The translations under genes were made by a program, and so were the position numbers. The notes beneath the pieces were generated by a model. The model was not told the origin of the DNA, did no database searches, and saw only the letters and a list, made by a program, of their open reading frames with translations. This document shows positions 1 to 37,962 of a stretch of DNA of 37,962 bases, one piece after another (the stretch's first letter is position 1; each line of letters starts with the position of its first letter). This stretch comes from Desulfobulbus propionicus (GTDB lineage: Bacteria; Desulfobacterota; Dissulfuribacteria; Dissulfuribacterales; DYOW01), in NCBI GenBank assembly GCA_020720325.1, contig DYOW01000014.1, positions 1-37,962 of the forward strand. The letters are read 5' to 3'.

Positions 1-53
1 AATGGGAACGAGTTGATATGGTTGAAAAATTAAAATCAGACGCAGGGTTATAG
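1..53 (+). CDS. metK: 3' end of an upstream gene, probably S-adenosylmethionine synthetase (partial)
   Basis: Frame ...WERVDMVEKLKSDAGL* ends at TAG 51-53; resembles the MetK C-terminus and sits directly upstream of ahcY. Confidence 0.5.
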   Translation, partial: WERVDMVEKLKSDAGL

Positions 54-64
54 GAGAATTATAA

Positions 65-1321
<1,257 letters not shown>

Positions 1322-1476
1322 TATTTATTTAGATACGTTATCAGGCAAAGCGAGTTAAAAAAGAAGATTTAAGTTAAAAAAGTTTTAAGTGTTAGGACGG
1401 CGGAAAATGCATTGATTTGAAGTGATAATTCCTTCAGCTTAACACTAAACTTAACGCTTAAAACTTAAAATCATAT

Positions 1477-2439
1477 ATGAAAGTATTTATAACAGGCGGG
1501 GCAGGTTACATAGGTTCGCATACAGTAAAACTCCTTGGCGAAAAGGGGTATGATTTGCTTATTTATGATAATCTTTCAAAAGGTTATAAAGAAGCGGCGC
1601 TTTATGGAGAAGTCTTTATTGGGGATCTTCTTGACAAAGAAAAGCTAAATCATGCTGTCTCAGGTTTTAAGCCTGATGTGGTGATTCATTTTGCAGGATT
1701 AATTGAGGTTGCCGAGTCAGTGAGGGAGCCAGTTAAATATTATGAAAATAATGTTTCAGGCACAATTAATTTACTGGACGTAATGCTAAAAAATAATGTC
1801 AATAATATTATTTTTTCTTCCTCAGCCGCTGTTTATGGCATACCCGCTGTCTTTCCGATAACTGAGCAAACGCCAGTCAGCCCGATAAATCCTTACGGAA
1901 GGAGCAAGCTGATTGTTGAGGATATTTTGGGGGATATACCTGAAATAAGATATGTATCTCTTAGATATTTTAATGCTGCAGGGGCTGATCCCCTTTCCCG
2001 CATAGGTGAAAATCATAATCCTGAAACCCATCTCATCCCCCTTGTTTTAAAGACTGCGAGAGGCAAAAGGGAGTCAATAAATATTTTTGGAGCAGATTAT
2101 CCCACAACAGACGGAACCTGCATAAGGGATTATATCCATGTTGAAGACCTTGCGGATGCCCATTTGTTTTCAATGAACTATCTTATTTCCGGTGGTAAAA
2201 GCAATATCTTTAATTGTGGTTACGGACATGGTTATTCAGTCAGGGAAATAATTGATGTCGCAAAAAAGGTCACTGGCATTGATTTGAAGGTTAAAGAGAC
2301 CGGAAGGAGACCTGGGGATCCCCCTGTTCTTGTGGCGGCAAGCGCAAAAATCAAGAAAGAATTGAACTGGAAGCCTAAATACGATGACCTTGAATTTATT
2401 ATAAAAACAGCATGGGAATGGGAGAAAAAACTTGCCTGA
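1477..2439 (+). CDS. galE: UDP-glucose 4-epimerase (extended SDR)
   Basis: MKVFITGGAGYIGSH, FSSSAAVYG, YGRSK, SLRYFNAAGAD, GTCIRDYIHVEDLADAH. Confidence 0.95.
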   Translation: MKVFITGGAGYIGSHTVKLLGEKGYDLLIYDNLSKGYKEAALYGEVFIGDLLDKEKLNHAVSGFKPDVVIHFAGLIEVAESVREPVKYYENNVSGTINLLDVMLKNNVNNIIFSSSAAVYGIPAVFPITEQTPVSPINPYGRSKLIVEDILGDIPEIRYVSLRYFNAAGADPLSRIGENHNPETHLIPLVLKTARGKRESINIFGADYPTTDGTCIRDYIHVEDLADAHLFSMNYLISGGKSNIFNCGYGHGYSVREIIDVAKKVTGIDLKVKETGRRPGDPPVLVAASAKIKKELNWKPKYDDLEFIIKTAWEWEKKLA

Positions 2440-3367
2440 GACCGACCTTAAAAGAGATAACAATCCGGATAATGTCAAGGTTTGCGGTGTTCTTGTTTTG
2501 TATAATCCCGATCAAGATAAGTTAAGGAAACTAATCTCTCTCTTTTTGCCCCAGCTTGACCACATTTTTATTGTAGATAACAGCGAAATATCTTGTAAAC
2601 TGGATTTTTTTTATGATTTAAAAATAACTTATTATTCTGTTGGGGAAAATAAGGGCATTGCATATGCGCATAATGCGGGTATTAGTTGGGCAAAGGAAAG
2701 GGATTTTGCACACGTTCTTTTAATTGATCAGGATAGCATCCCAAATAAAGATATGGTTTTTATCCTGAAAGACGCCCTTAATGAACTGGAAACACAGGGA
2801 AAAAAAATTGCTGCGGTTGGTCCCAGGCTTTGGGACAGCAGACATTTTACCTTTTATCCTTTTATAAGATTTACCAAAAAAGAGGTGAAAAGGCTAAAAC
2901 GATTTCAGAGAAAGTATGTTAAAACCGATTTTCTTCCTGCTTCAGGCTGCCTGATACCCCTTAAAAATATTCATACAGATAAGCCTTTTTCCGAAGATCT
3001 TTTTATTGATAATGTGGATTTTGACTGGTGTTTCAAGATGTCATATCTTGGCTATGATCTTTATGGAGTTAAGGATGCGGTTATGGAGCATACAATTGGA
3101 GAATGCGTGAGAAGTCTCTGGTTCGGGAAAAAAATTTCTGTATTTCTCCATAATCCACTGAGACAATACTATATAATGAGAAACAGGATACTTCTTTATA
3201 AAAAAAAACATGTTTCATCAGCATGGGTAAAGCACGATATTCTTAGGGCAATTTTAAAATTTATTCTTTTTTCCCTTGTGTTTCCCCCAAGAAAAAAGAA
3301 TGCAATTATGATGATTAAGGGTATAATTCATGCATTAAAGGATAAGACTGGTAAATATGAAGAATAA
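2432..3367 (+). CDS. Glycosyltransferase family 2 (rhamnosyltransferase-like)
   Basis: VCGVLVLYNPDQDKL..IFIVDNSE..ENKGIAYAHNAGI..LLIDQDSIP; TTG start overlapping the galE end. Confidence 0.85.
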   Translation: MPETDLKRDNNPDNVKVCGVLVLYNPDQDKLRKLISLFLPQLDHIFIVDNSEISCKLDFFYDLKITYYSVGENKGIAYAHNAGISWAKERDFAHVLLIDQDSIPNKDMVFILKDALNELETQGKKIAAVGPRLWDSRHFTFYPFIRFTKKEVKRLKRFQRKYVKTDFLPASGCLIPLKNIHTDKPFSEDLFIDNVDFDWCFKMSYLGYDLYGVKDAVMEHTIGECVRSLWFGKKISVFLHNPLRQYYIMRNRILLYKKKHVSSAWVKHDILRAILKFILFSLVFPPRKKNAIMMIKGIIHALKDKTGKYEE

Positions 3368-3387
3368 GAGGTCAAAAGGAGCAATAT

Positions 3388-4146
3388 ATGAAGATATTAT
3401 GTAATGTGGGATGTAAAATTGTAATCCCTATTGTAATCTTTTATGTATTTTTATCCATTACATCTTATTTTTACCTTGACAAATTTATCAGATTATCCCT
3501 GAGGCAAGCAGAAATGGAAGTTGACTCCCTGTCGGCTTTAATAACAAGAGCCTCTGTTGACTCCTTAAAAAAAGGAAATATGATCCAGTTTGCATATCTT
3601 ATGAAAGAAATATCAAGAAGTGAAAACATTATGGAATTTAGCCTTATTAATTATGACGGCAAAACATTATACTCCTCACACGCTGAAGAAATCAATAAAG
3701 ATAAAAGCAAGTTAATAGACGAGTCCAAACAATCAGAATACATTTTAAGCAAAACCGATTCTATTGGAAAAATAATGCCAATTAAAACAACAAATTATTG
3801 TATTGGATGTCATGATAAATGGAAAGAGGAGACTGTTAACTCTTATTTTTATATAGCGATTAACAACACATCTTTAAAGACCATCACATCAATAGGAAAT
3901 CAGGTAAAAGTTTTTTTCCCCATAGCCTTCTTGTTTTTTTTGTTTTATATCGCTTTTTTTGCCAATTTTTTTGTAACCAGAAAATTACAGGTTATTAAAA
4001 AAGGGCTTGAGGAATTGCAGGGCGGAAACTATGAGTACAAATTTAATATAAAAGGCGCTGATGAAATGGCTCAGATAAGCAAAAGCCTTAATAAATTAAT
4101 GGAAACCCTGACGAGTATGCATAAATCTTCTGATAAAAAAGACTAA
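3388..4146 (+). CDS. Membrane sensor-like protein: N-terminal TM, periplasmic region with c-type heme motif (CIGCH), TM, HAMP; no output domain
   Basis: Two hydrophobic segments; TTNYCIGCHDKW; C-terminal HAMP-like segment ending near the stop. Confidence 0.75.
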   Translation: MKILCNVGCKIVIPIVIFYVFLSITSYFYLDKFIRLSLRQAEMEVDSLSALITRASVDSLKKGNMIQFAYLMKEISRSENIMEFSLINYDGKTLYSSHAEEINKDKSKLIDESKQSEYILSKTDSIGKIMPIKTTNYCIGCHDKWKEETVNSYFYIAINNTSLKTITSIGNQVKVFFPIAFLFFLFYIAFFANFFVTRKLQVIKKGLEELQGGNYEYKFNIKGADEMAQISKSLNKLMETLTSMHKSSDKKD

Positions 4147-4324
4147 CTTTTTTAACGTGTTTTTTTCTACAATGCTTTGATTTTTTGAGATTTTCTCTTG
4201 CATTTTTTTTATGTTGTGATACTTTTGGTTAGGGTTTTATAATCTTTGCGTAATGGAAGTGGAAGGTTGGGTATAAAAGACATGAAGTCTTTTATAAATC
4301 ACGAAAAAACAAGGTTTATGGTGT

Positions 4325-7084
4325 ATGTTTTTTAAAAAATGTTCGTTAATTCGTAAAATAATCACTATTATATTTGTCACAACAGCATTTAATGTCTTTT
4401 GTCTCCTTCTCATACTTGTGCCTATTGTTAAGCAAAAAACCTTTGAGCTTGAGGAAAAAAACGGCAAACTTCAACTTGAAAAGGTTATTTCGCTGGTGCA
4501 TAAAACCTATCAAGACTTAGAGGAGTATAAGCAGTTTGCCCTTGAAAGCAGAAAAAATTCGCTTAAAAATCTTACACTTGTCGCAGAATCATATATTAAT
4601 CATTTTTATGAGAATTTTAAAAAAGGCGCGTATCAAAACGAAGAAACAGCTAAATCACAGGTTCTTGACACAGTTAAGGACTTTCGTTACGGAAACAAAG
4701 ACTATTTTTTTATATCTGATTATAACAGCATTCTTATTTCCCATCCTTCCCTGATGTATGAAGATTTCTCCAATATAAAGGATGTTTACGAAAACCTTAT
4801 TGTGCCTCCAATGATTGAAATTGCAAGGAAGCACAATGAGGGATTTCATTCTTACTGGTGGAACAGACTTGATAAAAAAGAACCTTCTGAGAAACTGACA
4901 TATATAAAACATTTTCCTCAATGGAACTGGGTTTTCGGCACCGGTGTTTATGTTGATGATATTAAGGAAGAGGTTGACAGAAGAAAAGCAAAACTTATTG
5001 ATGAGCTAAGAAATACCTTGAAAGATATAAAAATAGGAAAAACAGGTTATCTGTTTATATTTGATTCCAAACTTAACATGATAATCCATCCCAACCAAAA
5101 ACTTGAAGGGAAAAATTTTGCCAATTTAAAAATACCTGGTTCTGATGATAATCTTGGTGAACAACTTGTAAAAGCAGTGTCAACTCCAAACCAGTCTTAT
5201 TATTATCTTTGGGATAAACCAGACGATCCTGACAATTTTTCCTATAAAAAAGTATCATGGATCCGTTATTTCAAGCCACTTGATATTTATATTGCCTCCT
5301 CTGCATATTTATCAGAGATAGAAGAGACCTCGGAAACCATGAGGGTTACTATTATTGGCATTTCTTTGTTTAGTTTTCTTATTTCTTTTATCATCACCTT
5401 CCTGGTTGTGAGAAACACATTAAAGCCAATAAACATTTTAAGCAACACCGCAAGAAGGATAAAAGACGGAGACCTTTCCGCAAGGAGCAAAATTCATACT
5501 TATGATGAGAATGGAAGGTTGATTTCAGAGGATGAGATAGGGATTTTGTCTGCTGAATTTGACAATATGATTCAGTCTTTCCAGGATTCACAGAAGCAGC
5601 TTATAGGTCTTAATGAGACTTTGGAACAGAAAATTGATGAAAGAACCCAGGAACTCCATGTAAAAAATCAGAAAATAGAGACATTGTTACATAACTCAGG
5701 CGTTGGCTTTTTGAGTTTTGGAAGTGATCTTTTGGTTGACAGTGAGTACAGCGTTGAATGCAAGAATATTTTTGGCAAAAATATTGAGGACATATCCATT
5801 GCGGATATTTTGCTTCCGGAAAAGAGTCATGTTAAAGAGCAGTTTATATCAAATTTAGAGAAAATATTCGCAGAAAATATAGATCTTTTTAAGAAAGAGA
5901 TTTTTCTTTCCCTTTTGCCCAAGGTTTTTCATGTAAATAAGAAAAATGTTTCAGTGGAACACAGGCTTCTTGATGATAATAAGATGATGCTCGTATTACA
6001 TGATATCACTTATCAGACAGAGCTCAGGGATAAAATTAAGGAAGAGCAGGAAAGGCTTAAATTTATTGTGGGCGTTATCAGGGATAAAGGCTTTGTTCTT
6101 GAAATATTAAATGATTTTCTTGATTTCAGGAACTCTGAGTTTGAAGAGCTTATAAAATCAAACAGACCCTTTGATGAGATGATAGCAATACTTTACAGAA
6201 AGGCGCACACATTTAAGGGGCTATTTTTACAATTTGGATTTATACATCTTTCTAAAATTCTTCATGAATTTGAAAATATGATAAAGGAATACAAACTTAC
6301 TGAAAAAGATGATCCTTTGGGGTTTTTGGATTGCTGCAATCTTTCGGATTTTGACAATGCTTACGTAGAGGATATGGAGATAATAATAAAAAATCTCGGA
6401 AAGGAATTTCTTGAAGATGTGGAGAGAGTCAGGGTCAAAAAAGATGATGTCATAAAAATTCTTGAAAATGATTCTCCTGAAGAACTAAAAAGTCTGGTAA
6501 AGAAATTATTATATGTAAATATTAAATCATTAATAATTCCTTATATAAGGGTTATGAATAGTCTTGCGTTTCGTTTTGGCAAGGAACTGGAGCTAATAGA
6601 CATCTCAGGGGACGATGTTTTTGTGGATCAGGAGATTTATAATTCCTTTACCCGTTCATTAATTCATGTTTTCAGAAATATTGTTGACCACGGAATTGAG
6701 ACTCCTGTGGAGAGAACCCAAAAAGGCAAATCTTCTGCCGGCAATGTAACCTGCGATATAACCATGCATGATAAGACGATAAAGATTCAAATATCAGATG
6801 ACGGTCAGGGTATCAATATTGAAAAGATCAGGAAAAAAGCCGTAGAACTTGGTATTTATGAGCAGAAGACTATTGACTTAATGGATGAGAAGGATATAAT
6901 AGCTCTTATTTTAAATGACACATTTTCAACAAAGGAGCATGCGGATCAATTATCAGGCAGAGGCGTTGGGTTGGCGGCAGTTATGGAGGAATTAAATAAG
7001 CTTAATGGCAAGCTTGATATAATAACAAAAAAGGATGAGGGCACGACATTTATTTTTACAATTCCTTTTATTGAAAAATCTTAA
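4325..7084 (+). CDS. Membrane CheA-like histidine kinase: two Cache-like domains, HAMP, Hpt, HATPase
   Basis: YFFISDYNSILISHP..WNWVFGTGVY and YLFIFDSKLNMIIHP..; HAMP after the second TM; Hpt AHTFKG; N-box HVFRNIVDHGIETPVER; G boxes DDGQGI and GRGVGLAAV. Confidence 0.88.
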   Translation: MFFKKCSLIRKIITIIFVTTAFNVFCLLLILVPIVKQKTFELEEKNGKLQLEKVISLVHKTYQDLEEYKQFALESRKNSLKNLTLVAESYINHFYENFKKGAYQNEETAKSQVLDTVKDFRYGNKDYFFISDYNSILISHPSLMYEDFSNIKDVYENLIVPPMIEIARKHNEGFHSYWWNRLDKKEPSEKLTYIKHFPQWNWVFGTGVYVDDIKEEVDRRKAKLIDELRNTLKDIKIGKTGYLFIFDSKLNMIIHPNQKLEGKNFANLKIPGSDDNLGEQLVKAVSTPNQSYYYLWDKPDDPDNFSYKKVSWIRYFKPLDIYIASSAYLSEIEETSETMRVTIIGISLFSFLISFIITFLVVRNTLKPINILSNTARRIKDGDLSARSKIHTYDENGRLISEDEIGILSAEFDNMIQSFQDSQKQLIGLNETLEQKIDERTQELHVKNQKIETLLHNSGVGFLSFGSDLLVDSEYSVECKNIFGKNIEDISIADILLPEKSHVKEQFISNLEKIFAENIDLFKKEIFLSLLPKVFHVNKKNVSVEHRLLDDNKMMLVLHDITYQTELRDKIKEEQERLKFIVGVIRDKGFVLEILNDFLDFRNSEFEELIKSNRPFDEMIAILYRKAHTFKGLFLQFGFIHLSKILHEFENMIKEYKLTEKDDPLGFLDCCNLSDFDNAYVEDMEIIIKNLGKEFLEDVERVRVKKDDVIKILENDSPEELKSLVKKLLYVNIKSLIIPYIRVMNSLAFRFGKELELIDISGDDVFVDQEIYNSFTRSLIHVFRNIVDHGIETPVERTQKGKSSAGNVTCDITMHDKTIKIQISDDGQGINIEKIRKKAVELGIYEQKTIDLMDEKDIIALILNDTFSTKEHADQLSGRGVGLAAVMEELNKLNGKLDIITKKDEGTTFIFTIPFIEKS

Positions 7085-7109
7085 TTTTTGAGGAATAGCG
7101 AGGATTATT

Positions 7110-7634
7110 ATGGAGCAATTAAATGTAAACTGCAGGGAGTTTATTAACCATGTTGTTGATGTGTCAATGAATTTTCTTGCTGAGGAAACACAACTTGAAA
7201 GCAAGAAATTAGTTTCTGCAATAAAGGATTTGCAGAAACTTCAATTGCGTTACATGACTTCAATTATGAGTGTTGAAGGCAATTTAAAGATGCTGCTGGC
7301 ATTTAGTTTTGATAAAAATCTCATTGAAGAGGTTTTCAGACGTTATGCGCAGGATATTGAGATTGATGAAAGTGAGATAGGCCTTTATATCGAAGAAACA
7401 GCAGGTGAAATAATCAATATAGTGCTTGGTAATGCAATTTCAAAACTAAATATCAAAAATCATGTTATTTCTTTATCACCTCCTGTTGTAATATTGGAGG
7501 CAAAAAGTATAACAAGGATTAAAGAAAGTGAATTTTTTACATATATTCTTACCACAGATTTTGGAGTAATGGAGATTTTCTGCGTATGTCCAAAAGAATT
7601 GTCTGAACTTATTAATGATTTGGAGGAAGTATAG
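7110..7634 (+). CDS. CheX-like chemotaxis phosphatase domain protein
   Basis: EETAGEIINIVLGNAISKL resembles the CheC/CheX/FliY ExxN motif; lies between the kinase and the receiver. Confidence 0.7.
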   Translation: MEQLNVNCREFINHVVDVSMNFLAEETQLESKKLVSAIKDLQKLQLRYMTSIMSVEGNLKMLLAFSFDKNLIEEVFRRYAQDIEIDESEIGLYIEETAGEIINIVLGNAISKLNIKNHVISLSPPVVILEAKSITRIKESEFFTYILTTDFGVMEIFCVCPKELSELINDLEEV

Positions 7635-7636
7635 TC

Positions 7637-8020
7637 ATGGATACACTTAATGTGATGGTTGTGGATGATTCAGGTATTACAGTTAAGAAGATAGAAAAAA
7701 TGCTTTTTGATCTGGGACATAATGTTGTGGGTGTTTGCAGAAATGGAGAGATTGCTCTTGCAGCATATGATAAGTTTAAACCTGATCTCATAACAATGGA
7801 TATAACCATGCCGGATATGGACGGAATTGAGGCAACGAGAAGAATAATAGCAAAAGACCCAAAAGCCCTTATTATTATTGTAACTTCACACGGCCAGGAA
7901 CAAATGGTGATAGATGCCATTGACGCCGGTGCAAAAGGCTATGTGCTTAAACCCATCAAGCCTGAAAAGCTACAGGAAACAATCAATAAAGTATGGTCAA
8001 ATTATGGAAGTAATAAATAA
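7637..8020 (+). CDS. CheY-like single-domain response regulator
   Basis: VMVVDDSG..PDLITMDITMPDMDGIEATRRI..IIIVTSHGQ..GAKGYVLKPI. Confidence 0.95.
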   Translation: MDTLNVMVVDDSGITVKKIEKMLFDLGHNVVGVCRNGEIALAAYDKFKPDLITMDITMPDMDGIEATRRIIAKDPKALIIIVTSHGQEQMVIDAIDAGAKGYVLKPIKPEKLQETINKVWSNYGSNK

Positions 8021-8927
8021 AGACCTGTCTGAAAATAAACTTTTTGAGAATCTTTTTGATGTAATACCTTTTATAGTCATTGTTATAGATGTAAAAGGAT
8101 ACGAGATTGTCTTTATGAACCAGTTTGCCAGACAGCATTATGGCAATAAAATTGGTCAGATATGCTATAGCTCCTTATACGAAGAAACAGAGCCATGTCT
8201 TTTCTGCAAAATAAAAGAGCTTGTGACAAGGGATTTTAAGCCCAATGGTAATACTTTCATCTGGGAGCATTTTAACCCTGTTGATGACAGATGGTTTCAG
8301 CTTCAGGAAAAGGCAATTTCATGGCCTGACGGAAGAACCGTAAAATATACCGTTTCTGTTGACATAAATCAGCTAAAAGAGATACAAAATCGTCTGGCTG
8401 AGGCTCATGCTGAACTTACCTTTAAGAACAAGGCGCTGGAAGAGATGATTATAACGGACTTTCTTACAAAGATTTTTAACAGGCAAAAGGTTGAAAAGGA
8501 TATAAATGTTGAGGTTTCACGGTATACAAGATATAAAAGACCCCTTTCAATAATTTTGCTTGATATTGACAAATTTAAGTCAATAAATGACACATATGGA
8601 CATAATGCAGGGGATTCTGTCCTGATTAATCTTGCAAGTATAATAAAAACCAATGTTAGAAAAATTGATCTCCCGGGAAGATGGGGTGGAGAAGAATTTA
8701 TGATACTTTGCCCTGAAACAGATATTCATGGAGCTGTGACCCTTGCGGAAAATCTCCGCCAAAAAATAGAAGCTCATACCTTTGAGATTGACAGAAAGGT
8801 TACCAGCAGTTTTGGTGTGGCTCAGTTTAAAGAAGGCGAACTGGCAAAAGATTTTATTAGAAGGGCTGATGATGCTTTATATTTAGCAAAGGAAAACGGC
8901 AGAAACAGGGTTGAGGCTTCTGGGTAG
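8004..8927 (+). CDS. PAS domain diguanylate cyclase (GGDEF)
   Basis: In-frame ATG at 8004 (MEVINKDLSENKLFENL) is more plausible than the listed 7914 start; RKIDLPGRWGGEEF gives an RxxD I-site plus GGEEF; DFLTKIFNRQK and DIDKFKSINDTYGHNAGD. Confidence 0.93.
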   Translation: MEVINKDLSENKLFENLFDVIPFIVIVIDVKGYEIVFMNQFARQHYGNKIGQICYSSLYEETEPCLFCKIKELVTRDFKPNGNTFIWEHFNPVDDRWFQLQEKAISWPDGRTVKYTVSVDINQLKEIQNRLAEAHAELTFKNKALEEMIITDFLTKIFNRQKVEKDINVEVSRYTRYKRPLSIILLDIDKFKSINDTYGHNAGDSVLINLASIIKTNVRKIDLPGRWGGEEFMILCPETDIHGAVTLAENLRQKIEAHTFEIDRKVTSSFGVAQFKEGELAKDFIRRADDALYLAKENGRNRVEASG

Positions 8928-8932
8928 GAATT

Positions 8933-9928
8933 TTGCAACATACTGCTTTTGCGACTATTTCTTTAAGAAGGCTTGACATATCTCCTCCACTTATCCTTGC
9001 GCCCATGGCAGGACTTACACATTCTGCTTTAAGATGTCTGATATTAAAATTTGGCGGGGTTGGCCTATTGACAACTGAAATGCTCTCCGCAAAAGGCTTG
9101 CCCAATGATAATCCCAAAATATCGCCGTTTCTAATAAGAAAACCCCATGAAAAACCACTGAGCCACCAGCTTCTTATCAGAAACTCCAATGAAATAATCC
9201 CTGCCATTGAAAAACTGCATTTATTACAGGCTGATTCTATTGACATAAATATGGGTTGCCCCGCGCCTGATGTAAAAAGAACAGGAGGGGGTTGCTCGCT
9301 AATGGATGATATTGAAAAATCATTAAATTTTGTAAAAATAGCAAGAAAAACAACTAATTTGCCTTTGACTGCCAAGATAAGGCTTGGAAAGGAATTAAAT
9401 GAACAAAAACTCATGAATTTCTGCAAAGGTCTTGAAAATGAGGGAATAGATATGCTGACTGTTCATGCAAGGCTTGCCCATGAATCCTTTGACAGAATGC
9501 CAAGATGGGATTGGATAGCACGGGTAAAATCATGGCTAAAAATTCCTGTTATAGCAAATGGCGGGATTTTATCCGTTGAAGACGCAGCAAAATGCCTTAA
9601 AATTTCAGGAGCGGACGGTTTGATGGTGGGAAGGGCGGCTGCGATGAAACCCTGGATTTTCAGGGATATTTCAAGGGAAATTTACGGAATTTCAAATTAC
9701 GCAGAGATCAGCGCTTTTAAGTTAAGTGAGATATACGGCTTTTTTGCCAGTGAATTAACTGAAAATTTTCCCCCAGAGAGACAGCTTGGAAGATTAAAGG
9801 AATTTACGCATTATTTCAGCAGGAATTTTCATTTTGGACACGTGCTTGCAATGAAGGCGCAATCTGCATTGACAGTCAAAGAGGCTTTGGAGAGGGCAGA
9901 TGAGTTTTTTGCCGGATGCGCCAAATGA
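8933..9928 (+). CDS. dusB: tRNA-dihydrouridine synthase
   Basis: PLILAPMAGLTHSALRCL, DINMGCPAPDVKRTGGG, PVIANGGI, ADGLMVGRAA; TTG start. Confidence 0.93.
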   Translation: MQHTAFATISLRRLDISPPLILAPMAGLTHSALRCLILKFGGVGLLTTEMLSAKGLPNDNPKISPFLIRKPHEKPLSHQLLIRNSNEIIPAIEKLHLLQADSIDINMGCPAPDVKRTGGGCSLMDDIEKSLNFVKIARKTTNLPLTAKIRLGKELNEQKLMNFCKGLENEGIDMLTVHARLAHESFDRMPRWDWIARVKSWLKIPVIANGGILSVEDAAKCLKISGADGLMVGRAAAMKPWIFRDISREIYGISNYAEISAFKLSEIYGFFASELTENFPPERQLGRLKEFTHYFSRNFHFGHVLAMKAQSALTVKEALERADEFFAGCAK

Positions 9929-9979
9929 TTAAATCGTTTTTGTTTTTATAAAAATAAAAAATGGATTTTAATTATTATC

Positions 9980-11176
9980 TTAATTGCAGATTTTAGCTAA
10001 TTTTTCAAGAATATTTGCGAATTTATTCTCTTTTTCATCGTAAAACAGTTCTTTTTGCATAAATACCATATCAGCTACAACAGCTGGTTTTTCATTTTGT
10101 TCAGAAAAAATAAGGATAATCTTTCCTTTGTAAATGACATTCAGATTATGCGGAAGTTTATTCTTTGATGTGTCAATTATTAATATATCGTATTTACTGA
10201 TTAAATCAGCTAACCTATCAGAGTTATCCATGAAAAAACATTTAAAACCTTCTCTTTCAGCAATATTTGAAGTTTTTTGGTTATAGAATAAAAAATTTAC
10301 AGGCCAGCTTATTTTTTCAATTATCCTGTGGGCAAGATTTATATTGTTTTTCAGTTCATCAAAACGGTTTTTTTCAGATATATCCGTTATAAATAAAACT
10401 TTTTTCTCGTTTTCTATTAAAGCCCTTTGTTTTACATGGCTGTTAATATCCGTTAAATAAGGCTTTTCTTTTAGTAATTTTGCGATATTTAGAAGATTAA
10501 ATTCATTGCCCTTTGTTTTTAGCTCATCATAAAGGGTATTCATAAAAATAAGGTCAGCAAATGTGTCAACGGAAAAACGGTGTTTTCTCAGATAATATTC
10601 TTCAGGGAGCGCCACCTCCTTAAAGGTAAATAATTCTGGATTTAAGAATATCACAGGGAACTGATGCTCCTTAAGTTCAGGTCTGTTTGCAAGGTCATCT
10701 GCTCTTTGCCACGCCTGCAATCTCGATATTATAATGCCTTCGGTAAGTGGATGATTGCCGGCTTTATCTGGATTAACCCTTATTACCTCGCTTTCAGGAT
10801 TATTTTTTAATTCTTTTATCATAAAATCAAGCATTTCAGATGAAATAACAGGACAATCAGCGCTTATCATAACGCAAATTTCTGCTTTATGATGTTCGCC
10901 AGCCTTTCTTAGCCTTGTTGTAAGCTGGTTAACATCGCCTTCATACCAAAAACATGATATATCATGAGATTTTGCATATTTCCTTAAGGGTTCATTTGCA
11001 TTTTCAGAAGCAGTGGTTATGACAATTTCATCAATTTCAGTGGATTTTTTTAGCTCATCAACAATCCAGTCAAGTATGGTCTTATGTCCTATAAATCTTA
11101 ATTGTTTGGCAGGAAGACGGCTGGAACTGAGCCTTGCCACGACAAAAGCGATGGTTTTATTATTTAATGATGACAT
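9980..11176 (-). CDS. SpsF-family cytidylyltransferase fused to a C-terminal domain, possibly PseG/SpsG-like
   Basis: IAFVVARLSSSRLPAKQLRFIGHKTILDWIV..VMISADCPVI..; extra C-terminal ~150 aa from about KVLFITDISEKNR. Confidence 0.78.
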   Translation of the reverse strand: MSSLNNKTIAFVVARLSSSRLPAKQLRFIGHKTILDWIVDELKKSTEIDEIVITTASENANEPLRKYAKSHDISCFWYEGDVNQLTTRLRKAGEHHKAEICVMISADCPVISSEMLDFMIKELKNNPESEVIRVNPDKAGNHPLTEGIIISRLQAWQRADDLANRPELKEHQFPVIFLNPELFTFKEVALPEEYYLRKHRFSVDTFADLIFMNTLYDELKTKGNEFNLLNIAKLLKEKPYLTDINSHVKQRALIENEKKVLFITDISEKNRFDELKNNINLAHRIIEKISWPVNFLFYNQKTSNIAEREGFKCFFMDNSDRLADLISKYDILIIDTSKNKLPHNLNVIYKGKIILIFSEQNEKPAVVADMVFMQKELFYDEKENKFANILEKLAKICN

Positions 11177-11439
11177 TTTTAATTGTGATAGAGTTTTATT
11201 TATTAATAATCTTAGATTTTATCACATTTTATAATAAAAAACAGCTATCCATGTTAAAATTAAAAAGAGGAACAGTGATATTGCTCCTTATCTCCCTCTG
11301 CAAGTCTCAATAATTAAAAATATTGATTATTTTGCAGTTATATTTAATAATGAGCTTAAAGTTCCGTTATTTGCCTTGTTGCTTAAACTTTCAAATAATT
11401 TTGTCAAATATGAATTCATCATATCACTTGACTTAACAC

Positions 11440-11558
11440 TTAAGGCAACCTCTAAAAATTAGATTGCTTTGCAACAATGTTTCTCGCAATGACAATGTCA
11501 GTCATTGCGAAAGGTAGCGAAGCAATCTCAAAATACATATTTTTAGAGCTACCCTTAA
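11440..11558. repeat. MITE-like inverted-repeat element
   Basis: Imperfect terminal repeats TTAAGGCAACCTCTAAAAA and TTTTTAGAGCTACCCTTAA, with an inner dyad AGATTGCTTTGC..CGCAATGACA / TCATTGCG..GCGAAGCAATCT. Confidence 0.75.
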
Positions 11559-11774
11559 TATTTTTTTTATTAATACATACAAAAGTAAAGCCATAAACAA
11601 ATTATTTTCAGGAAAAAATTCCTTGCCTTCATATTTTTTTGTCTGAATCAGGATTTTCTGGATTAAAAGATAAACAGAATGAGATGGGGATTAATATCCT
11701 GTAAATCTAAAAATACTGTGTATCCTGCAATTATAAATGGCTTTTCTAAGAAGGCCTTAATAACTTAAAACTTC

Positions 11775-12713
11775 CTACACACTCTTTATTGAAAGATAAA
11801 AAAGCCTTTTCATCTCCTGTCTGCCCCGTGTCACGGTATTTAATACAAGGCCGCATACAAGACTTAAAAATGAAAGCACCATTAACCCTGAAACAAGTAT
11901 TGCCGTTGGAAATCTAGGCACAAGTCCGGTCTTAAAATATGTTATAAAAAGAGGGATTGAAAGCGCTATTGAAACAAAGGCAAAAAACAGACCCAGCAAG
12001 GCAAAAAACATTAATGGCCGTTCCTGCTCAAAAAATCTTATTATTGCAAGAAGAATCCTGATTCCGTCTTTGTAGGTGCTTAATTTGCTTACAGAGCCAG
12101 CGGGTCGGGATTTATAGGGGGTGGTCATCTCGCCGATTGGCATCCTTAAACTTAAGGCATGGACAGTAAGTTCTGTCTCGGTTTCAAAACCTGCTGCAAG
12201 GGACGGAAATGATTTGACAAATCTTTTGGAAAATACTCTGTAACCTGAAAGCATATCGCTTGTCGCCTTTCCAAAAAGATAAGTTGCGCAGCCAGTGAGC
12301 ATCATATTGCCAAATCTGTGGCCAGACCTGTATGCTGCCTGTTCCTCAGTGACTCTTGTTCCCACAAGCATATCAAGCTTTTCTGTTATTAGTTTTTCTA
12401 TCATTTTAGGAGCTGAAAAGGCATCATATGTGTCGTCTCCGTCAACCATTATGTATATGTCGGCGTCAACGTCCGAAAACATTCTTCTTACCACATTTCC
12501 CTTTCCCTGATGTGTCTCTGACCTTACCACTGCCCCTGCTTTTAAGGCAACTTCTTTTGTTTTGTCCTTTGAATTATTATCATAGACATAAACAGTTGCC
12601 GTTGGCAAAGCTTTTTTAAAATCCTTCACAACAGTTGCTATTGCAACTTCTTCGTTATAACATGGTATAATAACAGCTATTTCGTATTTGCTGAAATCAA
12701 TTATATTATTCAT
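11775..12713 (-). CDS. Glycosyltransferase family 2, polyprenyl-phosphate glycosyltransferase-like with C-terminal TM segments
   Basis: IAVIIPCYNEEVAIATVVKDF..VYDNNSKDKT..IMVDGDDTYDA; C-terminal hydrophobic helices. Confidence 0.88.
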   Translation of the reverse strand: MNNIIDFSKYEIAVIIPCYNEEVAIATVVKDFKKALPTATVYVYDNNSKDKTKEVALKAGAVVRSETHQGKGNVVRRMFSDVDADIYIMVDGDDTYDAFSAPKMIEKLITEKLDMLVGTRVTEEQAAYRSGHRFGNMMLTGCATYLFGKATSDMLSGYRVFSKRFVKSFPSLAAGFETETELTVHALSLRMPIGEMTTPYKSRPAGSVSKLSTYKDGIRILLAIIRFFEQERPLMFFALLGLFFAFVSIALSIPLFITYFKTGLVPRFPTAILVSGLMVLSFLSLVCGLVLNTVTRGRQEMKRLFYLSIKSV

Positions 12714-14407
12714 TTTTTATAAACCTTGCAGAAATTAAAATGTCTTTGGTTTTTATTATCTCTTTCATCAATATAGAAATCTATTTTGGGTCTGAATTTT
12801 TCACAGCTTGATTTATCAATCTTTAAGTTATAGGCATTAAGCACATCAAGAGTGAGTTCTTTTTCAAGATAGAAAAATATTACATATAAATCTCCTTTAT
12901 GCTTGTTTATTTTTGATTTCATCATCAAATCAAAACCGTTTGGATTATTTTTAGGCCCGGTAAAAAATCCCTGAAGTCTTATGAAAGGTATTTCTTTTGG
13001 GAAAAAGGGAATTATATATGAATCAGGCTCAGAGCCTGCCATTAATATCATGGTTTCTTTGGGTTTCTCTATATATGGAGTAACCACGCCGAAATATTCA
13101 TCTGTCCATTTTGTTCTGCCCCAGTTGGCTGGTTTTATTGTGATAAGAATTAATAAGATTAATATAATGCCTGCAATTCTTCCATATTTGATGTGCATGG
13201 GATTTAAACGGGATGAGAAATAGTCAAGAATAAGCCATATAGCAATGGGCGCGATCATCTCAAAAAGCACAAGATACCTGTAAATTCCAAACATTTTAAG
13301 CCAGAAAAAATAGGTTACTGCGCCAAATATAAAAAATCCAAGCCACAGCCACTGTTTCCCTGCATCAACAAGCGGGTAGGTTCTGATTTTTTTAGAAAAA
13401 AACCTGACAGGCAATAAAATAGCTGCAATGATCAGCAGTGTGTATAAAACTGCAAATCTGATGTCTCTGAAAGGTATTTCTCCCACCTCCATTGGATTAA
13501 ATGTCCAGATAAAGGGCAAAAAAAGCCATTCCCAGATGTTTTCAGGGATAAACCTTATATCCCTGTAATGGGCGATGCTTCCCATCTGAGACTTAAATAT
13601 ATGATTAAAATAAGGGAAAAACGGATTTCCAAATCGTGTCCACATCTCATAAAGCCAATATCCTCCGGAGATAATAATGCCTCCGATAACACCAATTCCA
13701 AATATAAAGGCTTTCCATGTTCCAAGCCAGAAATTCCATTTTTGATCATTTCTTTTAAGGGCATAATGTGAAAGACAAAGCCCCATGCAAAAAATCACTG
13801 ATGTCTGCTTAAAACCTGCGGAAATACCAGCAAGAATGCCGGCGCAAAATGTAAAAAAATCATAAAATTTGGGACTTTCATAGATTCTTTTGTTGATTTC
13901 AAGGGTGATAAGAAATGAAGATAATACAAAAAGGCTTAAAATATTGTCGCTAAACATTGTTCCTATCTCGCCAAAATGCCCGCCCCCCAGAATGCCTGCA
14001 ATGGAAAGCCCCGCGGCAATAAAAAATGCCTTTTTATCATCTCTTTCAAGAATAAGCCTTTTTGCAATAAAATAAGTGATAAGGATATTTACGCCCTGAA
14101 TTGTTCCAAGAATAAATGATACAAGAATTGGCTTCAGGTAGGTTGCCATGTAATAGAAAGGCACATAGAGCAAAGGATTATAAAAATTTGGGGTATGTGC
14201 AGGCACAATATCAAAACCCATTCTGTCATTTAAGAGAGAATAGGGAATATAATAGTGATAATTTCTCAGGTCCCAGTTGATGTCCTGTCCAAGAATAATT
14301 GCAACTAATCCCACAAAGAATGGAGCAAGAATAAAAAATAGCTTCTTCATCAGTTTGAACTGATGATTAGTTATATTGCCTGTTAGGTTAATGACCTTGT
14401 TTGCCAT
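12710..14407 (-). CDS. Polytopic membrane protein, probable GT-C type glycosyltransferase or mannosyltransferase-like
   Basis: Many predicted TM segments; start overlaps the adjacent GT2 gene; NWDLRNYHYYIPYSLL near the N-terminus. Confidence 0.65.
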   Translation of the reverse strand: MANKVINLTGNITNHQFKLMKKLFFILAPFFVGLVAIILGQDINWDLRNYHYYIPYSLLNDRMGFDIVPAHTPNFYNPLLYVPFYYMATYLKPILVSFILGTIQGVNILITYFIAKRLILERDDKKAFFIAAGLSIAGILGGGHFGEIGTMFSDNILSLFVLSSFLITLEINKRIYESPKFYDFFTFCAGILAGISAGFKQTSVIFCMGLCLSHYALKRNDQKWNFWLGTWKAFIFGIGVIGGIIISGGYWLYEMWTRFGNPFFPYFNHIFKSQMGSIAHYRDIRFIPENIWEWLFLPFIWTFNPMEVGEIPFRDIRFAVLYTLLIIAAILLPVRFFSKKIRTYPLVDAGKQWLWLGFFIFGAVTYFFWLKMFGIYRYLVLFEMIAPIAIWLILDYFSSRLNPMHIKYGRIAGIILILLILITIKPANWGRTKWTDEYFGVVTPYIEKPKETMILMAGSEPDSYIIPFFPKEIPFIRLQGFFTGPKNNPNGFDLMMKSKINKHKGDLYVIFFYLEKELTLDVLNAYNLKIDKSSCEKFRPKIDFYIDERDNKNQRHFNFCKVYKK

Positions 14408-14499
14408 AAATTATAGGAACTGATTTTATATTCTTTTTATTTTTTGTCAAAAGATTTTTTTGTGAGTGGGGTTTAATAAAAGTTTTCTGGAAAGATTTT

Positions 14500-15444
14500 T
14501 TAATCACATAGTGTAAATATCTGCTTAGGCTTGACAGGTGATTGTATTAGATACCAGATTCCAAGCTCGTGACATTCACTGCAAATAGACTGGCATCGTT
14601 TTTTAGCCGCAATTTCTTCAGTAGTAAGGTCAAAAATACTTCCTATTGAATAATCTTTATGACTTTTATCCACAAGGCAGCAGGTAAGAACATTGCATTC
14701 TTCATCAATATTTAAAAAATTAAATTGTGGACATGAAGATACAGGCAACCCGGAATTTCTCAATTCTTCTTTTTTTTCATTTATATGAAACAAAAATAAA
14801 TTTTGAGAGGCAAGTTTAAGCTTTTCGTAATCCATCTCGGAACAAAGATAATTTCGGTATTCCTCCCAGTCGGCAATGTACGCAAGCCCTGCATCCAGTA
14901 TTATACCGTTTTGTCTGGCAAATAATATTGCAGGTTCTATTTCATGCATATTAAACTGATAAATATGATATGATATTCTTGCTATGCCTCTAAAACCGCA
15001 TTGCCTGAAATTCTGCATCATATTTGTGATATTTGATATTATTTTCTCAAAATTAAAACCATGCGCTCTTGAATAAGATTTCTGACTGAAACCTGACATG
15101 GATATTATAATTTCTCTCAGATTTCTAAGAGCTAAAGGTTGGTCAAAAAAAACAGGTCTTGACGCATTGGTGCTTAAGCCAAAAGACAGTTCTTTTTTAT
15201 TTAATATTTCAACTATTTCCTTGAACTGAGGATGCAAAAAAGGCTCTCCCCAGCTAAACAGTTTTATAACAGTCTGAGGGCTTAGCAAACCGATTTCCTG
15301 TAAACGGTCGAGGGCTTTTTCAAAAAGCTCAGGCTTAATAAATCCACCTGTGTCAATATGCTGCCTATTTTTTCTGCCTGTTGCACACCAGGGACAAAGA
15401 GCATTGCATTTACCTGAAATTTCAAAATATATTATGGGATACAT
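14500..15444 (-). CDS. Radical SAM protein
   Basis: YFEISGKCNALCPWCATG (CxxxCxxC); SWGEPFLHPQFKEIV; additional C-terminal cysteines. Confidence 0.88.
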   Translation of the reverse strand: MYPIIYFEISGKCNALCPWCATGRKNRQHIDTGGFIKPELFEKALDRLQEIGLLSPQTVIKLFSWGEPFLHPQFKEIVEILNKKELSFGLSTNASRPVFFDQPLALRNLREIIISMSGFSQKSYSRAHGFNFEKIISNITNMMQNFRQCGFRGIARISYHIYQFNMHEIEPAILFARQNGIILDAGLAYIADWEEYRNYLCSEMDYEKLKLASQNLFLFHINEKKEELRNSGLPVSSCPQFNFLNIDEECNVLTCCLVDKSHKDYSIGSIFDLTTEEIAAKKRCQSICSECHELGIWYLIQSPVKPKQIFTLCD

Positions 15445-15477
15445 TTTATTTTCCTCGATTTTTTCAATTATAAAAAT

Positions 15478-16482
15478 TTACTTATTTTCAAAAACTCCAA
15501 AATCACTCTGATGACCCGTTGGAAAGGCATTCCATACAGTGGAAAATTGATACCTGGCTGGGTTATAAAGATTTTCAGGGGTTAACGGCTCACAGAATTT
15601 GCCTGAAACCAAATCATTTCTTACATAAAAGGCATTTGAGCCGGTTATATTGGTTCCAACAAGCGCATAACCTTTTTTTTCAGCCATTATAGTCATTGAA
15701 GAAAGAGAAGCCCCGAAATAGGAAGTTCCGCTCCACTTGAATTCCGGGTTATATTTCATAATCCATTTTATTGGCGGGGGAAATTTTGCATTATATTCAA
15801 TGACAACAACCCTTGGTCTTAAATTTGCTATAGCCTCAAACACATAATAATCATTTCCGTCAATATCTATGGAAATAATATCTATTTCTTCTGGAAGAGC
15901 AAGCTCTGATATTATCTGATTTATATTCTCCCGTGAAACAAAGGCTTGGAATGCCCTTAGTTTTTCGGTTGATATTGCGGGCGCAAATTTACTCATAATG
16001 AAATTTATATTATTCTGGCTGCCATCAAGCCATACGCCTTCCCATCCCTGATTTAACAAAAGATGTGTATTATTTTCAAGTCCTATTTCCACGCCAAATT
16101 CAAAAAAAATCCTGTTTGTAGCTCCAATTCTGTTAAATATTTCATGTATTATTCCATCTTCTTCGTTTTGTGAAAAACACTTAAAACCATATTTTTCAAG
16201 TCTTAAGGTGTTATCATATTTCTTGTCAGATAAAATCTGATTAATATAAAATTGCTGTTGTGAAGCTGCTATATATCTGGAAAGCTGGTTATTTCTTGAA
16301 ATTTCATCCCTGAGATTAACCAGCAATCCCTCTGTTCTTATATTTGAAAAAAGTATAAAAACTTCCTGTGAAAGATAGCCTGCATTCATTAATTTGACAC
16401 ATTCCTTTTCTGCGGCGCTAAAATTGCCGGAAACATAAAAGTTCATGAGATTTGTGAACTCAGCCGGAAAATTTGTATTCAT
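15478..16482 (-). CDS. FkbM-like/SAM methyltransferase-fold protein
   Basis: IFFEFGVEIGLENNTHLLLNQGWEGVWLDGS..EIDIISIDIDGNDYYVFEAI..PRVVVIEYNAKFP. Confidence 0.65.
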   Translation of the reverse strand: MNTNFPAEFTNLMNFYVSGNFSAAEKECVKLMNAGYLSQEVFILFSNIRTEGLLVNLRDEISRNNQLSRYIAASQQQFYINQILSDKKYDNTLRLEKYGFKCFSQNEEDGIIHEIFNRIGATNRIFFEFGVEIGLENNTHLLLNQGWEGVWLDGSQNNINFIMSKFAPAISTEKLRAFQAFVSRENINQIISELALPEEIDIISIDIDGNDYYVFEAIANLRPRVVVIEYNAKFPPPIKWIMKYNPEFKWSGTSYFGASLSSMTIMAEKKGYALVGTNITGSNAFYVRNDLVSGKFCEPLTPENLYNPARYQFSTVWNAFPTGHQSDFGVFENK

Positions 16483-16502
16483 GTTTGTTTAATCCTTTTA
16501 AG

Positions 16503-17270
16503 CTATATTTTTTGCATTCCCTGAACAGTGACATTTAATTCAGAAGGGATACAAAAATTGTTGATTGATACAATATTGCCAAATATGTTTTCTTGATTGC
16601 CATAATAATTATTGGGGTTAAATAAAGGCGGTGTATGAACATACATATTATAATTAAGACTTTTTATGGCATTTATAAGCGCGTCTGATTTTTCCCTTCT
16701 GTCGTTTTCAACGTACATAATAGGTCTGAATTGTTTTATTGTGTTTTCAGCGCCTTTGATGACATCAAACTCCATGCCTTCCACGTCAATCTTAATGAAA
16801 TGACAGCAAGAAAGATTTAACGAATCTATGGTGATAACCTCAACTTCTTCGCCTGATTCGCAATTTTGTATTGGAATACCACCGAAATTACCAAAATTTG
16901 AATAATTAATGGGAGGTATATTAATTTTTCCGTTTTCTTTGCCGACTGCCTTTTTTATACAATACACATTGGGCAAACTGTTAAGCGCCATATTGCCTGC
17001 AAGGGTTTGAAAAATAAGTCTTTGTGGCTCAAAGGCATAGACAAGACCGTGCGGGGCAACTGCCTTGGCAAAAAACAAGGTGAAAGTCCCGATATTTGCC
17101 CCTATGTCAAGGACAACAATATTGGGCTTCATTAAATTTCTAAATAGGTCAATCTCACCCTCTGAATATTCTCCGTATAATTCAAGACCTCTGCCAATAT
17201 AAATATCAAACTGGTTATATATAAGCAATCCGTGTTTTGTCTGTTTAAATTTATTAAATTGAGTGGTCAT
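16503..17270 (-). CDS. FkbM family methyltransferase
   Basis: VVLDIGANIGTFTLFFAKAVAPHGLVYAFEPQ..CHFIKIDVEGMEFDVIKGAENTI..RPIMYVEND. Confidence 0.9.
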   Translation of the reverse strand: MTTQFNKFKQTKHGLLIYNQFDIYIGRGLELYGEYSEGEIDLFRNLMKPNIVVLDIGANIGTFTLFFAKAVAPHGLVYAFEPQRLIFQTLAGNMALNSLPNVYCIKKAVGKENGKINIPPINYSNFGNFGGIPIQNCESGEEVEVITIDSLNLSCCHFIKIDVEGMEFDVIKGAENTIKQFRPIMYVENDRREKSDALINAIKSLNYNMYVHTPPLFNPNNYYGNQENIFGNIVSINNFCIPSELNVTVQGMQKI

Positions 17271-17394
17271 TTTTTTCCTTTTTATAAATTTACATTTTGT
17301 TAATGCAATAAAATATCTATTAATAAAAGCATTCCTGAAGAAACTGATTGTTTAATACCCATATATCCTCTTTCGGTATGCTATAATGTATAGA

Positions 17395-17619
17395 CTAGAA
17401 ATTTGTTGTTTTTTTATCTATGTTTTTTGAAAACTTTATTATGTCAACAATATCTTTTTTGGAATAATTAGATAGCAACCAGTTTATTTCCTTTTCACTT
17501 CCAAATTTTAGAATTCTATCTATGATAATCTTTTTATCTTTTAGCATATCCAATTCTTTAAAATTCATATCCCAAAAAAGATATGCCGGCAATATTTTTT
17601 TTATGTCTGTTATTCCCAT
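17395..17619 (-). CDS. Small hypothetical protein (DUF6922-like)
   Basis: LPAYLFWDMNFKELDMLKDKKIIIDRILKFGSEKEINWLL. Confidence 0.5.
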   Translation of the reverse strand: MGITDIKKILPAYLFWDMNFKELDMLKDKKIIIDRILKFGSEKEINWLLSNYSKKDIVDIIKFSKNIDKKTTNF

Positions 17620-17665
17620 ATCTTTGCGTCAATAAAAATAAATTTTACATAATTATTAGATTTTA

Positions 17666-18046
17666 TTATATGTTTTTTTGTATTTCAAAAGGGTTTAATA
17701 TTTCAACCTCAAAAAATTTAAAATCGTCTAAATTTCTTGTAACAAGTATCAAATTGTTTACCTGTGCAGTTGAAAGGATAATGTTATCTGGCAATCTAAT
17801 TTTTTTTAATTTTCTATTCTTAACTGCATTAATGGCAATTTTTTGGTTCACATCTAAAATATTAAATTTTTCTAAAAGTTTTTTAACCAGAAACTCTTCC
17901 TCTTCGGAAAACTCAAACGAAAGAACTTCAATATATGTAATTTGAGATATCGCGCAATCTGCCTGCGAATCAACAAGAAATCTCGTAGCTATAGGCTCAT
18001 TATTAAGGTGATAAATAATGATATTTGAGTCTACAAGATATTTCAT
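17666..18046 (-). CDS. PIN-domain (VapC-like) ribonuclease toxin
   Basis: KYLVDSNIIIYHLN..SQITYIEVLSF..LPDNIILSTAQVNNLILVTRNLDDF; overlaps the upstream antitoxin gene. Confidence 0.88.
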   Translation of the reverse strand: MKYLVDSNIIIYHLNNEPIATRFLVDSQADCAISQITYIEVLSFEFSEEEEFLVKKLLEKFNILDVNQKIAINAVKNRKLKKIRLPDNIILSTAQVNNLILVTRNLDDFKFFEVEILNPFEIQKNI

Positions 18047-18276
18047 TCATCATCCCATTCGCTTCTAATCTGATTCTGCCACTTTAACGGATCAATATTT
18101 TTATCAGCGAGCATGCCTGCTGTTTTTAAAAAAATATTTTCATTCACATCTTGTTTACTATCCTTGTTGGTTAAATCAAATGGAAGTATCAAAATTTCCA
18201 CATCAGTATTAATATATTCTTTAGGTATATATAAAGTATAAACCTCGCTTTGAGGTCTGATAATTTTTCTAATCAT
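18043..18276 (-). CDS. Antitoxin partner of the PIN toxin
   Basis: 77 aa ORF overlapping the PIN gene start by 4 nt. Confidence 0.65.
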   Translation of the reverse strand: MIRKIIRPQSEVYTLYIPKEYINTDVEILILPFDLTNKDSKQDVNENIFLKTAGMLADKNIDPLKWQNQIRSEWDDE

Positions 18277-18290
18277 ACATTACCTTCTTC

Positions 18291-18872
18291 TTACTCCCAT
18301 ATATTTCCAATTTCAAGCTCATCATTAAGCGCCTGGCTTTTAATTATTCCTGTTGTTATGACGCTTGAAAAAAGCTCGTATCTCATATTCTTAATTATGT
18401 AATTTTCAAGGATTTTTTCATCAGGATAGGCAACCCAGAACTCATTGATATTAAATTTTTCATAAATAGTCTTTTTAACCTGCAAATCCCTGCGGGTGGT
18501 TGACGGAGAGATTATCTCAACCACCATATCAGGAGCGCCAAAAAGCCCGCGTCTTTGAATTATTTTTCTATTATCATTAGAAATATAAATTATATCCGGC
18601 TGCAATACATTTGTTTTGGAAAGCACAACATCAAGGGGTGAAAAAAGGATTTCGCCTATACTTTTTTCATTCACATAGTTTTGCAAAATAAATCCTAATT
18701 TTGACTGAATTTTCTGATGAATATAAAGAGGCGATGGTGACATCCATAATTCTCCTTCAATAACTTCATAACGTTTATCGTCATCAAGCTTGTAATAGTC
18801 GCTGTATGTCCAGATTTGTTTTTTATGAATACTGGAATTGATTTGAGGTTGTGACAAGGTATGTGCTAACAT
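18291..18872 (-). CDS. Uma2 (DUF820) family protein, PD-(D/E)xK nuclease fold
   Basis: YEVIEGELWMSPSP..LQPDIIYI..GAPDMVVEIISPSTTRRDLQVKKTIYEKFNINEFWVAYP. Confidence 0.9.
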   Translation of the reverse strand: MLAHTLSQPQINSSIHKKQIWTYSDYYKLDDDKRYEVIEGELWMSPSPLYIHQKIQSKLGFILQNYVNEKSIGEILFSPLDVVLSKTNVLQPDIIYISNDNRKIIQRRGLFGAPDMVVEIISPSTTRRDLQVKKTIYEKFNINEFWVAYPDEKILENYIIKNMRYELFSSVITTGIIKSQALNDELEIGNIWE

Positions 18873-18926
18873 AAACTTAGAATATTACCTCCTTTTATGT
18901 ATAGACAACGAGAAAACTTATTTAAG

Positions 18927-19023
18927 TAAGCTCTGATTAAATATTTCCCCTCACCCTAACCCTCTCCCACAAGGTGAGAGGGAAATCTTCCCTCACTTGA
19001 TGGGAGGAGATTAAGGGGAGGGC
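18927..19023. repeat. Dispersed repeat, copy A
   Basis: TAAGCTCTGATTA..CCCCTCACCCTAACCCTCTCCCACAAGG; same block at 37886-37962. Confidence 0.8.
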
Positions 19024-19098
19024 GCTATAATTTTAAATTACTTTTGTCTGAATTAAGACTTTACTTAATTTTATCAAGTTTATAATTAAAGGTCAAAT

Positions 19099-20490
19099 TT
19101 AATTTTTTGCGTCCTTTGGCTTTTGATAAACTGCTGTTTTTAATGGATTATCAAATTTTAAGCCCATCTTTGCCGCAAGCTCTTTTAATCCATCCACAAC
19201 CATGTTATAAAATTCATCCGAAGGGATCTTTGTCATGTTTATATGAAAATCCTGCCTGTCCCCTGCCTGCAAGAGATATTCAACTTCATCAGTTATAAAA
19301 CCATTTTCCTTTGCATATTCATACATAGGTGTTCCCGGAAGAGGCTGTAAAAAGCCAACACTTGGATATATACGGCATCTGTCGCACATATCAATGGTCA
19401 TTTTTATTGATTCAGGGGTTTCCTGAGGGTATCCGAAAATTATGCTTGTAAAGGGTGTTAGACCGCCTTCATGAAGAGCGTCGCAATGTTCAACTATTTT
19501 GTCAAGATTGATTCTTTTATTCATTGCCTGAAGTATTTCAGGACTTGCATTTTCAATGGAAAAATTAATATGCTTGCAACCAACAGACTTCATTTTTCTA
19601 ATCAAATCAACATCATTTTTACTGAATAAATCTCCCCTTGAAGACGCTGCCCAGCTTATTCTAAAAGGCAGTTCCTCAAGCTTCATAACAAGCCTTTCCG
19701 CTGTCTGGGTATTTGGAAAAGACAATTCATCCCAAAAATAAATATATGTCGCATGAAATTCATAATATAACCTTTTAAATTCATTAAAAATTGCCTCTTC
19801 TGAATATCTCCTGTACCTGTCTCCTTTAAAAACATGGTAACAGAATGTGCAGTTAAATGGACATCCCCTTGCGGAATTTAATGGGAAAACCACTGATTCT
19901 TCGGCTTCTTCAAGGACAGGTCTGACCATGCCTTCGTTATATTTTTTTATATTAAAAATCTCCCAGTCAGGAAAACCTATTTCATCGAGGTTTTGGATAA
20001 CCTGCCTTTTGTTTGTATGGATAATCTCACTGTTTTCCTCAAAAACTATGCCGTCAACTTCAGAAAGCTGCATTGAATTTTTTATTAAGGAATCAAGAAG
20101 CTCAACGATTGTGACATCACCTTCACCCATAACGCCAATATCCACTTTGGTGTTTTTAAGCAAAATTTCAGGAATTGATGTTGACACGGAATTTCCAGCT
20201 ATAACCACTGCATCGCTATTATGTTTTTTTATAATATCAGCAATATCCCTTATTAATCTGAAAGCTGTGACTATGGCGCCAACTCCAAAGATATCATAAT
20301 GATTCCCGCTTAAAAAATCATTCAGGTCATCAACTGTGAGATTATCAGCGTCCATGTCGTATAAATCAAACTCATATCCGGCATTTTTAACAGCCTTTAA
20401 TATGCAGGCAAGACCAACAGGTGGGAATTTTCTTTTTGCATTAAGTCTCAGACACGGATTTATAAAAAGAATTTTTTTATTTTGTTGCAT
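19099..20490 (-). CDS. B12-binding domain radical SAM protein
   Basis: KKILFINPCLRLNAKRKFPPVGLACILKAVK (B12-binding-like N-terminus); RGCPFNCTFCYHVFKGDRYRR (CxxxCxxC). Confidence 0.92.
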   Translation of the reverse strand: MQQNKKILFINPCLRLNAKRKFPPVGLACILKAVKNAGYEFDLYDMDADNLTVDDLNDFLSGNHYDIFGVGAIVTAFRLIRDIADIIKKHNSDAVVIAGNSVSTSIPEILLKNTKVDIGVMGEGDVTIVELLDSLIKNSMQLSEVDGIVFEENSEIIHTNKRQVIQNLDEIGFPDWEIFNIKKYNEGMVRPVLEEAEESVVFPLNSARGCPFNCTFCYHVFKGDRYRRYSEEAIFNEFKRLYYEFHATYIYFWDELSFPNTQTAERLVMKLEELPFRISWAASSRGDLFSKNDVDLIRKMKSVGCKHINFSIENASPEILQAMNKRINLDKIVEHCDALHEGGLTPFTSIIFGYPQETPESIKMTIDMCDRCRIYPSVGFLQPLPGTPMYEYAKENGFITDEVEYLLQAGDRQDFHINMTKIPSDEFYNMVVDGLKELAAKMGLKFDNPLKTAVYQKPKDAKN

Positions 20491-20507
20491 TTGCTCCTCT
20501 TTTTATT

Positions 20508-20900
20508 TTATTTTGCTTCAAAAAGATGCAAAATTTTATCATATATATTTTGTGCAAAGGCATAAAATTCCTTTGCGTCTTCTATTGTTGGTTTTCCTTC
20601 CGGTAATAGCCCAAAATCTCCAGGGTATCTGGATTCGATATAGAGCTTATCTAATAAACTTAAAATCTTCTCTTCAGGCTCTATTATTTTATCAGGAAAT
20701 AAAGTTAATAACTGTCTTAATTTATGTATTTTGGGTATCTCTATCTGATTTTCTTCCAAGATAGCCTTAAATACTTTTTCAACACATTGCTGAGCATGAA
20801 ATGCGACTATATGTGTCAATAGAACATTGTCTTTAATCTCTTCTATGGTTATCAAATCATCATAAGCTGCTTTCAGCCACTCTTTAGTTAGATTTCTCAT
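20508..20900 (-). CDS. HEPN domain protein
   Basis: WLKAAYDDLITIEE..HIVAFHAQQCVEKVFKAIL..IPKIHKLRQLL; overlaps the adjacent nucleotidyltransferase gene. Confidence 0.85.
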   Translation of the reverse strand: MRNLTKEWLKAAYDDLITIEEIKDNVLLTHIVAFHAQQCVEKVFKAILEENQIEIPKIHKLRQLLTLFPDKIIEPEEKILSLLDKLYIESRYPGDFGLLPEGKPTIEDAKEFYAFAQNIYDKILHLFEAK

Positions 20901-21228
20901 ATAATCTCACACCATCTCTTAGTATTTTTCTACAAAACATTCCATCCATTTCAATAAATTTTTGATGCATTGCCTTTGTATGAGTTATCAAATCAAGACC
21001 ATATTTGCTGTTTAACTCATCTAATTTTTGAATGTATTCTATATAAATCTCACTTTTTTCGCGCCAGTTTTTTGGCATAAACTCATCTTTGGTGACTATA
21101 TAAAGGTCAATGTCGCTGTCTTTTGTAGGCTCACCCCATGCATAACTGCCAAAAAGTATAACTTTTTCAGGGTCAAGCGGCTTTAGAGCATCTATGATTT
21201 GTTTTTTTATGTTTTCCGGTAATTTCAT
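20884..21228 (-). CDS. Minimal nucleotidyltransferase (MNT), partner of the HEPN protein
   Basis: KVILFGSYAWGEPTKDSDIDLYIVT. Confidence 0.9.
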   Translation of the reverse strand: MKLPENIKKQIIDALKPLDPEKVILFGSYAWGEPTKDSDIDLYIVTKDEFMPKNWREKSEIYIEYIQKLDELNSKYGLDLITHTKAMHQKFIEMDGMFCRKILRDGVRLYEKSN

Positions 21229-21259
21229 GTTAAATATTGTGCCATTTTGTAGTCTTATC

Positions 21260-22957
21260 TCAGGCAGTAGTTAAATTTGAAAGCTCCTCATTAATCCTCT
21301 GAAAGACATCTTCCCATTCTTTAAAATTTTTTTGCCTGAATAATTTCATATCTGGATACCAAGGACTTTTTGTGCCATCAACGCCCCACCGCCAGTCATG
21401 GTGATAGGGAATAATTGTCCATGTAGGCTTTCCCATTGAAGCTGATAAGTGGCAAAGAGCAGTGTCAACAGTTATAACCAAATCAAGATGTTCAAGGATA
21501 GCGGCGGTGTTTGCAAAACTAATCAGTTCATCGGCAAGATTAATGCAATTATCATGGTCTTCCGGCAATATCTTAAATTCTCTTTGAAGGCTAAAAAATT
21601 TTTTTTCTTTATGACTAAATAAACTTGAAAAATCACCAAACTCACAGGATTTTTGTAAAGAATATTCTGACTTTGGATTGGTTTTCCATGCAAAGCCAAT
21701 CTTAAACATATCTTTATAGGGTTCAAAAAAATTATGATATTTTTTAACAAGTTCTTCATCAGGAAATAAATAAGGTATATTAACTGGTATTGAATTTTCA
21801 TTGGTTTTTAAGATTGTAGGCAGATTAAGAAGCGGCGTGTAACAATCAAATTTATCAAGATTGTTATTAACATGATCCCGCGGCATTATTTCATCAATAT
21901 CTTCAAAATTTTTGAATAAGTCAAGCAGCTCCCAATTTGCAGCCAAAATAATTTTTTTTGATAAGGGTCTGATTTTTTTTAAATATCTCACGAACATCAA
22001 ACTGTCGCCAAAACCCTGTTCAGCATGAACAAGCAGGATTTTATCTGAAATATCCTCACCGTTCCACAGTGGTTTCGCTATATGAAGAGAAAAGGTGTTG
22101 GGTCTTTTCCACCTCCAGAGATATTCCTTAAATCCTTCTTCTATATTATTATTTGCAAGATAAGCAAGGCTTAAATTCCAATGGGCTTCAACCATCTCAG
22201 GATTTATCTGAATTGCCTGATTATAATTATTAATAGCCTTTAGATTATCAAGCTTATTTCTGTGGCAATTTCCTATATTATAATATATTAAGTCTAAATT
22301 ATTTTTTGAGGCTTTGTCTATTTCAAGGGCTATTTCAAAATTTTTAAGGGCATTATCAATATCTTTATCAATATCATAAAGAATATTTCCTAAATTGATA
22401 TAGGCATGAGAAAAATTTGGCGCTAATTCAATAGCTTGCAATAAAAGTTTTTTGGCGGTGTCATGTTGTTTTTTTTCAATTAATGTTTTTGAATAATTAT
22501 ATAATGCATTTACGTTATTAGGGTTGATTGTTATTACTTTTTGGAAAGCTTGTTCTGATAAATCATATTGTTTAATCTTATAATATGCCACACCTAAATT
22601 TAATAAACAAGTCTGATTGTTAGGTTGTAACAATATTGCCCGTTCATAAAAAGGTATAGACACTGCATGTCTGTTAAGGAGTTGCCTGTTATAGCCAAGC
22701 TCATATAAAACAGATGGCTCATCAGGTTTTATTTCCAAAGCTTTTTCAAAATTCTCCCTTGCTTCGTCATAATTACCAAGAATGTTCAGGCACACTCCAA
22801 CATTAAAAAGCGCTTCAAAATAAGCGGTATTTAATAAAAGCGCCTGTTTATAAAAGTTAACAGCTTCATTAATATTTTTTTGTTGAAATAACTGATTAGC
22901 AATATTATAATATTCAATTGCTTTTTGTATTTGTAATGGCAATGCAATATTTGACAT
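21260..22957 (-). CDS. TPR-repeat protein with C-terminal glycosyltransferase domain (GT9/OGT-like)
   Basis: Multiple TPRs (EALFNVGVCLNILGNYDEARENFEKALEIKPDEP); C-terminal ILLVHAEQGFGDSLMFVRYL..DLVITVDTALCHLSASMGKPTWTIIP. Confidence 0.87.
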   Translation of the reverse strand: MSNIALPLQIQKAIEYYNIANQLFQQKNINEAVNFYKQALLLNTAYFEALFNVGVCLNILGNYDEARENFEKALEIKPDEPSVLYELGYNRQLLNRHAVSIPFYERAILLQPNNQTCLLNLGVAYYKIKQYDLSEQAFQKVITINPNNVNALYNYSKTLIEKKQHDTAKKLLLQAIELAPNFSHAYINLGNILYDIDKDIDNALKNFEIALEIDKASKNNLDLIYYNIGNCHRNKLDNLKAINNYNQAIQINPEMVEAHWNLSLAYLANNNIEEGFKEYLWRWKRPNTFSLHIAKPLWNGEDISDKILLVHAEQGFGDSLMFVRYLKKIRPLSKKIILAANWELLDLFKNFEDIDEIMPRDHVNNNLDKFDCYTPLLNLPTILKTNENSIPVNIPYLFPDEELVKKYHNFFEPYKDMFKIGFAWKTNPKSEYSLQKSCEFGDFSSLFSHKEKKFFSLQREFKILPEDHDNCINLADELISFANTAAILEHLDLVITVDTALCHLSASMGKPTWTIIPYHHDWRWGVDGTKSPWYPDMKLFRQKNFKEWEDVFQRINEELSNLTTA

Positions 22958-22981
22958 AAAATTTCCTTTTAAAAATAACCT

Positions 22982-25810
22982 TTATTCCTTTAATTTATTT
23001 AATTTTTCTTTGGCAATTAAATTATTCGGTAATTTATTCAGAACTGTTTCGTAAGCATATTTTGCCGCATCAGTAAAACCTGCCATGAAATAAGCATCAC
23101 CAAGTTTTATAAATAAGTCATACTTTTGTGGCATTGCTTTCAGGCAATTTTCATAAGCAATAATAGCCTCATTAAAATTTTTCTGATATAAGAGCAAATC
23201 TCCAATTTCTTCCCATAAAATGGCAGTTTTAGGATTTAAGAGAACTGCGCTTTGTAAAAAAGCTATTCCTTCATAAAAATAACCATTTTCAAGAAAAAAT
23301 TTTGATTTTAATATTAAATAATTCTCATCAGATGGTTTTTTTTCCAATAATTTATCAAGAAACAGTAATATTTTATTATTCTGCCCGGATGCATAATAAA
23401 ATTTTAGAGCCAATTCATTATATTCAGGAAGCATTTCAGATAAAGGTTCCCATTGTGTTATCAGGTTCTCTGTTTTATGCTGATCATTATTCCCTGCTTG
23501 ATTAATAATTTCTTTATGTATTTCCCAGAGATTAAGAATTTGACTTGATATTGAGAAATCACTAAATAAATCAATTATAAAAATAAAACGTTTTGCCCAT
23601 TTATTAAATACAGTTGGAAAGCCCTCATTAAATCTGCCGAGCATCATTTTTTCTTGGTTTTCCATCTCATTTTTTGCAATGAAAACAAGTATATTATTTA
23701 AATAAGGATCATCCTGTGTTATCTGTTCCTTATATTTTTGGGCATTTTCATAGTCGTTCATCAATAAAAAATAAGCAGTTTTTAAATAATATAAAAAATT
23801 TTGAGGATAGTTGTTTTCTTCAAGAGAGATTATTATTTTATTTGCAAGATTTGCATAACCATTCATTAAGTATAATGCTGCCAATTCTTTCAGGATATCA
23901 ACATCCTTGTTTTTCCTGCTCTTTGTCAATAAATCCGTCTCTTTAATTAAAAAATCCTTTAGTTCATATAAGGTTTTTTCAAAAAGATTGATTTTTTCCT
24001 TTCTTAATAAATTAATAGATTTTTTTCTGTTAATCTCCGCGACTAACCACATTAAATAACCTTCTTTTTTTAAAATTTCTTCATTTTTAAAGCTTTCGGC
24101 TTCAAATTCAGCAAGATTTTTAAAGGTCAGTTCCATTACTGAAAAAGAAATATCAGGTATATTGTCAAGATAATTATTTAGCTTATCAAGTTCTAATAAT
24201 TTATTGAAAATAAATCTTGGCAAATGTTCATGACCGGAAATACTTAAATTTTTTTTGGCTAATTCTTTTATATCTTCGGAGATTTCATCTATTAATTTGA
24301 CAGATTTGTCAATTTTTTTATAAATTAGTTTTATTCTTGTAAGGATATCATCTGTTTTTCTAAAAATTGGATCAATTTTATAATTTTTTTTTTTAGGTAT
24401 ATTTTCAATTACATTCTTATTTATTAAATGATTTTCGTACCTCTTATTTAATTCATCTAATTTTATTCTTTCTGTTCCTTCTATATGAAGACCCTTTGAG
24501 GTGGCGTTAATGATATGTGTGTCTTGATTTTCATTTATGATTTTTTCAAAAAGTGTTTTGATAGATAAAAATTGCCTGTCAGTCCTTATAGTTGTTCCAT
24601 CAACTCCTTTAACATACAAATATTCCCTGTCATTTGTCAATTTGCTATGAAAAACAGTATGTTTGGAATGATCAATAGATTCTTCAGGAAAACCAAGGTC
24701 TTGTCCTAAAAGAATTACAGGATTAGCTCCGATATAACAGGCAAAAAGAAGGGAAAGATGCGCGGCAGACGACGCTGCCTGAATAGAATGGTAGGATTGT
24801 AGCGCATTAACAATCCACTGCTGAGGCAATTCATTTATAATTATTATTGAAAGCGCATTATAAGGCGCCCTTTTTATTATTAATGGACTTACCTTATTCA
24901 TTGCTATTAAGGTATATGGAAGTCTTTTCTCTATGGTTGGAAGAAATTTTTCAAAATTTTCATCCTGAAAATCAATGGTTGTGACAAAATCTGGTATAAT
25001 ATCATATTTTGAAAGCGCTGAGAGAGCGGAGTCAACTGATATTATGATTACCTTGTCCTGCATTTTTTTTAATATTTCCAAATCATTATCCAGTGATGGT
25101 CCTGCAGCCACACATACTGCCGGTAAATTCAAGGCAATATCTTTCAGGTTTTCAACAGGTAAAATATGATTTAAAGGTTTTAGATTTTCGTATCTGTTTT
25201 TAAAAAAATAATCACCACATTTTGAAATTGTGCCGCCGTTTGCAGATATTAAATTGGCTATTTCATAAATTTTATTGTTAACTTTTTCAAACAGTTCTTT
25301 TTTATGGATAAAACCCGGAATATACTGTAACAAATGTATGTCATAAATAGACGCAAGCCTGAAAATATCCTGTTCAAATGCAAAATAATCAGGCTTACCT
25401 ATAAATATGCTTGTTTTTATAGTATTAAAAAGATCTGTTAAATCAATATGATGCAAAGCAAAAATAAAATGGTCAATCCAAGGTTCAATAATTACAATCT
25501 TACTTAATTTTGGACGTTTTTCCAGAATATAAAGCGGACCATAACCCAGTCCGTTTCCTGTAAATATTGCGACACCCCTGGAATCTTCAGGTATAACTCC
25601 AAGATGTTTCTGTGCATCTAATAAAGGATTTTCCCAATTATATGCCAATTTTTCGTTAAATGGCGTGTCAAACAAAAGATTTGCCATATTGTTTTTGGAA
25701 AACACAAGGGTTCCGGGAGGGTTATAATTTTTATATGATTTTATAAAATTATATAACTTAGGATCTTTTTTCTCTAGGGCTTTGAGATTTTTTTCGAAAA
25801 TAGATTCCAT
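22982..25810 (-). CDS. Maf-type flagellin glycosyltransferase (DUF115/MptE-like) with C-terminal TPRs
   Basis: LPAVCVAAGPSLDNDLEILKKMQDKVIIISVDSALSALSKYDIIPDFVTTIDFQ; GANPVILLGQDLGFPEESIDHSKH; TPRs at C-terminus. Confidence 0.9.
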   Translation of the reverse strand: MESIFEKNLKALEKKDPKLYNFIKSYKNYNPPGTLVFSKNNMANLLFDTPFNEKLAYNWENPLLDAQKHLGVIPEDSRGVAIFTGNGLGYGPLYILEKRPKLSKIVIIEPWIDHFIFALHHIDLTDLFNTIKTSIFIGKPDYFAFEQDIFRLASIYDIHLLQYIPGFIHKKELFEKVNNKIYEIANLISANGGTISKCGDYFFKNRYENLKPLNHILPVENLKDIALNLPAVCVAAGPSLDNDLEILKKMQDKVIIISVDSALSALSKYDIIPDFVTTIDFQDENFEKFLPTIEKRLPYTLIAMNKVSPLIIKRAPYNALSIIIINELPQQWIVNALQSYHSIQAASSAAHLSLLFACYIGANPVILLGQDLGFPEESIDHSKHTVFHSKLTNDREYLYVKGVDGTTIRTDRQFLSIKTLFEKIINENQDTHIINATSKGLHIEGTERIKLDELNKRYENHLINKNVIENIPKKKNYKIDPIFRKTDDILTRIKLIYKKIDKSVKLIDEISEDIKELAKKNLSISGHEHLPRFIFNKLLELDKLNNYLDNIPDISFSVMELTFKNLAEFEAESFKNEEILKKEGYLMWLVAEINRKKSINLLRKEKINLFEKTLYELKDFLIKETDLLTKSRKNKDVDILKELAALYLMNGYANLANKIIISLEENNYPQNFLYYLKTAYFLLMNDYENAQKYKEQITQDDPYLNNILVFIAKNEMENQEKMMLGRFNEGFPTVFNKWAKRFIFIIDLFSDFSISSQILNLWEIHKEIINQAGNNDQHKTENLITQWEPLSEMLPEYNELALKFYYASGQNNKILLFLDKLLEKKPSDENYLILKSKFFLENGYFYEGIAFLQSAVLLNPKTAILWEEIGDLLLYQKNFNEAIIAYENCLKAMPQKYDLFIKLGDAYFMAGFTDAAKYAYETVLNKLPNNLIAKEKLNKLKE

Positions 25811-25893
25811 AATGATTAAAGATTTCGTCTTTGATTTAAAATATAAGTCTTTTTTCTATTTTCGGAATTTTGTCTGTTTTCTGAAATGGAAAT

Positions 25894-25927
25894 ATCGTAG
25901 GGACAACCCTAGGGTTGTCCCTACGAT
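25894..25927. repeat. REP palindrome, copy 1
   Basis: Perfect 34-bp palindrome ATCGTAGGGACAACCCTAGGGTTGTCCCTACGAT. Confidence 0.9.
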
Positions 25928-25970
25928 TACAATTTATAATTTGATGATGGGTTAACATCTTGCTGGGTTA

Positions 25971-26090
25971 GAGGCTGTCCAGCAAAGCCAAAAATCTACA
26001 TTTAACTAACTACATACAGACAAAAAACAACCTGATCGTAACTATATATGGTATGCCAAAATGATGATTTCATATTTGCAGGACAGCCTC
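25971..26090. mobile_element. MITE-like element, 120 bp, no ORF
   Basis: TIRs GAGGCTGTCCAGCAAA / TTTGCAGGACAGCCTC (15 of 16 match), flanked on both sides by GGTTA, consistent with a 5-bp target duplication. Confidence 0.8.
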
Positions 26091-26109
26091 GGTTAGGACA
26101 GGCATTTTT

Positions 26110-26667
26110 TTATAAATCAATTTCATCATTACTATCTGCTACCCATTTTAATGGATTTAATCGGATATAATCCCTGATTTTTTGCAGTGATTCCTCGTCA
26201 CGAATAATGTGGTCGTAAAATGAACGTTGCCATAAAAATATAGATAATCCATTTATATGTATCAATTTGGACGATGTTGTTTTAAATGCATTTATTGTTT
26301 TGGATAATAAATTGTGGCGTCGATAATATACAGCATTATTTGTTTCCATATTACCCGTAGGGACAAACGTAGGGACAACCCTAGGGTTGTCCCTACAAGT
26401 ATCATTATTTTCTATTATTAAAATTCCATGAATATGATCCGGCATAACAATGTATTTATCCAATTTTATATAATCATATCGGTCTGCTAACCACAACCAT
26501 TGTTTTTCAACAATAGCGCCATATTCGTTTAATAGCATTTTCCCATTTAGGATTTCACAAAAAAAATGCTGTTTATCCTTTGTGCAAATGGTTATAAAAT
26601 ACCATCCGCATTTAGAATAATCATGTCCATTCATACGGTTATTTTTACGTTCTTTGTTACTGCTCAT
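26110..26667 (-). CDS. REP-associated tyrosine transposase (RAYT, Y1/TnpA_REP family)
   Basis: GWYFITICTKDKQHFF..KLDKYIVMPDHIHGILII (HUH); SFYDHIIRDEESLQKIRDYIRLNPLKW (catalytic Tyr region). Confidence 0.93.
   Translation of the reverse strand: MSSNKERKNNRMNGHDYSKCGWYFITICTKDKQHFFCEILNGKMLLNEYGAIVEKQWLWLADRYDYIKLDKYIVMPDHIHGILIIENNDTCRDNPRVVPTFVPTGNMETNNAVYYRRHNLLSKTINAFKTTSSKLIHINGLSIFLWQRSFYDHIIRDEESLQKIRDYIRLNPLKWVADSNDEIDL
26353..26397. repeat. REP unit, copy 2, inside the RAYT coding sequence
   Basis: ACCCGTAGGGACAAACGTAGGGACAACCCTAGGGTTGTCCCTACA; core 28-bp palindrome 26369-26396. Confidence 0.9.
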
Positions 26668-26753
26668 TTAATTCACATCATCTTTAATAATTATTCCAAA
26701 TCATACAAAAAAAATCCTGTCCAAATATTATGCCTATATTACCATATTTTATT

Positions 26754-26803
26754 ACCCGTAGGGACAACCCTAGGGTTGTCCCTACGTTTGTCCCTACGGG
26801 TAT
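26754..26803. repeat. REP unit, copy 3
   Basis: ACCCGTAGGGACAACCCTAGGGTTGTCCCTACGTTTGTCCCTACGGGTA; inverted relative to copy 2 on the + strand. Confidence 0.9.
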
Positions 26804-26996
26804 CCCGACCATATTTTATATATACCCTGTTTTTTTATCTGTCTTCAAACATGCCGATAATATACTATGAAATTTTTTTTATTTTATATATAAAAAATAC
26901 TTGACAAATTTTAAAAAAGAGTTAATGTCATAATTAATGAGATAAAGGATTTTCTCATTAATTAAAAAATTTTTTCTTTATCAAGGAAGATAAAAA

Positions 26997-27155
26997 GTGA
27001 AAAATTTTAACATTTCTATATACAGAATATTATATTCTACTTCATTATTTTTTTCAATATTTCTTTCTGCATTTTTATTCCAATTAATCCATATTAATAA
27101 TTCCCAATCTATTAAAGCACAAGGAGGTGAAAAAACAGCATTATATTTTTATTGA
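26997..27155 (+). CDS. Possible small secreted or membrane peptide (52 aa, GTG start)
   Basis: Manual translation MKNFNISIYRILYSTSLFFSIFLSAFLFQLIHINNSQSIKAQGGEKTALYFY*; AAGGAAG upstream; below the ORF-track size cutoff. Confidence 0.35.
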   Translation: MKNFNISIYRILYSTSLFFSIFLSAFLFQLIHINNSQSIKAQGGEKTALYFY

Positions 27156-27262
27156 CAACAAAAAAAACAATCATTTTAACCAATTAAACATCTTGACATT
27201 AACCTGAAAAAACAAAACTATTTCCAATGAAGGAAATAAAAATAATCATGGAGGATTAAAAA

Positions 27263-29662
27263 ATGATTAATGTTACAGCGCTAAACGCCCAATTCCAATA
27301 TTCCGTAAACGTGGAATCTTTTTCTGCATCCAATGCAAGACTTTCATCACAGAGTCGTATCAACAGCTCAGCAGACGATGCGTCAGGACTTGCCATCGCA
27401 ACCAGCCTTAATGTTCAGTCCGCTGGTCTCTCACAGGCTATCAAAAATGCAACCAGCGCCGTGTCTGTTATTTCGATTGCTGATAAAGCTTTAAATGAAA
27501 CTGTTGCCAAGCTTACGACAATAAAACAAAAAGCAATCCAGGCTGCTTCTGATGAACAAACCCTTGACTCCAGGAAAAAAATTCAGGCTGATATCAACAA
27601 ACTCGTCGCACAAATTAACAATATAGCCAGAACCACAGCATATAACGGATTAAAACTTCTTTCAGGAGAGTTTACAAACAAACAGTTCCAGGTTGGCGCT
27701 TACAGCGGTGAGACAGTTGGCGTTAATATTGACTCTACGGAAGCTACAAAAGTCGGACATCTTACCACAGCAGACCTCGTTGTTGACCAGGCTGCGGTTG
27801 GCGGTGAGACAAGATTAAGCATTTACAGCGCAAACCAGAACGTATGGGTTGATATACAATCAGTCAAGCTTGCATATGATAACTCATCTAACAACAGCAT
27901 TGGCGCTCTTGCTAATGCAATCAATAAAGTTGCCGTAAGCACAGGCGTCACTGCCCAGGCTATTGTTCAATCCACAAGCAACGCCGCAGTCGCCGCAGGA
28001 TCCACAGGTTCTGATTTCGCTGTTAACGGCGTTGTTGTTGGAGCAATCACTGTTGAGGCCAATGATGCTAATGGCGCTCTTGTTAATGCGATTAACCAGA
28101 AACAAAGCCAGACAGGCGTTACCGCTTCAGTTGACCAGGCGGGATTTCTTACCCTTAAATCTGACGGAAGGGCAATAAAGGTTACTGGTGAAACCGGCAC
28201 TACTCTTATGGGAAGCGACTTTACCACCCTCGGAAAGATTAAACTTTTCCAGACAGGCGCAAATGAAATAAGAATCAATGATGACGCTGATATGGTTTCT
28301 CTCAATACCACCGCAGCCATTACAACTGGTGGCGATGTAAATACTATTATTGATTCTACTATTGCCAAAGATAGCACAATAATATCTTCATCAATCCTTC
28401 AGGCTGGCTCTACCCTTGGTTTTGTTCTTGCAGGCTCAGGTCTTCGTCAGGCTGCTATCACCACAACACAGGATAGCACAATTCTTGCTGGTTCTGTTCT
28501 TGCAAGCACATCTTTAATTGAAGCAAACACAATTCTTGGCGGAACCGCAAGAGTAGAAGGTGATACAACCGTTGACACTGAAAGTCTTTTAAAGGCTGGA
28601 AGTATCCTTGAAAGCGGAGCTATCTTTACAGCAGGCACTACTTTGACCACAGGAATTAACACAACAACAGGAAGCCTTGCTGCTGGCACAACAATAGCTG
28701 CTGATGTCACACTTTCAGGCGACGCGACATTTCTTGCTGACATGCTTATTCAGGCAAATTCAGTAATACAAAGCAATTCTTCATTGCTTGCTGGTTCAAG
28801 AATAGATAAAGACCTTAATCTTGACAATCATATGACCTTAACGCAAACCATGAAGCTTCTTGCAGGCTCAAGGATAGGTGGTGTAGCTGCAACAAATCTT
28901 TTAGATGGTTCAACAATTGGTGGGGCTTTTACACTAAGTGGCGATGCTGTTGTCACAAGGGATATGTTATTAAAAACAGGTTCTGTGATTGAAAGCACTT
29001 CTGTTCTTGGCAAAGGCTCTACTATTGGTGGTTATACAAAGATTGATTCAGGTGGCGCTGCAACACTTGGCGGCGATATGACCCTTGCAGCTGGTTCTGT
29101 AATTGGTTCTGCTTCAACGATTAAGGCAGGAACAGTTCTTACTGATGATATCTGGGGCGCTGGCTCAATACTTTATCAAGCAGGGACCGTGTTGACAGGC
29201 GATCTGACCACATCTGGAACAAACAGAATAGACAATTCCATGACACTTAAAGCTAATTCTGTCTTAATGTCAGGCTCTACGCTTGCTCCAACAGCATCCG
29301 CAAGCACCGGAGCTTCCGCAACCACATCTATTGAAAACCTTGAAAGCTACAGACTTTCTGACATTAATGTTCTTTCTCAGGAAGATGCGCAGGTTGCGAT
29401 CTCCATTGTTGACGCTACGATAAGCGCCATAACCAAGGTTAAATCCGATCTTGGTTCTTCTCAGAACCAGCTTACAAGCACTATTGCAAACCTTGGAACA
29501 ACAAACACCAATGTTCTGTCAGCTTCAGCCACAATCACACAAATTAACTGGGCTGAAGAGTCCACAACCTTCTCACAGATGCAGGTGCTCAAGCAGGTGT
29601 CACAATACGCGTTGTCACAGGCAAATGCAGACTTCCAGAGCGTAATGAGATTCTTCCAGTAA
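27263..29662 (+). CDS. fliC: Flagellin with large repetitive central insert
   Basis: N-terminal RINSSADDASGLAIATSL and C-terminal ATITQINWAEESTTFSQMQVLKQVSQYALSQANADFQSVMRFF; RBS GGAGGATT; central hexapeptide repeats such as LLKAGSILESGAIFTAGTTL. Confidence 0.93.
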   Translation: MINVTALNAQFQYSVNVESFSASNARLSSQSRINSSADDASGLAIATSLNVQSAGLSQAIKNATSAVSVISIADKALNETVAKLTTIKQKAIQAASDEQTLDSRKKIQADINKLVAQINNIARTTAYNGLKLLSGEFTNKQFQVGAYSGETVGVNIDSTEATKVGHLTTADLVVDQAAVGGETRLSIYSANQNVWVDIQSVKLAYDNSSNNSIGALANAINKVAVSTGVTAQAIVQSTSNAAVAAGSTGSDFAVNGVVVGAITVEANDANGALVNAINQKQSQTGVTASVDQAGFLTLKSDGRAIKVTGETGTTLMGSDFTTLGKIKLFQTGANEIRINDDADMVSLNTTAAITTGGDVNTIIDSTIAKDSTIISSSILQAGSTLGFVLAGSGLRQAAITTTQDSTILAGSVLASTSLIEANTILGGTARVEGDTTVDTESLLKAGSILESGAIFTAGTTLTTGINTTTGSLAAGTTIAADVTLSGDATFLADMLIQANSVIQSNSSLLAGSRIDKDLNLDNHMTLTQTMKLLAGSRIGGVAATNLLDGSTIGGAFTLSGDAVVTRDMLLKTGSVIESTSVLGKGSTIGGYTKIDSGGAATLGGDMTLAAGSVIGSASTIKAGTVLTDDIWGAGSILYQAGTVLTGDLTTSGTNRIDNSMTLKANSVLMSGSTLAPTASASTGASATTSIENLESYRLSDINVLSQEDAQVAISIVDATISAITKVKSDLGSSQNQLTSTIANLGTTNTNVLSASATITQINWAEESTTFSQMQVLKQVSQYALSQANADFQSVMRFFQ

Positions 29663-29697
29663 ACCTTAACAATTAACATTCAATTAATAAATAAACA

Positions 29698-29727
29698 TTC
29701 CTCCCTCTGGTTAAACAGGGGGAGGAA
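29698..29727 (+). terminator. Hairpin downstream of flagellin, probable terminator
   Basis: TTCCTCCCTCTG gttaaa CAGGGGGAGGAA stem (11 of 12); weak T tract. Confidence 0.5.
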
Positions 29728-29755
29728 ATTGTATTTGAGAAATTAAAGATTTTTT

Positions 29756-30334
29756 ATGGCGACAGCAACGATAATAAAACAGGATGTCAGAGATTTAATA
29801 GTTCTTCCTGACTATGATTACAGTGATTATGAAAGATGGGAAGGAAAATGGGAACTTATTGAGGGTTTGCCCTTTGCAATGAGCCCTTCGCCTTCATTAA
29901 GACATCAAAGAATGTCCTCTTTAATTGAAGCAGAACTTGAAGAACGACTTAAAGATTGTAAGGAATGCAAGGCTTTTTTGCCCATTGATTGGAAGGTGTC
30001 TGAAAAAACCATATTGCAGCCTGATAATTGTGTTATTTGTGATTTTGACTTAAACAGGCGTTTTATTACAAGTCCGCCTGTTATGATTTTTGAAATATTA
30101 TCACCAAAAACCAGAAAAAAAGACACTGAAATCAAGTTCAGGATTTATGAGGAACAAGGGGTAAAATATTTTATAATAATTAAGCCTTTAAAGTTGACTG
30201 CCTTAATTTATGAAATTAATGATGGCAAATATGTTTTACGGACAAAGGCTGAAAACGGTTTTTTTAATTTTGATATAGGATATTGCGAGTTTAGTTTTGA
30301 TTTTAACAGAATTTTTGATGAGTTTAAAAAGTAG
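29756..30334 (+). CDS. Uma2 (DUF820) family protein
   Basis: WELIEGLPFAMSPSPSLRHQ..LQPDNCVIC..SPPVMIFEILSPKTRKKDTEIKFRIYEEQGVKYFIIIKP. Confidence 0.9.
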   Translation: MATATIIKQDVRDLIVLPDYDYSDYERWEGKWELIEGLPFAMSPSPSLRHQRMSSLIEAELEERLKDCKECKAFLPIDWKVSEKTILQPDNCVICDFDLNRRFITSPPVMIFEILSPKTRKKDTEIKFRIYEEQGVKYFIIIKPLKLTALIYEINDGKYVLRTKAENGFFNFDIGYCEFSFDFNRIFDEFKK

Positions 30335-30339
30335 AAATT

Positions 30340-30915
30340 ATGGCGGCATCAACGGCAATAAAACAAGATGTCAGAGATTTAATAGTTCTTCCTGACTATG
30401 ATTACAGTGATTATGAAAGATGGGAAGGAAGATGGGAACTTATTGAGGGTTTGCCCTTTGCAATGAGCCCTTCGCCAGTGAGAAGACATCAGATAATAAG
30501 CTTGAATATTGCCATTGAACTTGCTGAAAAACTTGAAAACTGTCAAAAATGCCGGTCATATTTTAATCTTGACTGGATTATAAGTGATAAAACTGTTGTT
30601 TGTCCTGATAATATGGTTGTTTGTGATGATGATATGCAAGAGAATTTTATAAGAACAACTCCTGCAATAATATTTGAGATACTTTCACCTAAAACTATTG
30701 ATAAGGATAGGGTGAATAAGTTCAGGATTTATGAAAAACAAGGCGTTAAATATTATGTAATAATTGACCCTTCACAATTAATTGCTGATGTTTATTGTTT
30801 AAAATATAATAAATTTTTGGTTAGCGGACAGTTTGCAACAGAAATTTTTAGTTTTGACATAGATTACTGTTGTTTTGATTTTAATTTTGGCAATATGTTT
30901 AAGGAATTAAGGTAA
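30340..30915 (+). CDS. Uma2 (DUF820) family protein, tandem paralog
   Basis: WELIEGLPFAMSPSPVRRHQ..CPDNMVVCDD..TPAIIFEILSPKTIDKDRVNKFRIYEKQGVKYYVII. Confidence 0.9.
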   Translation: MAASTAIKQDVRDLIVLPDYDYSDYERWEGRWELIEGLPFAMSPSPVRRHQIISLNIAIELAEKLENCQKCRSYFNLDWIISDKTVVCPDNMVVCDDDMQENFIRTTPAIIFEILSPKTIDKDRVNKFRIYEKQGVKYYVIIDPSQLIADVYCLKYNKFLVSGQFATEIFSFDIDYCCFDFNFGNMFKELR

Positions 30916-30922
30916 TTTAAGA

Positions 30923-31324
30923 ATGGGCAGAATAGTTGCGCCGGTAAAAATTTCAAATGCAATAGACAGGGAACAGAAAATTCTGTGTGATGCCCTTGTT
31001 GACACAGGCGCTTCCTATATGGTTTTACCCATTGCATGGAGACAGAAACTCGGCGTTCTTGAAAAGATTGACACAATTGAATTGGAACTTTCAGATCAGT
31101 CAATTAAAACCGGTGATATATGCGGCCCTGTTATGATACAGCTTGAAGGTTTCCGTCCGGTTTTTTCAGAAGTTTTATTTATTGACATGAAACCTGAAAA
31201 TGGAATGTATGAACCTTTAATCGGCTATATTATTCTTGAACAATGTCAGGCAGGAGTTGATATGCTTGGACACAGATTGGTTCATGTTAAAACAATGGAC
31301 TTAAAAAAATTTAGCAGGAGATAA
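30923..31324 (+). CDS. Retroviral-like (clan AA) aspartic protease
   Basis: CDALVDTGASYMVLPIAWRQKLG (DTGAS motif) and EPLIGYIILEQCQAGVD. Confidence 0.78.
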   Translation: MGRIVAPVKISNAIDREQKILCDALVDTGASYMVLPIAWRQKLGVLEKIDTIELELSDQSIKTGDICGPVMIQLEGFRPVFSEVLFIDMKPENGMYEPLIGYIILEQCQAGVDMLGHRLVHVKTMDLKKFSRR

Positions 31325-31328
31325 ATTT

Positions 31329-32690
31329 ATGGCTACAATATCTTCTTTAGGAATTGGTTCTGGTTTAGATTTACAAGGCATGTTGGATCAATTAAGGCAA
31401 ATTGACGAAGAAGCCTACATCACACCGCTTAATGACAGCATAACAAAAATAAATAATCAGCTCGCTGGTTTTGACAGCATAAATCAGAGTGTTCTTGATA
31501 TACAAAGTGATGCGTTAAGCCTTGCTTTAAATACCACTTTTATGGGAAGAACCGTTAATGTTGGCAATTCTTCTGTTATAAGCGCAAGCGTTGTTGACGG
31601 CACAACTGCCGGAAGCCATGAGGTAAGTGTCTCAAGACTTGCCACAAAAAGCTCATGGATTTCCCAAAGCGGAGCTGCCTCCGCAGATGCGATTGCCTCT
31701 GTGGCAGGAGGGACTTTTAGTTTCACAGTTGGCTCGGGGAATCAGGTTGATGTTACTGTTTCCGCAAATGCCACATTACAGGAACTTGCTGATGCTATAA
31801 ACAATAAAGACGCTGGAGTAACCGCAAGCGTTGTTAATACAGGCACAGGCGCTAATCCATATAAACTTGCCATAAATGCCAATAATACCGGTGAGTCTTC
31901 AAGAATTACCATAACAAATCAGCTTGGGGATTTTGCCCTGGATGAAAATCAGGGATCAGGCGGCGCTTCGCTTAACACAGAACTTACAGTAAATGGAATT
32001 ACATATCAGAGAAACAGCAACAGCAATATAAAAGATATTATTTCAGGTGTTACTTTAAATATAAACAGCACAGGCAGTTCATCCCTTGAAGTAGGGGTGA
32101 ATACCGCTTCCGTTAAAGATATTATTAAGGGTTTTGTTGAGAAATTTAATACCCTTGTCTCAGATATCAAAAACAAGACAGGCTACGATGAGGAAGGTAA
32201 TCCCGGATTATTAACCGATTTAACTTCAATTAAAAATCTTAGTTCTGAAATAACTGATTTGATGTTCACCAACGTTGATGTGGGCGGTTCTATAACAAAC
32301 ATGATTGAACTTGGTGTTTCTGTTAACGAAGACGGGACAATAACTATTGATGAAACCACGCTTGACGATGCAATCGAAAATAATTTTGATGATGTGAAAA
32401 ATTTTTTCATTGGAAATGACACTGTCAAGGGTTTTGCAGATAAGGTTACGGATAAAATGAACTCCTTAACCTACTATGGAACAGGAATTCTTTCTTTAGA
32501 GCAAACAACTGCCCAGAGCAGAATTGAGGATATTGACAATGAAATAACCTCAACAACCACAAGACTTGATGAAAAATTTACACACCTTACAGAACAATTC
32601 ACACAGCTTGATGTGGTTATGGCGCAGATGCAGGCCATTCAGGATTATCTGACCAGTCAGTTTGATGCATTGGCAAATTATAATAGCTAA
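31329..32690 (+). CDS. fliD: Flagellar hook-associated protein 2 (filament cap)
   Basis: ATISSLGIGSGLDLQGMLDQLRQIDEE; C-terminal RIEDIDNEITSTTTRLDEKFTHLTEQFTQLDVVMAQMQAIQDYLTSQF. Confidence 0.95.
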   Translation: MATISSLGIGSGLDLQGMLDQLRQIDEEAYITPLNDSITKINNQLAGFDSINQSVLDIQSDALSLALNTTFMGRTVNVGNSSVISASVVDGTTAGSHEVSVSRLATKSSWISQSGAASADAIASVAGGTFSFTVGSGNQVDVTVSANATLQELADAINNKDAGVTASVVNTGTGANPYKLAINANNTGESSRITITNQLGDFALDENQGSGGASLNTELTVNGITYQRNSNSNIKDIISGVTLNINSTGSSSLEVGVNTASVKDIIKGFVEKFNTLVSDIKNKTGYDEEGNPGLLTDLTSIKNLSSEITDLMFTNVDVGGSITNMIELGVSVNEDGTITIDETTLDDAIENNFDDVKNFFIGNDTVKGFADKVTDKMNSLTYYGTGILSLEQTTAQSRIEDIDNEITSTTTRLDEKFTHLTEQFTQLDVVMAQMQAIQDYLTSQFDALANYNS

Positions 32691-32717
32691 AGTAATATAA
32701 AAAAAAATTTAAGGAGA

Positions 32718-33200
32718 ATGAATATGACACGCGGAGCAAGCGCTTACGGAACAACTGGGGTATTAACAGCAGATCCTTATAAGTTGATTTTGATGCTTTA
32801 TGATGTCTGCATTAAGAATTTACATCTTGTCAATCAGGGTATAGATGAAGACAATATTGTTAAAAGAAGCGAAGCATTATATAAAGTTATTGAAATTATA
32901 AATGAGCTTTTAATTGCTGTTCGTGGCGAGACCGAACAGGCTGCCTTTTTAAGAGGTCTTTATATAGCGATTCTTTTGGAGCTTCCAAAGGTTAATCTTA
33001 CCAATGATAAAGCAATAATTGACAGGTCAATTCGGTATATTATCGAACTTAGAAGAATGTGGCAGGAAGTTATCGCGGACGAAAATAAAAAAAATAATTG
33101 CTCCAGGGAAGAATTACATAGTAATACTGGTGGCGCGCCACCAAGGCAGATTAATTATAGCAATTCAGCCGCAACTTATCAGCGGCCACAGGCATTATAG
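32718..33200 (+). CDS. fliS: Flagellar export chaperone FliS
   Basis: GASAYGTTGVLTADPYKLILMLYDVCIKNLHLV; directly downstream of fliD. Confidence 0.92.
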   Translation: MNMTRGASAYGTTGVLTADPYKLILMLYDVCIKNLHLVNQGIDEDNIVKRSEALYKVIEIINELLIAVRGETEQAAFLRGLYIAILLELPKVNLTNDKAIIDRSIRYIIELRRMWQEVIADENKKNNCSREELHSNTGGAPPRQINYSNSAATYQRPQAL

Positions 33201-33208
33201 GAATTAAT

Positions 33209-33613
33209 ATGGAAAACGATGATTTTAATAAGACAGTCAACAATATCTTTAGAGAATTTGAAAAATTTCAATCTCAAGTCCTTGATTTATTAAATTCGGA
33301 TAGAAATAAATTTTTTGAATCCATTAATGAGTTACAGAATAAAATTAATATGTATAATGAGATATTAAGGACTTCTATTGATGAACTGGTCGCAAAGCTT
33401 AATGCGGGAGTTATTCCAATTGAAGATGGTCTCTACTGGAACGAGAGATTAAAAGTTATAATGGATAATCTTGCAATGATTTATTTTGAAATGGAAAAAA
33501 TGAAATCAGAAATGAAAAATGAAGCTAATTTGATGAAAAAAGGCAAGACAGCTATAATGTCATATCATAGTAAACAAAATCAAAGACCATTCTTTTTAAG
33601 TCATGATGCTTAA
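33209..33613 (+). CDS. Hypothetical protein in FliT-like position
   Basis: Helical 134 aa ORF directly after fliS; no clear motif. Confidence 0.55.
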   Translation: MENDDFNKTVNNIFREFEKFQSQVLDLLNSDRNKFFESINELQNKINMYNEILRTSIDELVAKLNAGVIPIEDGLYWNERLKVIMDNLAMIYFEMEKMKSEMKNEANLMKKGKTAIMSYHSKQNQRPFFLSHDA

Positions 33614-33634
33614 AAATAAACAAGGAGGTTTAAA

Positions 33635-34051
33635 ATGGAAATAAGATCAAGCGCAGCGCAAACAAGTTTAGGAACATCATATCTTGCAGGAACAAGAAAT
33701 GTATCCCATGAAGTGGTAAATAATGCACAGCCAAAACAGGAATCCACAAATATCAGCAAACCGATTGCTGATATGGCGAAAAAGGATATCCAGAATCTTG
33801 AAAAAATGACCAGAACAGAGCTTGAGGAAGTTGTAAGTGAGATTCAATCTGATATTGAATTTTTTAGAAACAAGATTAACTTTAAGGTTGATTCCAACTT
33901 TGATAATGCCTGGATCACACAGCTACTAAATAAAAGCACAGATGAAGTGATAAGTCAATTTCCGCCTGAATATCTTTTAAAGATTAGTAAATCACTTAAA
34001 GATATGTTTAAAGATATGTTAAAAGGCATTCTGGTTAATGAAAGGACATAG
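33635..34051 (+). CDS. FlaG-like protein
   Basis: INFKVDSNFDNAWITQLLNKSTDEVISQFPPEYLLKISKSLKDM resembles the FlaG core; RBS AAGGAGG. Confidence 0.72.
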   Translation: MEIRSSAAQTSLGTSYLAGTRNVSHEVVNNAQPKQESTNISKPIADMAKKDIQNLEKMTRTELEEVVSEIQSDIEFFRNKINFKVDSNFDNAWITQLLNKSTDEVISQFPPEYLLKISKSLKDMFKDMLKGILVNERT

Positions 34052-34089
34052 GATGTATTTGAGAGTTATTGATGTGCTTTGCTCTTGTT

Positions 34090-34395
34090 ATGCCAAAAAT
34101 TTATAACTATCTTGGAATAATTATTTTATTTTACAGCAATGAACATGAACCAATTCATGTGCATGGAAAATATGATGGAAAAGAATCAAAGGCTGAAATT
34201 ATTATTGATGAAGGAAAAGTTAAGGAAGTTTACATAAAGAAAGTAAAAGGCAAAATGCCTTTGTCGCCGGCAATTTTGAAAGATTTTGAAATATTTGTAA
34301 ACAAATATTCTGAAAAAATCATTGAAAAATGGATCAATTATTTTGTATTGCATAAAAAAATGACTTGCGAGAATATTGAAAAGAAAATTTTATGA
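34090..34395 (+). CDS. DUF4160 family protein
   Basis: MPKIYNYLGIIILFYSNEHEPIHVHGKYDGKESKAEI; ATG at 34090 preferred over the listed 34069. Confidence 0.82.
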   Translation: MPKIYNYLGIIILFYSNEHEPIHVHGKYDGKESKAEIIIDEGKVKEVYIKKVKGKMPLSPAILKDFEIFVNKYSEKIIEKWINYFVLHKKMTCENIEKKIL

Positions 34396-34730
34396 TTTCA
34401 GATAATTCAGAGATTTTTATCATAAAAATAGAATATAAGGGAGATTATAAATTAAGATTAATCTTTAATGACAATACCTCGCAATACATTGATTTTTTTC
34501 CTTTTTTATCCACCTCATTAAATCCTTTAATAAGAAAATATCTTGATCCCAATGAATTTTTGAAATTTGAGTTGGATAATGGAGATTTACAATGGAATGA
34601 TTATGATCTTTGTTTTCCAATAGCTGATTTATACGAAAACAAAATTATGCCCGGACAATCAACATCAGATTCATGCTGTTTTAATTCTATTCAAAAAGAA
34701 CAAAAAACAACAAACATAGAAAGTTTTTAA
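34392..34730 (+). CDS. DUF2442 family protein
   Basis: YKLRLIFNDNTSQYIDFFPFL..LDNGDLQWNDYDLCFPIADLYEN; 4-nt overlap with the DUF4160 gene. Confidence 0.8.
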   Translation: MISDNSEIFIIKIEYKGDYKLRLIFNDNTSQYIDFFPFLSTSLNPLIRKYLDPNEFLKFELDNGDLQWNDYDLCFPIADLYENKIMPGQSTSDSCCFNSIQKEQKTTNIESF

Positions 34731-34737
34731 TTTTTTA

Positions 34738-35757
34738 TCACACCATCTCCCAAAAAATATAACTTCCTCTCTTGATATCACCTTGCGCTTTTTTACCCTT
34801 TATTAAATCCAGCATATCAGGCATAAGCCCTCCACCTGGTCTGAAACTTCCTATATTATCATCTGAAAAAATCTCCCCTGCCTTAATATCCATGATTGCA
34901 TAGACAGACCTTCTGCTTTTGTTGATTTCTGTAGGAAAATATACTGTTCCCATTGCCTTTTCAATATTTCTAATCTCTTTTGTCATCTGGGAGAATTCAT
35001 CTTTATCCATTGAGAAAAAACTGTCGGCTGTCTTCATAGATTTATCTATAATAAAATGTTTTTCAATTATTGTTGCGCCTATTGCCACAGAAGCAATAGC
35101 AACTCCAATTCCGTGACTATGGTCTGAAAGCCCAACCGGTATATTAAAAATTTTTTCCAATGCCTCAATTGTCCTTAGATTCATCTGCTCAAAAGGCGCA
35201 GGATATTCGCTGACACAGTGAAGCAAGGCAATTTGTGAACAGCCGTTTGTTTTGGCAATCCTCACTGCATTATCAATCTCTGAAAGCGTAGCCTTTCCTG
35301 TTGACATGATTATTGGTTTTCCTGTTCTTGCTATGTGTGCGATTAATTGATATTCTATTATTTCAGGGGATGCGATTTTATATGCAGGAATATCCATTTT
35401 TTCAAGAAAATCCACAGACGATATGTCAAAAGGTGAAGAAAATAATGTTATGCCAATTTTATCAGCAATTTCCTTAAGTTTTGGCTGCCATTCCCAGGGT
35501 GTATAAGCCTTTTTATAAAGTTCATGCATTGTTTGACCTGCCCAGGGACCTTTTTCAAGAAAAAAAGGCGCTACATTGCAGTCAAGGGTTAATGTGTCTG
35601 CAGTGTATGTCTGAAGCTTGATTGCATCTGCCCCACATTCCTTTGCAGCATGGATAATATCCACTGCCCTTTCATAATCGCCGCCATGATTTGCGGACAT
35701 TTCTGCTATAATATAGACAGGATTTCCATTGCCAATTTTATTTTTGTTTATTTGCAT
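34738..35757 (-). CDS. pseI: Pseudaminic acid synthase (NeuB family)
   Basis: YIIAEMSANHGGDYERAVDIIHAAKECGADAIKLQTYTADTLTLD; C-terminal SAF-like domain FRPGGGLMPDMLDLIKGKKA. Confidence 0.92.
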   Translation of the reverse strand: MQINKNKIGNGNPVYIIAEMSANHGGDYERAVDIIHAAKECGADAIKLQTYTADTLTLDCNVAPFFLEKGPWAGQTMHELYKKAYTPWEWQPKLKEIADKIGITLFSSPFDISSVDFLEKMDIPAYKIASPEIIEYQLIAHIARTGKPIIMSTGKATLSEIDNAVRIAKTNGCSQIALLHCVSEYPAPFEQMNLRTIEALEKIFNIPVGLSDHSHGIGVAIASVAIGATIIEKHFIIDKSMKTADSFFSMDKDEFSQMTKEIRNIEKAMGTVYFPTEINKSRRSVYAIMDIKAGEIFSDDNIGSFRPGGGLMPDMLDLIKGKKAQGDIKRGSYIFWEMV

Positions 35758-35760
35758 AGG

Positions 35761-36168
35761 TTAACCAAGCGCCTCTTTTACAATATTAAAAACAAATTCT
35801 GCCTTTTTAATGGCATCTTCCGCATCATTAATGGTATATTCTTCAAGCGGGATAAAATCCTCAGCCCCATAAAAACATAGCTCCCTTTCTTTGCGTAATT
35901 CTTTGGAGATTTTTTTTATGTTTTCCATATCATTTTTTATAATATCTGGGAAAAAATCAGAGTATTGTTCCAATATCCTTCCAACATCATGTATCCTTGG
36001 GATTTCTGCTCCCACGCTCCTTAAAAGGGCTTTTAACAAAAGTTCAACCACTTCCTGAGCCTCTCTCACCACATCAGGATAATCTTTATGTTCAAGATAG
36101 AAATATAATGCCTTTATCCGAATATGGGATTTTATAAGATAATCGTTTATAAGCCTGTCATTTCCCAA
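35761..36168 (-). CDS. HEPN domain protein
   Basis: REAQEVVELLLKALLRSVGAEIPRIHDVGRIL; adjacent to MNT. Confidence 0.8.
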   Translation of the reverse strand: MGNDRLINDYLIKSHIRIKALYFYLEHKDYPDVVREAQEVVELLLKALLRSVGAEIPRIHDVGRILEQYSDFFPDIIKNDMENIKKISKELRKERELCFYGAEDFIPLEEYTINDAEDAIKKAEFVFNIVKEALG

Positions 36169-36169
36169 G

Positions 36170-36664
36170 TTAGAGCCTTTTTTGTATTAATGGTCTGGAA
36201 GACATATCCCAGATAAATTTATTTGCATAAGGTATTTTTTTATAATGAAACTCTTTTTTTATTTTATTTAATTTATTTAAAATATTCTGCAAAAACTCAT
36301 CTTTATCAAATAAAATACTGATATTTTCTGTCATATCAAGATAAATTGGCTGAAAAAAACCTGCCTGTTCTTTTGATATTATATATGGGGAAATATCCAT
36401 GCTTATCTTATAGTTATTGAATAAATTCTGGGAAAAAGGATTTATTTTTAACTCTATATTATCATAAAAAAAATCCCATTCATATTTTTTTTCCTTTTTT
36501 TTATCCAAAATTATCAGTAAATCAATATCAGAATTTATTTTTTGTGTGGAAGAGGCATATGAACCATAGACAGCGAGGCTTATGAGATTTTGATTATAGG
36601 CATTAATAATAAAATTAATAATCATCTCAAAGCATTCCTGATGTATTTTATTAAAAAAAATCAT
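36170..36664 (-). CDS. Nucleotidyltransferase (MNT-like)
   Basis: LISLAVYGSYASSTQKINSDIDLLIILDKK. Confidence 0.85.
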   Translation of the reverse strand: MIFFNKIHQECFEMIINFIINAYNQNLISLAVYGSYASSTQKINSDIDLLIILDKKKEKKYEWDFFYDNIELKINPFSQNLFNNYKISMDISPYIISKEQAGFFQPIYLDMTENISILFDKDEFLQNILNKLNKIKKEFHYKKIPYANKFIWDMSSRPLIQKRL

Positions 36665-36688
36665 TTTAATAACCTGTTGACTTCATTA

Positions 36689-37231
36689 TTAAATGTTTTT
36701 CCATATTTTTGCAAAATCAAAGGATAGTTCACAATCTTTTATATTAAAAACAAATGTTTCGTCTGTTATGTCAGCCTCTTTGGCATATCTGCCCTGATAA
36801 TTTTGGTAGATTTTCACAAGCTTTTCATCAGGATCAACTATGCAGTAATACTTTACGCCCTCCTGTTCATATAGCTTGAATTTAACACGAATATCCTTGT
36901 TTTCTGTTTTAGGTGAGAGGATTTCAAAGATTATGACAGGTGGTGTAGTTATGTAATTTCCCTTTGGTTTATAACAGACCACTGAATTGTCAGGCTGCAC
37001 AATGGTGTCTTTTGATATTCTCCAGTCAACAGGCAAAAGCGCATAACAATCAGTGCGATTATCCAATGCTTCATTAAGAATAATGCTGATATTGCCATTT
37101 ATAAGCTGGTGATTAATAGAAGGAGCTGGCGACATTGCATAAGCAATCCCACTTATTATCTCCCAGTTTCCCTCCCAGTTTTTGTAGTCTTTGTATGTGT
37201 AATGCGGCAGATATTTTCTTGCAAGGTTCAT
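36689..37231 (-). CDS. Uma2 (DUF820) family protein
   Basis: WEIISGIAYAMSPAPSINHQ..VQPDNSVVC..TPPVIIFEILSPKTENKDIRVKFKLYEQEGVKYYCIVDP. Confidence 0.9.
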   Translation of the reverse strand: MNLARKYLPHYTYKDYKNWEGNWEIISGIAYAMSPAPSINHQLINGNISIILNEALDNRTDCYALLPVDWRISKDTIVQPDNSVVCYKPKGNYITTPPVIIFEILSPKTENKDIRVKFKLYEQEGVKYYCIVDPDEKLVKIYQNYQGRYAKEADITDETFVFNIKDCELSFDFAKIWKNI

Positions 37232-37252
37232 TTTTTTTATTTAATCCCTAAT

Positions 37253-37837
37253 TTATATTTTTATGAATATTTTCTCAAGTTTAACTGTTAATCCCTCAAG
37301 AACCTTTGATTTTGCCGAGTTTGGAAGTATTTTATTGTCATAGGACTCCACGGCGCCTTCAGAAAAAATATGATATTTGTTATTTTCAATAGCAAAAACC
37401 TGAACACATTCCATTTCAGGATATACAAGCCAGAACTCTGTTATGCCAAATTTTTCGTAAATATCCCTTTTTTCAAATGTATCCCTTGTCAAAGTTGACT
37501 GGGATACAATCTCAATTACAATGTCAGGATTTCCAAAAATCCCCCTTTTTTGAATTTTATCCCTGTTTTCCTGTTTTATAAATATTAAATCTGGCTGCAC
37601 AACATTTTCCTCGTCAAGGATTACATCTGTAGGGGCGGAAAATATATAGCCAATTTGATTATTTCTAACAAAACCATTTAAAATCATAGAGATATTCTTG
37701 CGATACCATTGATGATAGGAGGTAGGTGTGGGGTAACTTATAAGATTTCCCCTTAATATCTCATATTGTTTTGTATCCTCAATTAAGAGATATTCTTTAT
37801 ATGTGAATTTTTTGTTTTTAAGTGATAAGGTATTCAT
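37253..37837 (-). CDS. Uma2 (DUF820) family protein
   Basis: VVQPDLIFIKQENRDKIQKRGIFGNPDIVIEIVSQSTLTRDTFEKRDIYEKFGITEFWLVYP. Confidence 0.9.
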   Translation of the reverse strand: MNTLSLKNKKFTYKEYLLIEDTKQYEILRGNLISYPTPTSYHQWYRKNISMILNGFVRNNQIGYIFSAPTDVILDEENVVQPDLIFIKQENRDKIQKRGIFGNPDIVIEIVSQSTLTRDTFEKRDIYEKFGITEFWLVYPEMECVQVFAIENNKYHIFSEGAVESYDNKILPNSAKSKVLEGLTVKLEKIFIKI

Positions 37838-37885
37838 TTTTAATAAACCATTTTAATAAATCATCAAAAAATTAATAAAAATTAA

Positions 37886-37962
37886 TAAGCTCTGATTATT
37901 ACCCCTCACCCTAACCCTCTCCCACAAGGGGAGAGGGGACTGATTCGAAATGCTCCCTCAAG
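37886..37962. repeat. Dispersed repeat, copy B (cut by window end)
   Basis: TAAGCTCTGATTATTACCCCTCACCCTAACCCTCTCCCACAAGGGGAGAGGGG matches copy A at 18927. Confidence 0.8.

Follow-up and report, generated by a model that had tools for sequence, protein, structure and literature searches.

An in-frame REP palindrome in a group-4 RAYT transposase gene and its counterparts in related transposases

Introduction

How does a REP palindrome come to be translated within a transposase gene whose flanks carry the same palindrome, and is it the DNA or the encoded peptide that is kept there? We addressed this question at a locus within a 37,962-nucleotide stretch of a Desulfobulbus propionicus draft genome (hereafter the window). 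The spread of REPs and the retention of single-copy RAYTs still pose open questions in the field, and a self-carried target at a fixed site, following the local REP, would provide a natural record of RAYT-REP pairing. A REP in frame between the HUH and Y motifs, in the beta3-alphaC region, has been reported as a feature of TnpAREP subclass 2.4 (Quentin et al. 2018, PMC6006769), which is mapped in the same study to RAYT group 4 of Bertels et al. 2017. Genes of this subclass encode the motifs NH[IFV]H, WQ and YIxNNP with a median HUH-Y distance of 88 residues, and are flanked by GT[AG]G REPs of either the canonical or the double-foot type (PMC6006769). These authors consider it possible that the protein is little affected by the in-gene REP insert (PMC6006769). 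In-frame REPs are also known from other genes (PMC3733652).

Results

The open reading frame at 26110-26667 on the minus strand comprises 185 open codons and represents an intact RAYT/TnpAREP gene (Table 1), in agreement with the identity proposed by a previous sequence-only reading of this DNA, which had also recognised the cognate GTAG hairpin in its frame. The product matches PF01797 with 23.5 bits (cut-off 23) and the NCBIfam model NF047646 (REP-associated tyrosine transposase) with 69.5 bits, which is below the model cut-off of 80. Within the PDB, only E. coli TnpAREP (4ER8) is related to it by sequence, and the same entry was the top structural match in a Foldseek search with the AlphaFold model of the protein. 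The catalytic and GTAG-recognition residues are intact, i.e. HIH (H78, H80), W146-Q147, R156, Y167 and N171. HIH, Y167 and N171 are invariant or nearly so in an alignment of 60 homologs, and W146, Q147 and R156 form the GTAG-recognition region, recognition of GTAG having been linked by Quentin et al. to residues found intact here (PMC6006769). A PF01797 family search of the own genome missed this gene, probably because the loop described below splits the match, and a protein search of the 2.44-Mb draft genome yielded no second RAYT. The gene is located between a Maf/MptE-like flagellin-glycosylation gene (22982-25810, minus strand) and a flagellin gene (27263-29662, plus strand), whose 799-residue product contains a long hexapeptide-like repeat region (LLAGSTI...) separating the flagellin N and C domains.

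Table 1 Coordinates of the RAYT gene and of the REP sequences in and around it.
Feature	Position in window	Strand	Remarks
RAYT / TnpAREP gene	26110..26667	-	185 aa; PF01797, invariant columns, 4ER8, NF047646, Foldseek
In-frame REP-encoded segment, site B	26353..26397	-	residues 91-105 = CRDNPRVVPTFVPTG; beta3-alphaC loop
Internal double-foot REP	26369..26396		28-bp perfect palindrome GTAGGGACAACCCTAGGGTTGTCCCTAC
Extra half-REP GTAGGGACA	26357..26365		adjoins internal REP; together = 45-bp unit of upstream flank
REP unit 5' of RAYT	26758..26802	+	palindrome 26758-26785 + half-REP 26789-26797; identical to internal unit over 45 bp, inverted
REP 3' of RAYT	25897..25924		28-bp palindrome only

Codons 91-105 consist of REP sequence, and the earlier coordinates and translation of this segment were exact to the base. 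In the AlphaFold model, the encoded residues lie between a strand (residues 78-85) and a helix (120-138), i.e. in the beta3-alphaC loop. The model is confident outside residues 90-119 and the two ends; the pLDDT falls below 50 at residues 94-101, within the REP-encoded stretch, and the loop is predicted to be disordered.

The palindrome GTAGGGACAACCCTAGGGTTGTCCCTAC occurs in three exact copies in the window, one internal and one on either side of the gene, compared to none expected from 100 shuffles. The statement that the same DNA lies on both sides of the gene thus holds for the 28-bp palindrome; the complete 45-bp unit is found upstream only, where palindrome and half-repeat recur in opposite orientation to the internal unit, approximately 360 bp away. 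The gene itself contains no second internal REP. In the 2.44-Mb draft genome (204 contigs), no further copy of GTAGGGACAACCCTAGGGTTGTCCCTAC was found outside the locus within 3 mismatches and, since a second RAYT is missing as well, it is not a dispersed REP family in this genome. The genome contains further double-foot palindromes, each occurring once and with a different sequence, and no RAYT remnants were found next to those of loci L133, L134 and L136. One of them, GTAGGGAACAGGCATGCCTGTTCCCTAC, is present in a single intergenic copy (L133, 1501-1528; G000:C32:23670-23697) and is identical to the REP found within the RAYT genes of L034 and L095, two loci from Cloacimonadota. A 120-bp MITE-like element (25971-26090) lies in the interval that separates the downstream REP from the RAYT stop codon; it has 16-bp terminal inverted repeats, GAGGCTGTCC(A/T)GCAAA, and is bracketed by the 5-bp direct repeat GGTTA; inverted pairs of about 120 bp resembling it are found at G000:C103:4762-4880 and C179:2075-2192.

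Judged by these sequence features, the window RAYT fits TnpAREP subclass 2.4, or RAYT group 4, of which the in-gene REP is an already published hallmark. It shares with this subclass the HUH-Y1 core, WQ, an HUH-Y distance close to the median of 88 residues (89 from H78 to Y167), double-foot flanking REPs and the in-frame REP, but differs from it in DHIH and YIRLNP, each one residue off the respective motif, and in that its REP is not dispersed. Compared to E. coli TnpAREP (subclass 2.2, 4ER8), fold as well as catalytic and GTAG-recognition residues are alike, whereas the E. coli REPs are bulged and located outside the gene, and the enzyme lacks the HUH-Y insert (PMC6006769). A typical REP family has many dispersed intergenic copies, in contrast to the three copies of the window REP, which are confined to the locus. 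The Rickettsia RPEs and the intragenic GTAG REPs (PMC3733652) are likewise palindromic repeats in frame within ORFs, but these are scattered over unrelated genes, whereas the REP analysed here occupies a fixed site in its own transposase gene.

In order to place the internal REP in a wider context, relatives were collected from the genome's kin, from 85,000 species genomes, from Clostridia and from fetched paralogs, resulting in 185 distinct genes. A GTAG- or GTGG-footed hairpin was present in the site B loop of 151 of these genes, compared to 5 of 185 in the C-terminal part used as control. Among the first 106 genes, 57 had an inverted repeat with a score of at least 10 in the loop that connects the HUH strand to helix alphaC, compared to 9 for the best of all control windows. 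The sequences of these REPs vary between genes (GTAGAGACGCAAAATTTTGCGTCTCTAC, GTAGGGAACAGGCATGCCTGTTCCCTAC, GTAGGGGCGGTTCGCGAACCGCCCCTAC and others), and the translated peptides are quite different. The site-B REP of group-4 RAYTs is a family-wide, DNA-level feature at a fixed site. The frequency of 151/185 rules out a one-off insertion, and the earlier suggestion of an insertion peculiar to this gene had to be abandoned, as the large majority of group-4 RAYTs have a site-B REP and this has been published (PMC6006769). The expectation that relatives without the REP lack exactly this segment was borne out: the REP-less genes L041, L060, L094 and L105 have a shorter linker there, of roughly 7-25 residues. 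On a tree of 178 genes, the fewest changes were 32 for site B and 22 for site A (see below); this tree is based on 133 columns with many unresolved forks and does not settle between ancestral presence and repeated gain. Genomes with a RAYT match contain double-foot palindromes more frequently than others (38/68 versus 21/130, odds ratio 6.6, p = 1.3e-8). In two genes, L048 and L082, a third place for an in-frame REP was observed past helix alphaC, in the C-terminal part (QGEKSFAPT and GHGTPCPYK).

We then asked whether DNA or peptide is kept at site B. In a set of 22 different internal REPs of 28 bp, 99.4% of the cells were paired compared to 73.7% in shuffles, a percentage that is partly given by construction, as the set was chosen as hairpins, the unbiased figure being the above 151/185; two-sided changes numbered 86 versus 22.7 in shuffles. 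The REPs in plus orientation are read in phase 0 in 51 cases, in phase 1 in 14 and never in the phase that reads TAG. In 45 of the 151 genes, the internal REP matched the own flanks in at least 15 of 16 bases, where 1.0 would be expected from the flanks of other loci; in most relatives, the flanks contain no close copy over a distance of about 1.5 kb. The stems vary from gene to gene without losing their pairing, they match the flanks of their own gene, and they are translated in two phases; hence it is the DNA and not the peptide that is kept. The opposite pattern, in which the protein segment would be conserved without the palindrome, is contradicted, as the palindrome is kept and both peptide and reading phase vary. 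A chance origin of the internal REP was ruled out by the exact triple palindrome (none in shuffles), by the excess of loop over control hairpins and by the match to the own flanks.

Hairpin matches elsewhere in the gene were initially taken as background, an interpretation that was dropped when they turned out to mark a genuine second site. This site A carries a second footed REP in 52 relatives, mostly Clostridia, and is located about 50 residues ahead of site B, where a beta-hairpin turns. In the paired genes, the REP at site A is always in plus and the one at site B always in minus orientation. Inspection of the sequences revealed that both orientations would be open in frame, so the constant inversion is not forced by translation. 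The A-B match score was 0.82 within and 0.17 between genes, the observed value being reached by none of 100000 permutations, and 16 pairs are exactly identical. Identical or near-identical inverted in-frame pairs are found in L112, L074, L111, L083, L096, L099 and L110, among others. In all 52 relatives, the spacer is about 150 bp or less and the GTAG feet are outermost. To judge from the sequences, the pair is a REPIN arrangement inside an ORF, with the HUH codons as spacer: the outermost GTAG feet are shared with REPINs/BIMEs, whereas the location inside the transposase ORF and the HUH-coding spacer are not, and the window gene has site B only. The intragenic inverted pair may be new, although Figure S10 of Quentin et al. 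or Bertels et al. 2017 may already show it. In Sporobacter termitidis (L112), the REP of the intragenic pair has approximately 33 copies genome-wide. An ORF test of these dispersed REPs returned spurious long frames in GC-rich DNA.

Discussion

We are confident that the window contains a small REPtron of subclass 2.4/group 4, consisting of an intact RAYT, double-foot REPs in the flanks and the same REP in the loop. This confidence concerns identity and anatomy. For the renewal of the internal REP, by RAYT action or by recombination with neighbouring copies, we see about equal reason to believe and to doubt. In such a scenario, the in-frame REP would have been present early in the family and since then kept or refreshed, its sequence following the local REP. 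The RAYT could refresh it by cleaving GTAG-footed hairpins as single strands and transferring the strand; alternatively, the flanking copies could recombine with the internal one. The REP would persist because the loop tolerates about 15 extra residues. The identity of the internal and upstream units over 45 bp suggests that one was recently copied from the other, and present-day REP mobilisation is not visible in a genome without a dispersed REP population.

A serious, albeit less probable, alternative is that the internal REP functions as a target of its own RAYT, in that putative binding of the RAYT to its own gene (as single-stranded DNA) or mRNA limits expression, or that the REP serves as a permanent recognition site in cis. 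The fixed site, the high frequency among the relatives and the pairing preserved despite sequence turnover would agree with this, as would the 52 genes with two constantly inverted REPs matched within the gene and the paired REPtron of S. termitidis with its dispersed copies of the same REP. However, REP-less genes exist (L060, L062, L105), so such a target is not essential, and renewal by copying gives the same pattern.

We consider it improbable that the internal REP is a neutral relic, i.e. an ancient REP simply inherited in a tolerant loop with neither function nor renewal. The loop is predicted to be disordered and is peripheral (PMC6006769), and other genes tolerate in-frame REPs as well (PMC3733652), but the protein cores are only about 35-45% identical, so that an unmaintained 28-bp palindrome should have decayed, whereas the stems still pair after changes on both sides, and their sequence agrees with that of the local flanks. 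Selection of the loop peptide with an incidental palindrome has next to no probability and is in practice refuted by the phase and flank data: although the segment is translated in frame and a few peptide patterns recur, e.g. VGAxLxPAPT, palindromes of one and the same class, translated in different phases, give unrelated peptides (CRDNPRVVPT, VETQNLASLQ, VGATHASPL, CRGGSRTAPT), and identical DNA lies in non-coding flanks.

Beyond the preferred reading of a REPtron with a possibly renewed internal REP, we regard as rather unlikely the idea that the internal REP is a permanent, selected, self-carried target co-evolving with the enzyme, which in Clostridia would form a complete REPIN around the HUH segment. 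The enzyme could then excise its own catalytic part and leave a double-foot REP, which is what the remnant L257 looks like. In this RAYT remnant (331-680), the whole HUH-coding A-B segment is gone and the double-foot REP GTAGGGGACGATGAAGGCATCGTCCCCTAC forms the junction of the remaining N- and C-terminal parts, and a stop is present in the gene as well. A central deletion has been proposed as the origin of double-foot REPs (Quentin et al. 2018, PMC6006769), and L257 is one example of it. The Clostridial pairs together with this collapse make a concrete case for an origin that these authors only suggested. REP-guided deletion is not the rule, as other remnants differ from L257: in L258 and L270 the HUH part is missing but no REP marks the junction, and L259 (405-640, minus strand) and L261 (385-620, plus strand) are RAYT N-terminal fragments ending at REP A. 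According to our own reading of the sequence, the latter two fragments, from two genomes, immediately precede the ribosome-binding site of a gene for a der-like GTPase.

Follow-up and report, generated by a model that had tools for sequence, protein, structure and literature searches.

The outer domains of flagellins are known to vary, and the flagellin gene in the stretch of DNA analysed here (37,962 nucleotides, hereafter the window) raises the question of what a long run of hexapeptide repeats, inserted between recognisable flagellin ends, would build on the surface of a filament. The original prediction had placed such an insert at positions 28328-29310, that is, residues 356-683. The insert is real: the gene is an intact reading frame (Table 1) with repeats detectable from about residue 363 to 676, and matches to Flagellin_N (113.2 bits), Flagellin_C (64 bits), Flagellin_IN and, in the middle of the protein, Hexapep (34 bits, cut-off 27) all exceed the Pfam cut-offs. 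A frameshifted N-terminus concealing a canonical MALRINTN start was considered and found no support; since the GGAGGA ribosome-binding site directly precedes the short start, the short N-terminus is taken as genuine. The sigma-54 promoter pattern TGGCAC-N-TTGC had no match in the window.

Table 1. Positions in the window of the flagellin gene, its parts and neighbouring genes.
Feature	Position	Strand	Remarks
TPR protein with glycosyltransferase-family-9 domain	21260..22957	-	
MptE/Maf-N glycosyltransferase-like protein	22982..25810	-	C-terminal TPRs; divergent from flagellin gene; best NCBIfam match PseD, below cut-off
Ribosome-binding site GGAGGA	27250..27255	+	ATG 7 nt downstream
Flagellin CDS, 799 aa	27263..29662	+	Intact ORF
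D0/D1 N-terminal region	27269..27676	+	Flagellin_N (Pfam), residues 3-138; D0 portion atypically divergent
Flagellin_IN motif	28019..28165	+	Residues 253-301 (best stretch), inside Campylobacter-like D2/D3 region ~161-350
Solenoid block A	28349..28645	+	Three S-type 37-aa units, residues 363-461
Inter-block junction	28646..28735	+	Residues 462-491; hexads persist
Solenoid block B	28736..29290	+	M-type units, four full and others partial, residues 492-676
Return linker to D1	29291..29362	+	Residues 677-700, Ser/Ala/Thr/Gly-rich; low pLDDT at 678-693
D1/D0 C-terminal region	29399..29656	+	Flagellin_C, residues 713-798; D0 portion 751-799 strongly divergent
Intrinsic-terminator-like hairpin 3' of flagellin gene	29698..29727	+	Consensus match only
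FliD filament cap	31329..32690	+	
FliS flagellin chaperone	32718..33200	+	
FlaG	33635..34051	+	
Pseudaminic acid synthase PseI	34738..35757	-	444.7 bits, cut-off 340

The 6-residue periodicity that had been read from the sequence by eye stands well above shuffled controls. In a phase-tolerant local test, the period-6 power of aliphatic residues in the insert reached z = 15.8 against composition-preserving shuffles; the same test gave no rise at periods 3, 3.6, 4, 5, 7 and 8 (|z| < 2), and z for period 6 was -0.7 in a control stretch of the same flagellin (residues 140-355). The motif [ILVMF]x3[STAGV]x[ILVMF] occurs 38 times in the insert, compared with 14.5 +/- 3.2 times in shuffled sequences and a maximum of 26 over 5000 shuffles. 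Since a few linkers shift the register, the insert yields no significant signal when one Fourier term at exactly 6.0 is taken globally. Register assignment by dynamic programming yielded 51 hexads, and across the relatives hexad position 1 is aliphatic in 92% of cells and position 5 is S/T in 62%, these two positions having the lowest entropy. In a left-handed beta-helix (LbH) it is positions 1 and 5 that point inwards, and the hexad composition agrees with the LbH rule [LIV]-[GAED]-x2-[STAV]-x. A disordered or low-complexity insert was rejected, since relatives at 39-53% identity preserve the register of the hydrophobic hexads.

The hexads are themselves organised into a higher-order repeat unit of 37 aa (consensus ADMTLKAGSVLASGSTLAAGSTLGGDLTLSGDTTTTT), whose six hexads equal two LbH turns. 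The unit is present in the window flagellin and in its insert-bearing relatives, and was absent from the four ordinary flagellins examined (L062, L063, L070 and L089). Unit position 3 distinguishes two types, S and M, by its residue; along the chain they keep a fixed order, with three S-type units before a junction and five M-type units after it. This order (with four M-type units where the last is undetected) recurs in nearly all members of about 800 aa, across orders, while the flagellin of Desulfobacter latus carries about 9 S-type units and about 10 in the M block, so that growth has affected both blocks. The window's own units share on average just 30% identity with one another, and most of its full units resemble their positional counterpart in one of two relatives (L003 or L004) more closely than they resemble any sister unit; the array is therefore old. 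Recent slippage is rejected on the same low identity, and the degenerate repeats do represent an old expansion, as had been proposed. The 37-aa two-coil unit, the S/M two-block architecture and the length variation among relatives had all been overlooked.

What fold do these units adopt? A search of PDB sequences with the insert profile returned 20 matches, with E-values from 3e-6, all of them to hexapeptide proteins (WxcM, LpxD, GlmU, DapD-type and gamma-carbonic anhydrase). AlphaFold models of the whole subunit and of the insert alone reach medium quality (mean pLDDT 66.7 and 61.5, pTM 0.34 and 0.47, respectively) and show the strand pattern of a solenoid, with short strands every 6 residues. 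Confidence is fair (pLDDT ~80-89) at residues 430-510 and 590-670, with a weak segment at 521-567 between them; the insert-only model is confident only near its C-terminal end (pLDDT ~90). The strand spacing in these medium-confidence models fits an 18-residue LbH coil. With Foldseek, the sole significant match of the insert model was an LpxD-type viral protein (E 9.8e-4), and none was significant against the PDB, where the top insignificant ones were other beta-helices (antigen 43, tailspikes and pertactin).

Profile, hexad pattern and strand pattern together make a beta-solenoid well supported, and the hexapeptide type foreseen in the original prediction holds to that extent; its left-handedness is likely. 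Handedness is not settled by structure, since the PDB matches are insignificant and the top ones are other beta-helices, nor is it, or the spatial arrangement, proven by models of medium confidence. An irregular or right-handed solenoid, of the kind found in bactofilins, antigen 43 or tailspikes, would accord with those nearest PDB folds and with the medium AlphaFold confidence, which is low at 521-567. It is nonetheless unlikely, because the sequence profile matches are LbH proteins, hexads with one aliphatic and one small residue each follow the LbH pattern, and the best fold match, the viral one, is LpxD-like.

The topology of the insert poses a problem to which the original prediction, with its single solenoid spike on each subunit, had given no thought. 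At 4.8 A per turn, simple arithmetic puts the insert ends ~8 nm apart if the ~17 turns form one rod; in Desulfobacter latus the separation would be far larger, with a linker that is no longer. As both insert ends must get back to D1/D2, a simple single spike is disfavoured. We infer instead an out-and-back arrangement, in which block A would run outwards and block B back as a folded pair of rods; this would solve the problem of the returning ends and accord with both blocks having grown in Desulfobacter latus. The hairpin is no more than suggestive because the two blocks of the window flagellin are unequal (three versus five units).

An enzyme-like function had also been envisaged, the repeat class being that of the hexapeptide transferases, so that an acyltransferase or carbonic anhydrase might be displayed along the filament. 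The insert contains one His, which is not conserved, and no Cys, and the inserts of the relatives have no invariant His, Cys or Glu; the residues usual for hexapeptide acyltransferases or carbonic anhydrases are thus absent. Lacking conserved catalytic residues and any conserved metal-binding His, the insert is exceedingly improbable as an enzyme, and we reject that function.

Other flagellins with the same insert, which it had been proposed to look for, do exist. Of 46 same-order genomes, 8 gave strong matches to the insert profile, in flagellins of ~800 aa; weak matches in that order are ORFs of 231-444 aa that appear to be hexapeptide transferases and not flagellins. Most flagellate genomes of the order have ordinary flagellins of ~490-560 aa without the repeat. 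Across the wider phylum Desulfobacterota, 13 of 395 sampled genomes had insert matches at E <= 1e-8, in further families, one of the 13 being an LpxD-like ORF. A scan of 84,980 species genomes recovered at least 13 loci, labelled Deltaproteobacteria, Desulfobulbales, Desulfobacterales, Desulfobacter latus or Anaeroferrophillacea; as it relied on two peptide patterns, this count is a lower bound. One same-order contig (L014) was deposited as Desulfobulbus propionicus. A plasmid origin was not indicated, the insert being unmatched in 72,556 plasmids. Two genomes carry the gene twice, as a tandem pair in L016 (G019:C168) and as copies on separate contigs in G010. More distant flagellins of 840-1200 aa (L050, L052, L053, L054 and L058) have less regular hexad arrays, with long non-repeat stretches between units.

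The ends of the window flagellin are a separate peculiarity. Among the relatives no part is better conserved than the D0 C-terminal region (80-96% identity), yet that of the window copy is just 38-49% identical to theirs. Its D0 ends (27263-27390 and 29513-29659) are without the MALRINTN, NTN, GL of GLRIN, NDG and IRDVDF (RDVDF) signatures, for which the relatives are canonical, although AlphaFold still predicts the D0 helices. Two readings present themselves: adaptation of the core, or a copy that is minor or relaxed, its main counterpart being missing from the assembly. That the gene is a decaying or minor flagellin, with selection on its core relaxed and another, canonical flagellin lost in assembly, strikes us as doubtful. 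The core branch of the window copy (0.58 substitutions per site, compared with 0.06-0.07 in its nearest relatives) would be expected of such a gene, as would the change of 14 of the 29 otherwise-invariant D0 C-terminal residues; moreover, two relatives have two solenoid copies, and the assembly consists of 204 contigs and is 97.55% complete. The solenoid, in contrast, has evolved at an ordinary rate (9 of 72 such residues changed), the reading frame is intact behind a good ribosome-binding site, and the locus is shared with fliD and fliS. FliD, too, is mildly divergent, as co-evolution would predict, while FliS is not, and a search of the source assembly found neither a second flagellin nor any other long one. 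A second case of core divergence is seen in the related MAGs L019 and L024 (Dive96), whose solenoid flagellin has a very divergent core (MTINVNIDAYS...).

The insert had been expected to lie in the exposed outer part of the subunit, and alignment bears this out. Residues 3-353 of the window flagellin align with residues 8-358 of Campylobacter jejuni FlaA and its C-terminus with FlaA 436-576, so that the solenoid occupies the place of FlaA D4, the outermost domain, which carries most of the glycans (PMC8306008). The neighbouring genes direct attention to the same modification, a link absent from the original prediction. PseI is encoded in the window, and the protein divergent to the flagellin gene matches Maf-N above the cut-off and PseD at 109 bits, below the cut-off of 670. 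A Maf-N/MptE ORF is likewise adjacent and divergent to solenoid flagellins in L016, L017, L021, L022 and L023. Maf-N matches were found in 10 of 12 solenoid genomes and in 4 of 21 same-order genomes without the solenoid (Fisher ~5e-4, calculated by hand and ignoring phylogeny); two insert-bearing genomes had none, and in the long Maf-like ORFs the Maf matches are short and partial. On its own, glycosylation is somewhat more likely than not as the role of the solenoid, and it is the one we favour.

The window holds further genes of note. Five encode Uma2 putative endonuclease-like proteins, at 18291-18872(-), 29756-30334, 30340-30915, 36689-37231(-) and 37253-37837(-); the second and third sit between the flagellin gene and fliD, followed by a 133-aa ORF with a weak aspartyl-protease match (30923-31324). 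A 565-aa ORF that matches nothing in Pfam or NCBIfam (12710-14407, minus strand) adjoins radical-SAM and FkbM methyltransferase genes, and a HEPN and nucleotidyltransferase (MNT) pair at 35761-36664(-) has a toxin-antitoxin-like arrangement. FlhA is encoded elsewhere in the source genome, outside the window; a second FHIPEP-family protein (L097, G000:C168:1-9000) lies outside the flagellar fliL-flhA operon (L096) and could be part of a type III secretion system other than the flagellar one.

Taken together, we think it likely that the gene encodes a filament flagellin with a hexapeptide-repeat beta-solenoid as outer domain, most likely left-handed, which would act as a scaffold or shield for pseudaminic acid. 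Subunits would be exported and polymerised in the ordinary manner through the D0/D1 core, FliS and FliD, an assumption in the case of the window copy because its D0 is so divergent. In the D4 position, eight two-turn units, three S-type and then five M-type, would form stiff rods at the filament surface, probably doubled back against one another to let the chain return to D1, and the Maf/PseD-like transferase would add pseudaminic acid to exposed Ser/Thr of the solenoid. A glycosylated LbH outer domain serving as shield or spacer is the most likely role, rather than an enzyme. Attachment could instead be the chief role, the insert forming an adhesin or a mineral- or surface-binding sheath; it is acidic, rich in Ser/Thr and exposed by position, the Desulfobacter latus version is much longer, and glycosylated autotransporter adhesins exist (PMC4358343). 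We hold this to be rather unlikely as the principal role, as known adhesion domains were not detected in the flagellin and a ligand is not known, and adhesion would itself be compatible with glycosylation.

If the glycan-bearing solenoid is correct, similar two-turn units in a rod would let evolution tune filament thickness and stiffness by unit addition, as appears to have happened in both blocks in Desulfobacter latus, and glycans would find exposed Ser/Thr arranged on the rod in a regular lattice. More tentatively, these proteins might represent a lineage-wide class of filament, its surface made of paired, unit-extendable LbH rods (from 3+5 to about 9+10 units) that form a length-adjustable lattice for glycan display, with the D0 core rebuilt alongside in this genome. 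Such filaments would provide a testable system for the roles of outer domains and flagellin sugars in free-living sulfate reducers, as well as a natural fusion scaffold.

No flagellin with a hexapeptide repeat, solenoid or beta-helix is described in the literature searched. Fields et al. (2024) reportedly define structural clusters of flagellar outer domains and may already hold predicted models of this kind. Solved flagellin outer domains have other folds, and we found none to be a hexapeptide solenoid. The closest solved flagellins are Campylobacter jejuni FlaA (PDB 6x80) and Helicobacter pylori FlaA/FlaB (9ygu, 9yh1), with which D0-D1-D2/D3 aligns over residues 3-353. Neither has been described with hexapeptide repeats: in the position of the insert, Campylobacter carries a short D4 whose sequence is unrelated, and Helicobacter pylori has Ig-like D2/D3. 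The outer domains bear glycans in both Campylobacter (PMC8306008) and Helicobacter pylori, in the latter pseudaminic acid (PMC12880188).

Flagellin outer domains that are large, variable or even enzymatic are already known (PMC6248924, PMC5595980), and the hexapeptide-solenoid version is apparently new, none having been found in the literature searched. Giant flagellins with tandem DE regions occur in Bermanella and Oleibacter (PMC6248924). Like the window copy they have a large central insertion with internal repeats, but the repeat is a large DE region and the hosts are gamma-proteobacteria; the terms hexapep, beta-helix and solenoid are absent from that paper, in which a giant flagellin of Desulfotalea psychrophila is listed as well. 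Flagellinolysins likewise carry a whole foreign-type domain in the hypervariable region, for which 61 domain families have been reported (PMC5595980), yet theirs is a metallopeptidase and not a repeat solenoid. With the LbH proteins LpxD, GlmU, WxcM and gamma-carbonic anhydrase, the insert shares the hexad rule, local profile similarity and, as predicted, the 18-residue turn; it differs from them in its missing active-site residues, in its 37-aa higher-order unit arrayed in two blocks, and in its host, a secreted filament protein.
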